Of a DNA stretch of 64,000 bases, positions 1-64,000 are shown one piece after another. The translations under genes were made by a program, and so were the position numbers. Under the pieces are notes generated by a model. That model had not been told where the DNA came from, made no database searches, and saw only the letters and a program-made list of their open reading frames with translations. Positions within the stretch are counted from its first letter, which is position 1, and every line of letters starts with the position of its first letter. The stretch spans positions 36,722 to 100,721 of the forward strand of contig JAFIHF010000027.1 in the NCBI GenBank assembly GCA_017848855.1. The letters run 5' to 3'. This stretch comes from Rhodanobacter denitrificans (GTDB taxonomy: Bacteria > Pseudomonadota > Gammaproteobacteria > Xanthomonadales > Rhodanobacteraceae).

Positions 1-595
1 CCAGCACGCCGTAGCCGGCGGTGCTCCACACGAACGGCGCACCGGCATGGCCCTGCTCGCCGGCCTTCGCCACCTGCTTGCCCGTGCGCAGCAGGCCGGC
101 GCGGGTGTTCTTCTCGAACGCGTCGTAGCCGCCGATGCCGTACAGCGCATCATTGGCGCCGTGCTCAATCACGATGCGGCCCTGCGCCAGCGCGGCGAGG
201 TCAGCCTGTTGCAGCAGCGGACGGCCTTGCGCGTCGCTCACATCGAGCTTGCCGCTGCGCTTGTTCCAGCTGGCGACGAGGCGATCCGAGCGCAGCGTCA
301 CCGTGTCGCCCTGCTGCTGCACCTGCGGCTGGAACGGCGCGGCCTTCGTCGCCTGCGGGTCCAGCACCAGGCTCGCGGGCGTGGCGCCGCTCTTCGGCAG
401 GTAATGCACGTGCAGCACGCCGGGCGTGGGCATCTGCAGTTCGAGCGTGCCGTTGGCCAGCGGAAAGCGCAGGCCGTCGCTGCCGACGCTTTGCGCTTGC
501 GCGGTGCCGGTGTCCGGCGCGGCCAGCGCCACGGGAACCAGGCCCAGGCCAAGCAGCACGGTGAGTGCAAGCGCATGCAGTTTCGGTGTCGTCAT
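1..595 (-). CDS. GH31 family alpha-glucosidase/alpha-xylosidase-like enzyme, N-terminal part (runs off the window)
   Basis: Reading from an ATG at 595 the frame stays open to the window edge, giving about 198 residues. It begins with a Sec signal peptide (basic MTTPK start, then a hydrophobic core ending VALAAPD), so the enzyme is exported. The stretch YGIGGYDAFEKNTRAG followed by APFVWSTAGYGVL is the N-terminal beta-sandwich typical of GH31 enzymes; the catalytic barrel lies outside the window, so substrate cannot be judged. GGAG stands 7 nt before the ATG. It is the last visible gene of the minus-strand receptor/halogenase/amylase series and is separated from the amylase by a REP pair. Family assignment is by recognised motifs; alpha-glucan specificity is inferred from neighbours. 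Confidence 0.7.
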   Translation of the reverse strand, partial: MTTPKLHALALTVLLGLGLVPVALAAPDTGTAQAQSVGSDGLRFPLANGTLELQMPTPGVLHVHYLPKSGATPASLVLDPQATKAAPFQPQVQQQGDTVTLRSDRLVASWNKRSGKLDVSDAQGRPLLQQADLAALAQGRIVIEHGANDALYGIGGYDAFEKNTRAGLLRTGKQVAKAGEQGHAGAPFVWSTAGYGVL

Positions 596-643
596 CGTGC
601 AGCTCCGTGGGTCTTGTTGAAGGATTGAACAGCTGCGTCGAAC

Positions 644-722
644 GGTAGGAGCGCACCCTGTGCGCGATGGCGCCGTGCTTCGACCGGAGCCGAAAGCGTT
701 CGCGCACAGGGTGCGCTCCTAC
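644..722. repeat. REP pair (GTAGGAGCGCACC type)
   Basis: Two REP units in inverted orientation, GTAGGAGCGCACCC...GCGCGA and its complement ending GGTGCGCTCCTAC, face each other with about 30 nt between. The same GTAGGAGCGCACC head recurs at 58347 and 60085. The GTAG tetranucleotide is the hallmark of REPs mobilised by RAYT (TnpA-REP) proteins in pseudomonads and Stenotrophomonas. It fills the gap between the GH13 and GH31 genes and could fold into an mRNA-stabilising or attenuating structure. Confidence 0.8.
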
Positions 723-740
723 GGAGGCATCGACGCCGCA

Positions 741-2318
741 TCAATGCAGCACCGCGCTGCCGTAGGCCGGCAACTGCAGCGCGCCGTGCGCGACGGTGGT
801 ACCAGGCAGGCTGTGTTTCAGCAGGCTGCGGAAGCGTTGCGCGGGCAGCTGCACCGTCTGCGGCTGGCCGGAGAGGTTGTGCAGCACCAGCACGTCGCCG
901 TGCGGGTCGTCCAGTTCCCACGCGGCCACCTGCAGCTTGGCGTCGCGCCAGTCGTGCAGCGCGCCGTCGCGCAGCGCGGGAATCTCCTTGCGCCACTGGA
1001 TCAGCATGCGGTACCAGTTGAGCAGCGAGGCGGGGTCGGCCTGCTGGGCCTCGACCGATACCGCGGCGCCGTCGCCCGCGCTCCAGCCTTCCCACGACGT
1101 CTCGCCCGGGCCCTTGCCGGCGCGGTACCAGCGCATCGGCTCGCGCAGGTGTTCGTCGGGTTTCTCGCCGCGCATGCCCAGTTCCTCGCCGTAGTAGACG
1201 AAGGGATGGCCGGGCAGGGTGAGCAGCATCGCGGCGGCGGTGCGCATGTGCTCGGGGTTGCCGGCGAGCTGGCTCATCACGCGTTCCTGGTCGTGGTTGG
1301 ACAGGAACGGCGCGTTGTCGTAGCGGCCGTGCGCGGCGGTGCGGTAGGCGGCGTACATGCGCTCCAGCGTGGCGCCGATGTCGCGGTCGCGCTCCTGCTG
1401 CGCGCTGTCGATCAGCCGGGTGGCGAGCGGGAAGTCGAACACCGCATCCAGCGCGCCCATCCACGGCACGAGCTCGTCGGGGTTCTGCCGCGCCACCTCG
1501 CCGACCAGCCAGGCGTGCGGGTTCGAGGCATCGATGCCCTGGTGGAATTCGCGCCACCACGCGAGGTTCTTCCGCAGCGCGACCGGGTTGTCGGCGTCGG
1601 TTTCGCGGTCGTCGTAGACGTGCTGGGCGGCGTCGAGGCGGAAGCCGTCCACGCCCTTGTCCAGCCAGAAGCGGCCGATCTTGATCATCTCCTGGCGCAC
1701 CGCCGGGGTGTCGTAGTCGAGGTCGGGCATCTGCGCCACGAATACGCCGAGGTAATACTGTTTTGAAGCCGGGTCTCCATCGGGCAAGGCATGCCAGAGC
1801 GGGCCGCCGGTGGCGCTGATCGCCTTGAGGTCGGTGGCGGGCGTGGCCCAGCTGTACCAGTCGCGATACGGGCTGTGCGGGTCCTGCGCGGCCTTGAACC
1901 ACGGCGACTCGTCGCTGGTGTGGTTGATGACGAGGTCCATCACCACCTTGATGCCGCGCTTGTGCGCCTCGCGCAGCAGTCGCTCGAAGTCGGCCATCGT
2001 GCCGTACTGCGGGTTGATCGCCTCGTAGTCGGTGATGTCGTAGCCGTGGTAGCTGGGCGAAGGATTGATCGGCATCAGCCAGATGCCGTCCACGCCCAGC
2101 GACTGCAGGTAGTCGAGCTTGGCGGTGACGCCGTTGAGGTCGCCGGTGCCGTCGCCGTCGCTGTCGTACCAGCTGCGCACGAAGATCTCGTAGTACACGT
2201 CGGACGGCGCCTGCGTTGCCGCGGGGTTGGCGGTGGCGGGCGTGGCGGCCGGCGCCGGCGCGGCCGGCAGCAGCAGCGCGGCGGAGAGCAGCAGGGCGAG
2301 GCGGAGCGGGGTTTTCAT
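741..2318 (-). CDS. periplasmic alpha-amylase, GH13
   Basis: 525 residues with a clear Sec signal peptide (MKTPLRLALLLSAALLL...APA), so it acts in the periplasm or outside. GH13 (beta/alpha)8 motifs appear in order: a Ca-type DSDGDGTGDL loop, DLVINHTS (region I), GFRLDAAQH with the nucleophile Asp (region II), LVGEV with the acid/base Glu (region III) and FLSNHDQER (region IV). It hydrolyses alpha-1,4-glucan to maltodextrins. GGAGG precedes the ATG, and the start lies only 19 nt after the halogenase stop, so the two are co-transcribed. Exact product range (alpha-amylase versus neopullulanase-like) cannot be read from motifs alone. Confidence 0.9.
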   Translation of the reverse strand: MKTPLRLALLLSAALLLPAAPAPAATPATANPAATQAPSDVYYEIFVRSWYDSDGDGTGDLNGVTAKLDYLQSLGVDGIWLMPINPSPSYHGYDITDYEAINPQYGTMADFERLLREAHKRGIKVVMDLVINHTSDESPWFKAAQDPHSPYRDWYSWATPATDLKAISATGGPLWHALPDGDPASKQYYLGVFVAQMPDLDYDTPAVRQEMIKIGRFWLDKGVDGFRLDAAQHVYDDRETDADNPVALRKNLAWWREFHQGIDASNPHAWLVGEVARQNPDELVPWMGALDAVFDFPLATRLIDSAQQERDRDIGATLERMYAAYRTAAHGRYDNAPFLSNHDQERVMSQLAGNPEHMRTAAAMLLTLPGHPFVYYGEELGMRGEKPDEHLREPMRWYRAGKGPGETSWEGWSAGDGAAVSVEAQQADPASLLNWYRMLIQWRKEIPALRDGALHDWRDAKLQVAAWELDDPHGDVLVLHNLSGQPQTVQLPAQRFRSLLKHSLPGTTVAHGALQLPAYGSAVLH

Positions 2319-2337
2319 GGAGCCTCCGTCGAAGGGA

Positions 2338-3855
2338 TCAGGCCGTGGCGGGCGCCGGCATGCCGCAGTGGCGCGCCACGTATTCGTGGTGCGGCGGCAG
2401 CGTGGCCACCGCGCGGTTCACCAAGGTGCGCACGTCGGCGAGGAAATGGTCGAGCTGCTGCTCGCTGAGGTCGTCGGCCAGCGGGTGGTGGCGCGCCGGC
2501 TCGATGCGCTGGCCCAGCAGCACCTGCAGCCAGCCGGTTTCGGCGAACAGCTCGTCGCCCTCGCGGAAGATCATGCCGGTGCGGCGGAACAGCTCGATCC
2601 GCCGCGCCAGTTCCGGCGGAATCTCCATCGCGCCGCAGCGTTGCCAGAACGGCGTGTCGGTGCGTTCGGTGGCCTTGTAGTGCAGGATCAGGAAATCGCG
2701 CACCCGCTCGTACTCGAAGCGGGTCTGGCGGTTGTATTCGTCCACCAGCGCGCGGTCGCAATGGCGGTCGGGGAACATCGCCAGCAGGCGGTTCACGCCG
2801 GACTGCACGAGGTGGATGCTGGTCGATTCCAGCGGCTCCATGAAGCCGGCGGCGAGGCCCAGCGCGAGGCAGTTGCGCTTCCACGCCAGCTTGCGCATGC
2901 CGGTGACGAAGCGCAGCGGGCGCGGCTCGCTCAGCGCCTCGGTCTCCAGGTTCGCCAACAGCTGTGCGGCAGCCTCGTCGTCGCTGATGTACTGGCTGCA
3001 GTACACGTGGCCGTTGCCGGTGCGCGTCTGCAGCGGGATGCGCCACTGCCAGCCCGCGCTGCGCGCGAGTGCCTGGGTGTACGGCCGCATCGGGCCGCCC
3101 GGCGCGCTGCCCACCGCCAGCGCGCGGTCGCAGGGCAGCCAGTGCTGCCAGTTCTCGTAGCCGGCCTGCAGCGCGCCCTCGATCAAGAGGCCGCGGAAAC
3201 CGGAGCAGTCGATGAAGAAGTCGCCCTCGACGGTGGCGCCGCCGTCCAGCAGCAGCGATTCGATGTAGCCGTCCTCGGCGTGCAGGCGCACGTCGACCAC
3301 CTTGCCCTCGATGCGCTCCACGATGCCGGGCGCGATGTGCCGGCGCAGGTACTGGCCGTACAGCGAGGCGTCGAAGTGGTAGGCGTAGCGGATGCCGCCG
3401 AGCGGGCTGTTCGGCACCGTGTCCAGCCGCGCGAAGCGGAGCTGGGCGGCGGCCGCCGCGTTCAGCGAATGCGCCCACAGGCTCTGCGCGCCGGGCCGGC
3501 CGCGGCTGCGCAGCCAGTAGTGGTGGAACGGCGTCAGCCCCAGCGGCAGGCCGAGGTCGCCGAACGCGTGGAGGTAGGACTCGCCCACGCGGGTGAAATC
3601 GTTGAGCTGCACGCCCAGCTTGAAGGTGCCGTGCACGGCGCGCAGCATGTCGTCCTCGTCGAGGCCGAGGAAGCGGTTGACGTGCAGGATCTGCGGGATC
3701 GTCGCCTCGCCCACGCCCACGGTGCCGATCTCGGCCGACTCCACCAGCGCGATCTTCAGCTGCGAGCCCAGCGCGCGCGCGAGCAGGGCCGCGGTCAGCC
3801 AGCCGGCGGTGCCGCCGCCCACGATCACCACGCGCCGAATGCGTGCATCACTCAT
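2338..3855 (-). CDS. flavin-dependent 'tryptophan halogenase' family protein
   Basis: 505 residues from the ATG at 3855 (MSDARIRRVV, with GGGTGG upstream). The N-terminus has the FAD-binding GGGTAGW motif. Family residues are kept: the Lys in GTFKLGVQ (position of PrnA Lys79), the GWQWRIP signature (WxWxIP) and the Glu in EPLESTS (PrnA Glu346). Chemically it could form and use hypohalous acid. Such proteins next to TonB receptors and glycosidases are common in Xanthomonas and Caulobacter; related Xanthomonas campestris enzymes brominate indoles in vitro, but the role in a sugar locus is unknown. It follows the TonB receptor on the same strand across a terminator-like hairpin and is tightly linked to the amylase. 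Identity to family is firm, substrate is not. Confidence 0.88.
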   Translation of the reverse strand: MSDARIRRVVIVGGGTAGWLTAALLARALGSQLKIALVESAEIGTVGVGEATIPQILHVNRFLGLDEDDMLRAVHGTFKLGVQLNDFTRVGESYLHAFGDLGLPLGLTPFHHYWLRSRGRPGAQSLWAHSLNAAAAAQLRFARLDTVPNSPLGGIRYAYHFDASLYGQYLRRHIAPGIVERIEGKVVDVRLHAEDGYIESLLLDGGATVEGDFFIDCSGFRGLLIEGALQAGYENWQHWLPCDRALAVGSAPGGPMRPYTQALARSAGWQWRIPLQTRTGNGHVYCSQYISDDEAAAQLLANLETEALSEPRPLRFVTGMRKLAWKRNCLALGLAAGFMEPLESTSIHLVQSGVNRLLAMFPDRHCDRALVDEYNRQTRFEYERVRDFLILHYKATERTDTPFWQRCGAMEIPPELARRIELFRRTGMIFREGDELFAETGWLQVLLGQRIEPARHHPLADDLSEQQLDHFLADVRTLVNRAVATLPPHHEYVARHCGMPAPATA

Positions 3856-3918
3856 GTCGCCACCCTCGCCGAGGCCGTTGCCGGCCATGGAACCCCTTTG
3901 CGCGTGTCGGCCCCGTCG

Positions 3919-3951
3919 AAAAAAGCCCCGCTGGTTTGCACGCAGCGGGGC
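3919..3951 (-). terminator. Rho-independent terminator after the TonB receptor gene
   Basis: Read on the minus strand: GCCCCGCTG, a 9-nt loop, CAGCGGGGC, then TTTTTT. The 9-bp perfect GC stem directly followed by six T residues is a textbook intrinsic terminator 35 nt past the receptor stop. As the halogenase and amylase follow on the same strand without an evident new promoter, it probably acts as a partial terminator that lowers their expression relative to the receptor. Confidence 0.85.
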
Positions 3952-3985
3952 ATGGGGGAGTTGCGCGGTACTTGCGTGTTGCCGC

Positions 3986-6901
3986 TTACTGGAACTTGTA
4001 CGACACACCCAGCGAGTAGGTGCGGCCGTAGCGTTCCCAGGTCTGCACCTGGCGCGGATCCTTGTTCTGGAACGTGGTGAAGATCTTGTTCGACAGGTTG
4101 GAACCCTGCGCGATCACGGTCAGGCCCTTGAACGTGCCGCTGTCGAACGTGTAGCTCACCTGCGCGTCGTAGGTGCTGCCGCCCCGGATGGTCTGCTCGA
4201 TGCGCGAGGCGCTGATGCCCGACACCTCGCCCAGGAAGTCGGAGCGGTAGCTGTCGCTGATGCGCGCCTCGAAGCCGTTGTGCTGGTAGTAGATCGTGCC
4301 GTTCGCGACCCACTTCGACAGGCCCGGCACGGTGATCGGCGTCGGGTTGCCGGGGTACACCAGCGAGCTCTTGGTGCGGTTGCCGGTGAGGATCACGCCG
4401 AAACCGTCCAGCGGCTGGGCGATCAGGTTGAACGGCAGGTTCAAGGTGACCTGGGCGCCCTTCACGTAGCCGCGGCCGTCGTTGGTGGGGCCGGAGACGA
4501 TGCCCTTGGTGGTGCCCAGCTGGCTCAGCTGCGCCGGGGTCAGGCCGAACGGCAGGAAGGCGCTGAAGTCGTACAGGTAGGCCGCGTTCGGGTTGATGTA
4601 GTCGTGCAGGCCGATGAAGTAGCCCGACACCGAGAAGTAGCCGCCGCCGCCGGTGCGGCACAGGTCCGAGTTCTTCTGGTCGGCGGCGTTGCACTGGTAG
4701 CTGTTGCCGCCGCTGAAGTAGTGCTCGTAGCTGACGTTGAAGTTGTCGGCCATGGTGGGCTGCAGCTTCGCGTTGCCGCCCGAGGCGCTGAAGTAGGCCT
4801 GGTTCGGATCGGTGTTCGGCAGGTGGGTGATGTTGCCGCTCACCGAGAGGCTGGCGTTCATCTGGTCCATGCGCGGGCGGGCCAGGGTGCGGGCGGCGCT
4901 GACGCGCAGGTCGTCGTTGTCGGTGAAGCCGAAGATCAGGTTCGCGCTGGGCAGGACCTTGTTGTAGCTGGTGGTGCCGACCACCGGGATCAGGGTGATC
5001 GCGTTGCCGGTGATGGCGCTGCCCGGGGCCACGCGCTCGCCGGTCGCACGCTGCGAGGTGTGCTGCGCCTGCACGCCGAAGTTGCCGCGCAGGCTGATGC
5101 CGGCCAGCTGGGTGTCGAGGTTGAACTGCACGTACGGGGTGAAGACGTTCTCGCGCACCTTCCAGTTCGGCGGCATCGACAGCGAGGAGCCGAACGTCGG
5201 CACGTTCACCAGGCTGCCGTTCGAGATCAGCGCGAACGGGTCGTAGCAGAGCTGCGAGCCCACGCCCATCCACGACAGCGGATCGCAGCTGCTGCCGCCC
5301 TGGATCGGCGCGCTGGTGACGGCGCTGCCGCCGCTGATGGTGCCGCCGCCGAGGGTCAGGAAGCTCTGGTCGATGTGGTAGGTCTTGTTGCGGCGGCTGT
5401 TGGCCACGCCGAACTCCATGCTGGAGAACGGACCGCTGGCGAAGCTGCGCTCCACCGCGATGCGCACGTTGGCGAGCGAATCGACGGTGCGCGGCGCATT
5501 GATGAAGCCGGCCTGCACCACGTCGTTGCCGCCGCCCCAGCCCTGCGGGTCGGTCAGCACCACGCCCTGGGTGTAGTTCAGCGACGGGTTGACGAACAGC
5601 ATGCCGTTGTTGAGCTCGCTGAAGCCCAGCGTGTCGGTGGCGCCGGTCTTGTTGAAGCTGGTGCCGGAGTAGCTTTCCAGGTTCACGTCATGGCGGGTCG
5701 CGCGCGAGTAGTTCGCGACGGCGTCGATCGACCAGTTCTCGTTGATCGTGAACTTGTTGTCCCAGTTGAAGTTGGTGACGCCCGCGCTGGTGCTGTTGTA
5801 GTCGTTGCGGATCACCGGCGACACGTTGGCGTAGGTGCCACTCTGCACGAAGCCACCGGTGGGGACGTGCGGATCCGGGATCACCACGCCGCCGGGCTGC
5901 AGTTGCGCGGAGCTCCACCACAGCGGGAACTCCATGCCCTTGGCCTGCTGCACTTCCTTGAAGTTGTCGTAGGTCAGGTCGACGGTGCCGGTGTAGTGCT
6001 CGTTCGGCTGCCACTGCACGGTGGCCAGCACGCCGTTGCGCTTCATCGAATCGGTGATGCCGAAGTTCTTCGAGCCGCCGATCACCGCGTCGCCGTTGTT
6101 GTCGTTCGGGTAGCCCCACGGCCCCTGGTGCTTGATCTGCGTGGGGTGGTCTTCCAGGTCCACGCCCAGGGTCACGCCCACGGTGTGGTCGGCGAACTGG
6201 TGCACCCACACGCCGTTGAGGTCGTGGCCGGTGTTGCTCACGCCCTTGCCCGGCGACAGCTCGGACATGCTGTTCCAGATGTACTTGGCGTTCACCGCCG
6301 CCTCGGGGCCGTTCTTCTCCAGCGGGCGGATCGTGTGCATGTCCACCGTGCCGGACAGGCCCTGGCCGATCAGGTCGGCCTGCGGGGAGAGGTGCACCAC
6401 CACGTTGTCGAACCAGCTCGACGGGTACTGGTCGAACTGCACGTCGCGGTTGTTCGAGGTGGAGACCTGCTGGCCGCCGTTGATCAGCGCGGTGGAGAAA
6501 TCGGGGCCGAGGCCGTGGATGGTCAGCACCTGCGGGCGGCCGTTCAGGGCCTGCACGGCGAGGCCGGGCAGGCGGCCCAGCGTGTCGGCGATCGAGGTGC
6601 CGGGCAGCTTGCCGACCTGTTCGGCCGAGACTGCCTCGACGATGGAGTCGGCGTTCTTCTTCAGCGCGGTGGAGTTCTCGATGCTGCTGACGAAGCCGTT
6701 CACCTGCACGGCCTGCATCTGCTTCGCCTTCTCCTTGTCCTTCTTGGTGCCGTCGGCCTTGGCGGACTGGTCGGCGCTGCTCTGCTGGCCATCCTGCTGC
6801 TGCGCGGCGGGCGCCGGCGCGGTGGCAGCGCTGGCCACGGCGCAGGTGCCGAGGCAGGCCGATGCGATCGCCATGGCCAGCAGCTTGTGTTTCATCAACA
6901 T
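3986..6901 (-). CDS. TonB-dependent outer-membrane receptor (Xanthomonas/Caulobacter type)
   Basis: 971 residues from ATG 6901 (MLMKHKLL), chosen because GGAG sits 7 nt upstream; an ATG two codons later is the alternative. A signal peptide ends near VASAA. A Lys-rich linker leads to the TonB box (MQAVQVNGF), then the plug (LPGTSIADTLGRLPGLAVQALNGRPQ region) and a long barrel ending in YSLGVSYKFQ, an aromatic-rich last strand as needed for BAM insertion. It imports a ligand across the outer membrane using TonB energy. With alpha-amylase, GH31 and a divergent alpha-glucosidase around it the ligand is probably a maltodextrin (inference). It heads the minus-strand operon; see the operator pair upstream. 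Confidence 0.92.
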   Translation of the reverse strand: MLMKHKLLAMAIASACLGTCAVASAATAPAPAAQQQDGQQSSADQSAKADGTKKDKEKAKQMQAVQVNGFVSSIENSTALKKNADSIVEAVSAEQVGKLPGTSIADTLGRLPGLAVQALNGRPQVLTIHGLGPDFSTALINGGQQVSTSNNRDVQFDQYPSSWFDNVVVHLSPQADLIGQGLSGTVDMHTIRPLEKNGPEAAVNAKYIWNSMSELSPGKGVSNTGHDLNGVWVHQFADHTVGVTLGVDLEDHPTQIKHQGPWGYPNDNNGDAVIGGSKNFGITDSMKRNGVLATVQWQPNEHYTGTVDLTYDNFKEVQQAKGMEFPLWWSSAQLQPGGVVIPDPHVPTGGFVQSGTYANVSPVIRNDYNSTSAGVTNFNWDNKFTINENWSIDAVANYSRATRHDVNLESYSGTSFNKTGATDTLGFSELNNGMLFVNPSLNYTQGVVLTDPQGWGGGNDVVQAGFINAPRTVDSLANVRIAVERSFASGPFSSMEFGVANSRRNKTYHIDQSFLTLGGGTISGGSAVTSAPIQGGSSCDPLSWMGVGSQLCYDPFALISNGSLVNVPTFGSSLSMPPNWKVRENVFTPYVQFNLDTQLAGISLRGNFGVQAQHTSQRATGERVAPGSAITGNAITLIPVVGTTSYNKVLPSANLIFGFTDNDDLRVSAARTLARPRMDQMNASLSVSGNITHLPNTDPNQAYFSASGGNAKLQPTMADNFNVSYEHYFSGGNSYQCNAADQKNSDLCRTGGGGYFSVSGYFIGLHDYINPNAAYLYDFSAFLPFGLTPAQLSQLGTTKGIVSGPTNDGRGYVKGAQVTLNLPFNLIAQPLDGFGVILTGNRTKSSLVYPGNPTPITVPGLSKWVANGTIYYQHNGFEARISDSYRSDFLGEVSGISASRIEQTIRGGSTYDAQVSYTFDSGTFKGLTVIAQGSNLSNKIFTTFQNKDPRQVQTWERYGRTYSLGVSYKFQ

Positions 6902-7056
6902 GTCTCGTCTCCCCACGAATATGGTCGGTGTCTGTCGTAATCGCGGCGTGCGCCGCACGGCGATTCCATCGATGGCCATCGTCGGCAGCAGGCTTGCTTC
7001 CATGCGTCCGTCGCGTGATTGCATGTTAGGCCCGCGTCTACGGCGCGAACGATCCG

Positions 7057-7070
7057 TGCATACGTATTCA
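7057..7070. promoter_or_regulatory. LacI-type operator, receptor side
   Basis: TGCATACGTATTCA: a palindrome around a central CG with one mismatched pair, flanked by GTG/TGG extensions. The centre lies about 160 nt upstream of the TonB receptor start. Central CG and TG...CA ends are characteristic of LacI-family operators. The regulator itself is not in the window beside this locus. Confidence 0.55.
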
Positions 7071-7249
7071 TGGCGCGGCACGCTTGTGTTTGTTGCAATG
7101 CCGCATTACGTGGCGATGCGTCTTGCGGCAGTGCGCCTGATCCCGCACAAAGCCGCGCCGCAACTTCATCTTCACGATCCAAATATATCCTGCAAATAGA
7201 CGTCCATACGGCTATTTGAATCAATCTTTCAACGCGCATGCAGCATCCA

Positions 7250-7263
7250 TGAATACGTATGCA
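7250..7263. promoter_or_regulatory. LacI-type operator, alpha-glucosidase side
   Basis: TGAATACGTATGCA is the exact reverse complement of the site at 7057, and the identity extends to 17 bp (7247-7263 against 7057-7073). The two centres are 193 bp apart, compatible with a DNA loop. It lies about 100 nt before the GH13 start, where a repressor could block the divergent promoter. Confidence 0.55.
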
Positions 7264-7361
7264 GCACTGTGCAGGGTGGGCATGCCCTGCCACTAAGCTG
7301 GGCGCCGTTTCGACGACAGGCGGCCCGCATGACTGGCTGCCTCACGCCATGGGGCCCAGCA

Positions 7362-8978
7362 ATGACCGACACACCGTGGTGGCGCGGCGCCGTCATCTAC
7401 CAGATCTACCCGCGCAGCTTCCTCGACACCGACGGCGACGGCGTGGGCGACCTGCCGGGCATCATCGAGCGGCTCGACTACGTGGCCGGCCTGGGTGTGG
7501 ACGCGATCTGGATCGCGCCGTTCTTCCGCTCGCCGATGGCGGACTTCGGCTACGACATCGCCGATCCCTGCGACGTCGACCCGCTGTTCGGCACGCTCGA
7601 CGATTTCGACCGGCTGCTGCGCGAGGCGCATGCACGCGGGCTCAAGGTGATGATCGACCAGGTGCTCAGCCACACCTCGGACGAGCACGCCTGGTTCCGC
7701 GAGAGCCGGCAGAGCCGCGACAACGCCAAGGCCGACTGGTACGTGTGGGCCGACGCGAAGGAAGACGGCACGCCGCCGAACAACTGGCTGTCGATCTTCG
7801 GCGGCAGCGCGTGGCAGTGGGAGCCGCGGCGCGGCCAGTACTACCTGCACAACTTCCTCGCCGCGCAGCCCGACCTCAACTTCCACCATCCGGAAGTGCG
7901 CGCGGCGGTGCTGGACAACCTGCGCTTCTGGCTGGAGCGCGGCGTGGACGGCTTCCGCCTCGACTCGATCAACTTCTGCTTCCACGACGCCGCGCTGCGC
8001 GACAACCCGCCCAAGCCCAAGGCCGAACGCACCGGCCGCGGCTTCAGCGCCGACAATCCCTACGCGTTCCAGTACCACTGGTACAACAACACGCAGCCGG
8101 AGAACCTCGCCTTCCTCGAAGACCTGCGCGCGCTGATGGACCGCTACCCCGGCAGCGCCACGCTGGGCGAGATCTCCTCGGAGGATTCGCTGGCGACGAT
8201 GGCCGAGTACACCAGCGGCCGCCGCCTGCACATGGGCTACAGCTTCGAACTGCTCACCGACGACTTCAGCGCCGCCTACATCCGCGACACCGTGCGCGCG
8301 CAGGAAGCGAAGATGAGCGAAGGCTGGCCGTGCTGGGCGATCTCCAACCACGACGTGGAGCGCGTGCTCAGCCGCTGGGGCAACGGCCACGGCTCCGCCG
8401 CGATGGCGAACCAGCTCACCGCGCTGGTGTGCTCGCTGCGCGGCTCGGTGTGCGTGTACCAGGGCGAGGAACTTGGCCTCACCGAGGCCGAGCTGCCCTA
8501 CGAGGCGCTGCGCGATCCCTACGGCATCGCGTTCTGGCCCGAGTTCAAGGGCCGCGACGGCTGCCGCACGCCGATGCCGTGGAGCGAAGGCGACCACGCC
8601 GGCTTCAGCAGCGCCACGCCGTGGCTGCCGGTGCCACCCGAACACCGCGTGCTGGACGTGGCGCGGCAGCAGCTCGATCCGGCTTCCGCGCTCAACGGCT
8701 ACCGCCGCTTCATGCACTGGCGCCGCGCGCAACCTGCGCTGCGGCTGGGCAGCATCCGCTTCCTCGACACCGCCGAGCCGGTGCTGGCTTTCGTGCGCGA
8801 GCTGGGCGAGGAGCGCGTACTGGTGGCGTTCAATCTCTCCGCTGGGGCGGTGGAGTGTGTGTTGCCGGTGGCGGGTACTCTGCTGCCGCTCGATGGCCAC
8901 GGTCTGGTGACTGGTGCGCTGGATGGTGCGACGTTGCGGCTGCCGGCGCATGGGAGTTTTTACGCGCGCGTGGGGTGA
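7362..8978 (+). CDS. cytoplasmic alpha-glucosidase (oligo-glucosidase), GH13
   Basis: 538 residues starting MTDTPWWRGAVIYQIYPRSF; an in-frame ATG 11 codons earlier (7329) is possible but the family normally begins at this WWRGAVIYQ block. There is no signal peptide, so it acts in the cytoplasm. GH13 motifs: DQVLSHTSDEH, GFRLDSINF (nucleophile Asp), LGEISSED (acid/base Glu), ISNHDVERV. It would cleave imported maltose or malto-oligosaccharides to glucose. It is transcribed divergently from the receptor operon and shares its operator region. It is followed by the first long palindromic repeat element. Confidence 0.9.
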   Translation: MTDTPWWRGAVIYQIYPRSFLDTDGDGVGDLPGIIERLDYVAGLGVDAIWIAPFFRSPMADFGYDIADPCDVDPLFGTLDDFDRLLREAHARGLKVMIDQVLSHTSDEHAWFRESRQSRDNAKADWYVWADAKEDGTPPNNWLSIFGGSAWQWEPRRGQYYLHNFLAAQPDLNFHHPEVRAAVLDNLRFWLERGVDGFRLDSINFCFHDAALRDNPPKPKAERTGRGFSADNPYAFQYHWYNNTQPENLAFLEDLRALMDRYPGSATLGEISSEDSLATMAEYTSGRRLHMGYSFELLTDDFSAAYIRDTVRAQEAKMSEGWPCWAISNHDVERVLSRWGNGHGSAAMANQLTALVCSLRGSVCVYQGEELGLTEAELPYEALRDPYGIAFWPEFKGRDGCRTPMPWSEGDHAGFSSATPWLPVPPEHRVLDVARQQLDPASALNGYRRFMHWRRAQPALRLGSIRFLDTAEPVLAFVRELGEERVLVAFNLSAGAVECVLPVAGTLLPLDGHGLVTGALDGATLRLPAHGSFYARVG

Positions 8979-9036
8979 GGCGCGTTGGCGCGCGCTGGTG
9001 CGTGTACTTCGCTTCGGGTTGCTATCGCGCCATTCC

Positions 9037-9943
9037 CCCTCTCCCCCAACATCGTTGGGGGAGAGGGTTGGGGTGAGGGGGGCTTTGGCTTTTGCGTTAT
9101 CGCAAGTTTCAAAGCGGTTTCGAGCGCCTGCCGCAAGCGACAGAGCGGTTTCGAGCCGCTGCCGCGGCCCGAGCTACTTTCTCTTTGCGTGCCCAAAGAG
9201 AAAGTAGCCAAAGAGAAAGGGCACCCCGCGGCGGCGCTTGCCGGGCGTCCTGCCCGGCAAGTGCGTGAGCCGTGACCGGGCTTTTCGGCCGGGCTTCCTG
9301 CCCGGTCGAAAAGGCATCGCCATCCTTGGCGATGCCCGCTGCGCGGCCTGATCGTCCACGGCTCACCGCCACCGAGGGGCCCCAGAAAGGCAGGCGCGCA
9401 TCGTGCGCGCCAGAAGCAAGAGCGTCGCAAGCTTGCGGGCTTTTGCTCCCTCCCCTGCATGCAGGGGAGGGCTGGGGTGGGGTGCTGTTGATCTTGCTGT
9501 TGCTTCTGCGCGCTGGGAGCGCGCTGCTCTACCCGGGGCCCCTATGGCGCGGCGGGTGGGTGGAGGAAAGTCCGCAGGATGGCCCGCACGGATGCGAGCC
9601 AGTTTTTCGCCGGCACACGGAGGTGCCGTCGAAAAACCCCGGAACCCGCCCGCGCACCCGGAAGGCAGGATGCCTGGAGGGCGCGCCATCGGGGTGTCGT
9701 TTCTCTTTGGTGACTTTCTCTTTGGACAAGCAAAGAGAAAGTCACTCGGGCCGCGGCAGCGGCTCGAAACCGCTTTGTTTCTTGCGGCAGGCGCACGAAA
9801 GCCCGCCGCAGGCGAGCCCAATTGCGGAAGTGAAAGGTTCTCGCGAGCACCCACCCCTCACCCCGACCCTCTCCTCGCTCCTCAAAGCCGCGGCCATCCA
9901 TGGCCGCTCCCCGCGTGCCCCGCAGGGGGGAGGGAGAAGAGCG
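9037..9943 (+). repeat. long mirrored-hairpin repeat element, copy 1 (uninterrupted)
   Basis: About 0.9 kb of non-genic DNA filling the gap between the GH13 gene and bioC. The left arm (9100-9240) has the block CTACTTTCTCTTTGCGTG / CCCAAAGAGAAAGTAG; the right arm (9700-9800) has the same block in reverse orientation with GTGACTTTCTCTTTG, flanked on both sides by CAAAGCGGTTTCGAGC and GCTGCCGCGGCCCGAG-type sequence. Inside each arm sit further hairpins, including one formed by GCCAGTTTTTCGCCGG with CCGTCGAAAAACC near 9600. The ends carry CCCTCTCCCC palindromes. Other copies: 45095-47690 (same orientation, split by an intron) and 55800-56671 (inverted). Open frames in it are repeat translations, not genes. 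Confidence 0.85.
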
Positions 9944-9947
9944 CGCC

Positions 9948-10850
9948 TCAGCGCCGCCGCGACCCGCGAAGACTGCTGATCGAGAAGCTGGCCACCTCGC
10001 CGCCACCGGGAAGCCGCCGCGACTGCCCGGGCGGCGGCCCCCACGCGTGTGCGGTCACCACCTCCCACGTGGCGGGAATGCGGCCATCCACGCGCATCGC
10101 CTCGTAGGCGGCAAGCATCGCGCGGTAGTGGCTCTTGCCGGTGAGGTGGCGTTCGCGTGCGGCGTCGGCATGGGTGGCGCCCAGGCCGCGCAGTTCTTCC
10201 AGCAGCTTGCGCGGTTCGCTGTAGGTGAGCGTGTAGCGTTCCACGTCGAGCACCGGGTCGCGCAGGCCGGCGTTGAGCATCGCGTCGCCGACGTCGTGCA
10301 TGTCGAGGAAGCGGCTGACGTGGGAGTGGCCGTCCACCGCGGCCCAGGCCGCGCGCAGTTCCTTCAGCGTGTCGGGGCCGAAGCTGGAGAACGCGAGCAG
10401 GCCGCCGGGTTTCAGCACGCGGCAGCATTCGCCGAACAGCGCGGCGAGGTCGTCGACCCACTGGAAGCACAGGTTGGAGTGCAGCAGGTCCACGCTGTGG
10501 TCGGGGAAGGGCAGGGCGGTGGCTTCGGCGCAGACGCGGCGGAAGGGCTTCAACCAGCCGCTGTGGCGCTTCGCCGCCTGCAGCATCGGCAGCGCGAGAT
10601 CCACCGCGATCACTTCGGCCTTGGGGTAGCGCGTCTTGAGCTGCGCAGTGCCGAGGCCGGTGCCCGCGCCCACGTCGAGCACGCGTTCGGGGAGCAGGCC
10701 CTTGCGGTCCGGCGATTCGTCGTAGAAGGTCAGCCGGTCGAGCAGCTGGCCTTGCACGACGCGCTGCAGGGCGTCGTGCTGCTCGTAGCTGCGCGCGGCG
10801 CGGCTGAAGTTGCGGCGCACCTGGGCGCGGTCGAGGTGGAAATCGCTCAT
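9948..10850 (-). CDS. bioC: malonyl-ACP O-methyltransferase BioC
   Basis: 300 residues from ATG 10850 (MSDFHLDRAQVRRNFSRAA); an ATG at 10865 that overlaps the bioH stop would add five residues. Class I SAM methyltransferase: VLDVGAGTGLGT (motif I), the acidic VIAVDLALPML strand, then LLHSNLCFQWVDD and VLKPGGLLAFSSFGP. BioC methylates malonyl-ACP so that fatty-acid synthase can build the pimeloyl chain. It is the last gene of the biotin operon, directly after bioH. The C-terminus is longer than the E. coli enzyme and ends in a basic, low-complexity tail just before the long repeat, so the stop may have been displaced by repeat sequence. Confidence 0.9.
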   Translation of the reverse strand: MSDFHLDRAQVRRNFSRAARSYEQHDALQRVVQGQLLDRLTFYDESPDRKGLLPERVLDVGAGTGLGTAQLKTRYPKAEVIAVDLALPMLQAAKRHSGWLKPFRRVCAEATALPFPDHSVDLLHSNLCFQWVDDLAALFGECCRVLKPGGLLAFSSFGPDTLKELRAAWAAVDGHSHVSRFLDMHDVGDAMLNAGLRDPVLDVERYTLTYSEPRKLLEELRGLGATHADAARERHLTGKSHYRAMLAAYEAMRVDGRIPATWEVVTAHAWGPPPGQSRRLPGGGEVASFSISSLRGSRRR

Positions 10851-10864
10851 TGAAGCCGCACTCA

Positions 10865-11632
10865 TCAAAAGCTGTCCAGCAAGGGTTGCAGCGCCTGCGC
10901 CACTTCGCCGGCGTGGGCGAAGAACGGCGCGTGGCCGGCGCGCTCGATCTGCGTGTAGCGGCCGTGCGCCTGTGCGGCCGACCACTCCATCGCCTGCGGC
11001 GGCACCAGCCGGTCGCGGCGGCCGGCGATCCAGGCATTCGGCTGCTGCAGCGTGGACAGCTGCGCGCGCAGGTCGCGCGTCTCCAGGATGCGGATGCCTT
11101 CCTGCAGCACGCGCAGGTCGGGTTCGCCGTGCGCGAAGGCGAGCTCGCGCAGGTGGCGCAGCTCGGCGCGCGGGTCGGCGCTGCCCATCGCCTCCAGCGC
11201 GAGGAAGCGGTCGATGGTGGCGCGGTAGTCGGTTTCCAGGTCCAGCGCGAGCTGGTGCACCAGCGCCGCATCGCTGCCCCAGGGCCAGCTGTCGCCGCGC
11301 ACGAACTTCGGCGTGGCGCACAGCATCGCCAGTCCGCGTACCTGCTGCGGTTGTTCCAGCGCCGCAGTGAGCGCGATCAACCCGCCCAGCGACCAGCCCA
11401 GCCACAGCGCCGGCGGCGTGGCCTGCGCGATCGCCGCCGCGCAGGCGGAGGGTTCCAGCGGCAGGCCGCAGTCGCGCGAGCGGCCGTGGCCGGGCAGGTC
11501 GACCACGTACAGCGTGCAGCACTCGGCCAGCGCGTCGACCAGCGGCGCCAGGATGCCGCCGTGCATGGCCCAGCCGTGAAGCAGTACCAGCGGGATGGAG
11601 CCGCGGCCGAGTTTTTCGAGGTAGAGGCTCAT
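10865..11632 (-). CDS. bioH: pimeloyl-ACP methyl ester carboxylesterase BioH
   Basis: 255 residues, alpha/beta hydrolase: oxyanion-hole HGWAMHGG near residue 20, the nucleophile elbow GWSLGG, and a late His in the GHAPF segment. BioH removes the methyl group from pimeloyl-ACP methyl ester, ending the BioC-dependent chain synthesis. The start codon overlaps the trhO stop as ATGA (11629-11632), and the stop overlaps an in-frame bioC ATG, so translation is coupled. BioC and BioH next to each other confirm the BioC/BioH route of pimelate synthesis. Confidence 0.92.
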
Positions 11633-12522
11633 AAGCTTTTTCCCCTCTCCCCGCTGGGGAGAGGGTGCCCCGCAGGGGTGGGAGAGGGGTGGGTGCTTGC
11701 GTGTGCGTTGTTAAGAGCAGGCTCTGGCGCTGTACTCTCGCAAGAGCGCTCCCTCTCCCCCGGCCCCTCTCCCGCAAGCGGGAGAGGGGAGGTGGCCGTG
11801 GGCCGCAGATCGGCGTTTACCGCTCCGCGCCCGTCGAACACGAAGCAGTCGCCCTGCCAGTGCGCGCCGTCGGTGAGTTCGAGGTACTTGAGTATCCCGC
11901 CCTCCAACTGGCGCACGCGTTCGATGCCCAGCGCCTGCATGTGCAGCGCGGCCTTTTCGCAGCGGATGCCGCCGGTGCAGTAGGACACCACGGTCTTGCC
12001 GGCGTAGCGCGCACGATCCGCAGCGACGGCGGCGGGGAAGCCGGTGAAGCTGGCGAGGCGGTAGTCCAGCGCCTGCGCGAACTTGCCCAGCGCGATCTCG
12101 TAGTCGTTGCGGGTGTCGAGCAGCAGCACTTCGCGGCCGTCGTCGTCGTGGCCCTGGTCCAGCCAGCGCTTCAGCGTGCCTGCATCCACCGCCGGCGCGC
12201 GGCCACCCTCGGGGCGGATCGCCGGCTGGTGCATGGTGATGATCTCCTTCTTCAGCCGCACGCGCAGGCGGCCGAACGGCACCGTGTCGGAGAGCGACTC
12301 CTTCGCCTCCAGCCCGGCGAAGCGCGCGTCCGCGCGCAGCCACGCCATGAACGCGTCCACCGCCTCGCGCGGGCCGGCGAGGAACAGGTTGATGCCCTCG
12401 GGCGCGAGCAGCACGGTGCCCTTGAGCTGCAAGGCCTCCGCGCGTTCGCGCACGCGCTCGCGCAGCGCGGGCAGGTCGTCCAGCGCGACGAAGCGGTAGG
12501 CGGCGAGGTTGACGATGTTCAT
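11629..12522 (-). CDS. trhO: tRNA uridine 34 hydroxylase TrhO (rhodanese-like, YceA), with repeat-derived C-terminus
   Basis: 297 residues beginning [16 protein letters not shown]. The N-terminal acylphosphatase-like domain ([16 protein letters not shown]) and the rhodanese domain with active-site [13 protein letters not shown] match TrhO, which hydroxylates U34 of certain tRNAs with O2. After roughly residue 240 the protein becomes [12 protein letters not shown]... and HPLPSGERG..., the translation of CCCTCTCCC-type intergenic palindromes (11641-11689 and 11751-11790). The original stop appears lost and the frame now runs through the repeats to overlap bioH as ATGA. It sits inside the biotin operon without an obvious pathway link. 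Confidence 0.87.
11641..11790. repeat. CCCTCTCCC-type palindromic repeats inside the 3' end of trhO
   Basis: Two units: CCCCTCTCCCCGCTGGGGAGAGGG followed by a second small hairpin (11641-11689), and CCCCTCTCCCGCAAGCGGGAGAGGGG (11751-11790). The same family occurs inside bioF, before bioF, in the 20498 element, between ilvG and ilvM, after the M61 peptidase gene and at the ends of the long repeat elements. Here both units are read as protein. Confidence 0.8.
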
Positions 12523-12550
12523 CGGGAAAACGCGGCGAAACAGCACGCCA

Positions 12551-13873
<1,323 letters not shown>

Positions 13874-13954
13874 CGTGGAAGCAGGGGCGAAGAGCGCCCC
13901 CTCTCCCTGGCCCTCTCCCCCAAGCGATGCTTGGGGGAGAGGGGATGGAAAAGC

Positions 13955-14995
13955 TCAGGCCGCGGCACTGCACCCGCACCCATGTCCGCAACCCGCGGGC
14001 GCGGCATCCAGAATGTCCGCATGCACCGTGCCCGCTTCCTCCATCACTTCCATCGCATGCAGGTCGAGGCGGCGGAACAGGGCGCGGTCGTGTTCGGTGT
14101 CGGGGTTGCCGGTGGTGAGCAGTTTCTCGCCGTAGAAGATCGAGCCGGCGCCGGCGTGGAAGCACAGCGCCTGCACCGCGTCGTCCATCTGCTGGCGGCC
14201 GGCGGAGAGGCGCACGATGGACAGCGGCATCAGGATGCGCGCCACCGCGATGGTGCGCACGAACTCGAACGGATCGAGCTTTTCCTGGTTCGCCAGCGGC
14301 GTGCCGGGCACCGGCACCAGCTGGTTGATCGGCACCGAGTGCGGGTGCGCGGGCAGGTTGGCCAGCGCCTGCAGCAGGCCGGCGCGCTGCTCGCGCGTTT
14401 CGCCCATGCCGACGATGCCGCCGCAGCAGGTCTTGAGGCCGGCGTCGCGCACCTGCTCCAGCGTCTGCAGGCGGTCCTGGTATTCGCGGGTGTGGATGAT
14501 CTCGCCGTAGAACTCCGGCGCGGTGTCGATGTTGTGGTTGTAGTAGTCGAGGCCGGCGTCCTTGAGCTGCTGCGCGTGGCCGTCGCCGAGCAGGCCCAGG
14601 GTGGCGCAGGTTTCCAGGCCGAGGTCCTTCACCGCACGCACGATCTCGGCGACCTTCGGGATGTCGCGGTCCTTCGGCCCGCGCCACGCCGCGCCCATGC
14701 AGAAGCGGCTGGCGCCGGCGGCCTTGGCGGCCCTGGCGCGCGCCAGCACGTCGTCGACTTCCATCAGCTTCTGCGCCGCCACGCCGGTGTCGTAGCGCGC
14801 CGCCTGCGGGCAATAGGCGCAGTCCTCGGGGCAGCCGCCGGTCTTGATCGAGAGCAGGGTGGACACCTGCACCGCGTTCGGGTCGTGGTGCTCGCGGTGC
14901 ACGCAGTGCGCGCGGTGCAGCAGCTCGTTGAACGGCAGCGCGAACAGCGCGGCGACTTCCTCGCGCGTCCAGTCGTGGCGGGTGGCTAGTGGCAT
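13955..14995 (-). CDS. bioB: biotin synthase BioB
   Basis: 346 residues from ATG 14995 with GGAG 8 nt upstream; longer frames upstream lack a ribosome binding site. Radical-SAM motif [12 protein letters not shown] (CxxxCxxC) binds the 4Fe-4S cluster; [12 protein letters not shown] and [11 protein letters not shown] are typical BioB blocks and Cys/Arg ligands for the 2Fe-2S cluster follow. It inserts sulfur into dethiobiotin. The C-terminus ends in a Cys/Gly-rich tail (GCGHGCGCS). It is the first gene of the bioB-bioF-trhO-bioH-bioC operon; bioA and bioD are not in the window. Confidence 0.96.
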
Positions 14996-15137
14996 GGGCG
15001 GCTCCTGGCTGAGGCCGCGAAGTGTGGGCGGCGAGCCGTTCTTCGTCAACCAACGATGGCGCGATGACAGTTGACGACGAGCCGAAAGCAAGAGGGCGAC
15101 CCGCGGGCCGCTCTCTCGCCCGTTCACTGGCTTTGCA

Positions 15138-17120
15138 TCACTTGCCGCGCGCGGCCTTCACCTGGTCGGCGGTGATGGTTTTGGCCTGGTTGCCCCACGA
15201 GGTGCGCTCGTGGTTCGCGATGTCGGCGATGTCGGCGTCGTTCAAGGTCGCGGCGAACGGCGGCATCGCGCTGGGGTAGCTGACGCCGTCGATGGCCAGG
15301 CCCTGCAGGCCGTGCAGGATGGTGGCGATGTGCTTGGCGGGGTCGGCGTCCAGCACCGCCGGGTTGCCCTTGAGCGGCGGGAATGCGCCGGGCAGGCCCA
15401 GGCCGGTGGGCTGGTGGCAGGCGGCGCAGTTGGTGGCGTAGAGCTGCGCGCCGCGTTCGGCGTTGAAGCTGTACGGGCCGGTGGCCGCGGCCGGCGGCGG
15501 GGTCGGCGCCGCGGCGGCCGCCAGCTTGCGGATGTCGGGCTTGGCCGGCGTGGTGCCGGCCGGCTGCTCGATCTGCAGCACGCCCATCGCGCCGATCTGC
15601 ATGTGCGCCATGGAGTGGTCCACGAACGGGTACTTGCCGGGCTGGTCGAGCTTGAGGTCGAACACCATGCCTTCGCCCGGGCCCACGCTGTAGGTGGAGA
15701 CGCCGTCGATCGCCTGCGCCGGGTTGCCGCCGGGGTAGACCTTGTCGAAGATCGCGCCGATCACGTGGAACGCGCTCCACAGGCTGGGGCCGGCGTTGAC
15801 CACGTACAGGCGCACCCGGTCGCCGGGCTTGGCGGTGAGCGGGTGGTCGCGGTACTGGAACGCAGCGCCGTTGAACACCACCTCGTCCGGGCGCTCCGAC
15901 ATGATCTTGTCCATGTTGGCCGCCATCAGCTTGCCGGACACCTGCGAGGTGTACCACTCGCCCTGCACCAGCACGTAGCTCTCCTGTGCCGGCGGCAGCG
16001 GCGTGGCCGGGTCGACGATGATCGCGCCGTACATGCCGTTGGCCAGATGCAGCAGCACCGGCGGCGTGCCGCAGTGGTAGAGGAACGCGCCGGGCACCTT
16101 GGCCACGAAGCTGAAGTGGATCGCCTCGCCCGGCATGATCTCCACGTAGTCGAGGCTGGGCGGGGTGATCGCGCTGTGGAAGTCGATCGAGTGCTGCATG
16201 GCGCCGTGGTTGGTCACGGTCACGTCCACCGTCTGGCCCTGGCGCACGTGGATCACCGGGCCGGGCACGGTCTTGCCGAAGGTCCAGGCCTGGTACTGCA
16301 CGCCGCTGGCGATCTCCACCGTTTCGTCGGTGACGGCGATGTCCACCGGCACCGTGTCGCCTTCGGTGAGCGGCGGCAGGCGTGCGTCGCGGGCCTTGTC
16401 GATCGGCTTGGTGGAGGCCAGCGCCAGCGGCGACACCGCGGCGGCGGCGGATTCGGGGCTCGCCGACTTCACGTTCAGCGCGCTGTGCAGCCCGGCCAGG
16501 AGCAGCGCCACCAGGATCAGCACGCCGGCCAGCGCCGGCCCCTGCACGCGCCAGGACAGCGGCTTCACCTGCTCGGGGGCGATCTGGTCGTTCCACTCGG
16601 CCACGCGGCGCCAGGCCGGCCACTTCGACTCGATCAGGTAGTCGAGGCTGTACGGGCTGGGGCCGGCGCGCAGGTTGATCACGATCAGCGCGGCGAAGAT
16701 CAGCACGTAACTGAGCGCCGCGCCGATGTTGTTCGCGCCCACCGAATACGGGCCGCCGAAACCCTCGGCCGTGCTCCAGATCAACAGGCTGAACAGGATG
16801 CCCACGATGTAGGTGAGCTTGCGCGCGAAGCCCAGCAGCAGCGCCAGCGCCAGCAGCGTCTCGGCGATGCGCGTGGCCCACACGAACAGGCCCGCGTGCG
16901 GCGTCACCACGCCGATCCAGAACTGGAACCACCACGCCGACCACGCCGGCTGGCCGGTGGCCGCGTTGTGCAGGTAGCCCACGTAGTGGCTGGCGAAATC
17001 GGGTGAGAAGGTCAGCGCGGCGCTGACGATCCAGATGATGCCGAACGCCACGCGCAGCGCGGTGCCGGCCAGCGCGGGCCAGGCTTCGGACAAGGGTTGG
17101 GAGCGGCCGGGATCGGACAT
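15138..17120 (-). CDS. nirK: fused DoxX-like membrane domain / copper nitrite reductase / cytochrome c
   Basis: 660 residues; AAGGAAA precedes the ATG. Residues 1-165 form a DoxX-like membrane domain with about four hydrophobic segments, and another segment spans about 196-212. Residues 265-520 are the two cupredoxin domains of NirK: His310/His315 with Asp313 (QHSIDFHS), His349-Cys350 (LYHCG), His358 and Met363 for type 1 and type 2 copper, His452 (AFHVIG) and His502 (VDHSMAH). A Pro/Ala linker leads to a c-type cytochrome, CAACH at 565-569, with axial Met near 619 (SAMPP). It reduces nitrite to NO, fed by its own heme domain. Cytochrome-fused NirK exists elsewhere; the membrane-domain fusion is unusual. 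Confidence 0.9.
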
Positions 17121-17189
17121 GCGGTTTCCTTGGGGCGTCGGGTGGATGCGAACGGGCAGGAGTCTTGGGCAGCCGATGTGGTGCGCGCG

Positions 17190-17201
17190 TGACCTGGGTC
17201 A
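17190..17201. promoter_or_regulatory. FNR/DNR-type box before the nitrite reductase
   Basis: TGACCTGGGTCA is a perfect 12-nt palindrome whose TGAC-N4-GTCA layout fits the FNR/DNR/NnrR family box. It lies 70 nt upstream of the nitrite reductase ATG, in a position suited to activation, and 75-90 nt before the divergent comF. Regulation by low oxygen or NO is an inference from the motif and the gene served. Confidence 0.5.
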
Positions 17202-17276
17202 GGGCGTGCGGCGCAAGTTCCTGCACGGCTGCGGCATGACGTCGCTACCATCGGGCAGACGGGCATGGAGGACAAG

Positions 17277-17999
17277 ATGGACAAGGCCAGCCTGCAACGA
17301 ACCTGGCGCGCATGGCAACGCTGGCTGCTGCCGTGGCGCTGCCTGCTGTGCGGCGCGCCGGGCGAACGCGGCGCGGATCTGTGCGCGGACTGCGCCGCCG
17401 AGTTGCCGCGCAACCGCAGCTGCTGCGCCCGCTGCGCGCTGCCCCTGGCCGTGCCCGCCGCGCTGTGCGGCGCCTGCCTGCGCCGCGCGCCGCCGTGGGA
17501 CGCGGCATGGGCGCCGTTCCGCTACGGCTGGCCGCTGGACCGGCTGGAGTCGCGCTTCAAGTTCGGCCGCGACCTCGCCGCCGGCCGCGCGCTGGCCACG
17601 CTGTGGCAGCGCGAACCCATGCCCGTGCCGAAGCCGGAACTGCTGCTGCCGGTGCCGCTGCACCGCGCGCGCCTGCGCCAGCGCGGCTACAACCAGGCGC
17701 TGGAACTGGCGAAGCCGCTGGCGCGCGAGTTGGGCGTGCCGCTGCGCCACGACCTGCTGCAACGCAGCCGCGCCACCGGCGCGCAGACCGAACTGGATGC
17801 GCTCGCCCGCCGCCGCAACGTGCGCGGCGCCTTCGCCCTGCGCACCGGCACGGCGCTGCCCGCGCACGTGGCGATCCTCGACGACGTGATGACCACCGGC
17901 GCCACCCTGGCCGAATGCGCCCGCGTGCTGAAGCGCGCCGGCGTGGCACGGGTGGACGTGTGGGCGCTGGCGCGTGCGCCCACGCCGTCGGGCAGGTAG
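17277..17999 (+). CDS. comF: ComF family amidophosphoribosyltransferase-like protein
   Basis: 240 residues from ATG 17277, preferred over the ATG at 17265 because GGAGG lies 6 nt before it. The N-terminal double zinc-binding module (CLLCG...CADC...CCARC...CGAC) and the C-terminal PRTase signature VAILDDVMTTGATLAE define ComF, needed for ssDNA handling during transformation in competent bacteria. PVPLHRARLRQRGYNQA is the usual ComF central block. It is divergent from the nitrite reductase. The TAG stop codon is part of the GTAG head of the following REP. Confidence 0.9.
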   Translation: MDKASLQRTWRAWQRWLLPWRCLLCGAPGERGADLCADCAAELPRNRSCCARCALPLAVPAALCGACLRRAPPWDAAWAPFRYGWPLDRLESRFKFGRDLAAGRALATLWQREPMPVPKPELLLPVPLHRARLRQRGYNQALELAKPLARELGVPLRHDLLQRSRATGAQTELDALARRRNVRGAFALRTGTALPAHVAILDDVMTTGATLAECARVLKRAGVARVDVWALARAPTPSGR

Positions 18000-18086
18000 G
18001 TCGGGATTTATCCCGACGGATGGGGCGGGGGTGTCGGGATAAATCCCGACCTACGAGCGGAGTGGTGGGTCGGGCTTCAGCCCGAC
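17996..18086. repeat. REP cluster (GTAGGTCGGGATTTATCCCGAC type)
   Basis: GTAGGTCGGGATTTATCCC at 17996 is faced by its inverted copy ending GACCTAC at 18054, and a third unit GGGTCGGGCTTCAGCCCGAC ends at 18086. The TAG at 17997-17999 is the comF stop. A relative lies at 62322. The cluster fills the comF-ubiA gap, where the two genes converge, and may serve as a bidirectional terminator. Confidence 0.85.
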
Positions 18087-18093
18087 AAGGCGC

Positions 18094-19110
18094 CTACCGC
18101 ACCGCCAACGCCAGCACGATGCCGACCCACACCGCCAGCCCCCACCAGTTGTTGTGGCGGAAGGCGGCGAGGCAGGGGCCGCGTTCGCGCGTGCGGATCA
18201 GCCACAGCTGGTATGCGAACAGCCCGATCGCGGCGACCAGGCTCAGCCAGTACGGCCAGCCCAGCTGCGCGCGCTGGCCCACGAACAGCATTGCCAGCAG
18301 CAGCGTGGCCATCAGCACGCCGAGGATCGGCAGGTCGGCATCGCCGAACAGGATCGCGGTGGATTTCGCGCCGGCCTTGCGGTCGTCCTCGCGGTCCACC
18401 ATCGCATACTCGGTGTCGTACACCACCGACCACAGGATGTTCGCGATGAACAGCAGCCAGCCCAGCGGCGGCACGTGGCCCGCCACCGCCGCGAACGCCA
18501 TCGGAATCGACCAGCCGAACGCCGCGCCCAGCACCACCTGCGGCAGGTAGGTCCAGCGCTTGGTGAACGGATAGATCGCCGCCAGCGCGGCGCCCGCGAA
18601 GGAGAGTTCGATGGTGAGCCTGTTGGTGAACAGCACCAGCACGAACGCGAACGCCAGCAACGCGCCGAACACGAGCAGCGCCTCGCGCGGCGTCACCCGG
18701 CCCGCGGCGATCGGGCGGCCGGCGGTGCGCTCCACCAGCGGATCGAGCTTGCGGTCGGCGTAGTCGTTGATCGCGCAGCCGGCCGCGCGCATCGCGAACA
18801 CGCCGAGCGTGAAGATCGCCAGCGGCTTCAGCGGCGGCCAGTCGCCCGCCGCCAGCCACAGCGCCCACCACGTCGGCCACAGCAGCAGCAGCGCGCCGAT
18901 CGGCCGGTCCATGCGGGTGAGCACGAGGTAGTCGCGCGCCTTCTCGCGATAGCGCGGCGGCAAACGGCCCAGCAGCCAGTCCAGCACGCTGCTGGCGCGC
19001 GCCGAGCTGTCGGCCGGGCGCACGGTGACCACGGGCGGCGCCTTGGTGAGGCGCGGCGAAGCCGAGGGGGCGGGTTTGCGTCGCTGGCGCTTGCGCGGTG
19101 GGGGAGCCAT
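18094..19110 (-). CDS. ubiA: 4-hydroxybenzoate polyprenyltransferase UbiA
   Basis: 338 residues. The two Asp-rich prenyl-diphosphate motifs are present: NDYADRKLD and [13 protein letters not shown], plus RPIAAGRVT and about eight membrane segments. It attaches the octaprenyl tail to 4-hydroxybenzoate, the first membrane step of ubiquinone synthesis. The first 40 or so residues are a basic, Pro/Ala-rich extension ([17 protein letters not shown]) not found in E. coli UbiA, so translation may start later; no better start with a ribosome binding site is obvious. Confidence 0.93.
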
Positions 19111-19250
19111 CGGCGCAGTTTAGCGTGCGAGGGTGTGCGGGGCAGCGTGATGCAGTGCCGGGAATGGCAAGATGAAGCGCCGGGACAGTCCGTATCAAAC
19201 TGATGCCATCCCGCGACGCGACCTGACTCGGGCTTGAGACCATCACGCAC

Positions 19251-19595
19251 ATGGCTACCGACCGCGATTTCATCGACTACGTGAGCGAGCAGGCCGCGCT
19301 GGGCGATCGGCTCACCCGCAGGAAGATGTTCGGCGAGTACGCGCTGTACGTGGACGGCAAGGTGGTCGCCTTCGCCTGCGACAACAGCTTGTTCGTGAAG
19401 CCCTCCGCCGCGGCGGCGACGCTGGCGCCGAAGCTGCCGCAGCGCCCGCCGTATCCCGGCGCGAAGGATTATCCGGTGGCCGACGAGCTGCTCGACGACT
19501 CGGACGCGATCCGCCGCCTGCTGGTCGAGACGGCGGCGCTGATGCCGGCGCCGAAACCCGGGAAGCCGGCAGCGTCGGCAAGGCGAGGCAAGTGA
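19251..19595 (+). CDS. TfoX/Sxy N-terminal domain family protein
   Basis: 114 residues containing only the TfoX N-terminal domain: RRKMFGEYALYVDGKVVAFACDNSLFVK and YPGAKDYPV are its characteristic blocks. Full-length TfoX is a competence co-regulator in gamma-proteobacteria, but single-domain proteins of this kind are widespread and uncharacterised. The C-terminus is a basic Pro/Ala tail. A competence role is only suggested by comF 1.2 kb away. Confidence 0.8.
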   Translation: MATDRDFIDYVSEQAALGDRLTRRKMFGEYALYVDGKVVAFACDNSLFVKPSAAAATLAPKLPQRPPYPGAKDYPVADELLDDSDAIRRLLVETAALMPAPKPGKPAASARRGK

Positions 19596-19648
19596 TCCGT
19601 GGGTCATCCGGCCCTGGTTGAAGCTCACCTCATGCAACGGGAGTGCAT

Positions 19649-20071
19649 ATGTCCGATTTCACCAAGGTGCGATTCGTGCTCGCCGTACCGGACTTGGCCC
19701 GGTCCACGGACTACTACACGTCGGTGCTCGGGCTCAGAGCCTGTTTACGATCCCCACATGGACTATGCGGGGATCGTAAACAGGCTCTGAACATCGAGTT
19801 CACGGCGCCGGGCTGGAGCTTCCTGGTGCGGGGCAGCTTCCGCGTGATGCTGGGCGAGTGCACGGACGCCATGCCGCCGGCCGAGCTTGGCGATCATTCG
19901 TGGTACGGCTACGTCACGGTTTCGGATGCCGCGGCGCTGTACGCCGAGTACCGGGCGACGGGCGCCGAGATCATCCAGCCGCTGGCGGACAAGCCCTGGG
20001 GCATGCGCGAGTTCGGCGTACGCACGGTGGATGGGCACCGGATCATGTTCGGGCAGGAGCTGTCCGCTTGA
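19649..20071 (+). CDS. VOC (glyoxalase/bleomycin-resistance) family protein with an inserted palindrome
   Basis: 140 residues from ATG 19649 (GGAG 5 nt upstream). FTKVRFVLAVPDLARSTDYYTSVLGL is a VOC beta-alpha-beta start, and VRTVDGHRIMFGQ a typical end carrying a metal-site Glu or Gln region. Between VLGL and IEFTAPGWSFL lies a 19-residue insertion that is the translation of a perfect 57-nt hairpin (19734-19790). The insertion keeps the frame but replaces the usual loop between the first strands. Specific function is unknown; whether the product still folds is open. Confidence 0.75.
   Translation: MSDFTKVRFVLAVPDLARSTDYYTSVLGLRACLRSPHGLCGDRKQALNIEFTAPGWSFLVRGSFRVMLGECTDAMPPAELGDHSWYGYVTVSDAAALYAEYRATGAEIIQPLADKPWGMREFGVRTVDGHRIMFGQELSA
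19734..19790. repeat. perfect inverted repeat inserted in the VOC coding sequence
   Basis: Arms of 22 nt (TCAGAGCCTGTTTACGATCC plus CC, and its exact complement) flank a 13-nt loop, itself with a CAT/ATG core. Total 57 nt, exactly 19 codons, so the reading frame is preserved. The arms are less GC-rich than the host gene. No direct target duplication is apparent. The GAGCCTGTTTACGATC ends look like terminal inverted repeats of an insertion sequence joined back to back, so a minimal MITE is the likely origin. Confidence 0.85.
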
Positions 20072-20141
20072 GCGGCGCCGAAGCATTCACGCCGGCGCCG
20101 CTTTACGATGCGCTTCCATCGCAACGACGGAAGCCGCGGCC

Positions 20142-20492
20142 ATGCTGGCCTACGCATTGAAGGTGCTGCTCTCGGCCATCGTCGTGGTGGCCGTCGCCGA
20201 GCTGGGCAAGCGCAGCTCGCTGTGGGGCGCGCTGCTCGCGTCGCTGCCGCTGACTTCGCTGCTGGCGTTCGTCTGGATGTATCGCGACACCGGCAACGTG
20301 GCGGCGATCGCCGCGCTGTCGCACGGCATCTTCTGGCTGGTGCTCGCTTCGCTGCCGCTGTTCCTGATCCTGCCGGCGCTGCTCAAGCACGGCGTGGCGT
20401 TCTGGCCGGCGCTGGGCCTTGCCTGCCTCGCCACGGTTGGCGTGTATTTCGCGCTGGTGTGGGTGCTGGGGCGGTTCGGGGTGCGGGTTTGA
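20142..20492 (+). CDS. DUF3147-like small membrane protein
   Basis: 116 residues with four hydrophobic segments (about 4-24, 28-48, 58-82 and 88-110). The pattern KRSSLWGALLASLPLTSLLAFVWMYRDTG and GIFWLVLASLPLFLILPALL matches the DUF3147 family of inner-membrane proteins of unknown function. The start ATG at 20142 gives a membrane segment right at the N-terminus; longer frames upstream overlap the VOC gene and are unlikely. No operon partner is evident. Confidence 0.72.
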   Translation: MLAYALKVLLSAIVVVAVAELGKRSSLWGALLASLPLTSLLAFVWMYRDTGNVAAIAALSHGIFWLVLASLPLFLILPALLKHGVAFWPALGLACLATVGVYFALVWVLGRFGVRV

Positions 20493-20497
20493 TGGCT

Positions 20498-20851
20498 CGT
20501 CATTCCAGCGAGGTGCTTCACAACAGCCGAAGGCTGGTCAAGCTCACTACTGTCCGGAATATCTCGCAGGTAATCTTCTCCCCTCTCCCTCCGGGAGAGG
20601 GGCCGGGGGTGAGGGTTCGGACTTGCCGCAGCATTTCGCTTTACCCGAACCCTCACCCGCCTGCCGGCACCCTCTCCCGGAGGGAGAGGGATTCACCAAT
20701 CAGCGCCCGCGCGAATTCATGTCGCTCGGCTTCGCTGTTCAAGGCGAGAGCCTGCGGCGCTTGGAGTCTGCGAACTGGAACATCGAATATTCCGGACAGC
20801 AGTGAGCTTGACCAGCTTTCGGCTGTTGTGAAGCGCCTCGCTGGGATGACG
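20498..20851. repeat. 354-bp element with 65-bp terminal inverted repeats
   Basis: The ends 20498-20562 and 20787-20851 are inverted copies with about four mismatches in 65 bp (blocks GCTTCACAACAGCCGAA, GCTGGTCAAGCTCACT, TGTCCGGAATAT). Between them are two CCCTCTCCCGGAGGGAGAG palindromes at about 20579-20625 and 20650-20692 and a short unique stretch. It fills the gap between the DUF3147-like gene and ilvD and holds no gene. The structure is that of a MITE or a composite of smaller palindromic repeats. Confidence 0.85.
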
Positions 20852-20862
20852 GCAAAAGAGCC

Positions 20863-22737
20863 TCAGGTTGTTGCGCCGCCTGCACATTCAGCACCCAACC
20901 TACCCAGATCCCGCACCGCTCCGTTCGCCGCATTCGAGGCCAGCGCCGCATAGGCCTGCAGCGCGAGCGAGACCTGGCGGTTGCGGTTCCGCGGTTTCCA
21001 CGCGTCGCGGCCGCGTGCCAGCATCGCGGCGCGGCGGGCGGCGAGGGTTTCCTCGGGCAGGTCGAGGCGGATGCTGCGGTTCGGGATGTCGATCGCGATC
21101 GGGTCGCCGTCTTCGACCAGCGCGATCAGGCCGCCTTCGGCCGCCTCCGGCGAGACGTGGCCGATGGACAGGCCCGAGGTGCCGCCGGAGAAGCGGCCGT
21201 CGGTGATCAGCGCGCAGGCCTTGCCCAGGCCTTTCGACTTGAGATAGCTGGTGGGGTAGAGCATCTCCTGCATGCCGGGGCCGCCGCGCGGGCCTTCGTA
21301 GCGGATCACCACCACGTCGCCGGCCTTCACCTTGTTGCCGAGGATGCCGCTCACCGCGGCTTCCTGGCTTTCGTAGACCCTGGCGTTGCCATGGAAGACG
21401 AGGATGGAATCGTCCACGCCGGCGGTCTTCACGATGCAGCCTTCCGGCGCGAGGTTGCCGAACAGCACGGCGAGGCCGCCGTCCTCGCTGAAGGGGTGGG
21501 CGGCGGAACGGATCGCGCCGCGCTCGCGGTCGGTGTCCAGCGATTTCCAGCGCGCGGACTGGCTGAAGGCGACCTGCGTGGGCACGTTGCCGGGGGCGGC
21601 GCGGTAGAAGGTATGCACCGCCTCGTCGTTGCTGCGCAGGATGTCCCAGCGGCTCAGCGCCTCGCCCAGCGTGGGCGCGTGCACGGTGGGGCGCGTGGTG
21701 TCGAGCAGGCCGGCGCGGTCCAGCTCGCCGAGGATCGCCATGATGCCGCCGGCGCGGTGCACGTCTTCCATGTGCACGTCGTTCTTCGCCGGCGCCACCT
21801 TGCACAGGCAGGGCACGCGGCGCGAGAGGCGGTCGATGTCGGCCATGCCGAAGTCCACGCCGCCTTCGCGCGCCGCCGCCAGCAGGTGCAGCACGGTGTT
21901 GGTGGAGCCGCCCATGGTGATGTCCAGGCTCATCGCGTTCTCGAACGCGGCGCGGTCGGCGATGCCGCGCGGCAGCGCGCTGGCGTCGTCGTGCTCGTAC
22001 CAGCGGCGGGCGAGCTCCACCACCACGCGGCCGGCGCGGCGGAACAGCTGCTCACGGTCGGCATGCGTGGCCAGCACCGTGCCGTTGCCGGGCAGGGCCA
22101 GGCCCAGCGCCTCGGTGAGGCAGTTCATCGAGTTGGCGGTGAACATGCCCGAGCAGGAGCCGCAGGTGGGGCAGGCCGAGCGCTCCAGCGTGGCCACCTC
22201 GGCGTCGCTGTAGCTGTCGTCGGCGGCGGCCACCATCGCGTCGATCAGGTCCAGCGCCACTTTCGCGCCCTTCACCAGCGCCTTGCCCGATTCCATCGGC
22301 CCGCCGGAGACGAACACCGTGGGGATGTTCAGCCGCATCGCGGCCATCAGCATGCCGGGAGTGATCTTGTCGCAGTTGGAGATGCACACCAGCGCGTCGG
22401 CGCAGTGCGCGTTGACCATGTATTCCACGCTGTCGGCGATCAGCTCGCGCGAGGGCAGCGAATACAGCATGCCGCCGTGGCCCATGGCGATGCCGTCGTC
22501 CACCGCGATGGTGTTGAACTCCTTCGCCACGCCGCCGGCGGCCTCGATCTCCTGCGCCACCAGCTTGCCGAGGTCGCGCAGGTGCACGTGGCCCGGCACG
22601 AACTGGGTGAAGCTGTTCGCCACCGCGATGATCGGCTTGCCGAAGTCGCCGTCCTTCATGCCGGTGGCGCGCCACAGGCTGCGGGCACCGGCCATGTTGC
22701 GGCCGTGGGTGCTGGTGCGGGAACGGTAGGCGGGCAT
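20863..22737 (-). CDS. ilvD: dihydroxy-acid dehydratase IlvD
   Basis: 624 residues from ATG 22737 ([19 protein letters not shown]), a family-typical length and start. Iron-sulfur ligands in [11 protein letters not shown] and [36 protein letters not shown] near the C-terminus. It dehydrates dihydroxy acids to the 2-keto acids of valine and isoleucine. It is the last gene of the leu-ilv operon, 38 nt after ilvA. The longer frame that starts inside ilvA is not real. Confidence 0.96.
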
Positions 22738-22775
22738 GTGTCTCGTACTCCGGGGATGGCTGTGGATGCGTGGTG

Positions 22776-24344
22776 TCAGCTGCGCAGCAGCAGGCGGTAG
22801 GCGGCGTTGTCGCTCTCGTCGCAGTGCGGGTAGCCGAGTGTTTCGAGGAAGCGGCGCAGCTCGGCCTGTTCGTCGGCCGGCACCTGGATGCCGACCAGGA
22901 TGCGGCCGTGGTCGGCGCCGTGGTTGCGGTAGTGGAACAGGCTGATGTTCCAGTCCGGGTGCAGGCGGGCGAGGAAGTCGGGCAGCGCGCCGGGGCGCTC
23001 GGGGAAATCGAAGCGGTACAGCCGCTCGTGCTGCGCCAGCGGCGAGCGGCCGCCCACCATGTGGCGCAGGTGCAGCTTGGCCAGCTCGTCGTCGGCCAGG
23101 TCGAGCACGGCGAAACCCTGCGCGCGGAACGCGGCGGCCAGCGCCGCGCGCTCGTCGCGGCTGGCGGTCTGCACGCCGACGAAGATGTGCGCCTGGCGCG
23201 CGTCGCCGATGCGGTAGTTGAACTCGGTGATGCTGTGCCGGCCCAGCGCGGCGCAGAAGCGGCGGAAGCTGCCGCGCTCCTCCGGGATGGTCACCGCGAA
23301 CAGCGCCTCGCGCTGCTCGCCGGCCTCGGCGCGCTCGGCCACGAAGCGCAGCCGCTCGAAGTTCATGTTCGCGCCGGAGACGATCGCGGCGAGCGTGGCG
23401 CCGTGCAGTCCGTGCGCGGCGGCGTACTGCTTCAGCCCGGCCAGCGCCAGCGCGCCGGAGGGCTCGGGCACGCTGCGGGTTTCCTGGTACACGTCGCGGA
23501 TCGCGGCGCACAGCGCGTCGCCGTCCACGCGCAGCATCGCGTCCACATGGCGGCGGCACAGCGCGAAGGTGAGCGCGCCCACCTGCTTCACCGCGGTGCC
23601 GTCGGCGAACAGGCCCACTTCGGGCAGGTTCACGCGCGTGCCGGTTTCCAGCGAGCGCGCCATCGCGTCGGAGTCGTCCGCCTGCACGCCGATCACCTTG
23701 GTCTGCGGCGACAGCGTCTTGATGTAGCTGGCCACGCCGGCGAGCAGGCCGCCGCCGCCCACCGGCACGAACACCGCGTCGGGCGGCGTGCACGACTGGC
23801 GCAGCAGCTCCATGCCCACGGTGGCCTGGCCGGCGATCACGGCGAGGTCGTCGAAGGGATGCACGAACACCAGGCCGCGCTCGGCCTCGATGCGCGCGGC
23901 GGCGGCCTGGGCGTCGCTGTAGGAATCGCCGGCCAGCAGCACCTCCACGAAGTCGCCGCCGAAGCGGCGCACCGCATCCACCTTCACCTGCGGCGCGGTC
24001 ACCGGCATCACGATCAGCGCGCGGATGCCCAGCTTCGCCGCCGCCAGCGCCACGCCCTGCGCGTGGTTGCCGGCGGAGGCGGCGATCACGCCGCGCGCGC
24101 GCGCGGCGGGGTCGAGCGCGGCCATCTTGTTGTAGGCGCCGCGCAGCTTGAACGAGAACACCGGCTGCAGGTCCTCGCGCTTGAGCAGCACGCGGTTGCC
24201 GAGGCGCGCGGAGAGCAGCGCGGCCGGTTCCAGCGGCGTCTCGCGCGCCACCTCGTAGACCCGCGCGGCCAGCGTGCGGCGCAGCAGGTCGAGGTCGGAC
24301 GGCGTCTCGTCGGCCGCCGCGCGCGGGGCGAGCCGCGCGTTCAT
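22776..24344 (-). CDS. ilvA: threonine ammonia-lyase, biosynthetic (IlvA)
   Basis: 522 residues. PLP lysine in [15 protein letters not shown], the [10 protein letters not shown] phosphate loop and [11 protein letters not shown] are the catalytic core; two ACT-like regulatory domains follow (about 330-510, including [10 protein letters not shown] and [16 protein letters not shown]), the feedback sensor for isoleucine. It makes 2-oxobutanoate from threonine. Its ATG overlaps the ilvM stop as ATGA. Confidence 0.95.
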
Positions 24345-24619
24345 GCCGGCGTGGCGGCGAGCCGGCTGCCGTCGTGGCCGCCCACCAGCGACAGGCTGCT
24401 CACGTCCAGCACGTCCACCAGCTTGCGCAGCTGGCGCAGGATCTGCTCCAGCGTGCCTTCGTCGCCGTGCAGCACCAGGGTGAGCTGCGACACCGCCGGA
24501 TCGTGCGTGGCCGCCACGGTGAGCGCGTCGATGTTGACGTGGCGCGCGGCGAACAGCCCCGCCACGCGCACCAGCGCGCCGGACTCGTTCTGCAGCAGGA
24601 GGGACAGGGTGTGTTTCAT
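24341..24619 (-). CDS. ilvM: acetolactate synthase regulatory subunit (ACT protein, IlvM/IlvN-like)
   Basis: 92 residues: a single ACT domain ([34 protein letters not shown], cut here for length reasons to its N-terminal half) and no C-terminal domain, so nearer to IlvM in size than to full IlvH/IlvN. GGGAG precedes the ATG. It regulates the catalytic subunit just upstream. Stop and ilvA start overlap by 4 nt. The gap to ilvG contains CCCTCTCCC repeats. The choice between ilvM and ilvN naming is arbitrary. Confidence 0.88.
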
Positions 24620-24659
24620 GGCAGTGCTCCCAACACGGTCGTCCGCGTTGTTGAAAGTG

Positions 24660-24783
24660 AGCCCCTCTCCCTTCGGGAGAGGGTGCCGGCAGGCGGGTGA
24701 GGGTTCGGCCAGCGCGAGACGCTGCAGCTTCGCCGTACCCTCATCCGGCCCTGCGGGCCACCTTCCCCCGGAGGGGGAAGGGA
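24660..24783. repeat. CCCTCTCCC-type palindromes between ilvG and ilvM
   Basis: CCCCTCTCCCTTCGGGAGAGGG at 24661 and CTTCCCCCGGAGGGGGAAGG near 24763, with GGGTGAGGGTTCGG and TACCCTCATCCGG on the inner sides, form a facing pair. They lie inside the operon, so the transcript would carry two stable hairpins between the catalytic and regulatory subunit genes. Confidence 0.75.
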
Positions 24784-24790
24784 TAAAGCG

Positions 24791-26656
24791 TCAGAACATC
24801 GAGGTCGGTGGAATCTCGGTCGTTTCGACCGGCGTGGCATCGCGCGAGGCGATGAACTCGCCGGTGATCATCTGCGTGTAGCTGGAACCGGGCCCCACCA
24901 TCGGATACACGCCGGCGTCCGGGTCGATCATCACTTCGAGGAAGGCGGGACCCTCGAACGCGAGGAAGTCGGCGATGGTGGCCTCCAGCTCCTCGTTGCG
25001 CTCCAGCCGCTTCGCCCAGGCGAAGCCGTCGGCCTCGGCGGCGCGGATGAAGTCCTTGGTGTGCAGGGTCTTGTCGGTGGCGGCGAAGCGGCCCTTGAAG
25101 AACAGCTTCTGCCACTGCCGCACCATGCCGTCGCAGCGGTTGTTGAGCAGCACGACCTTGATCGGCAGGCCGTAGGTGGTGACGGTCTCCAGCTCGCCGA
25201 GGTTCATGCGGATGCTGCCGTCGCCGTCGATGTCGAGCACCAGCGCGTCGGGCCGCGCGAACTGCGCGCCGATCGCCGCGGGCAGGCCGAAGCCCATCGT
25301 GCCCATCGAGCCGGAGGTGAGCCATTGCCGCGGCGCGCGGAAGTCGAAGTACTGCGCCGCCCACATCTGGTGCTGGCCCACGCCGGTGGAGACGATCGCG
25401 CGGCCCTGCGCGTGGCGGTTGATCGCGGCGATCACCGCCTGCGGCTGGATCAGCGGGTTGGCGCGGTCCCAGTCCATCGCGTGCCTGCGCTTGAGCTGCG
25501 CGACGTGGGCGTGCCAGTCGGCCAGCCGCGGCTGCAGGCCGCGCGCGCGGCCCCAGGCGGTGAGGCGTTCCAGCGCGGGGCCGAGCGGGCCCACGTGCTG
25601 CCAGTCCACCGCCTTCACCTTGCCGATCTCGGCGGGGTCGATGTCGATCTGCGCGATGAACTTCGCGCGCGGCGCGAACTTGTCGGGCACGCCGGCCACG
25701 CGGTCGTCGAAGCGCGCGCCCAGCGCGAACACGAAGTCGCAGTCCTCCACCGCGTAGTTCGCGTAGGCGGTGCCGTGCATGCCCAGCATGTGCAGCGCCA
25801 GCGGCGCGGTGCTGTCGAACGCGCCCAGGCCCATCAGGGTGGTGGCGACCGGCAGGCCGAACGCATCGGCGAACGCGCGCAGCGCCGCCGCGGCCTCCGC
25901 CGCGACCACGCCGCCGCCGGCGTAGATCAGCGGGCGCTGCGCCTGCATCAGCGCGGCGAAGAACGCGGCGCAGGCCTCGTCGTCCAGCCGCGCGCTCTCC
26001 ACCGCGCGCAGGCGCGCGCGGTAGCCGGGGATGGCGAGGCGGCTGGCGCCGTCGAAATGCAGCGTGGCGTTCTGCACGTTCTTCGGCACGTCCACCACCA
26101 CCGGGCCGGGGCGGCCGCTGCGCGCGATCTCGAACGCGGTGCGCAGCGTGGCCTCCAGCTGCGCCGGGTCGGTGACGAGGAACACGTGCTTGGCGCAGGC
26201 GCCCATGATGTTGCTGACCGGCGCCTCCTGGAACGCGTCGCTGCCCAGCGCGGTGGTCGGCACCTGGCCGCAGATCGCCACCAGCGGAATCGAGTCGGCC
26301 ATCGAGTCGCGGATCGGCGTGACCATGTTGGTGGCGCCGGGGCCGGAGGTGACGATCGCCACGCCCACCTTGCCGGAGGCGCGCGCGTAGCCCGCGGCCA
26401 TGAAGCCCGCGCCCTGCTCGTTGGCGGGCACGATCAGCGGCATCGGCTCGCGGCCGTCGGGCAGCGCGTGGTCGGCGTTGTAGCGGAACACGGCGTCGTA
26501 CACCGGCAGGATCGCGCCGCCGGAGTAGCCGAACAGCACGCCGGCGCCTTCGTCGGCCAGTACCTGCACGATCGCCTCGGCGCCGGTCATGGCGTGGCCG
26601 GCGAGCGGATGGTGGTCGATGGCGGGTGCGGCGTGGGCTGCCTGCGTGATGGTCAC
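24791..26656 (-). CDS. ilvG: acetolactate synthase large subunit
   Basis: 621 residues from a GTG at 26656 with AGGAA upstream. ThDP enzyme: catalytic Glu in VPANEQGAGFMAAGYARASGK (first half), FGYSGGAILPVYDA, and the ThDP/Mg motif GDGSIRMNLGE with NNRCDGMVRQWQ. It condenses pyruvate with pyruvate or 2-oxobutanoate. It precedes the ACT subunit. The last 40 residues extend beyond the usual end (VGPGSSYTQMITGEF is the common C-terminal region). The name ilvG rather than ilvB or ilvI is by operon context. Confidence 0.94.
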   Translation of the reverse strand: MTITQAAHAAPAIDHHPLAGHAMTGAEAIVQVLADEGAGVLFGYSGGAILPVYDAVFRYNADHALPDGREPMPLIVPANEQGAGFMAAGYARASGKVGVAIVTSGPGATNMVTPIRDSMADSIPLVAICGQVPTTALGSDAFQEAPVSNIMGACAKHVFLVTDPAQLEATLRTAFEIARSGRPGPVVVDVPKNVQNATLHFDGASRLAIPGYRARLRAVESARLDDEACAAFFAALMQAQRPLIYAGGGVVAAEAAAALRAFADAFGLPVATTLMGLGAFDSTAPLALHMLGMHGTAYANYAVEDCDFVFALGARFDDRVAGVPDKFAPRAKFIAQIDIDPAEIGKVKAVDWQHVGPLGPALERLTAWGRARGLQPRLADWHAHVAQLKRRHAMDWDRANPLIQPQAVIAAINRHAQGRAIVSTGVGQHQMWAAQYFDFRAPRQWLTSGSMGTMGFGLPAAIGAQFARPDALVLDIDGDGSIRMNLGELETVTTYGLPIKVVLLNNRCDGMVRQWQKLFFKGRFAATDKTLHTKDFIRAAEADGFAWAKRLERNEELEATIADFLAFEGPAFLEVMIDPDAGVYPMVGPGSSYTQMITGEFIASRDATPVETTEIPPTSMF

Positions 26657-26705
26657 GGTGGGTTCCTGGTGGTGGGTGAGGCGATGGCGTTCGGTTTTTC
26701 CGTGT

Positions 26706-26789
26706 CGTCATTCCGGCGGAAGCCGGAATCCAGTGACTTTGCGCATAAACGGCTCAAGGCGCTGGATCCCAGCTTTCGCTGGGATGACG
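26706..26789. repeat. CGTCATTCC...GGAATCCAG palindrome pair
   Basis: CGTCATTCCGGCGGAAGCCGGAATCCAG and, about 30 nt on, an inverted relative CTGGATCCCAGC...GCTGGGATGACG. This dispersed type (CGTCATTCC-palindrome-CCAG) is common in proteobacteria and resembles Neisseria dRS3-like repeats. A second pair is at 29612. It lies in the ilvG-VOC gap of the operon. Confidence 0.75.
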
Positions 26790-26818
26790 GGCGAAGGCTG
26801 GGATGCTCAGGTCGCCCG

Positions 26819-27160
26819 TCAGTTGCGGATCAGGTCGCGCTCGACGGCGGGATGCACCGGCACGCCGAAGCGGGAGATGATCTGCAGGTCCTGCTCCAGC
26901 GTGGAGAAGCGCTGCCACTCGATGCCGTTGACGTCGGTGTCGCTGGAAAAGCCGGTCGCGTCGTCGTCCTCGAAGCCCACCTGCAGCACCTGGCCGGCGT
27001 GCGCGGGGTCGTGGCGCACCGAGAGGTTCAGCTGGTCGGTGCGCCACATCGCGTAGGTGCCGAGCACCAGCGCCTGCGGCGGCTGGCCCAGGCGCTTGCT
27101 GTAGTCGGCGATGGAGGCGTCCAGGTCGGCGACGGCCAGGGCGATATGGAAGCGTTTCAT
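26819..27160 (-). CDS. VOC-superfamily-like protein inside the ilv operon
   Basis: 113 residues: FHIALAVADLDASIADYSKRLGQPP is a VOC/glyoxalase first module, followed by LRNQLNLSVRHD-like and GFEDDD segments. Metal ligands of active glyoxalases are not obvious beyond the first His. It is encoded between ilvC and ilvG on the same strand, 67 nt after ilvC, so it should be co-expressed with branched-chain amino acid enzymes. I do not know its function; a small regulatory or detoxifying role is possible. Confidence 0.72.
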   Translation of the reverse strand: MKRFHIALAVADLDASIADYSKRLGQPPQALVLGTYAMWRTDQLNLSVRHDPAHAGQVLQVGFEDDDATGFSSDTDVNGIEWQRFSTLEQDLQIISRFGVPVHPAVERDLIRN

Positions 27161-27227
27161 GGCGTACCTCGTTGCTCGTGCTCGGGATGAAACGGGCCGC
27201 GCGACAGTGCGCGGCCCGGCGTCGGGC

Positions 27228-28247
27228 TCAGCCGACCTTCTTCAGCGGTTCGGCGGCCGCCTTCGCGGCGCCCGGCTGCAGCCACGCCATGCGCGCGCGC
27301 AGCTTCGCGCCCACCTGCTCGATCGGGTGCTCCAGGTCGGCCTGCTTGAACTTCCTGTAGTTCGGCAGGCCGGCGTGGTATTCGGCGATCCAGTTCTTCG
27401 CGAAGGTGCCGTCCTGGATGTCGGTGAGCACGTCCTTCATGCGCGCCTTCACGCCGGCGTCGATCACGCGCGGGCCGCTGACGTAGTCGCCGTACTGCGC
27501 GGTCTCGGAGACGAACTCCAGCATCTTGGTGATGCCGCCTTCGTAGAACAGGTCGACGATCAGCTTCAGTTCGTGCAGCACCTCGTAATAGGCGATCTCC
27601 GGCTGGTAGCCGGCTTCCACCAGGGTTTCGAAGCCGGCCTGCACCAGCGAGCTGGCGCCGCCGCACAGCACGGCCTGCTCGCCGAAGAGATCCGTCTCGG
27701 TCTCTTCCTTGAAGTCGGTCTTGATGATCATCGCGCGACCGCCGCCGATGCCGTCGGCATACGCCTTGGCCTTCGCCTCGGCGTGGCCGCTGACGTCCTG
27801 ATGCACGGCCCAGATGCAGGGCACGCCGCGGCCGCGCTCGTACTCGCTGCGCACCAGCGCGCCGGGGCCCTTCGGCGCCACCAGGATCACGTCGATGTCC
27901 TTGCGCGGCTCGATCTGCTTGAAGTGCACGTTGAAGCCGTGCGCGAACAGCAGCGCGGCGCCGGGCTTGATGTTCGGCGCGATGGATTCGGAGTACAGCT
28001 TCGGCTGCACCATGTCGGGGGTGAGCACGGCGACCAGGTCGGCGCCCTGCACCGCCTCGCCCGGCTCGGCGACGGCGAAGCCTTCGGCCTTGGCCTTCTC
28101 CCACGAGGGACCGCCCTTGCGCAGGCCGACCACGACGTCGAGGCCGGAGTCGCGCAGGTTGAGGGCGTGGGCGCGGCCCTGGCTGCCGTAGCCCAGGACG
28201 GCGATGCGGGCCTTGGCCAGCGTGTCGTTGGTGGTGTTGCTGCTCAT
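27228..28247 (-). CDS. ilvC: ketol-acid reductoisomerase IlvC (class I)
   Basis: 339 residues from ATG 28247 with GAGGAG upstream. Rossmann motif [19 protein letters not shown], then [21 protein letters not shown] and the metal Asp/Glu in [12 protein letters not shown] and [13 protein letters not shown]. It isomerises and reduces acetohydroxy acids with NADPH and Mg. Length marks class I. The C-terminal [13 protein letters not shown] tail is ordinary. The 229-nt gap to leuB holds no gene; I see only GC-rich sequence with a small GGCACGCGTGCC palindrome. Confidence 0.96.
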
Positions 28248-28476
28248 GCGATAGCTCCTCGATTGGCGGTGATGCGGATGCGTGCGGGTGGGGTGTTGCG
28301 TGGCGTGGCGGGACGGATGTGGATTGCCTCCCCTGCGCGCGCCGTGGCGCCAGACAGGGGGCTGCGACGGAACCACGCTGGGGAGTGGGCGTTCGTCGCC
28401 GATGGCGCCGCGGACGGCGCGCAGGGGAGGGCAAGGGGAGCGCGGGCACGCGTGCCTGCGCCATGAAGGTGGCGGT

Positions 28477-29577
28477 TCAGCCGCAACATGAGTTCACCAG
28501 GTCGGCATAGGTGTCGGCGGCGCTGCTGCGGCCGGCGAAGGCGGCGAGCACGGCATCGCAAACTTGCACGGTGCCCGCCTTGCCGCCGATGTCGCGGCTG
28601 TGCGGGCCGTCGCGCAGCACGCGCTCCACCGCCGCTTCCACCGCCGCGGCTTCCTTGGCCAGGCCCAGCGAATGGCGCAGCAGCAGCGCGGCGGAGAGGA
28701 TGGTGCCGACGGGATTGGCCACGCCCTGGCCGGCGATGTCGGGCGCGGAGCCGTGGATGGGTTCGTACAGGCCGACCTTGCCATCGCCCAGCGAGGCCGA
28801 CGGCAGCAGGCCCAGCGAGCCCGCGATCGCCGCGGCCTCGTCGGTAAGGATGTCGCCGAACAGGTTCTCGGTGACCACCACGTCGTAGCTGGCCGGGCGG
28901 GTCAAGAGCAGCATCGCCATCGAGTCGACCAACTGGTGCTCCAGTTTCACGTCGGGGTAGTCGGCGGCGATGCGGGTGACGGTGCTGCGCCACAGCCGCG
29001 AGGTTTCCAGCACGTTCGCCTTGTCCACCGAGGTGACGTGATTCTTGCGCGCGCGCGCCAGCTCGAAGGCGCGGCGCGCCACGCGCTCGATTTCGGCCTC
29101 GGTGTACTTGCACTCGTCGGTGGCGGTGTCGGCCGTGCGCGTCTTGGCGCCGAAGTAGGCGCCGCCGGTGAGCTCGCGCACGAACAGCACGTCCACGTCC
29201 TTCAGCTTCTCGTCCTTCAGCGGCGACAGCTTCGCCAGCGCGGGATGCACGGCGAGCGGGCGCAGGTTGGCGTACACGCCCAGCGCCGCGCGCAGGCCCA
29301 AGAGGCCCTGCTCGGGGCGCACCTTGGCGTTCGGATCGGACCACTTCGGCCCGCCCACCGCGCCCAGCAGCACCGCGTCCGCGCGCCGGCACGCATCCAG
29401 CGTGGCGGCGGGCAGCGGCTCGCCGGTGGCGTCGATGGCGCAGCCGCCGATCAGCTGTTCCTCGAAGGAAAACTCGTGGCCGCCGTGGCCGGCCACGGCC
29501 TTCAGCACGGCCACCGCGGCGGCGGTGACCTCGGGGCCCACGCCGTCGCCGGGCAGGGTGACGATATGCGCCTTCAT
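28477..29577 (-). CDS. leuB: 3-isopropylmalate dehydrogenase LeuB
   Basis: 366 residues from ATG 29577 ([17 protein letters not shown]). [21 protein letters not shown], the substrate-binding Arg/Lys region [11 protein letters not shown], and the Asp-rich metal/NAD site ending GLLPSASLG...[13 protein letters not shown] are diagnostic. It oxidatively decarboxylates 3-isopropylmalate in leucine synthesis. A longer frame upstream translates repeat DNA and is rejected. Confidence 0.96.
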
Positions 29578-29611
29578 GCGTGGGTGTCCTTGTGCGGGGA
29601 GGTGAGAACGT

Positions 29612-29693
29612 CGTCGTCCCAGCGAAAGCTGGGACCCAGTGCCTTGCTGGTCGGCGCGAAAGTCGCTGGACCCCAGCTTCCGCTGGGGTGACG
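29612..29693. repeat. CGTCGTCCC...GGGACCCAG palindrome pair between leuD and leuB
   Basis: CGTCGTCCCAGCGAAAGCTGGGACCCAG and an inverted relative CTGGACCCCAGC...GCTGGGGTGACG, separated by about 30 nt. Same family as the pair at 26706. Located within the leu-ilv operon, leaving a structured spacer of 145 nt between leuD and leuB. Confidence 0.75.
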
Positions 29694-29722
29694 GTGAGGT
29701 GGGGTGGGGCGTGCGCGGGACT

Positions 29723-30307
29723 TCATGCCGCCTCCGCACTGCGCGATTCGAACGCCGAGATCGCATCCGCGTGCTGCAGCAGGTAGCCGAGTTGATCCAC
29801 GCCTTCGAGCAGGCAGTGGCGCGCGAAGGGTTCCAGCGCGAAGGCGATGCGGCCGCCGTCGGGCAGGGCGATGTACTGGCCCTGCACGTCGATGGTCAGC
29901 TCGATGCCGGGATGGTCCAGCAGCCAGCGGTGCTCGGCCTCGCCGATCACGATCGCGAGCAGGCCGTTCTTCAGCGCGTTGCCGCGGAAGATGTCCGCGA
30001 TCTCGCTGCACAGCACGGCCTGGATACCGTAGTCCAGCAGCGCCCACGGCGCGTGCTCGCGCGAGGAGCCGCAGCCGAAGTTGCGCCCGGCCACCACGAT
30101 GCTGCAACCCTGCGCCTCGGGCCGGTTGAGCGGGAAGGCGGGGTTGTCGCTGCCGTCGGGCAGGTAGCGCCAGTCGTTGAAGCACAGCTTGCCCAGCCCC
30201 ACGCGCGTGGTGGTGGTGAGGAAGCGCGCCGGGATGATGCGGTCGGTGTCGATGTTCTCGTCCGGCAGCACGGCGGTGCGGGAGGTGATGCGAACAACAG
30301 GTTTCAT
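29723..30307 (-). CDS. leuD: 3-isopropylmalate dehydratase small subunit LeuD
   Basis: 194 residues. [15 protein letters not shown] at the start and [17 protein letters not shown] are the signature blocks of the aconitase swivel domain. It pairs with LeuC to isomerise isopropylmalate. Its ATG overlaps the leuC stop (ATGA at 30304-30307), so the two subunits are translationally coupled for equal output. Confidence 0.96.
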
Positions 30308-31716
30308 GCGGCGGCCTCCTCGAGATACGGGCGCGGGTCGGCGATCACCCCCGCCACCGCGCTGGCGGCGGCGGTGGCCGGGCTGGCCAGCACGGTGCGA
30401 GCGCCCTTGCCCTGGCGGCCCTCGAAGTTGCGGTTGGAGGTGGAGACGACGAGCTGGCCGGGCTGGGCCATGTCGCCGTTCATCGCGATGCACATGGAGC
30501 AGCCGGGCAGCCGCCATTCGGCGCCGGCGGCGCGGAACACCGTGTGCAGGCCCTCGGCCTCGGCGGCCTGGCGCACCGCCTCGGAGCCGGGCACCACCAG
30601 CATGCGCACGCCCTCGGCCACGCGGCGGCCGCGCAGCACGCGGGCGGCTTCGCGCAGGTCGGGCAGGCGCGAGTTGGTGCAGCTGCCCACGAACACCACG
30701 TCCACCTTGTTGCCGGCCATGGCGTGGCCGGGCGCCACCCGCATGTAGTCGAGCGCGCGCTGCTCCACCGCGTTCGCGGCGGCGGGCACCGGGGCGTCGA
30801 TGGCGATGGCGGCGCCGGGGTGGGTGCCCCAGGTGACGGTGGGCGCGATGGCGCCGGCGTCGATGTGCACCACGCGGTCGAACTGCGCGCCCTCGTCGCT
30901 GTGCAGCGTGCGCCAATGCGCCACCGCCTTGTCCCACGCCGCGCCCTGCGGCGCGCGCTCGCGGCCCTTCAGCCAGTCGAACGTGGTGTCGTCGGGGGCG
31001 ATCAGGCCCGCGCGGGCGCCGGCCTCGATCGACATGTTGCACACCGTCATGCGCTCTTCCATCGACAGCGCGCGCACCGCCTCGCCGCGGTATTCGATGA
31101 CGTAGCCGGTGCCGCCGGCCACGCCGATGCGGCCGATGACGTGCAGGATCAGATCCTTCGCGCCGACGCCGGGCGGCAGCCGACCATCCACTTCGATCGC
31201 CAGCGTCTTCGGCTTGCGCTGCAGCAGGCATTGCGTGGCCAGCACGTGGCCCACCTCGGTGGTGCCGATGCCGAACGCCAATGCTCCAAATGCACCATGC
31301 GTGGAGGTGTGGCTGTCGCCGCAGACGATGGTCATGCCCGGCTGGGTGGCGCCCAGCTCGGGGCCGATCACGTGCACGATGCCGCGCGCCTCGCTGTCCC
31401 AGCCCTGCAGCTGCACGCCGAAGGCGCGGGTGTTGGTTTCCAGCTGCGCCACCTGCGCCTTCGCCTCGGGCGTGGCGTAGGGGCGCTCGCCGCTGGCGTC
31501 GGGCGGCAGCGTGGGGGTGGAGTGGTCCAGCGTGGCCAGGGTGCGATCCGGGCGGCGCAGCTTGAGGCCGCGCGCGCGCAGTTCGTCGAAGGCCTGCGGC
31601 GAGGTCACCTCGTGCACCAGGTGCAGGTCGATGTACAGCGTGGCCGGGGTGTCGGCGGTTTCCGGCGACACCACGTGCGCGTCCCAGATTTTCTCGAACA
31701 GGGTTTTTGCGCTCAC
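30304..31716 (-). CDS. leuC: 3-isopropylmalate dehydratase large subunit LeuC
   Basis: 470 residues from a GTG at 31716, with AAGGAG 7 nt upstream; no in-frame ATG fits. Cluster-binding cysteines in [11 protein letters not shown] and [33 protein letters not shown] is the aconitase signature. The GTG overlaps the ilvE TGA (GTGA), and the stop overlaps leuD. Full length compared with about 466 in E. coli. Confidence 0.96.
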
Positions 31717-32641
31717 GCCGCAATCTCCTTTTTCTCCACTACATCCAGCCAGCCCCAGCGATCCTGGGTGCGGCCATCGAACAGGCCGAAGAACGTCTCG
31801 CGCAGCGCGCGGGTGATCTCGCCGGGCTGGCCGTTGCCGACGAGCTTGCGGTCCACCGAGCGCACCGGGGTGATCTCGGCGGCGGTGCCGGTCATGAACA
31901 CTTCGTCGGCGGAATACAGCGCCTCGCGCGGCAGGTCGCGCTCCTCCACCGCGAGGCCCAGCTCGTCGGCCAGGGTGATGACCGAGTCGCGCGTGATGCC
32001 GGCGAGGATGCCGGCGCTGGACGGCGGCGTGAGCAGGCGGCCCTTCTTCACCAGGAACAGGTTTTCGCCCGCGCCCTCGCTGAGCATGCCGTTCACGCCC
32101 AGCGCGATGCCTTCGTCGTAGCCGTTGCGGCGCGCCTCCAGCCCGATCAGCTGGCTGCTGAGGTAATTGCCGCCGGCCTTGGCCCAGCTCGGGAAGGTGT
32201 TCGGCGCGGGGCGGTGCCACGAGGCCACGCAGACGTCGGCGCCGCGCTCGGCGGCCTCGCCCAGGTAGGCGCCCCAGGCCATCGCCATGATCGCCACCTC
32301 CACCGGCGCGCCGTCCTTCGGCAGCACGCCGAGGCCACCGGCGCCGCGGAACACGATCGGGCGCACGTAGGCGGAGGGCATCTGGTTCGCGCGGATCAGC
32401 TCGTGGCAGGCGGCGTCGATCTCGGCCTCGCTGTAGCCCACCTCGATCTCGTACACGCGCGCCGACTCGAACAGCCGCCGCGTGTGGTCGGCGAGGCGGA
32501 AGTACGCCGGGCCGTTCGGCGTGGCGTACACGCGCTCGCCCTCGAACACCGAGGAGCCGTAATGCAGCGCGTGCGTGCTGACGTGGACGTTGGCTTCGGC
32601 CCACGGCTTGATGCGGCCGTTGTGCCAGAGGAAGGGCGTGC

Positions 32642-32645
<4 letters not shown>
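31713..32645 (-). CDS. ilvE: branched-chain amino acid aminotransferase IlvE
   Basis: 310 residues of the class IV aminotransferase fold. [16 protein letters not shown], the PLP-lysine region [29 protein letters not shown] and [13 protein letters not shown] are typical. It makes the last transamination to Leu, Ile and Val. The start overlaps the leuA stop (ATGA, 32642-32645) and the stop overlaps the leuC GTG, so leuA-ilvE-leuC-leuD form an unbroken overlapping chain. Confidence 0.95.
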
Positions 32646-34255
<1,610 letters not shown>

Positions 34256-34287
34256 TGGCTCCGTTGCGGCATGAGCTTTCGGGCAAC

Positions 34288-34319
34288 AAAAAACCCCGCT
34301 CCATCTCTGGTGCGGGGTT
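34288..34319 (-). terminator. attenuator terminator of the leu-ilv operon
   Basis: On the minus strand: AACCCCGC, a 12-nt loop, GCGGGGTT followed by TTTT (six T in all from 34293 down). It stands 47 nt after the leader-peptide stop and 32 nt before leuA, the classic place for a transcription attenuator. Ribosome stalling at the Leu/Val/Ile codons of the leader would favour an alternative fold and read-through. Confidence 0.85.
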
Positions 34320-34366
34320 CTTCGGGTGTTTTCAGGTTCGTCTTCTAGCTACCTGGACACACGCCC

Positions 34367-34504
34367 TCAGCCCGCACCTCCGTTGGTAATGAGGAGTACG
34401 AGGGGAAGGCTGACAAGGAGTTCGCCGCGCAGCTGCAGCGGGCCGGCGATCCCCGTTGGAGGATGGTTGGCGGTGCTGTGGCGGTGGCTGTTGCGCTGCG
34501 ACAT
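34367..34504 (-). CDS. leu-ilv operon leader peptide
   Basis: 45 codons from ATG 34504 to TGA. Near the end is the run LLVSLPLVLLITN: six Leu, two Val and one Ile within 13 residues. Its leucines use CTC and CTT, never the CTG that dominates this genome, as expected where slow decoding senses charged tRNA. An intrinsic terminator follows at once. No ribosome binding site precedes the ATG, and the predicted transcription start falls on the A of the ATG, so the leader may be leaderless. The N-terminal half (His/Ser-rich) has no evident role. Too short for usual gene callers. Confidence 0.75.
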   Translation of the reverse strand: MSQRNSHRHSTANHPPTGIAGPLQLRGELLVSLPLVLLITNGGAG

Positions 34505-34511
34505 GGAACCG

Positions 34512-34541
34512 ACACTACGGCAGCCCATCCGGGCATGTCAA
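34512..34541 (-). promoter_or_regulatory. putative sigma70 promoter of the leu-ilv operon
   Basis: Minus strand: perfect -35 TTGACA (34541-34536), 18-nt spacer, weak -10 TAGTGT (34517-34512). The seventh base after the -10 box is the A of the leader ATG. The rest of the 290-nt gap to lacI shows no further gene; the lacI promoter lies on the other strand here. Confidence 0.5.
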
Positions 34542-34743
34542 CAGTTTCGTGTGAAATATTCTTGCCGATTTGTCGATGCTGCGATTTGGACGGCTGGACG
34601 TCCGAACGATACGGCTGCGTGTGGTCCGTGCGCGAATGTCGCTGGCGGCGGCACGCCCGTCATGCCGGGCGAATCCGCGTGGCGGGGCGCCCCTTGCCCC
34701 ATGCCATGCCCCGCCGGCCCACGCGGTACTTTACAAGCCGCCA

Positions 34744-34757
34744 TGAAAACGTTTACG
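34744..34757. promoter_or_regulatory. LacI-type operator before the lacI-family gene
   Basis: TGAAAACGTTTACG, centred on CG, matches the palindrome TGTAAACGNTTACA (the site at 48919) at most positions. It is 39 nt before the regulator GTG start, fitting autoregulation of the whole downstream operon. Confidence 0.55.
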
Positions 34758-34795
34758 TTGCACCCCGCACCGAAGTCATCCGTGGGGGAGACGCA

Positions 34796-35878
34796 GTGGC
34801 GACAACGATCAAGGACGTGGCACGCGAAGCGAAGGTCTCCGTGGCCTCGGTGTCGCGTGCGCTCAACGGCAGCGGCGGCGTGACCGCGGCGACGGAGCGG
34901 CGCGTGCGCGAGGTGGCTGCCCGCCTGCGCTACGTGCCGCACGGCGCCGCGCGCAGCCTGATCACGCGCCGCACGCACACCATCGGCGCGCTGCTGCCGG
35001 ACCTGCACGGCGAGTTCTTCTCCGAGCTGATCCGCGGCATCGACCTGGAGGCGCGCGCGCGCGGCCTGCACCTGCTGGTGTCCAGTTCGCACAACGGCGC
35101 GGACGACGCGGCGGTGGCGCTGCGCGCGATGCAGGGCCGCGTGGACGGCATCGTGATCCTGTCCTCGCCGGGCGTGGATGCGGACTTCCTCCGCGCCAAC
35201 CTGCCCGAAGGCCTGCCCAGCGTGCTGCTCAACAGCGACGTGCAGGGCGGCAGCGCCGCCGTGCTGAACATCGACAACGTCGCCGGCACCTGCGCCATGG
35301 TGCGCCACCTGGTCGGACTCGGGCATGCGGACATCGCCTTCGTCAGCGGGCCGAAGGACAACTTCGACGCCCGCCAGCGCGAGGCGGGCTTCCGCGCGGC
35401 GATGGCCAAGCTGGCGCCGAAGGCGCCGCTGCGCATCGTCGCCGGCAACTTCAGCGAATCGTCCGGTTACCTCGCCGGGCGCGAACTGCTGGCGGCGAAG
35501 CCGCGCCCGCAGGCCGTGTTCGCGGCCAACGACATGATGGCCGTGGGCTGCCTGCAAGCCTTCAAGGAAGCCGGTCTGGCCGTGCCGGGCGACATCGCCC
35601 TGGCCGGCTTCGACGACATCCCGATCGCGCGCTACGTCACGCCGCCGCTGAGCACGGTGCGCGTGCGCATCGCGGAACTGGGCAAGAACGCGATGGATCT
35701 GCTGGCCGACCTGATGGATCGCCCGGGGGTGTCGGCGGCATCGGTGCACACGCTCGGCTGCGACATCGTCGTGCGCGAGTCGTGCGGGGCGCACAGGAAC
35801 GGCGGCGCAACCGCCAGGACCAGCAAAACCACCAAAACCACCAAAACCAGGCCAACCACACATTCGTCGCCACGTTGA
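34796..35878 (+). CDS. LacI-family transcriptional regulator
   Basis: 360 residues from GTG 34796 (GGGGGAG 6-7 nt upstream). The helix-turn-helix TTIKDVAREAKVSVASVSRALNG and hinge YVPHGAARSLITRRT are LacI hallmarks; then a periplasmic-binding-protein-like sensor domain (IGALLPDLHGEFFSELIRG ... AVFAANDMMAVGCL ... LAGFDDIPIARYVTPPLSTVR). It should repress until a sugar ligand binds. Nineteen nt separate it from the TonB receptor gene, so it is the first gene of its own target operon. The C-terminal tail is a Thr/Lys-rich low-complexity run (SKTTKTTKTRPTT). A longer upstream frame is rejected for lack of a binding site. Confidence 0.94.
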   Translation: MATTIKDVAREAKVSVASVSRALNGSGGVTAATERRVREVAARLRYVPHGAARSLITRRTHTIGALLPDLHGEFFSELIRGIDLEARARGLHLLVSSSHNGADDAAVALRAMQGRVDGIVILSSPGVDADFLRANLPEGLPSVLLNSDVQGGSAAVLNIDNVAGTCAMVRHLVGLGHADIAFVSGPKDNFDARQREAGFRAAMAKLAPKAPLRIVAGNFSESSGYLAGRELLAAKPRPQAVFAANDMMAVGCLQAFKEAGLAVPGDIALAGFDDIPIARYVTPPLSTVRVRIAELGKNAMDLLADLMDRPGVSAASVHTLGCDIVVRESCGAHRNGGATARTSKTTKTTKTRPTTHSSPR

Positions 35879-35897
35879 CGAAAGCGGAGGGGAGATC

Positions 35898-38800
35898 ATG
35901 AGTCGCCACCAGTCCTACAAGAAGCGTTTGCTCGCCGGGTCCGTCGCCACCGCTTTCGCGCTGGCCGCTGCCGCGCCGACCGTCGGTTGGGCGCAGACCG
36001 CGGATGCCACCTTGCGCGGGCATGCCCCGGCCGATGCCACCGTCACCGCCAGGAACGTCGCCACCGGCGCCGTGCGCGTCACCCGCGCCGGCAAGGACGG
36101 CAGCTTTGCGCTGGTCGGTCTGCGACCGGGCACCTATGCGGTGGATGCGGGCCCCGGCACCGAGCGCAGCGTCACCCTGTCGGTGGCCTCGACCGGCACG
36201 ATCGACCTCGCCCCCGCCGCGGCCGCGCCGGTGCCGGCCGGCACCAAGACGCTGGGCGGCGTGACGGTGTCCGCGACCACGCTGCCGGACGTGACCACCT
36301 CCGAAGTCGGCAACCTGGTCACCCTGCGCCAGATCGACGCGTTGCCGGCCGCATCGCGCAACTTCCTGGAGTTCGCGGACAGCGTCCCGGGCATGGTGTT
36401 CACGCGCGACGCGAACGGCAACACCAGCCTGCGCGCGGGCGCCCAGGCCACCAGCGCGATCAACGTCTACATCGACGGCGTGGGCCAGAAGAACTACGTG
36501 CTGCCGGGCGGCGTCACCGGCCAGACCGGCAGCCAGGGCAATCCGTTCCCGCAGCTGGCGATCGGCGAGTACAAGGTCATCACCTCCAACTACAAGGCGG
36601 AGTTCGACCAGATCTCCAGCGCCGCGGTGACCGCCGAAACCAAGTCCGGCACCAACGAATTCCACGGCGACGTGTTCGGCAGCTTCACCAACACCCGCAT
36701 GCGCGCGATGACGCCGTCGGAACAGGCCGCGCACCACAAGACGCCCTCGCACGAGAAGGACTACGGCTTCGACCTCGGCGGCCCGATCCTCAAGGACAAG
36801 GCGCACTTCTTCATCGCCTACGAGGGCAAGGAGTTCGACAGCCCCACCACGGTGGTGCCGGGCGTCACCGGCTACAACAGCCTGTTGCCCGCTTCCGTGC
36901 AATCGCAGATCGGGCCCGCCGACCTGCCGTTCCGCGAGAACAACTGGTTCGGCAAGATCGACTACGAGCCGACCGACCGCGACCGCTTCGAGCTCAGCGG
37001 CAAGTACCGCGACGAAACCGCGATCAGCGGCGTCGGCGGCGTGACCACCGCGCAGGCCGGGCTCAACATGCTCAACACCGACAAGCGCGTCGACCTGCGC
37101 TGGGATCACAGCGCCTACAGCTGGTTCAACCGCCTGCAGCTGACCTACGAGGACGCGTTCTTCTCGCCGACGCCGAAGGTGCTGGGTGCGGGCAACCGCT
37201 ACACGCTGACCGGGCCGCAGCTCAACACCACCGTGCTGCAGACCGGCAACTCGCCGCTGGCGCAGCAGAACAAGGGCCAGAAGGGTCCGGCGATCCAGGA
37301 CGACCTCACCTTCAACGACCTGCAGTGGAACGGCGACCACGTCGTCAAGATGGGCTTCAAGTACAAGGCGGTGAAGCTCACCGCGCAGGACGCGGGCGTT
37401 TCCAACGCGCTGTACAGCTACGCGGTGACGCCGGCCGGCACGGAGGCGATCCCGTACCAGGTGCAGTTCGGCTCGCCCACGCCCGGCATGAGCCCGGTGG
37501 CGACCAGCTCGGACAAGCAGTTCGGCCTCTACATCCAGGACGATTGGGCGGTGGACGACCACCTGACCCTGAACCTGGGCGTGCGCTGGGACTACGAGGA
37601 GACGCCGTCCTACCTCAACTACCACACGCCCGCCAACGTGGTGGCCGCGTTCGGCATGCAGGATCCGAATGCGCCGGCCGGGCAGACCTACGCGCAGACG
37701 CTGGCGCTGGGCGGCGTGAACATCAACGACTACATCAGCACCGGCAGCAACCGGCGCGCGCTGAAGAGCGAATGGCAGCCGCGCTTCGGCTTCTCCTACG
37801 ACATCAACGGCGACCAGTCGCACGTGGTGTTCGGCGGCATCGGCCGTTCCTACGACCGCAACCTGTACGAGACGCTGCAGGTCGAGCAAACCAAGTCGGT
37901 GCTGTCGCAGCCCACGATCAAGTTCAACACGCCCGCCGTGCCGTGCACGGTCGGCGTGGGCAGCTGCTATACGTGGGATCCGTCCTTCCTCAGCATTCCC
38001 ACGCTGCAGGGGCTGGTGGCGGGCAGCAACGTCGGCAAGGAAGTCGACATGGTCAACAACCACCTCAAGGTGCCGTATTCGGACCAGATCAGCATCGGCA
38101 TGCGCAACCGGATCGGCGACTGGAACACCAGCGCGACGCTGGCGGAAGTGATGAGCCACGACGGCCTGGTGTACACGCTGGGCAACCGCTACCCCGACGG
38201 CGCGTTCTGGAAGAACGGCAGCCAGCCCTGGGGCAACGGCATCCCCGGCTTCGGCAGCCTGATCATCGCGAACAACGGGCTGGAGACGGACACCACGCAA
38301 CTGCTGCTGTCGGCCGAGAAGCCCTACACGCCCGAATCGCACTGGGGCGCGACGATCGCCTACACCTACTCCAGCGCCACGCAGAACAACGACAACAACG
38401 ACCCCACCGACCAGTACGCGTTCGACTACGAATGGATCGGGCACTACCCGATGACCAATTCCGGCGTGTCCAAGCACCGCCTGGTGATGACCGGCACGAT
38501 GGACGGCCCGTGGGGCTTCGTGCTCGGCGCCAAGCTGACCCTGGCCACGCCGATCCCCGACCTCAACCTCGCCTGCTTCGGGGCGCCGCCCACCAACGTG
38601 GACAGCAACGGCATTTCCGGCGGCGGTTGCCGTTCGGCATCGGTCACGCCGCCGGGCAACGGGCGCTTCCTGATCGGCGGCAAGATCTTCGGCTACCGCG
38701 ACTTCGACTTCCAGGCGACCAAGAACTTCAAGGTCTACGGCGGTCTCGACGCCTATGTCCGGCTCGACGTGATCAACCTGTTCAACTGGCACAACTACAC

Positions 38801-38921
38801 CAACTACCTCGAGAACTGGGGATCGGGCGGCGTCTACCACCCCGTGGTGACCTACAACCCCACCGGCGACATCACCGGCTACCCGCGCACGGTGAAGTTC
38901 TCGATGGGCTTCAAGTTCTAG
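35898..38921 (+). CDS. TonB-dependent receptor with N-terminal carboxypeptidase-regulatory-like domain (Oar type)
   Basis: 1007 residues; GGAGGGGAG precedes the ATG. Signal peptide to VGWAQ; residues about 30-110 form a CarbopepD_reg-like beta sandwich (TVTARNVATGAVRVTRAGKDG..., GLRPGTYAVDAG); TonB-box-like TLGGVTVSAT; plug domain about 125-250; the rest is the beta barrel ending RTVKFSMGFKF, with a terminal Phe. Receptors of this type take up large ligands. The following genes point to a beta-glucan oligosaccharide (inference). Second gene of the LacI operon. Confidence 0.92.
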   Translation: MSRHQSYKKRLLAGSVATAFALAAAAPTVGWAQTADATLRGHAPADATVTARNVATGAVRVTRAGKDGSFALVGLRPGTYAVDAGPGTERSVTLSVASTGTIDLAPAAAAPVPAGTKTLGGVTVSATTLPDVTTSEVGNLVTLRQIDALPAASRNFLEFADSVPGMVFTRDANGNTSLRAGAQATSAINVYIDGVGQKNYVLPGGVTGQTGSQGNPFPQLAIGEYKVITSNYKAEFDQISSAAVTAETKSGTNEFHGDVFGSFTNTRMRAMTPSEQAAHHKTPSHEKDYGFDLGGPILKDKAHFFIAYEGKEFDSPTTVVPGVTGYNSLLPASVQSQIGPADLPFRENNWFGKIDYEPTDRDRFELSGKYRDETAISGVGGVTTAQAGLNMLNTDKRVDLRWDHSAYSWFNRLQLTYEDAFFSPTPKVLGAGNRYTLTGPQLNTTVLQTGNSPLAQQNKGQKGPAIQDDLTFNDLQWNGDHVVKMGFKYKAVKLTAQDAGVSNALYSYAVTPAGTEAIPYQVQFGSPTPGMSPVATSSDKQFGLYIQDDWAVDDHLTLNLGVRWDYEETPSYLNYHTPANVVAAFGMQDPNAPAGQTYAQTLALGGVNINDYISTGSNRRALKSEWQPRFGFSYDINGDQSHVVFGGIGRSYDRNLYETLQVEQTKSVLSQPTIKFNTPAVPCTVGVGSCYTWDPSFLSIPTLQGLVAGSNVGKEVDMVNNHLKVPYSDQISIGMRNRIGDWNTSATLAEVMSHDGLVYTLGNRYPDGAFWKNGSQPWGNGIPGFGSLIIANNGLETDTTQLLLSAEKPYTPESHWGATIAYTYSSATQNNDNNDPTDQYAFDYEWIGHYPMTNSGVSKHRLVMTGTMDGPWGFVLGAKLTLATPIPDLNLACFGAPPTNVDSNGISGGGCRSASVTPPGNGRFLIGGKIFGYRDFDFQATKNFKVYGGLDAYVRLDVINLFNWHNYTNYLENWGSGGVYHPVVTYNPTGDITGYPRTVKFSMGFKF

Positions 38922-38927
38922 CGTCGG

Positions 38928-38952
38928 GCCGGGGCGCCGTTGGCGCCCCGGC
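38928..38952 (+). promoter_or_regulatory. strong intercistronic hairpin after the TonB receptor
   Basis: GCCGGGGCGCC, loop GTT, GGCGCCCCGGC: an 11-bp perfect GC stem 7 nt past the receptor stop, with no T tract. It is probably not a true terminator but an RNA structure that protects the receptor message or reduces downstream expression. The other receptor-halogenase pair (3919) has a hairpin in the same place. Confidence 0.6.
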
Positions 38953-38985
38953 AGTTCCGCCGATCTGACGTCTCCAAGGCTCGCC

Positions 38986-40509
38986 ATGACCGACATGCGC
39001 ATCAGGGACATCGTCATCGCCGGCGGCGGCACCGCCGGCTGGATGGCCGCCGCGGCGTTCGCCAAGGTGCTGGGCAAGGACTGTTCGATCCGGCTGGTGG
39101 AGTCGGAGGAGATCGGCACGGTGCGCGTGGGCGAAGGCACCGTGCCGCACCTCAAGCTGTTCAACGACCTGCTCGGCATCGACGACGTCGAATTCATCCG
39201 CAACACCAGCGGCACGTTCAAGCTCGGCGTGCAGTTCAACGACTGGGCGCGGCTGGGCGACAGCTACATCCACGGCTTCGGCGAGATCGGCCACGACATC
39301 AGCCTGCTGCCGTTCCACCAGTTCTGGATCAAGGCCCGGCAGCGCGGCGTGGCCGAGGACATCGGCGCCTATTCGATCAACACGGTGGCGGCGCCGCGCG
39401 GCAAGTTCATGCCGTCGGCGACCGATGTGCCGAAGAACTCGCCGCTGGCGAACATCGCCTACGCCTACCACTTCGACGCCGGCCTGTACGCGAAATACCT
39501 GCGCGGCTATGCGGAACAGCGCGGCGTGCGGCGCACCGAGGGCAAGATCGCCCGCGTCGAGCAGCGGCCGGACGACGGCTTCGTGGCCGCGCTGCACCTG
39601 GAGAGCGGCGAGCGCATCGCGGGCGACCTGTTCATCGACTGCTCCGGCTTCCGCGGCCTGCTGATCGAGCAGACGCTGCACACCGGCTTCGACGACTGCT
39701 CGCAGTGGCTGCCCTGTGATCGCGCGATCGCGGTGGGCTGCGAGCGGACGGGCCCGCCCACGCCGTACACGCGCGCCAGCGCGCGGCCGGCCGGCTGGCA
39801 ATGGCGCATTCCGCTGCAGCACCGCACCGGCAACGGGCACGTGTACTGCAGCGCGCACATGAGCGACGACGAGGCCACCGCCCTGCTGCTGGCCAATCTC
39901 GACGGCGCCCCGCTCGGCGAGCCGCACCGCCTGCGCTTCACCACCGGCATGCGCAAGCGGGCGTGGAACCGCAACGTGGTCGCGCTGGGCCTGGCCGCCG
40001 GCTTCCTGGAACCGCTGGAGTCCACCAGCATCTACATGATCCAGTCCGGCATCGCGCGCCTGCTGGAGATGTTCCCGCAGCGCGACTTCAGCCCGGTGCT
40101 GGTCGACCGCTACAACGCGCGCGCGCGCTTCGAGTACGAGCGCATCCGCGACTTCCTGATCCTGCACTACCACGCCACCGAGCGCGACGACACGCCGTTC
40201 TGGGACTACTGCCGCAACATGTCGATCCCGGCGCAGCTCGACGACTACATCCGCCTGTTCCGCGACAGCGGCCGCTTCTACCGCGACGGCGAGGAGATGT
40301 TCGCGACGCCGAGTTGGGTGCAGGTGATGCTGGGCCAGCGCATCATGCCGCAGGGCTACCACCCGCTGGTGGACCAGATGCCCGAGCGCGACCTTACCGG
40401 CTTCATGGCCGGCGTGAGCCGCGTGGTGAACAGCTGCGTCGAGGCGATGCCCATGCACCAGGCCTTCATCGACAAGGTCTGCCCGGCACCGGCGATGGAG
40501 ACCACCTGA
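38986..40509 (+). CDS. flavin-dependent 'tryptophan halogenase' family protein
   Basis: 507 residues. FAD motif IVIAGGGTAGWMA; catalytic-type Lys in SGTFKLGVQF; GWQWRIP (WxWxIP) and EPLESTS with the key Glu are all present, so the halogenase active site is intact. It is a paralogue of the protein at 2338 (shared blocks such as TGNGHVYCS and RDFLILHY). Known relatives brominate small indoles in vitro; why a halogenase accompanies sugar uptake is not known. Third gene of the LacI operon, 64 nt after the receptor. Confidence 0.88.
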   Translation: MTDMRIRDIVIAGGGTAGWMAAAAFAKVLGKDCSIRLVESEEIGTVRVGEGTVPHLKLFNDLLGIDDVEFIRNTSGTFKLGVQFNDWARLGDSYIHGFGEIGHDISLLPFHQFWIKARQRGVAEDIGAYSINTVAAPRGKFMPSATDVPKNSPLANIAYAYHFDAGLYAKYLRGYAEQRGVRRTEGKIARVEQRPDDGFVAALHLESGERIAGDLFIDCSGFRGLLIEQTLHTGFDDCSQWLPCDRAIAVGCERTGPPTPYTRASARPAGWQWRIPLQHRTGNGHVYCSAHMSDDEATALLLANLDGAPLGEPHRLRFTTGMRKRAWNRNVVALGLAAGFLEPLESTSIYMIQSGIARLLEMFPQRDFSPVLVDRYNARARFEYERIRDFLILHYHATERDDTPFWDYCRNMSIPAQLDDYIRLFRDSGRFYRDGEEMFATPSWVQVMLGQRIMPQGYHPLVDQMPERDLTGFMAGVSRVVNSCVEAMPMHQAFIDKVCPAPAMETT

Positions 40510-40590
40510 GTATCCGCCGTGGCGTCGGCATGGCGTCGCGTGAGCGCCGGTCCACTCCACCATCGATCCACCCAGTGACACGAGGTACGA

Positions 40591-42054
40591 ATGCTTTCAT
40601 CCGGATGGCGCCATGTGCACGTCCTTGCCGCCGTCGCCCTGGCGGTGCTCGTGGCCGGCACGCCGGTGCGCGCGGAGCAGCCCATCGCGCCGCCGCAGCC
40701 CGACACCCTGACGTATCAGAAGCTGGCGCCCGACCAGCAGGCCTTCGTCGACGATCTCGAACGCCGCACCTTCGACTGGTTCTGGCAGAGCGCGGACCCG
40801 TACACCGGCCTGGTGCCGGACTCGTGGCCGAACCACACCTTTTCCTCGATCGCCGCGATCGGCTTCGGCCTGACCGCCTACGGCATCGGCGTCGAACGCG
40901 GCTACGTCAGCCGCGCACAGGCGGTGCAACGCACGCTGGTCACGCTGCGCTACCTCGCCGCCGCGCCGCAGAACGGCAGCGAGGACGACACTGCCGGTTA
41001 TCACGGCTTCTTCTACCACTTCCTCGACATGCACACCGGTCGCCGCTACGGGCGCGGGGTGGAACTGTCCAGCGTGGACACCACGCTGCTGCTGGGCGGC
41101 GTGCTGTTCGCGCAGAGCTACTACGACCGCGACACGCCGCAGGAAAAGGAGATCCGCCGGCTCACCGACCAGCTCTATCGCGCCGTCGACTGGCCGTGGA
41201 TGCAGGCGCGCAAGCCGCTGCTCAGCATGGGCTGGACGCCGGGCGGTCAGTTCATTCCCTCCGACTGGAAGGGCTACGACGAGGGCAAGCTGGTCTACAT
41301 CCTCGCGCTGGGTTCGCCCACGCATCCGGTGGGCGAGGATGCGTGGATCGCCTGGTGCGCGAGCTATCCGCGCGACTGGGGCTCGTTCGAGGGCTACACC
41401 TTCCTCAACTTCGCGCCGCTGTTCGGCCACCAGTACAGCGAGGCGTGGGTGGATTTCCGCGGCATCCGCGACGCCTGGGGCCGTGTGCACGACCTGGACT
41501 ACGCGCAGAACAGCCGGTTCGCGGCCTGGGCGCAGCGCGCCTACGCCATCGCCAACCCCGGCCACTGGACCGGCTACGGCGCCGACGTGTGGGGGCTGAC
41601 CGCCAGCGACGGCCCGGGCGACGTGACGGTGAGTTCGCCGCAGGGCGTGCGCCGCTTCAGCGCCTACATGGCGCGCGGCGCCGGGCTGGACGAGATCAAC
41701 GACGACGGCACCATCGCGCCCACCGCCGCCGGCGGCTCGATCGCGTTCGCGCCGTCCATCGCGCTGCCCGCGCTGATGGCGATGAAGCAGCGCTACGGCC
41801 AGTACATCTACGACCGCTACGGTTTCGTCGACGCCTTCAACCCCAGCTTCCACGGCACGCCGACGGCCGGCCACACCTATCCGGGCTTCGGCTGGGCCGA
41901 CAACCAGCAACTGGGCATCGACCAGGGACCGATCCTGCTGATGATCGAGAACTGGCGCAGCGGACTGGTGTGGCAGGTGATGAAGAAGAACCCCTACATC
42001 CGCCGTGGCCTGCAGCGCGCCGGCTTCACCGGCGGCTGGCTGGAGCGGCACTGA
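40591..42054 (+). CDS. GH144 endo-beta-1,2-glucanase-type enzyme (glucoamylase-like domain PF10091)
   Basis: 487 residues with a Sec signal peptide (to VRAEQ, about residue 29). Domain blocks of the PF10091 family: FDWFWQSADPYTGLVPDSWP, ELSSVDTTLLLGG, LFGHQYSEAWVDFRG, WGLTASDGP, DDGTIAPTAAGGSIAFAPS and GIDQGPILLMIEN. Characterised members are endo-beta-1,2-glucanases (GH144) and the glucanase-like part of cyclic beta-1,2-glucan synthases. It would cut beta-1,2-glucan to sophoro-oligosaccharides in the periplasm or at the surface. The substrate is inferred from family only. It is followed after 7 nt by the ABC binding protein. Confidence 0.85.
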   Translation: MLSSGWRHVHVLAAVALAVLVAGTPVRAEQPIAPPQPDTLTYQKLAPDQQAFVDDLERRTFDWFWQSADPYTGLVPDSWPNHTFSSIAAIGFGLTAYGIGVERGYVSRAQAVQRTLVTLRYLAAAPQNGSEDDTAGYHGFFYHFLDMHTGRRYGRGVELSSVDTTLLLGGVLFAQSYYDRDTPQEKEIRRLTDQLYRAVDWPWMQARKPLLSMGWTPGGQFIPSDWKGYDEGKLVYILALGSPTHPVGEDAWIAWCASYPRDWGSFEGYTFLNFAPLFGHQYSEAWVDFRGIRDAWGRVHDLDYAQNSRFAAWAQRAYAIANPGHWTGYGADVWGLTASDGPGDVTVSSPQGVRRFSAYMARGAGLDEINDDGTIAPTAAGGSIAFAPSIALPALMAMKQRYGQYIYDRYGFVDAFNPSFHGTPTAGHTYPGFGWADNQQLGIDQGPILLMIENWRSGLVWQVMKKNPYIRRGLQRAGFTGGWLERH

Positions 42055-42061
42055 GGGGCAT

Positions 42062-43345
42062 ATGGGTACTGGCGCAGCGCTCTGGCGAAAGGCATACGTG
42101 GCGATGTGCGCCATCACGCTGTGCCTAGCTGGCTGCGCCGGCAAGCACGACGACACCCTGGTGTTCTGGACCTTCGGCCCCGAAGGCGAGGCCGTCGCCA
42201 AACTGCTGCCGGATTTCGAGCGCGCGCATCCGGACATCCACGTCGAGGTGCAGCAGCTGCCGCTGAGCGCGGCGCACCAGAAGCTGCTCACCGCGATCGC
42301 CGGCGGCACCACACCGGACATGGCGCAGCTGGGCAACACCTGGCTGCCGGAGCTGGTGGAGCTGCATGCGCTGGAACCGCTGCGGGAATCCGTGGCGGCT
42401 TCCGCGACGGTGACGCCGGCGGACTACTTCGCCAGCATCTGGGCGACCAACGTCATCGACGGCCAGCTGTACGGCATCCCGTGGTACGTCGACACGCGCC
42501 TGCTGTTCTATCGCACGGATCTGCTGAAACAGGCCGGCTTCGACGCGCCGCCGCGCGACTGGGGCGAGTGGCGGCGCATGCTGGCCGCGCTCAGCCATCC
42601 CGAGCGCAGGGTCTACGGCATCCTGCTGCCGACCAACGAGTACGAGCAGCTGCTGTCGCTGGCGCTGCAGCAACCCGATCCGCTGCTGCGCGAGCACGAC
42701 AGCCGCGGCAATTTCGAAAGCGCCGGCTTCAGGCGCGCGCTGGCGTTCTACGTGGACAGCTTCCGCCTGCGGCAGGCGCCGGTGGTCACCAACGTGGAAG
42801 TGGGCAACCCGTGGGAGGAGTTCGGCCGCGGCGTGTACGCGTTCTACTTCTCGGGGCCGTGGAATGTCGCCGAGTTCCGCAAGCGCCTGCCGGCGGGCGA
42901 GCAGGGCGACTGGTCCACCGCGCCGCTGCCCGGGCCGGACGGCCCCGGCGCGGGCCTCGCCGGCGGCGCGAGCCTGGTGGTGTTCCGCGCCTCGAAGCAC
43001 CGGCGCGCGGCGTGGGCGCTGCTCGAATACCTCTCGCAGCCGCCGGTGCAGCAGCGCTTCTACCGACTCACCGGCGACATGCCGCCCCGGCGCAGCAGCT
43101 GGGACAGCCCGCTGCTGCAGCACGACGCGGCCATGCACGCCTTCCGCGACCAGCTCGAACGCGTGCAGCCCACGCCGTCCGTGCCCGAGTGGGAACGCAT
43201 CGCGGTGATGATGCAGCAGGTGGCCGCGCGCGCCGTGGCGGGCGAGCTGACGGTGGACCAGGCCGCGGCGGAGATGGATCGCCAGGCCGACCGCATCCTG
43301 GCCAAACGGCGCTGGCTGCTCGAACGTGCGGAGACGAAGCGATGA
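42062..43345 (+). CDS. ABC sugar transporter substrate-binding lipoprotein
   Basis: 427 residues, family 1 extracellular solute-binding protein. Lipobox LAGC with Cys25 predicts an inner-membrane-anchored lipoprotein, unusual for a Gram-negative binding protein but seen in this class. LVFWTFGPEGEAVAKLLPDFERAHPDI opens the N-lobe, and the PWEEFGRGVYAFYFSGPW region closes on ligand. It hands an oligosaccharide to the two permeases that follow. Stop and permease start overlap as ATGA. Confidence 0.92.
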   Translation: MGTGAALWRKAYVAMCAITLCLAGCAGKHDDTLVFWTFGPEGEAVAKLLPDFERAHPDIHVEVQQLPLSAAHQKLLTAIAGGTTPDMAQLGNTWLPELVELHALEPLRESVAASATVTPADYFASIWATNVIDGQLYGIPWYVDTRLLFYRTDLLKQAGFDAPPRDWGEWRRMLAALSHPERRVYGILLPTNEYEQLLSLALQQPDPLLREHDSRGNFESAGFRRALAFYVDSFRLRQAPVVTNVEVGNPWEEFGRGVYAFYFSGPWNVAEFRKRLPAGEQGDWSTAPLPGPDGPGAGLAGGASLVVFRASKHRRAAWALLEYLSQPPVQQRFYRLTGDMPPRRSSWDSPLLQHDAAMHAFRDQLERVQPTPSVPEWERIAVMMQQVAARAVAGELTVDQAAAEMDRQADRILAKRRWLLERAETKR

Positions 43346-44217
43346 AGGCCTCACGCGCCGCCTGGCTGTTCCTCGCCCCTGCGCTGCTGGTACTGGCCGT
43401 GTTCTTCCTGCTGCCGGTGCTCGGCGCGCTGGCGCTGAGCTTCACCGACTACGACCTCTACGCGCTGGCCGACCTGCACAACCTGCGCTTCGTGGCGCTG
43501 GGCAATTACTGGATGCTGCTGCACCGGCCGCAGTTCTGGGCCGCGCTGGGGCACACGTTCTATTTCGTCGCGGTGGGCGTGCCGCTGTCGCTGGCCGCCT
43601 CGCTGGGCGCAGCGCTGCTGCTGCATTCGCCGCTGGCGCGCTGCAAGGCGTTGTTCCGCACCGCGTTGTTCGCGCCGGTGGTCACCACCGCGGTGGCGAT
43701 GGCGGTGGTGTGGCGCTACCTGTTCAACACCAAGTACGGCTGGGCCAATCACCTGCTTGGTCTGCTCGGCATCCACCCGGTGGACTGGCTGGGCGACCCG
43801 CACTGGGCGATGCCCACCATCATCCTGTTCGCGGTGTGGAAGAACTTCGGCTACAACATGATCATCCTGCTCGCCGGTCTGCAGGCGATCCCCGCCGAGC
43901 TGTACGAGGCGGCACGCATCGACGGCGCCTCGGCTTGGCGGCAGTTCCGCCACGTCAGCCTGCCGCTGCTGGGGCCGACCCTGCTGATGGTGGCCATCCT
44001 CACCGTGTCGGGCTATTTCCAGCTGTTCGCCGAACCCTACGTGATGACCGAGGGCGGGCCGCTGCGCAGCACCACCAGCGTGCTGTACCTGATGTACGAG
44101 GACGGCTTCCAGTGGTGGAACCTCGGCACCGCCACGGCGGAGGCGTTCGTGCTGTTCCTGGTGATGTTCGCGGTGACTGCGGCGATGCTGCGGCTGTCGC
44201 GCAAGGAGGCGGCGTGA
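43342..44217 (+). CDS. ABC sugar transporter permease (MalF/UgpA type)
   Basis: 291 residues with six membrane segments, first at WLFLAPALLVLAVFFLLP. The coupling EAA motif is ELYEAARIDGASAWRQFRHVSLPLLGPT, here only its conserved core EAARIDGA need be noted. It partners with the next permease and with the ATPase at 47735. Overlaps both neighbours by 4 nt (ATGA before, GTGA after). Confidence 0.94.
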   Translation: MKASRAAWLFLAPALLVLAVFFLLPVLGALALSFTDYDLYALADLHNLRFVALGNYWMLLHRPQFWAALGHTFYFVAVGVPLSLAASLGAALLLHSPLARCKALFRTALFAPVVTTAVAMAVVWRYLFNTKYGWANHLLGLLGIHPVDWLGDPHWAMPTIILFAVWKNFGYNMIILLAGLQAIPAELYEAARIDGASAWRQFRHVSLPLLGPTLLMVAILTVSGYFQLFAEPYVMTEGGPLRSTTSVLYLMYEDGFQWWNLGTATAEAFVLFLVMFAVTAAMLRLSRKEAA

Positions 44218-45035
44218 GCCCGCGGCTGGCGAAGGCGCTGGTCAACGGCCTGTTGCTGGGCGGTGCGGCGGTGGCGCTGTTCCCGCTGCTGTGGATGCTC
44301 GCAGTGTCGTTCATGCCGGCCGGCACCTCCAACGCGTTGCCGCCGCCGCTGTGGCCCGCGCATCCCGTGCTGGACAACTACCGGCAGCTGTTCGAACACG
44401 CCGGCATGGGGCGCTACCTGCTCAACAGCCTGCTGATCTCCGGCGCGATCACCCTGCTGTCGCTGGCGTGCAACCTGCTGGCGGGCTACGCCTTCGCCAA
44501 GCTGCGTTTCGCGGGACGCGAACGCTTGTTCCGTGCACTGCTCGCCCTGCTGGTGGTGCCGGCGCAGGTGGCGATGCTGCCGCTGTTCCTGCTGTTCAAG
44601 TACGCCGGCCTGGTGGACAGCTACGCGGGCGTGGTGCTGCCGGGCATGGCCTCGGTGCTCGGCATCTTCCTGGTGCGCCAGTACGCGCGCGGCCTGCCCG
44701 ACGAACTGCTGGAAGCGGCGCGCATCGACGGCGCCAGCGAGCTGCACATCTTCCTGCGCATCGTGCTGCCGCTGCTGCGCCCGGTGGTGGCGACGCTGGC
44801 GATCCTCACCTTCCTCACCGCATGGAACGACTTCATGTGGCCGCTGATCGAACTGACCGGGCAGGGCCACTACACGCTGCCGCTGGGGCTGGCCTCGCTG
44901 GCGCGCGAGCACACGGAGGGCACCGAACAGATGATGGCGGGCTCGGTGCTCACCGTGTTGCCGGTGCTGGTGCTGTTCCTTTCCATGCAGCGGTATTACC
45001 TGGAGGGTTTGTTGCTGGGGAGCGTGAAGGGGTGA
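44214..45035 (+). CDS. ABC sugar transporter permease (MalG/UgpE type)
   Basis: 273 residues from a GTG start that overlaps the previous stop (GTGA). Six membrane segments; EAA motif core LLEAARIDGASE; the MalG-type C-terminal LTAWNDFMWPLIEL block. Last gene of the LacI operon. The ATPase that should energise it is not next in line but lies on the opposite strand 2.7 kb away, beyond the repeat element with the intron. Confidence 0.94.
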   Translation: MSPRLAKALVNGLLLGGAAVALFPLLWMLAVSFMPAGTSNALPPPLWPAHPVLDNYRQLFEHAGMGRYLLNSLLISGAITLLSLACNLLAGYAFAKLRFAGRERLFRALLALLVVPAQVAMLPLFLLFKYAGLVDSYAGVVLPGMASVLGIFLVRQYARGLPDELLEAARIDGASELHIFLRIVLPLLRPVVATLAILTFLTAWNDFMWPLIELTGQGHYTLPLGLASLAREHTEGTEQMMAGSVLTVLPVLVLFLSMQRYYLEGLLLGSVKG

Positions 45036-45094
45036 GTGTCGGCGTGTGGCGCGACTGGCGAGTCTTGCATCGCCTACTGGTGTGGCTCTGAATA

Positions 45095-45652
45095 TCTCCC
45101 TCTCCCCCAACTTGTTGGGGGAGAGGGTTGGGGTGAGGGGGCTGCTTTTGTCTTTGCGCTTTCGCGAGATTCAAAGCGGTTTCGGACGCCTGCCGGCGCC
45201 CGAGCTACTTTCTCTTTGCGTGCCCAAAGAGAAAGTAGCCAAAGAGAAAGGGCACCCCGCGGCGGCGCTTTCCGTCCATCCGTGGACGGAAAGTGCGTGA
45301 GCCGTGGCCGGGCTTTTCGGCCGGGCTTCCTGCCCGGTCGAAAAGGCGAGCCCCTCCATGGGCTCGCCCGCTACGCGGCCTGATCGTCCCCGGCTCACCG
45401 CCGCCGAGGGGCTCTCGGAACAGCAGGCGCGCATCGTGCGCGCCAGAAGCAGAGCAAGAGCGAAGCCCCGCAAGCTTGCAGGTTGTCGCTCCCTCCCCTG
45501 CGTGCAGGGGAGGGCTGGGGTGGGGTGCTCTTGATCTTGCCGTTGCTTCTGCGCGCTGGGAGCGCGCTGCTCTACCCGGGGCCCCTATGGCGCGGCGGGC
45601 GGGTGGAGGAAAGTCCGCAGGATGGCCCGCACGGATGCGGGCCAGTTTTTCG
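45095..45652 (+). repeat. long mirrored-hairpin repeat element, copy 2, left part
   Basis: Same order as copy 1: CCCTCTCCCCCAAC palindrome, CAAAGCGGTTTCG, CTACTTTCTCTTTGCGTG/CCCAAAGAGAAAGTAG, nested hairpins, CTCTACCCGGGGCCCC, GGAGGAAAGTCCGCAGGATGG. It ends at TGGCCCGCA-CGGA-TGCGGGCCA-GTTTTTCG, a terminator-like stem, exactly where the group II intron begins. It resumes at 47505. Confidence 0.85.
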
Positions 45653-47504
<1,852 letters not shown>

Positions 47505-47690
47505 CCGGGACAGGAGTCCCGTCGAAAAACCCCGTAACCCGCTCGCGCACCCGCAGGGCAGGATGCTCGGAGGGCGCGCCATCGGGGTGCCGTTTCTCTT
47601 TGGTGACTTTCTCTTTGGGCAAGCAAAGAGAAAGTCACTCGGGCCGCGGCAGCGGCTCGAAACCACTTTGTTCCTTGCGAAATCGTGAAA
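47505..47690 (+). repeat. long mirrored-hairpin repeat element, copy 2, right part
   Basis: Continues copy 2 after the intron: CCGGGACAGGAGTCCCGTCGAAAAACCCC, GGGCGCGCCATCGGGGTG, the TTTCTCTTTGGTGACTTTCTC/CAAAGAGAAAGTCAC block and CGGCTCGAAACCACTTTG. It is truncated on the right compared with copy 1, lacking the final CCTCTCC palindromes, and ends about 45 nt before the ABC ATPase stop codon. Confidence 0.85.
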
Positions 47691-47734
47691 CAGAAAATCT
47701 GCTTCACCATCGCGCATGTGAAAACGTGCGCGTC

Positions 47735-48829
47735 TCAACCGATACGCGTCCCATCACCCGGATCAAAGAAATGCAGCCGCTGCGCGGCAACCCCCAACTT
47801 CACGAGTTCGCCCGGAGCGCAGCCAACCCCGGGCGGCGTGCGCGCGACCAGCGCCAATTCCCCGTGACTCAAGTTGAGGAAGACCTCGTTCCCGATCGGC
47901 TCCAGTACTTCCAGCCGCGCTTCCAACGCGACCTCGCGATTGCCGGCCGCGAGCAGCCGCAAATCTTCCGGGCGCAACCCGAGGACCACCTCGCGATCGC
48001 GCCAGCCATCGAGCGCATCCATCTGCGGCGGCGCGCCGAGCCGTATCGTGCCGCCGGCCGTAGCCAATGCGAGGCCATCGTTGACGTGCAGCGTGCCGCG
48101 CAGCAGGTTCATCGCGGGGCTGCCGAGGAAGCCGGCCACGAACAGGTTGGCGGGACGCTCGTAGAGGTTCATCGGCGTATCGATCTGCTGGATCACGCCG
48201 TGGTCGAACACCACGATGCGCTGGCCCAGCGTCATCGCCTCGACCTGGTCGTGGGTGACGTAGACCGTGGTGGTGCCGAAGCGGCGGTGCAGGCGGGCGA
48301 TCTCCACGCGCATCGACAGGCGCAGCCGTGCGTCGAGGTTGGACAGCGGTTCGTCGAGCAGGAACACCGCGGGCTGGCGCACCATCGCGCGGCCCAGTGC
48401 CACGCGCTGGCGCTGGCCGCCGGACAGCGCGGCGGGGCGCGCGTGCAGCCGCGGCTCCAGTTCCAGCAGGCGGGCCACCTCATTCACGCGTTGCGCGATC
48501 TCCGCCTTGGGCGTGCCGCGCAGGCGCAGGCCGAAGCCGAGGTTCTCGGCCACCGTCATGTGCGGGTAGAGCGCGTAGTTCTGGAACACCATCGCGATGT
48601 CGCGGTCCTTCGGCGCCACCTCGTTCACCACGCGGCCGCCGATGCGCAGGGTGCCGGCGTCGATGCTTTCCAGCCCCGCGATCATGCGCAGCAGGGTGGT
48701 CTTGCCGCAGCCGGAGGGGCCGACCAGCACCAGCAGTTCGCCGTCGCCGATGTCGAAGCTGGCGCCGGCGACGGCGACGTGGCCGTTCGGGTAGACCTTG
48801 CGCAACTGGTCGAGACTGACGGTGGTCAT
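47735..48829 (-). CDS. ABC sugar transporter ATPase (MalK/UgpC/MsmX type)
   Basis: 364 residues from ATG 48829 (GGGAG upstream). Walker A GPSGCGKTT, Q-loop VFQNYALYPHM, signature LSGGQRQRVALGRA, Walker B AVFLLDEPLSNLD, H-loop VYVTHDQ; then the C-terminal OB-fold regulatory region of MalK-type ATPases (LGLRPEDLRL). Its best partners are the permeases at 43342-45035, encoded convergently on the other side of the repeat/intron block. It is divergent from GH1 with a LacI-type operator between, 90 nt upstream of its start. Confidence 0.94.
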   Translation of the reverse strand: MTTVSLDQLRKVYPNGHVAVAGASFDIGDGELLVLVGPSGCGKTTLLRMIAGLESIDAGTLRIGGRVVNEVAPKDRDIAMVFQNYALYPHMTVAENLGFGLRLRGTPKAEIAQRVNEVARLLELEPRLHARPAALSGGQRQRVALGRAMVRQPAVFLLDEPLSNLDARLRLSMRVEIARLHRRFGTTTVYVTHDQVEAMTLGQRIVVFDHGVIQQIDTPMNLYERPANLFVAGFLGSPAMNLLRGTLHVNDGLALATAGGTIRLGAPPQMDALDGWRDREVVLGLRPEDLRLLAAGNREVALEARLEVLEPIGNEVFLNLSHGELALVARTPPGVGCAPGELVKLGVAAQRLHFFDPGDGTRIG

Positions 48830-48918
48830 CGGCGTGGCGTGCTCCCGGGTGGCGGTCGTGGCGCGGCGGCTGCGGAAAAGAGCGTGCATCCTGCGGCGGC
48901 GTTCGGCTATTCTCGGCG

Positions 48919-48932
48919 TGTAAACGATTACA
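48919..48932. promoter_or_regulatory. LacI-type operator between ABC ATPase and GH1
   Basis: TGTAAACGATTACA: 13 of 14 positions obey the palindrome TGTAAWCGWTTACA. It lies 38 nt before the GH1 ATG and about 90 nt before the ATPase ATG. It is the best match in the window to the site preceding the lacI-family gene at 34744, suggesting that regulator also governs these two divergent genes. Confidence 0.65.
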
Positions 48933-48969
48933 TCAAGCCGCAGTGCGGCATTCGGGAGCTCGCGCAACC

Positions 48970-50325
48970 ATGACCCGACACTACCGCTTTCCGGACGGCT
49001 TCCTCTGGGGCGCGGCCACGTCCGCCTACCAGATCGAGGGTTCGCCGCTGGCGGACGGCGCCGGCCCCAGCATCTGGCAGCGCTTCGCGCACACGCCGGG
49101 GATGATGGCGAACGGCGACCACGGCGACGTGGCCTGCGACCATTACCGCCGCTACAAGGACGACGTGCGGCTGATGCGCGCGCTGGGCCTCCGGAGCTAC
49201 CGCTTCAGCGTGAACTGGTCGCGCGTGCTGCCCGAGGGCACCGGGCGGATCAATGCGAAAGGGTTGGACTTCTATTCGCGGCTGGTCGACGAGCTGCTGG
49301 AACACGGCATCGCGCCGAACGTCACGCTGTTCCACTGGGACCTACCCGCCGCGCTGGACGACCGTGGCGGCTGGCTCAACCGCGACAGCGCGCACTGGTT
49401 CGCCGAGTACGCGGAGACGATGTTCAAGGCGCTGGACGACCGCGTGCCGCAATGGACCACGCTCAACGAACCGTGGGTGGTGGTGGACGGCGGCTATCTG
49501 CGCGGCGCGCTGGCGCCGGGCCACCGCAACCTGTACGAGGCGCCGATCGCGGCGCACAACCTGATGCGCGCCAGCGGCGCGGGCATCCAGGCCTACCGCG
49601 CGCACGGCAAGCATCGGATCGGCGTGGTGTTCAACATCGAGCCCAAGTACCCGGCTTCCGACAGCGCGGAGGATCTCGCCGCCACGCGCCGCGCGCACGC
49701 CTACATGAACCAGCAGTTCGCCGACCCCGCGCTGCTCGGCAGCTACCCGCCCGAGCTGCGCGAGGTGTACGGCGAAGCGTGGCCGGATTTCCCCGCGGAC
49801 GATTTCCGCCTCACGCAGCAGCCGGTGGATTTCGTCGGCCTCAACTACTACACGCGCGCAGTGGTGCGGCACGACGAGGCCGCGCTGCCGCTGCGCGCCG
49901 CGTCCGTGCCCCAGCCGCATCGCACCCATACCGAAACCGGCTGGGAGGTGTACGAGCAGGGCCTTACCGACACGCTGACCGGCTTCCGCCAGCGCTACGG
50001 CGACATCCCGCTCTACATCACCGAGAACGGCGCCGCCTTCTACGATCCGCCGGTGGTCGAGGGCGACGTGCTGCAGGATCCGCTGCGCACGGACTACCTG
50101 CGCCGGCACCTCAAGGCCGCGCACGCGGCGATCGCGGCGGGCGTGAACCTCAAGGGCTATTACGCCTGGTCGCTGCTGGACAACCTGGAGTGGTCGCTGG
50201 GCTATGCCAAGCGCTTCGGGCTGTACCACGTCGATTTCGCCACCCAGCGGCGCACGCCCAAGGCCAGCGCGAAGCTCTACGCGCAGGTGATCGCGAGCCA
50301 CGGCGAGGCGCTGGGCGAGCCATGA
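48970..50325 (+). CDS. GH1 beta-glucosidase
   Basis: 451 residues, no signal peptide, so cytoplasmic. N-terminal FPDGFLWGAATSAYQIEG is the GH1 signature; acid/base Glu167 in TLNEPW; nucleophile Glu352 in YITENG; WSLLDNLEWSLGY near the end lines the aglycone site. It would hydrolyse imported beta-linked gluco-oligosaccharides to glucose. ATG 48970 is chosen over a GTG at 48943 because the conserved sequence starts there, though the GGGAG is about 12 nt away. GH39 follows after 34 nt. Confidence 0.94.
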   Translation: MTRHYRFPDGFLWGAATSAYQIEGSPLADGAGPSIWQRFAHTPGMMANGDHGDVACDHYRRYKDDVRLMRALGLRSYRFSVNWSRVLPEGTGRINAKGLDFYSRLVDELLEHGIAPNVTLFHWDLPAALDDRGGWLNRDSAHWFAEYAETMFKALDDRVPQWTTLNEPWVVVDGGYLRGALAPGHRNLYEAPIAAHNLMRASGAGIQAYRAHGKHRIGVVFNIEPKYPASDSAEDLAATRRAHAYMNQQFADPALLGSYPPELREVYGEAWPDFPADDFRLTQQPVDFVGLNYYTRAVVRHDEAALPLRAASVPQPHRTHTETGWEVYEQGLTDTLTGFRQRYGDIPLYITENGAAFYDPPVVEGDVLQDPLRTDYLRRHLKAAHAAIAAGVNLKGYYAWSLLDNLEWSLGYAKRFGLYHVDFATQRRTPKASAKLYAQVIASHGEALGEP

Positions 50326-50359
50326 ACCGTCGAACGATGCGCACGGAGGAGACGAGCCG

Positions 50360-51958
50360 ATGAAAACGAAACCGAAGCCGTGGCGCGCCCTGCTGGGCCT
50401 GCTGGCCGCGTGCCTGCTCGCCGCGGGAGCCGCGCCGGCCGCGCCCGCGGACAGCGACACGGTGCGGATCCAGGTCGACGCGAAGGCGGCGGGCACGCCG
50501 TTCCCGCATTTCTGGGAGCAGATGTTCGGCTCCGGCCGCGCCACGCTGTCGCTGCGCGACGACTACCGCAAGGACCTGGCCGAGGTGAAGCAGGCAACCG
50601 GCTTCGGCTACGTGCGCTTCCACGGCATCCTCGACGACGACGTGGGCCTGTTCCACCTGGGCAAGGTCGACCAGGTGTTCTACAACGCCGCCGACCAGTC
50701 GGCGGCGAGCGACCGGCCCGTCTACAACTTCTCCTACGTGGACCAGATCTACGACGGCCTGCTGGAGCGTGGCGTGCGGCCGTTCGTGGAGCTGGGCTTC
50801 ATGCCGCAGGACCTCAGTTCCGACCCCAAGGCGCTGCAGGATTTCTCGTACCACCCGAACGTCGCGCCGCCGAAGGACTACGCGCTGTGGGACGGCATGA
50901 TCCGCGCCTTCGCGCAGCATCTGATTGCGCGCTACGGCATCGATGAAGTGTCGAAGTGGTACTTCGAGGTGTGGAACGAGCCGAACATCGGTTTCTGGGC
51001 CGGCAACCCCAAGATGCCGACCTACTACACGCTGTACGACCACACCGCGCGCGCGCTGAAGTCGGTGAGCCCGCGCCTGCGCGTGGGCGGCCCGGCCACC
51101 GCGCAGGCCGCGGAAGTCGCCGACTTCCTCAAGCACGTGCACGCGGCGAACGTGCCGGTGGATTTCGTCAGCACCCATGTCTACGGCGACGACACCGCGG
51201 ACAACGTGTTCCACAGCAGCGAAAAGATCCCGCGCAAGGACATGGTCTGCCGCGCGGTGGACAAGGTGCACCGGGAGATCCTGGCCTCGCCGTATCCGAA
51301 GCTGCCGTTCTTCATGAGCGAATTCAACGCTTCCTACGCCAACCTGCCGAACGTCACCGACACGGTGTACATGGGCCCGTGGCTCGCCAACACCATCCGC
51401 GCCTGCGCCGGCAAGGTGGATGCGATGAGCTACTGGTCGTTCTCCGACGTGTTCGAGGAGCAGGGCGTGGTGCGCACGCCGTTCTACGGCGGCTTCGGCC
51501 TGATCGCCGAGCGTGACATCCCCAAGCCGGCCTTCAACGCCTTCGCGATGCTGCACAGGCTGGGCGACGTGCGGCTGCCGGTATCGTCCGATGCCGCGCT
51601 GGCCACCCGCCGCGCCGACGGCAGCCTCGTGCTGGCGCTGTGGAATTACGCGCCGCCGGTGGGCGATACCGCCAGCTACGCCGTCGGCCAGCCGAAGGGT
51701 GAGACGCGGCACTTCGAGCTCGCCCTGTCGTCGCTGCCGGCGAACGCGAAGGCGCAGGTGTGGCGGCTGGACGAGACGCACGGCAACGTCATCGCCGCGT
51801 TCGACCGTATGGGGCGCCCGGCCTTCCCCTCGCGCGAGCAGATCCGGCAACTGCGCGCGGCCGGCCAGATGGCCGCGCCCGAGCAGCTCGCGCTGCACGA
51901 CGGCAGGCTCGGCCTCGACATCCCGCCGCAGGGGCTGGTGGTGGTCGAGGTGAAGTAG
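50360..51958 (+). CDS. GH39 family glycosidase (beta-xylosidase/beta-glucosidase-like)
   Basis: 532 residues, Sec signal peptide to about AAPADS; GGAGGAGACGAG precedes the ATG. GH39 TIM barrel: HFWEQMFGSGRA, YVRFHGILDDD, acid/base Glu in FEVWNEPNIGFW and nucleophile Glu in FFMSEFNAS, then a C-terminal beta domain. GH39 includes beta-xylosidases and other beta-glycosidases, so the exact sugar is open. Exported and co-transcribed with GH1, it probably trims side residues or oligosaccharides before uptake. Confidence 0.9.
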   Translation: MKTKPKPWRALLGLLAACLLAAGAAPAAPADSDTVRIQVDAKAAGTPFPHFWEQMFGSGRATLSLRDDYRKDLAEVKQATGFGYVRFHGILDDDVGLFHLGKVDQVFYNAADQSAASDRPVYNFSYVDQIYDGLLERGVRPFVELGFMPQDLSSDPKALQDFSYHPNVAPPKDYALWDGMIRAFAQHLIARYGIDEVSKWYFEVWNEPNIGFWAGNPKMPTYYTLYDHTARALKSVSPRLRVGGPATAQAAEVADFLKHVHAANVPVDFVSTHVYGDDTADNVFHSSEKIPRKDMVCRAVDKVHREILASPYPKLPFFMSEFNASYANLPNVTDTVYMGPWLANTIRACAGKVDAMSYWSFSDVFEEQGVVRTPFYGGFGLIAERDIPKPAFNAFAMLHRLGDVRLPVSSDAALATRRADGSLVLALWNYAPPVGDTASYAVGQPKGETRHFELALSSLPANAKAQVWRLDETHGNVIAAFDRMGRPAFPSREQIRQLRAAGQMAAPEQLALHDGRLGLDIPPQGLVVVEVK

Positions 51959-52118
51959 CCGGCTGCCGCGGGGCGCGCTCGCCCGGGCGCGCTTCGCGGC
52001 GTCGGACGCTGTGCTGTTGCCGGCTGAACGCGCGGCAGCGGCCCTCGCACGCAAGCGCCCAAGTCCCCGTAAGATGACTGCCCGGCGTCCGCCGGTTCGC
52101 CTTCAGGGGGCATGCGGC

Positions 52119-53831
52119 ATGGTTGGTTTTCCGTCGAGTCTCACGCGCAGTGGCGTGGTGCGGGTGTGCGCCGCGCTGGCCTTTGCGGCCTGCGCCTGGG
52201 CGACGGTGTGGCCGGAGCCGGCGCCGCTGCAGAAGCTGTTCGTGCTGGCGCTGATGCTGTGCGCCACCGGCGTGCTGCTGGGCGCCACGGCGCGGCTGGC
52301 GTTCGCGCTGCTGCTCGGCGGCGGGATGTTCCTCACGCTGCGCTTCGTCTCCGACCTCAAGCTGCGCTACCTCGACTCGGCGCTGATGCCGGCGGACTTC
52401 ATCTACTACGTGCGCTCCAGCCTGCTCGACACGCTGCGCCACTACCCGCACCTGGTCCTGCTGAGCGTGGGCGCGCTGCTGCTGGCGCCGCTGCTGCTGG
52501 TGCTGGCGTGGCGGCTGGACCGGCCGCTGTTCGCGCGGCTGCGCGGCTGGCGCGCGGCGGCCTGGCGCGGCGGCGGCGTGTTGCTGTGCGCGCTGGCGTT
52601 CCGCGTGTGCATGCTGCCGACGGGGCCGTTCGCCCAGCTGCACCAGCGCAACGTGTGGGAGAAGCTCTCCGACGACGCCCAGCTCACCAACTTCTTCGTC
52701 AACCTCAACGATTCGGGCGTGAACCTGCCGGCAATGGCGGACGCGGACGCGGCGCAGCGCGCCTGGGGCGACACCGCGAACGGCCTGCCCGGCACGCGGC
52801 CGCCGCCGTACCCGGACATCGTGCAGGTGCTGGAGGAGAGCACCTTCGATCCGGCGATCTTCACCGCCTGCGACCTACCGGCCTGCCGGCTCGCGATGTT
52901 CCGGCCCGACGCGCGCACGCGCGGCCACGGCCTGCTGCGCACGCACACCTTCGGCGGCGGCACCTGGGTCAGCGAGTTCGCGGTGCACACCGGGATGCCG
53001 CAGGACATCTTCGGCCCCGGCGGCATGTACGCGCCGTTTGTGCTGGCGCCGCATGTGCGCGACACGCTGCCCAACCTGCTGCGCCGGCTGGGTTACCTCA
53101 CCATCGCGGTCTATCCCACCAACGGCGGCTTCCTCAACGGCCGCGACGCCTACCGTGCCTACGGCTTCGACCACCTCTACGGCGCGGGCGAGCTGGGGCT
53201 GGACGAGTGGGAGGAGACCGACGCGCAGATGTTCGCGGCGGCCAAGCGCGTCTACGACAAGGTGAAGAAGCCGGGCCAGCCGGTGTTCGTGATGATCCTC
53301 ACGATCAACCAGCACGGCCCGCACGACGACACGCCGATGGCCAAGCTGCCGCCGGCGTTCCGCAACCTGCTGCCGGATCTCAAGGGCGACGTCGCGCTGG
53401 ATTTCGACACCTACCTGTGGCGCCTGCACGATTCGGACGCGGCGATGGCCGGGCTGGAACACGACTTCCTCGACCGCAGCGAGCCGACCGTGCTGGTGCA
53501 CTTCGGCGACCACCAGCCGTCCTTCGACAGCCTGATCCGGCCGCTGGCGCGCACGCTGCCGCCCGCGCTGGCGCCGGAGCGCGACTTCCTCACCTACTAC
53601 ATGATCAAGAGCAACTTCGCCGGGCCGCCGCTGCCGAGCTACCCGATGCTCGACATCGCCTACCTGCCCACCATGGTGCTGCAGGCCGCGGGGCTGCCGG
53701 AGGATTCCTACTTCGACGCCGCCACCGAACTGCGCGAGCGCTGCCAGGGCCGCTACGACGACTGCCCGGACAAGGCGCTGCTGGCCTCCTACTACGCCTG
53801 GATCTTCGGGCGGCTGCACGAATACGAGTAG
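52119..53831 (+). CDS. LTA-synthase/OpgB-like membrane sulfatase-family phosphoglycerol transferase
   Basis: 570 residues. About five membrane segments occupy residues 1-190, followed by a periplasmic alkaline-phosphatase-fold domain: VLEESTFD (metal Glu), GGGTWVSEFAVHTGM with the Thr nucleophile position, ILTINQHGPHDD and VHFGDHQPSFD with the metal Asp-His. The family transfers phosphoglycerol to lipoteichoic acid or, in Gram-negatives (OpgB/MdoB), to periplasmic glucans. Next to beta-glucan genes the glucan substrate is attractive but unproven. The 160-nt gap before it holds no gene. Nine nt separate it from the next gene. Confidence 0.82.
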   Translation: MVGFPSSLTRSGVVRVCAALAFAACAWATVWPEPAPLQKLFVLALMLCATGVLLGATARLAFALLLGGGMFLTLRFVSDLKLRYLDSALMPADFIYYVRSSLLDTLRHYPHLVLLSVGALLLAPLLLVLAWRLDRPLFARLRGWRAAAWRGGGVLLCALAFRVCMLPTGPFAQLHQRNVWEKLSDDAQLTNFFVNLNDSGVNLPAMADADAAQRAWGDTANGLPGTRPPPYPDIVQVLEESTFDPAIFTACDLPACRLAMFRPDARTRGHGLLRTHTFGGGTWVSEFAVHTGMPQDIFGPGGMYAPFVLAPHVRDTLPNLLRRLGYLTIAVYPTNGGFLNGRDAYRAYGFDHLYGAGELGLDEWEETDAQMFAAAKRVYDKVKKPGQPVFVMILTINQHGPHDDTPMAKLPPAFRNLLPDLKGDVALDFDTYLWRLHDSDAAMAGLEHDFLDRSEPTVLVHFGDHQPSFDSLIRPLARTLPPALAPERDFLTYYMIKSNFAGPPLPSYPMLDIAYLPTMVLQAAGLPEDSYFDAATELRERCQGRYDDCPDKALLASYYAWIFGRLHEYE

Positions 53832-53840
53832 GCGCGCCGC

Positions 53841-54515
53841 ATGCATGATCGCCACGCGCCGTATCCACGCCTGCTCGCCGCGGCCGTGCCGGCGGCGGCC
53901 GTTGCCGCGATCGCCGGCGCGCTGCTCGCCGCGCAGGCGCCCGGCTGGCTGTGGCTGCACTGGCTCGCCAAGCCGCTGGCCACGGCGCTGATCTTCGCGC
54001 TGGCGTGGCGCGCGCGGCCGGCGGTGTCGCCGCGCTACCGGCGCCTGGTGCTGGCCGGCATCGCCTGTTCGCTCGCTGGCGACGTGTTCCTGATGCTGCC
54101 GGGCGACCTGTTCGTGCCGGGCCTGGTGGCGTTCCTCGTCGGGCATGGGTGCTTCATCGCGGCCCTGCTCGGCGACAGCCGCTTCGCGGTGCCGGCGTGG
54201 CCGCTGCTCGCCTGCCTCGCGTATGGCGCGGCGAACCTGGCCCTGCTGTGGGGCGCGATCGCGGCGCCGCTGCGCGCGCCGGTGATCGTCTACGTGGCGG
54301 TGCTGTGCAGCCTCGGCGGACAGGCGCTGGCGCGGGCGTTGCGCGGCGCGGTTTCCGCGCGGCTGGCGGCGCGCGGCGCGCTGGTGTTCATGCTCAGCGA
54401 CACGCTGCTGGCGTGGGACCGCTTCCGCGGCCCGCTGCCGCTGGCGAGCCTGTGGGTGCTGGCGACGTATTATCTGGCCTTGTGGTGGATCGCCCGTTCG
54501 GTGCAGCAGGCATGA
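53841..54515 (+). CDS. lysoplasmalogenase (YhhN/TMEM86 family)
   Basis: 224 residues with about eight membrane segments. Family motifs CSLAGDVFLMLPGDLFVPGL and FMLSDTLLAWDRF carry the paired Asp residues thought to be catalytic. Characterised members hydrolyse the vinyl-ether bond of lysoplasmalogen. The stop overlaps the start of the next gene by ATGA, so the two are made together. Confidence 0.86.
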   Translation: MHDRHAPYPRLLAAAVPAAAVAAIAGALLAAQAPGWLWLHWLAKPLATALIFALAWRARPAVSPRYRRLVLAGIACSLAGDVFLMLPGDLFVPGLVAFLVGHGCFIAALLGDSRFAVPAWPLLACLAYGAANLALLWGAIAAPLRAPVIVYVAVLCSLGGQALARALRGAVSARLAARGALVFMLSDTLLAWDRFRGPLPLASLWVLATYYLALWWIARSVQQA

Positions 54516-55774
54516 ATACGCAGGAACTCATCATCACCTGGGCCACGCCGGTGTTCTTCCTGCTGATCGGCATCGAGCTGCTGGTGGCGAAGCTGCGCGG
54601 GCGCGATGCCTACGCCAGCAACGACGCGATCAACAGCATCGGCCTGGGCGCGATCTCGCAGCTGGTGGCGGTATTCAGCAAGCTACTGACGATCGGCATC
54701 TACGCGTGGTGTGTGCGGCACCTCGCGCTGTTCCAACTGCCCGCCGACAGCGTGTGGGTGTGGATCGGCGCCCTGCTCGGCTACGACCTCTGCTACTACT
54801 GGCTGCACCGCATGGGCCACGAGGTGAACATCCTCTGGGCCGCGCACGTGGTGCACCACCAGAGCGAGCGCTACAACCTCTCCACCGCGTTGCGCCAGAC
54901 CGGCAGCGGCGCGCTGCTGGGCTGGATCTTCTACCTGCCGCTGGCGATCCTCGGCGTGCCGGTCGAGGTGTTCGTGGTGGTGGCGCTGATCGACCTGCTG
55001 TACCAGTTCTGGGTACACACCGAGCAGATCGGCCGGCTCGGCTGGTTCGACCGCGTGTTCTGCTCGCCGTCCAACCATCGCGCCCACCACGCGGTGAACG
55101 ACCGCTACCTGGACAAGAACTACGGCGGCATCCTGATCCTGTGGGACCGCCTGTTCGGCAGCTTCGTGGAAGAGGACGACGCCGACCCGCCGGTGTACGG
55201 CACGCGCTCGCCGCTGCGCAGCTGGAACCCGCTGTGGGCGAACGCCGAGGTGTACTGGCGCACCGCGCAGGACGCGTGGCACGCGCGGCGCTGGCGCGAC
55301 AAATTCCTGGTCTGGATCAAGCCGCCCGGCTGGCGCCCCGCCGACGTGGCGGCGCGTTTCCCGAAACCGGACTTCACGATGCCCACCGGGCGCTACGACC
55401 CGCCGCTGGGCGCGCCGCTGAAGCTCTACGTGCTGCTGCAATTCGCGCTGCTGCTGGGCATGACCACTCAGTTCCTCGGCATGGCCGGCCACGCCGCCTT
55501 GCCCGAACTGCTGCTCTATGCGGCCTGGCAGGTGTTCGGGCTGTGCGTGCTGGGCGCGCTGATGGAAGGGCGGCGCTGGGCGTGGTGGGCGGAAGGTTTT
55601 CGCGTGCTGGCGATGGCGGCGCTGCCGCTGGTTGCGGGGCGCTGGTTTGGAGTGGCGCATTTGGACGGCCGTATCGCGTTGGCGTTTGGGTTGGTGTTTG
55701 GCACCAGTTTGTTGGTGTTGCCGTGGCTGCGTGCCGGAGCTTTCGGGTGGCTGGGTAGCTCGTCGCGCGCGTGA
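54512..55774 (+). CDS. fatty-acid-hydroxylase/alkylglycerol monooxygenase-like membrane protein
   Basis: 420 residues; about eight membrane segments. Di-iron histidine boxes HRMGHEVN (HxxxH), HVVHHQSERYN (HxxHH) and NHRAHHAVND (HxxHH) are all present, with the LYQFWVHTEQIGRLGWFD block typical of the AGMO (TMEM195) branch of the sterol-desaturase family. AGMO opens alkyl-ether bonds of glycerolipids. The C-terminal third is an extra hydrophobic region common in bacterial members. The overlap with the lysoplasmalogenase gene suggests ether-lipid turnover. Confidence 0.86.
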   Translation: MNTQELIITWATPVFFLLIGIELLVAKLRGRDAYASNDAINSIGLGAISQLVAVFSKLLTIGIYAWCVRHLALFQLPADSVWVWIGALLGYDLCYYWLHRMGHEVNILWAAHVVHHQSERYNLSTALRQTGSGALLGWIFYLPLAILGVPVEVFVVVALIDLLYQFWVHTEQIGRLGWFDRVFCSPSNHRAHHAVNDRYLDKNYGGILILWDRLFGSFVEEDDADPPVYGTRSPLRSWNPLWANAEVYWRTAQDAWHARRWRDKFLVWIKPPGWRPADVAARFPKPDFTMPTGRYDPPLGAPLKLYVLLQFALLLGMTTQFLGMAGHAALPELLLYAAWQVFGLCVLGALMEGRRWAWWAEGFRVLAMAALPLVAGRWFGVAHLDGRIALAFGLVFGTSLLVLPWLRAGAFGWLGSSSRA

Positions 55775-55799
55775 GGTTTTGGCCGCTGGCGGCGCCGGC

Positions 55800-56671
55800 G
55801 TGCCCCCTCTCCCCGACGGGGCACGCGGGGAGCGGCCATGGATGGCCGCGGCTTTGAGGAGCGAGGAGAGGGTTGGGGTGAGGGGCGGGTGCTCGCGATA
55901 ACCGTTCGGTTGCGCACCTTGGCTCGCCTGCGGCGGGCTTTCGTGCGCCTGACGCAAGGAACAGAGCGATTTCGTCCACCTGCCGGCGGCCGAGTTCCTT
56001 TCTCTTTGCGTGGCCAAAGAGAAAGGAACCAAAGAGAAAGGCCACCCCGATGGCGCGCCCTCCAGGCATCCTGCCTTCCGGGTGCGCGGGCGGGTGGCGG
56101 GGTTTTTCGACGGGACTCCTGTCCCGGCGAAAAACTGGCTCGCATCCGTGCGAGCCATCCTGACGGACTTTCCTCCACCCGCCCGCCGCGCCATAGGGGC
56201 CCCGGGTAGAGCAGCGCGCTCCCAGCGCGCAGAAGCAACAGCCAGAGCAAAGCCAAGCCAAGCCGAAGCACGCGCCGCACCAACTCCCTCTCCCCCAAGC
56301 TTCGCTTGGGGGAGAGGGTCGGGGTGAGGGGGGGGCTTTGGCTTCTGCGCGCAGGAGCGCGCCGCTTTTCCCGGGGCCCCTCGACGGCGGTGAGCCGTGG
56401 ACGAAAAGGCCGCGCAGCGGGCGAGCCCACGGATGGGCTCGCCTTTTCGACCGGACAGGAGTCCGGCCGAAAAGCCCGGCCACGGCTCACGGACTTTCCG
56501 TCCATGGATGGACGGAAAGCGCCGCCGCGGGGTGTCGTTTTCTCTTGGCTACTTCTCTTTTGGACAAGCAAAAGAGAAGTAGCTCGGGCGCCGGCAGGCG
56601 CTCGAAACCGCTTTGAAACTTGCGATAACGCGAAGAGCAAAAGCCCTCGCCCGCTAGCGGGCGAGGGGAGT
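55800..56671 (-). repeat. long mirrored-hairpin repeat element, copy 3 (inverted, uninterrupted)
   Basis: Copies 1 and 2 in the opposite orientation: GCGGGGAGCGGCCATGGATGGCCGC, TTTCTCTTTGCGTGGCCAAAGAGAAAGG, GGTTTTTCGACGGGACTCCTGTCCCGGCGAAAAACTGG (given here as one hairpin; 56099-56136), CTCCCAGCGCGCAGAAGC, CTCTCCCCCAAGCTTCGCTTGGGGGAGAG, and the second TTCTCTTTTGG block near 56540. It shows the empty target of the intron. The kilobase from 55775 to 56805 contains no gene. Confidence 0.85.
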
Positions 56672-56805
56672 AAAGCGCACTGGCCTCAATCCTTCCGCAC
56701 TGCGGCCATCCACAGCCCGCTTCCCGCAGGGAAGAACGAGCCTCACCCCCATGACCGCCGACATAGATTCGCTATGATCCGCCGACTGCCCCCAGGAATG
56801 AGCCC

Positions 56806-58350
56806 ATGCGCTTTCTGAGCCGAATGCTCCGCCACAAGTCCGTGGAACAGCTGCAGAGCGAGGCCGGGCAGCGCGGCGATTTCCGTCGCGTGCTGGGCCT
56901 GTGGCAGCTCACCGCGATTGGCATCGGCGGCATCATCGGCGTGGGCATCTTCGTGCTCGCCGGGCAGCAGGCGGCGATGAACGCGGGCCCCGCGGTGGCG
57001 CTGTCGTTCCTGATCGCGGGCGCGGGCAGTGCCTGCGCTGCGCTGTGCTATGCCGAGTTCGCCGGGCTGATCCCGGTCACCGGCAGCGCCTACACCTATG
57101 GCTACGCGGTGCTGGGCGAGTTCGTGGCCTGGATCATCGGCTGGGACCTGCTGCTGGAATACGCGCTGGTGGTCGCGGTGGTGGCGATCGGCTGGTCGGG
57201 CTACGTGCAGGTGCTGCTGGCCTCGGCGGGCGTGCACTTGCCGGAGTGGGCGCAGCAGAGCATGAGCGCGCAGACCATGCACTGGTACCTGCAACAGCTG
57301 TTCGGCGTGCACGGCACGGCGGTGGCGGGGCCGAGCGATGGCCACCGCTTCAACGTGATCGCGGCCGGCGTGTCGCTGGCGGTGGCGCTGCTGCTGACCG
57401 TGCGCATGGAATGGGGCGCGCGCTTCAACACCGCGATCGTGACGATCAAGGTGCTGGGCGTGCTGCTGGTGATCGGCGTGGGCGCGTTCTTCATCCATGC
57501 GGCGAACTGGCATCCGTTCATCCCGCCGCGCGCGTTCGACGCGCAGGGTGTGGGCCACTTCGGCTGGGCCGGCGTGCTCACCGGCGCCAGCGTGGTGTTC
57601 TTCGCGGTGTTCGGCTACGACACGCTGACCACCGCGGCGGAGGAGGCCAGGCATCCGCAGCGCGACCTGCCGCGCGCGGTGCTGCTGTCGCTGGCGGTGG
57701 CGATGGCGCTGTACATCGCGGTGTCGCTGGTGCTCACCGGCATCACCCACTACAGCAACCTGAGCGGCGACGCCTCGGTGTCGCAGGCGTTCGAGGCGAT
57801 CGGCCTGCACTGGGTGAGCGTGGCGATCGCGGTGGCCGCGGTGGTGGGCGTCACCAGCGTGCTGTTCGCCTTCATGCTGGGCGCGGCGCGCATCTGGTTC
57901 GCGCTGGCGCGCGACGGCCTCTTGCCCACGTGGTTCGCCAGGGTCAGCCCGCGTTTCGGCACGCCGGCGCGGCCCACCGTGATCCTCGGCGTGTTCACCG
58001 CGATCGTGGCGGGCCTGCTGCCGATCGGCGAGGTGGCCGAGCTGGTCAACATCGGCACGCTTTCCGCCTTCATCATCATCTGCTCGGCGGTGCTGGTGCT
58101 GCGCATCCGCAAGCCCCAGCTGCCGCGCAGCTTCCGCATGCCGTGGATCGCGCTGCTGGCGCCGCTGGGCGTGGCGTTCTCGCTGCTGCTGATCTTCGGC
58201 CTGCCGTGGCCGGATGCGCACGGCTGGCAGCGCATCGGCGGCCTGCCCGCGATCACCTTCGAGCGTTTCGTGATCTGGATGGCGCTGGGCTGCCTGATCT
58301 ATTTCGGCTACGGCATGCGGCACAGCAGGCTCGAAAGCGAGCGATCGTAG
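56806..58350 (+). CDS. APC-family amino acid permease
   Basis: 514 residues, about twelve membrane segments. LTAIGIGGIIGVGIFVLAG is the unwound first helix of APC transporters, and FFAVFGYDTLTTAAEEARHPQRDLP is a hallmark of the cationic amino acid (CAT/YfnA) branch. It moves amino acids across the inner membrane, probably by proton symport or exchange. The TAG stop codon belongs to the GTAG of the REP that follows. No operon partner is clear. Confidence 0.92.
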   Translation: MRFLSRMLRHKSVEQLQSEAGQRGDFRRVLGLWQLTAIGIGGIIGVGIFVLAGQQAAMNAGPAVALSFLIAGAGSACAALCYAEFAGLIPVTGSAYTYGYAVLGEFVAWIIGWDLLLEYALVVAVVAIGWSGYVQVLLASAGVHLPEWAQQSMSAQTMHWYLQQLFGVHGTAVAGPSDGHRFNVIAAGVSLAVALLLTVRMEWGARFNTAIVTIKVLGVLLVIGVGAFFIHAANWHPFIPPRAFDAQGVGHFGWAGVLTGASVVFFAVFGYDTLTTAAEEARHPQRDLPRAVLLSLAVAMALYIAVSLVLTGITHYSNLSGDASVSQAFEAIGLHWVSVAIAVAAVVGVTSVLFAFMLGAARIWFALARDGLLPTWFARVSPRFGTPARPTVILGVFTAIVAGLLPIGEVAELVNIGTLSAFIIICSAVLVLRIRKPQLPRSFRMPWIALLAPLGVAFSLLLIFGLPWPDAHGWQRIGGLPAITFERFVIWMALGCLIYFGYGMRHSRLESERS

Positions 58351-58439
58351 GAGCGCACCCCCGGATCAAGTCCGGGGCGAGCTCTGTGCGCGAATGACAA
58401 CTCGCCAAAGGCCTCATCGCACACTGGGTGCGCTCCTAC
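58347..58439. repeat. REP cluster (GTAGGAGCGCACC type) overlapping the permease stop
   Basis: GTAGGAGCGCACCCCCGGATC at 58347 and an inverted end CTGGGTGCGCTCCTAC at 58439, with CCCCGGATCAAGTCCGGGG and CTGTGCGCGAATGAC between. The TAG at 58348-58350 terminates the permease frame. The next gene starts 21 nt further on. Confidence 0.82.
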
Positions 58440-58460
58440 ATCGCATGTCGCGGAGGCAAG

Positions 58461-60053
58461 ATGTCCATCGGTTTCTTCGTGCGGGATCTCGCGCAACGCA
58501 CACTCGATACCCTGCAACCCCGCCGCCGCGCGCTCGCCGAACTGCGCGCGCAGTGGGGCCAGCCGGGCGAGAAGCACGCGCCGTTCGCCGCGCGCTGGTT
58601 CGAGCTGGATCGCGGCGATGGCGCTTGCGTGGACGACAAGACCTGGGCCGACCTGGAGTTCCCGCGCCTGTTCGCGCGGCTCGACACCACGGTGACGCCG
58701 CTGGGCAGCCAGGCGCTGTACCGGCTGCTGCACGAATACGTGGACGACCCTGCCGAGCTGGCCGCGCGCCATGCGCTGCACCGGCGCCTGCGCGACGACG
58801 CGCCGCTGCGCGAGCGCCTGCAAGCCGTGTTGTTGCGCTTGCGCGCACCGGCGCACGCGCACGTCGTCGAGGCCTTGTTCGGCGATGCGCCGGTCGCCGC
58901 GCCGCGGCGCTGGCTGCTCGGCCTGTGGGGTGCGTTGTCGCTGCTGCCGCTGGTGGGGCTGCTCATGTTCGGTTGGTCGGCGTGGTGGTGGATCGCCGCG
59001 CTCGCGATCAACATCGCGCTGATCTATCGCGGCAGCTGGCAGCAGATGCGCGAGATGGAGCGGGTGAACGGCTGCCTGCGCCTGCTCGACACGGCCGATG
59101 CGCTGGCCGCCGTGCGCGAAGGCGAACCGGCGCTGCCGCCGCTGGCATGTCTGCGCGAGGAGCGGGCCGCCCGCGATGCCGCGCGCCGCCCGCTGTGGCT
59201 GCTGCGCGCCAGCAAACGGGAGCCCGTGTCCTGGTTGATGCCGTGGCTGAACCTGTTGTGCCTGTTCGAGCTCAACGTGCACCTGTGGACGGTGGACCGC
59301 TTCTTCGCCCGGCGCGAGTGCATGCGCGAAAGCTTCGCGCAGGTGGCGCAACTCGACGCCGCGATCGCGCTGGCCTCGGCGCTGGCGATGTATCCGCGCC
59401 ACTGCGCGCCCGAGCTGGCCGATACGCTGCATCTGGCCGTCGAGGACGGCTGCCATCCGCTCTTGCCCGAGGGCGTGCCCAACAGCGTCGAGCTGGATGG
59501 CCGCAGCCTGCTGGTGACCGGTTCCAACATGGCCGGCAAGACCACCTTCGTGAAGATGCTGGCGATCAACGCGATCCTCGGCCGTACCGCGGGCTTCTGC
59601 CTCGCTACGCGTGCGGTGCTGCCGCGCGTGCCGGTGCGCGCGGCGGTACAGGGCGAGCAGTCGGTGGCGAGCGGCAAGAGCCTGTACTTTGCGCAGATCG
59701 AGGCGATCCGCGGCTACCTCGCGGCCGGAGCAGGCGGCCTGATCGTGCTGGACGAACCCTTCAGCGGCACCAACACGGTGGAGCGCATCGCCATCGCCTG
59801 CGCGGTGCTGCGCGCGCTGGGCGAGCATGCGCTGGTGCTGGTCACCACCCACGACGTCGAGCTGCAGGCCCTGCTGCAGGGCCGCTACGCACTCTGCCAC
59901 TTCCAGGAAGACCCGGATGCGGAAGGCTGGTTCGACTACCGCCTGCGCCCCGGTCCGGCCACCGCACGCAACGCGATCCGCCTCTTGGCGCGCGTGGGCT
60001 TTCCGCCGCAGGTGGTCGCCGAGGCGATGGCCTGCGCCGCGCCGCCGGCGTGA
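58461..60053 (+). CDS. MutS-family ATPase with two membrane segments
   Basis: 530 residues from ATG 58461 (CGGAGG upstream). The C-terminal MutS ATPase domain is complete: Walker A VTGSNMAGKTTFVK, AVQGEQSVASGKSLYFAQI, Walker B GLIVLDEPFSGTN and TTHDVEL. There is no mismatch-recognition (MutS I) or connector domain; instead residues about 160-200 hold two hydrophobic helices (LGLWGALSLLPLVGLLMFG, WWWIAALAINIALIY). Such MutS-like proteins are known from many genomes but have no established role; canonical mismatch repair is unlikely. Confidence 0.85.
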   Translation: MSIGFFVRDLAQRTLDTLQPRRRALAELRAQWGQPGEKHAPFAARWFELDRGDGACVDDKTWADLEFPRLFARLDTTVTPLGSQALYRLLHEYVDDPAELAARHALHRRLRDDAPLRERLQAVLLRLRAPAHAHVVEALFGDAPVAAPRRWLLGLWGALSLLPLVGLLMFGWSAWWWIAALAINIALIYRGSWQQMREMERVNGCLRLLDTADALAAVREGEPALPPLACLREERAARDAARRPLWLLRASKREPVSWLMPWLNLLCLFELNVHLWTVDRFFARRECMRESFAQVAQLDAAIALASALAMYPRHCAPELADTLHLAVEDGCHPLLPEGVPNSVELDGRSLLVTGSNMAGKTTFVKMLAINAILGRTAGFCLATRAVLPRVPVRAAVQGEQSVASGKSLYFAQIEAIRGYLAAGAGGLIVLDEPFSGTNTVERIAIACAVLRALGEHALVLVTTHDVELQALLQGRYALCHFQEDPDAEGWFDYRLRPGPATARNAIRLLARVGFPPQVVAEAMACAAPPA

Positions 60054-60084
60054 GCGCCGATGCGTGTCGCCCGCCTCGGGCCGC

Positions 60085-60127
60085 GTAGGAGCGCACCCCC
60101 GGACTTGATCCGGGGGTGCGCTCCTAC
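60085..60127. repeat. REP hairpin (GTAGGAGCGCACCCCCGG type)
   Basis: GTAGGAGCGCACCCCCGGA, short loop CTTGA, then TCCGGGGGTGCGCTCCTAC: a nearly perfect 19-bp stem. It sits 30 nt after the MutS-like gene and could serve as its transcript 3' end. Confidence 0.85.
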
Positions 60128-60236
60128 AACCCACGCCATGACCTCTGGCAGGGGAGCCCACCTCGCGGCCGCTCTAGCATCGGCCTTCATGCCCGCGCTT
60201 CCGTGTCGCGCGGGCCGTTGCCTTTGGGAGAATCCA

Positions 60237-62135
60237 TTGAAAGCCACCCGCCTCGCCTCCGCCCTCGCCGCCAGCGCCCTTGGCCTCGTCAGTTTCGCCG
60301 CCGTCGCCGATGTGCCGCCGCCGCAGGACGTGGCCTACCCGGGCACGCTGCAGATCAGCGTGGATGCCACCGATGTTGCCCATCGCGTGTTCCGCGTGCA
60401 CGAGGTGGTGCCGGCCCAGCCCGGCCCGCTGACCCTGCTGTACCCGCAGTGGATTCCCGGCAACCACTCGCCCACCGGCCCGATCGACAAGTTCGCCGGC
60501 CTGGTGGTGAAGGCGAACGGCAAGGTGCTGCCGTGGGTGCGCGACCCGCTCAACGTCTACGCCTTCCACATCGACGTGCCGGCCGGCGCCGGCAGCGTGG
60601 AAGTGGACTTCCAGTTCCTCTCGCCGCAGAACCGCGGCGAGGGCCGCGTGGTGATGACGCCGGAGATGCTGAACCTGCAGTGGAACGCGAACACGCTGTA
60701 CCCCGCCGGCTACTACACGCGCCAGATCAAGACCGCGGCGAGCGTGACCTTCCCCGCCGGCTGGCAGTTCGGCAGCGCGCTGGAGGTGGCGTCGCGCGAC
60801 GGCGACACCGTGCACTTCAAGCCCACCACCTTCAACACCCTGGTGGATTCGCCGATCTACGCCGGCAAGTACTTCAAGCGCATCGACCTCGATCCGGGCG
60901 CGAAGACGCCGGTGCACATGGACATCGTGGCCGACGCGCCGAAGTACCTCGAGATCAAGCCCGAGCAGATCAAGCCGTTCCGCGAGCTGGTGCAGCAGAT
61001 GTACAAGCTGTACGGCGCGCACCACTACGACCACTACGACTTCCTCGTCTCGCTCAGCGACAAGATGAGCGGCAACGGCCTGGAGCACCACCAGTCCAGC
61101 GAGGACGGCACCTCGGCCGACTTCTTCACCGAGTGGAAGAAGAACGCGCTGGGCCGCGACCTGTTCTCGCACGAGTTCAACCACTCCTGGGACGGCAAGT
61201 ACCGCCGCGGCGCCGACCTGTGGACGCCGAACTTCAACGTGCCGATGAGCGACACGCTCTTGTGGGTGTACGAAGGCCAGACCCAGTTCTGGGGCCAGGT
61301 GATGGCCTCGCGCTCGGGCCTGTGGGACACCGAGCAGGCGCACGACATGTGGGCCTTCGTGGCCGCCACCTACGACAAGGGCCGCCCCGGCCTCGCCAGC
61401 TGGCGCAACGTGCAGGACACCACCAACGACCCCACCATCGCCCAGCGCGCGCCGCTGCCCTACCGCAACTACCAGGGCAGCGAGGACTACTACAGCGCCG
61501 GCCAGCTGATCTGGCTGGACGTGGACGGCAAGCTGCGCGAGCTCTCCGGCGGCAAGAAGAGCATCGACGACTTCGCCAGGGACTTCTTCGGCATGGACAA
61601 CGGCAGCTTCGTCACCAACACCTACACCTTCGACGACGTGGTGAAGACGCTGAACGCCATCGCCCCGTACGACTGGGCGAAGTACCTGCGCGAGCGCCTC
61701 GACGGCCACGGCCCGCTCATCGGCGGCTTCGAAGCGCACGGCTGGAAGCTCGTCTACACCGACCAGCCCAGCGCCGCGGTGAAGGCCATGGAAGCGCGTC
61801 GCCACGCCGCCGACCTCACCTACTCGCTGGGCCTGTCGGTGGGCAAGGGCGGCCAGATCGCCGACGTGCTGTGGGACGGCCCCGCGTTCAAGGCCGGCCT
61901 GTCGCCCAGCATGACCATCGTCGCCGTCAACGGCCACGACTACGACGCCGACGCGCTGAAGGACGCCGTCACCGCCGCCGCGAAGGACAAGAACCAGCCC
62001 ATCGAACTGCTGGTGAAGAACTTCGACGAGTACAAGACCCTCCGCCTCGACTACCACGACGGCCTGAAGTACCCCCACCTCGTCCGCGACACCAGCAAGC
62101 CCGACACCCTCACCACGCTGTTCAAGGCCCGCTGA
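60237..62135 (+). CDS. M61 family metallopeptidase with PDZ domain
   Basis: 632 residues from a TTG at 60237, chosen because GGGAG lies 7 nt upstream and the reading then starts with a signal peptide (KATRLASALAASALGLVSFAAVA). Zinc site LFSHEFNHSWDGKYRR (HExxH) with the downstream Glu in WVYEGQTQFWG. An N-terminal beta domain precedes and a C-terminal PDZ domain follows (about 530-620, GLSVGKGGQIADVLWDGPA start). Family members are glycyl aminopeptidases of the periplasm or outside. ATG starts further upstream would remove the signal peptide from the terminus. Confidence 0.9.
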   Translation: MKATRLASALAASALGLVSFAAVADVPPPQDVAYPGTLQISVDATDVAHRVFRVHEVVPAQPGPLTLLYPQWIPGNHSPTGPIDKFAGLVVKANGKVLPWVRDPLNVYAFHIDVPAGAGSVEVDFQFLSPQNRGEGRVVMTPEMLNLQWNANTLYPAGYYTRQIKTAASVTFPAGWQFGSALEVASRDGDTVHFKPTTFNTLVDSPIYAGKYFKRIDLDPGAKTPVHMDIVADAPKYLEIKPEQIKPFRELVQQMYKLYGAHHYDHYDFLVSLSDKMSGNGLEHHQSSEDGTSADFFTEWKKNALGRDLFSHEFNHSWDGKYRRGADLWTPNFNVPMSDTLLWVYEGQTQFWGQVMASRSGLWDTEQAHDMWAFVAATYDKGRPGLASWRNVQDTTNDPTIAQRAPLPYRNYQGSEDYYSAGQLIWLDVDGKLRELSGGKKSIDDFARDFFGMDNGSFVTNTYTFDDVVKTLNAIAPYDWAKYLRERLDGHGPLIGGFEAHGWKLVYTDQPSAAVKAMEARRHAADLTYSLGLSVGKGGQIADVLWDGPAFKAGLSPSMTIVAVNGHDYDADALKDAVTAAAKDKNQPIELLVKNFDEYKTLRLDYHDGLKYPHLVRDTSKPDTLTTLFKAR

Positions 62136-62140
62136 TCGCG

Positions 62141-62285
62141 CTTTCTCCCCGCTCCCGCTCCCGCTCGCGGACGCGGGGAAGGGCCATGGATGGCCCTGCT
62201 TTCCTCGCTCCCTAAAACCGAGCACATCCATGTGCTCTTTCCGCGTAGAGGAGCGAGGAAGAGGGGCCGGGGGAGAGGGGCTCTT
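62141..62285. repeat. CTCTCCC-type and GCCATGGATGGC repeats
   Basis: GCGGGGAAGGGCCATGGATGGCC and GAGGAGCGAGGAAGAGGGGCCGGGGGAGAGG are relatives of the end module of the long repeat elements, with a GAGCACATCCATGTGCTC hairpin in between. Together with the REP at 62322 they fill the 368 nt between the M61 gene and the tRNA; no gene is seen here. Confidence 0.7.
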
Positions 62286-62321
62286 CGACACTCGCGCGCA
62301 ATCACCAGACGCGAGCCGCCC

Positions 62322-62378
62322 GTAGGTCGGGCTTCAGCCCGACGCTCTGAAAGCAAGTCGGGATGAATCCCGACCCAC
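62322..62378. repeat. REP pair (GTAGGTCGGGCTTCAGCCCGAC type)
   Basis: GTAGGTCGGGCTTCAGCCCG followed at 62355 by AGTCGGGATGAATCCCGAC with CCAC. Same type as the cluster after comF at 17996, about 125 nt before the tRNA gene. Confidence 0.8.
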
Positions 62379-62503
62379 GAATACGTCGCACATCCTGCCC
62401 CTCTCGCTGGTAGGCTCGGAAAGAGGAAGTTTGCCGCCCATCTCCGCTATACTGCCCACCCGCCGCGGGCCGCAACGACCCGCGCGCAGTGCCGCAACAC
62501 CAC

Positions 62504-62580
62504 GCGCCCGTAGCTCAGCCGGATAGAGTAGTGGCTTCCGAAGCCATTGGTCGGGGGTTCGAATCCCTCCGGGCGCGCCA
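62504..62580 (+). tRNA. tRNA-Arg (anticodon CCG)
   Basis: 77 nt with encoded CCA. Acceptor GCGCCCG pairs with CGGGCGC; D arm GCTC..GAGT; anticodon stem GTGGC/GCCAT around loop TTCCGAA gives anticodon CCG, reading CGG; T loop TTCGAAT in a GGGGG/CCCTC-type stem; discriminator G. All arms fold without gaps. tRNA genes are favourite integration sites, and mobile-element debris follows downstream. Confidence 0.95.
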
Positions 62581-62615
62581 TCAAGTCGTCGCATCCGCAC
62601 ACGTGGACAAATCAC

Positions 62616-62643
62616 CATAAAGTGTCACTTTTGACGCTTTATG
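62616..62643. other. 12-bp hairpin downstream of tRNA-Arg
   Basis: CATAAAGTGTCA, loop CTTT, TGACGCTTTATG: twelve pairs with one G-T. It lies 36 nt past the tRNA in locally AT-rich DNA that looks foreign. It has no T tract, so it may be an old element end instead of a terminator. The 300 nt from 62581 to 62877 show no recognisable gene. Confidence 0.5.
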
Positions 62644-62877
62644 CTGCCTCGGGCTGTGACACGAATTGCTGCTTTTTTGTTATGGCCCATCTGTTGGGTC
62701 GTGAAGTGCACGCGACTGGGTGTCGCTCATTGGTGGTGCCGCCCCGCATTTGCGCAGCAGCCTGATGAGTTCGGGCATACGTGGCAACGCCCGTCGAGCG
62801 GCCGAGCCAGGCCGATCAGCCATCGCATCCGTCGTCGGTGTGAGGGTGGATAGGCGCAGGAGCCGGCTGCTATGGGA

Positions 62878-63320
62878 TCAGGCGATGGTGACCGTAACGG
62901 TTGTGATCCGTTGAGGCGACCAACCGAAGATCCGCTCTTCGGAAAAACGCTTCTTCAAGCCCAATCTCCACCGGCCCGGGGAGGCGGACTCCAAACCACT
63001 GTGTACTCGAAAGTGGTGGGATGTCGTAGACATGGATCCAACGCTGGCGTCGAAAGCTACGATGGGCCGGATGGCGTTTTCGATCGGGTTGTTGTCGATC
63101 GGGTAGCGGCTATCGTCGGCGACGCTGGCCAGCGCATGCCAGCGCTTCAAGGTTCAGTTCACCGCCTTGTCCAGGCCGGCGCTCGATCAGCAGGGCGGGT
63201 CCGCCTTTGCGCGGGGTGCGGTGGCACAGCGCCGTGGTTTCGAGATGGGAGTCGATCGGCGCCTGCATGCGCAGCAGTTGCTGCTGGCGTTCGAACCAGT
63301 CGAGGAAGGATCACAGGTCG
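62878..63320 (-). pseudogene. IS66-family transposase (TnpC) remnant
   Basis: The minus strand reads KAVN-stop-TLKRWHALASVADDSRYPIDNNPIENAIRPI, the conserved C-terminal block of IS66 TnpC with its catalytic Glu region (only short pieces are quoted as motif: LKRWHAL, IDNNPIENAIRP). An in-frame TGA interrupts it, the part upstream is only loosely preserved (FERQQQLL near 63290) and the normal continuation after AIRPI is replaced by unrelated sequence. Only a few hundred of the usual roughly 1500 nt remain, so it is dead. Confidence 0.75.
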
Positions 63321-63375
63321 TGGCGGCTCATGCTGCAAGGCGCGCTACCCGCGGGCATGCGCGCCTTGACGCCGG

Positions 63376-64000
63376 TCAGCCCGGCTTAGACAACGGCTTC
63401 CAGCAACCGCTGGCGAGGCATTGCTGCAGCGCCTTGCACATCGGCGCGAGCCCGATGCCGCGCGCCGCCAGCCAGGCTGGGTCGAACAAGGTTTCCGCGT
63501 AGCGCTCGCCGGGGTCGCACAACAGGCTCACGATGCTGCCGCACTCGCCGCGGGCGTGCATGTCGGCCGCCAGTTGCAGGCAGGCGACCAGATTGGTGCC
63601 GGAGGAACCGCCGTAGCGGCGGCCGAGCAGATCCTCCAGCAGCCATGCCGCGGCGATCGAGGCGGCGTCGGGTACCTCGATCACGTGGTCGACCACTTCG
63701 AACAGGAAGCCCGGCTCCACGCGCGGGCGGCCGATGCCTTCGATCAGGGTGGGCAGGCGCGCCACCGCGTTGCGGTCGCGCGTGCGCCAGCCCTCGGCGT
63801 AGCCGCTGCCGGCCGGTTCAGCCACGCACAGCCGGGTGTCCAGGCGGCGGTAGCGCAGATAGCGGCCGATCGTGGCCGAGGTGCCGCCGGTGCCGGCGCC
63901 GCAGACGATCCACGCCGGCACCGGCTGCGGTTCGCGCGCCATCTGCTGGATGATCGACTCGGCGATGTTGTTGTTGCCGCGCCAGTCGGTGGCGCGTTCG
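63376..64000 (-). CDS. PLP-dependent cysteine synthase/cysteine desulfhydrase family protein, C-terminal part
   Basis: About 208 residues; the 5' part is outside the window. NNNIAESIIQQM, VCGAGTGGTSATIGRYLR (the Gly-rich PLP phosphate loop) and VAEP are typical of the fold type II cysteine synthase family. The tail RYAETLFDPAWLAARGI resembles the Cds1-type cysteine desulfhydrase branch, so H2S release from cysteine is as likely as cysteine synthesis. The gene ends against the IS66 debris, but the stop seems natural. Confidence 0.8.
   Translation of the reverse strand, partial: ERATDWRGNNNIAESIIQQMAREPQPVPAWIVCGAGTGGTSATIGRYLRYRRLDTRLCVAEPAGSGYAEGWRTRDRNAVARLPTLIEGIGRPRVEPGFLFEVVDHVIEVPDAASIAAAWLLEDLLGRRYGGSSGTNLVACLQLAADMHARGECGSIVSLLCDPGERYAETLFDPAWLAARGIGLAPMCKALQQCLASGCWKPLSKPG

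Follow-up and report, generated by a model that had tools for sequence, protein, structure and literature searches.

Positions 9037-9943 of the window, the stretch of 64,000 nucleotides of Rhodanobacter denitrificans DNA analysed here, hold a 0.9-kb non-coding element, flanked by a gene that ends at 8978 and, on the other side, by a gene on the other strand that ends near 9949 by reading. The element is built of two mirror-image arms (over 175 nt, 9118-9292 and 9626-9800 show 79% complementarity), and its 761-nt core has a fold energy of -524 kcal/mol (z = -14.7 against 20 shuffles). The double block TTTCTCTTTG occurs 15 times in the window and not once in 100 shuffles. The inverted two-arm element of 0.9 kb described in the original prediction was thereby borne out, and the modules it named were each found where expected. 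A genome-wide search for the double block, which it had also proposed, returned 164 matches in the 3.49-Mb home genome, compared with 21 for the reversed control.

Eleven modules were mapped in the window and in 40 further fetched loci, and the order O-P-T-A-C-B-T-P-O recurred (Table 1), reproducing the conserved module order that had been predicted. The claim of three copies in 64 kb also stood, copy 2 being split by an intron and copy 3 lying in the opposite orientation. Copies 1 and 2 sit between convergent genes (stop codons read directly). Other architectures among the mapped loci are half-elements, an A/A form and forms with a different right arm. The fetched stretches of the home genome contain 44 element intervals, and some of those lying at the ends of contigs may be two halves of a single copy. 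In the P hairpin, alignment revealed that the loop TGCC is constant while the stem varies on both sides, with GCGCC/GGCGC and CCACC/GGTGG as alternatives. That the element contains no gene is true of 9037-9943; elsewhere, copy 2 carries the intron reverse transcriptase, one low-scoring ORF call overlaps the element at locus L013, and a 1.9-kb insert lies between arms B and A at L041 (2806-4733), its ORFs encoding a protein of 313 aa with no match in Pfam or PADLOC and one of 227 aa that belongs to the TauD family. The group II intron of copy 2 (1.85 kb) has one match in the home genome and was inserted at the base of an arm B hairpin. It is a guest, separate from the element, and suggests that the folded repeat can serve as a group II intron target.

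Table 1. Modules of the element at 9037-9943 and of its two further copies in the window
Feature	Position	Strand	Details and basis
Outer module O, GC-rich class II triplex motif (BoxC/PIT/TM type)	9037-9079	+	three TM-pattern tracts, longer self-pairing first loop
P hairpin GCCGC-TGCC-GCGGC	9155-9168	+	sequence
Left T block	9173-9228	+	Y 9177-9187, loop 9188-9193, R 9194-9204, third tract 9210-9219, tail 9220-9224 (complementary to loop); triplex finder, family mirror tests, loop-tail test
Arm A	9229-9386	+	ends near GGGGCCCC; 47 pairs, 97.4% of cells paired
Centre	9387-9530		GC-rich mirror block CCCTCCCC...GGGGAGGG-CT-GGGGTGGGG at 9448-9482
Arm B	9531-9696	-	folded like arm A, in the inward reading of the opposite strand; 97.3% of cells paired in 50 pairs
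Right T block, inward-facing	9697-9747	-	module mapping, triplex finder
Right P hairpin	9750-9763	-	sequence
Right outer GC-rich module O2	9850-9935	-	sequence, module mapping
Copy 2, left part	45098-45652	+	O, T 45204-45259, arm A, centre, first half of arm B
Group II intron in copy 2	45653-47504	+	RT/maturase ORF 46043-47440; Rfam; Pfam RVT_1, GIIM; boundaries by module matches
Copy 2, right part	47505-47680	-	remaining arm B, T 47591-47640, P; module mapping, triplex finder
Copy 3, opposite orientation	55805-56634	-	O2, T 55994-56049, B, centre with TM 56286-56330, A, T 56538-56583, P; module mapping, triplex finder

Mirror order and loop-tail complementarity in the T block

Read inward, the TTTCTCTTTG block (the T block) has the order Y-loop-R-turn-R'-tail, in which R' is the mirror of R; R/R' variants in the home genome include CAAAGAGAAAG/CAAAGAGAAAG, CAAAAGAGAAG/CAAGAGAAAAC and CAAAGGAGAAG/CAAGAGGAAAC, among others. 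Since R' is R read backwards, it cannot pair fully antiparallel with Y when R is asymmetric. We scanned public genomes with a pattern that is neutral between mirror and direct order and obtained at least 125 matches at at least 107 loci. Among the matches listed, 94 of 125 had the hairpin and 31 did not. The hairpin matches listed comprised 50 with a symmetric and hence uninformative R and 44 with an asymmetric one, for which the mirror fitted better in 43, equally well in one, and the direct copy better in none. Asymmetric matches listed without the hairpin favoured the direct copy in 21 of 24 cases and the mirror in one, with two ties.

The rule was examined further in its natural register, which starts right behind the turn, by pooling 80 of the at least 107 scan loci with model hits and testing five registers. 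In 30 distinct asymmetric hairpin blocks, the mirror agreed at 90 of the 96 informative positions and the direct copy at 4; 20 blocks were perfect mirrors and none was a perfect direct copy. The 13 asymmetric controls gave 11/42 for the mirror and 22/42 for the direct copy in the same register. One register off, the direct copy agreed at 69 or 68 of the 96 positions and the mirror at 24 or 26, and a separate off-by-one test yielded 24 mirror and 52 direct agreements out of 84. This analysis dropped 9 of the 52 distinct hairpin units and 10 of the 25 controls, which have no [CG]C turn, and left 12 rows unparsed; one row that was kept is an opposite-strand echo (third tract CGGCGGCC) and was counted against the mirror rule. 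A test with freely placed windows is weak, the mirror being better in 22 of 50 cases, the direct copy in 5 and neither in 23. For 21 distinct core pairs the mirror matched at 60/66 positions, whereas 5000 permutations averaged 34.9 and reached 55 at most. The R' tracts are A-rich. Twelve of these pairs are perfect mirrors, 11 of which also fit a direct copy sliding by -2 to +3, GGAG/GAGG alone not doing so; mirror order accounts for all of the perfect mirrors with one fixed register. In 40 further stretches from other genomes, 24 asymmetric pairs gave 62/84 for the mirror and 9/84 for the direct copy. Only 3 of the 24 were perfect mirrors, since the parser often takes in a loop-side base; 5 of the 59 hits in this set were left unparsed, and the set was found with model R2, whose training blocks came from a finder requiring mirror order. 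The T-block copies are related, so that the mirror counts are not independent. A triplex finder that demands mirror order picked up eight blocks in the window, six of them T blocks and two GC-rich, compared with none in five shuffles; its hits were left out of the mirror evidence, as the finder itself requires that order.

The loops of T blocks (GTGCC, GTGGC, TTGTC, TTGCT and others) are complementary to their tails (GGCAC, GCCAC, GACAC, AGCAC and others, respectively). The mean loop-tail helix in 60 distinct pairs is 3.92 bp, compared with 2.73 bp after permutation (maximum 3.0 in 1000). Neighbouring T blocks within 900 bp face inward in 21/21 cases in the home genome, in 20/22 in the family and in 17/17 among the scan matches listed, giving 58 inward, 2 tandem and no outward pairs out of 60 in these three sets. 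A further set, judged by reading, had 19 of 20 pairs inward and one outward (L280), so that 77 of 80 are inward overall.

Mirror constraint, loop-tail complementarity and inward pairing are all read from the sequences compared. The order Y-R-R' with R' antiparallel to R is that of a class II (purine-motif) intrastrand triplex, a fold that isolated single DNA strands can adopt according to PMC4666352. T blocks present this layout, with Y, R and then the mirror of R, as judged from sequence, and a pseudoknot may lock the class II intrastrand DNA triplex that they would form. One T block, in a genome of the same order (L085, 517-601), has the non-homopurine stem GGGTCTTG/CAAGACCC and a mirror-like third tract ACCCCGAAGG, and may mix parallel C.G-C with antiparallel purine triads.

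Covariation and allele shuffling in the hairpin arms

Arms A and B share a common fold, consisting of an outer stem, one interrupting hairpin and then three enclosed hairpins. The A-arm alignment comprised 78 distinct rows, 41 from the home genome and the remainder from the genus and family, and the B-arm alignment 55 rows (25 from the home genome), aligned in the same inward direction. In the 47-pair structure of the A arms, 97.4% of the cells were paired and 29 pairs had changed on both sides, with a covariation score of 0.324 compared with at most 0.076 for slid structures. The corresponding values for the B arms were 97.3%, 29 of 50 pairs and 0.266 compared with at most 0.068, and the covariation of both sets far exceeds the shuffled and slid controls. 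Seven arms from other genera were rows in both alignments; without them, the A arms were 97.6% paired, with 25/47 pairs changed on both sides. The matched changes noticed at first in both arms are real stem covariation across many copies. Covariation analysis had been put forward as a check on the prediction, which was to be given up if many copies lacked compensatory changes or a conserved module order; both were found. The hairpin loops mostly keep a TCC core and the stems alternate among few alleles. In the 41 A arms of the home genome, the three hairpins occur in 23 of 36 possible allele combinations, and no linkage between alleles was detectable (p = 0.29, 0.52 and 0.12).

Pairing and compensatory changes are therefore real, as the prediction had it. 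Its further step to selection on pairing does not follow from them, because quasi-palindrome correction can also generate hairpin covariation, which alone is no proof of selection.

The gene context of the elements was determined by mapping them relative to gene ends, as had also been suggested. They sit close to the 3' ends of genes and seldom separate a divergent pair, with 12 tandem, 9 convergent and 1 divergent positions among the 22 callable of 44, compared with 30 tandem, 7 convergent and 12 divergent for other gaps longer than 80 bp. In this gene calling, neighbours of copies 1 and 2 went undetected. This context and the strong arm covariation would suit a structured RNA, a bidirectional terminator or an mRNA 3'-end element whose arms are transcribed and fold at gene 3' ends. 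We consider such an explanation unlikely. If an RNA were under selection, G.U would be expected to replace Watson-Crick pairs more often than A.C does, yet in the variable columns G.U was no commoner than A.C (31 and 45 cells, respectively, in the A arms, 25 and 42 without the seven shared rows, and 32 each in the B arms). This count leaves out three further stem columns in which G.U is constant or nearly so, with no A.C counterpart; these columns would be in keeping with an RNA if they are real pairs. No Rfam family covered the element at gathering score, and a permissive scan gave 14 matches, all far below their gathering scores and the best with an E value of 0.018. A resemblance of GAGGAAAGTCCG in arm B to an RNase P motif was dropped, Rfam lending it no support. 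Purine-motif triplexes cannot form in RNA (PMC4666352), yet the mirror rule is that of the purine motif, and PIT elements are described in the text of the same paper as being without terminator activity. On balance, the G.U/A.C counts and the Rfam result fit selection, or copying, at the DNA level. Of the readings offered at the outset, structural RNA is disfavoured by the lack of a G.U excess, by the lack of an Rfam family and by a double block that is mirrored rather than complementary; a composite of mobile palindromes comes closest, although the key modules are triplex-type blocks that had been missed.

Covariation without G.U bias, together with the lack of detectable linkage between hairpin alleles, would also be consistent with neutral palindromes, whose copies are spread by recombination and whose hairpins are kept perfect by template switching, with no selected fold. 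Orthologous A arms at locus 2 (0.80-0.89) are no closer than paralogous ones (median 0.867, range 0.79-0.94) and point the same way. Template switching yields complementary and not mirror copies, however, so the mirror rule of the T blocks is left unexplained, as are their inward orientation and spread over families, and we regard this account as very unlikely.

Distribution and turnover of the element

The first model matched 38 of 61 genomes of relatives, the home genome included. The core model, for which the best 13 candidates per genome were scored, matched 65 of 397 Pseudomonadota genomes, again including the home genome, and 46 of 232 genera, 6 of them outside the class. Among the matches listed, a hairpin with an asymmetric mirrored R was present in Rhodanobacter, Dyella, Xanthomonas, Pseudomonas, Dechloromonas and Mucilaginibacter; in Pseudomaricurvus and Selenomonadales bins, also among the matches listed, R is symmetric and uninformative for the mirror rule. 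Energy minimisation with no shuffle control predicts arrays of hairpins for five interiors, two from Pseudomonas and one each from Dechloromonas, Pseudomaricurvus and Mucilaginibacter. Collections of plasmids and phages, from which records very close to the home genome may be absent, contained no match to the 761-nt core.

Comparison of orthologous sites revealed site polymorphism. At locus 2, seven of 12 genus mates have the element, the A-B interior being inverted in two (G002 and G004) and arm A alone being present in another (G003); in G013, one of the five without the element, 40 bp separate the two flank matches. At locus 3, A or B arms were found in none of 13 mates, with both flanks matched in 9 and one stretch shortened. 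At locus 1, they were found in 2 of 13 mates; both flanks were matched in 3 mates only, of which G007 has no arms. As orthologous A arms at locus 2 are no closer than paralogous ones, copies seem to exchange sequence. Wide distribution, polymorphism, inversion and allele shuffling are all apparent from these genome comparisons. In the neighbourhood of 9037-9943 (locus 1), the three genus mates with both flanks matched (L116, L117 and L118) carry a transporter-like gene that is absent in the home genome and that we take, by eye, to be EamA-type.

High copy number, intergenic location, palindromes, inverted doublets and mosaic structure are features of REP/REPIN/BIME families moved by RAYT (Y1) transposases, and the home genome has two Y1 matches, one with an internal stop. 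Y1 transposases do not track the element across genomes, and RAYT/Y1 was rejected as its mover: four genomes (G011, G035, G032 and G013) have no Y1_Tnp match despite 49, 30, 21 and 7 T matches, while in two of the same family (G030 and G031) Y1 was matched 5 and 18 times and T not at all. The stem extension TAG/GAA/TCA, which varies with its partner, is not the invariant GT(A/G)G by which REPs are defined (PMC3686654), and the units are far larger than REPs, making this explanation highly improbable. The surroundings of the intact Y1 copy (L050) contain no more than a P-like match of 47 nt and an A match of 14 nt. A DDE-transposon MITE with palindromes present by chance would suit the inverted arms, the size of 0.5-0.9 kb, the dispersal and the short empty intergenic gaps at the orthologous site in some relatives, but is extremely improbable given that no target-site duplication is readable in flanking intergenic DNA too diverged for it, that half-elements exist (L132) and that no copy with a transposase, nor any autonomous partner, was found in the loci read.

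Relation to BoxC, PIT and other repeats

Intrastrand triplex motifs, including BoxC in inverted pairs, are already known (BoxC/PIT/TM_ECO, Holder et al. 2015, PMC4666352; Hoyne and Maher as cited there). The T-block element shares with them the class II order Y-R-R', the intergenic location, the many copies and the inverted pairs, which that paper reports in some cases, five of them in E. coli K-12. It differs in that the T blocks are AT-rich, have a loop complementary to the tail and are housed in a 0.5-0.9-kb two-arm element with branched hairpin arms. The T blocks do not match the TM_ECO sequence, for which the pattern is CCCTCNCCC-N3-6-GGGNGAGGG-N3-GGGNGAGGG (PMC4666352). GC-rich blocks of BoxC/PIT/TM type often stand at the ends and in the centre of the element: the O module, CCCTCTCCC...GGGAGAGGG-TTG-GGGTGAGGG, has the three TM_ECO tracts with a first loop longer than that of TM_ECO, and in 41 sources from the home genome it was matched 40 times (loops of 3-25 and 2-4 allowed) and the central block, a TM variant, 19 times. 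Three BoxC/TM-type GC-rich motifs are also clustered in alternating orientation at 13753-13944 of the window, with no match to the T, A or B modules there.

BIMEs and REPINs (PMC3686654) are likewise mosaic intergenic palindromes with inverted doublets; the present element has no RAYT association and no GT(A/G)G, and has much larger units and mirror blocks. With H-DNA mirror repeats, as described in PMC4666352, it shares the mirror symmetry of purine tracts, but here a single strand gives all three tracts, as a palindrome plus a mirror copy and not as one mirror repeat. A word search of the main text of PMC4666352 did not find Xanthomonas, Stenotrophomonas, Rhodanobacter, Lysobacter, Pseudoxanthomonas or Dyella. 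Among the matches listed in the literature search, none described AT-rich pseudoknotted blocks, mirror covariation or the two-arm element, the ITxF database and subscription papers lying outside the search. These three features appear to be new here, as a variant of known intrastrand triplex motifs.

A probable composite DNA-fold repeat

The explanation that we consider probable is a composite repeat that acts as DNA, in which inward-facing triplex-type pseudoknot blocks are combined with branched hairpin arms. Each arm would open with an AT-rich block, of which one strand would fold a Y:R hairpin whose groove takes up R', a further purine tract running antiparallel to R, as a class II purine-motif intrastrand triplex. 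Pairing of loop and tail would add an H-type pseudoknot and lock R' against the stem, and the multi-branched hairpin arm would follow behind the triplex block. The fold would form as DNA, not RNA, upon strand separation in replication or transcription, when each strand could fold one triplex pseudoknot and the hairpins behind it.

In vitro, BoxC/PIT-related motifs bring DNA polymerases to a stop, and in E. coli rearrangements are more frequent at their loci (PMC4666352). The same text reports that PIT elements had no in vivo effect in an earlier study and that DMS footprinting of the chromosome gave no sign of the BoxC triplex. By analogy, the composite fold might stall polymerases and promote recombination, and the inversion, loss and gain seen at the loci compared fit the rearrangement reported for BoxC/PIT-type loci. 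Site polymorphism and copy number suggest that the repeat spreads as a non-autonomous passenger of a putative enzyme, while recombination between copies would homogenise and shuffle the hairpins. It is probably a mosaic, non-autonomous repeat that would act as folded single-stranded DNA, an elaborated variant of BoxC/PIT. The wide occurrence of its relatives suggests that evolution keeps an unusual DNA fold and not a gene or a known RNA. We advance only tentatively, as possible though less than probable, the stronger proposal of a widespread family of locked triple-helix DNA pseudoknots, typically in inward pairs, whose mirror covariation would reflect selection for a DNA triplex in vivo and which would probably be the recognition structure of a putative enzyme acting on single-stranded DNA.

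The relevance of DNA triplexes in cells is a long-standing question, addressed mostly by sequence potential and in vitro data. A third tract that changes in step with the purine tract of the duplex across genera offers a comparative test of the fold, one that hairpin repair cannot mimic, and the BoxC/PIT motif is here tied to a larger composite element. The element may also explain some contig breaks and spurious ORFs in the genomes that carry it, as seen in the home genome only. The repeat probably breaks the assembly there, so that its copy number may be misjudged, since elements lie at or near the start of contigs C1, C10, C12, C14, C36, C37, C55 and C58.
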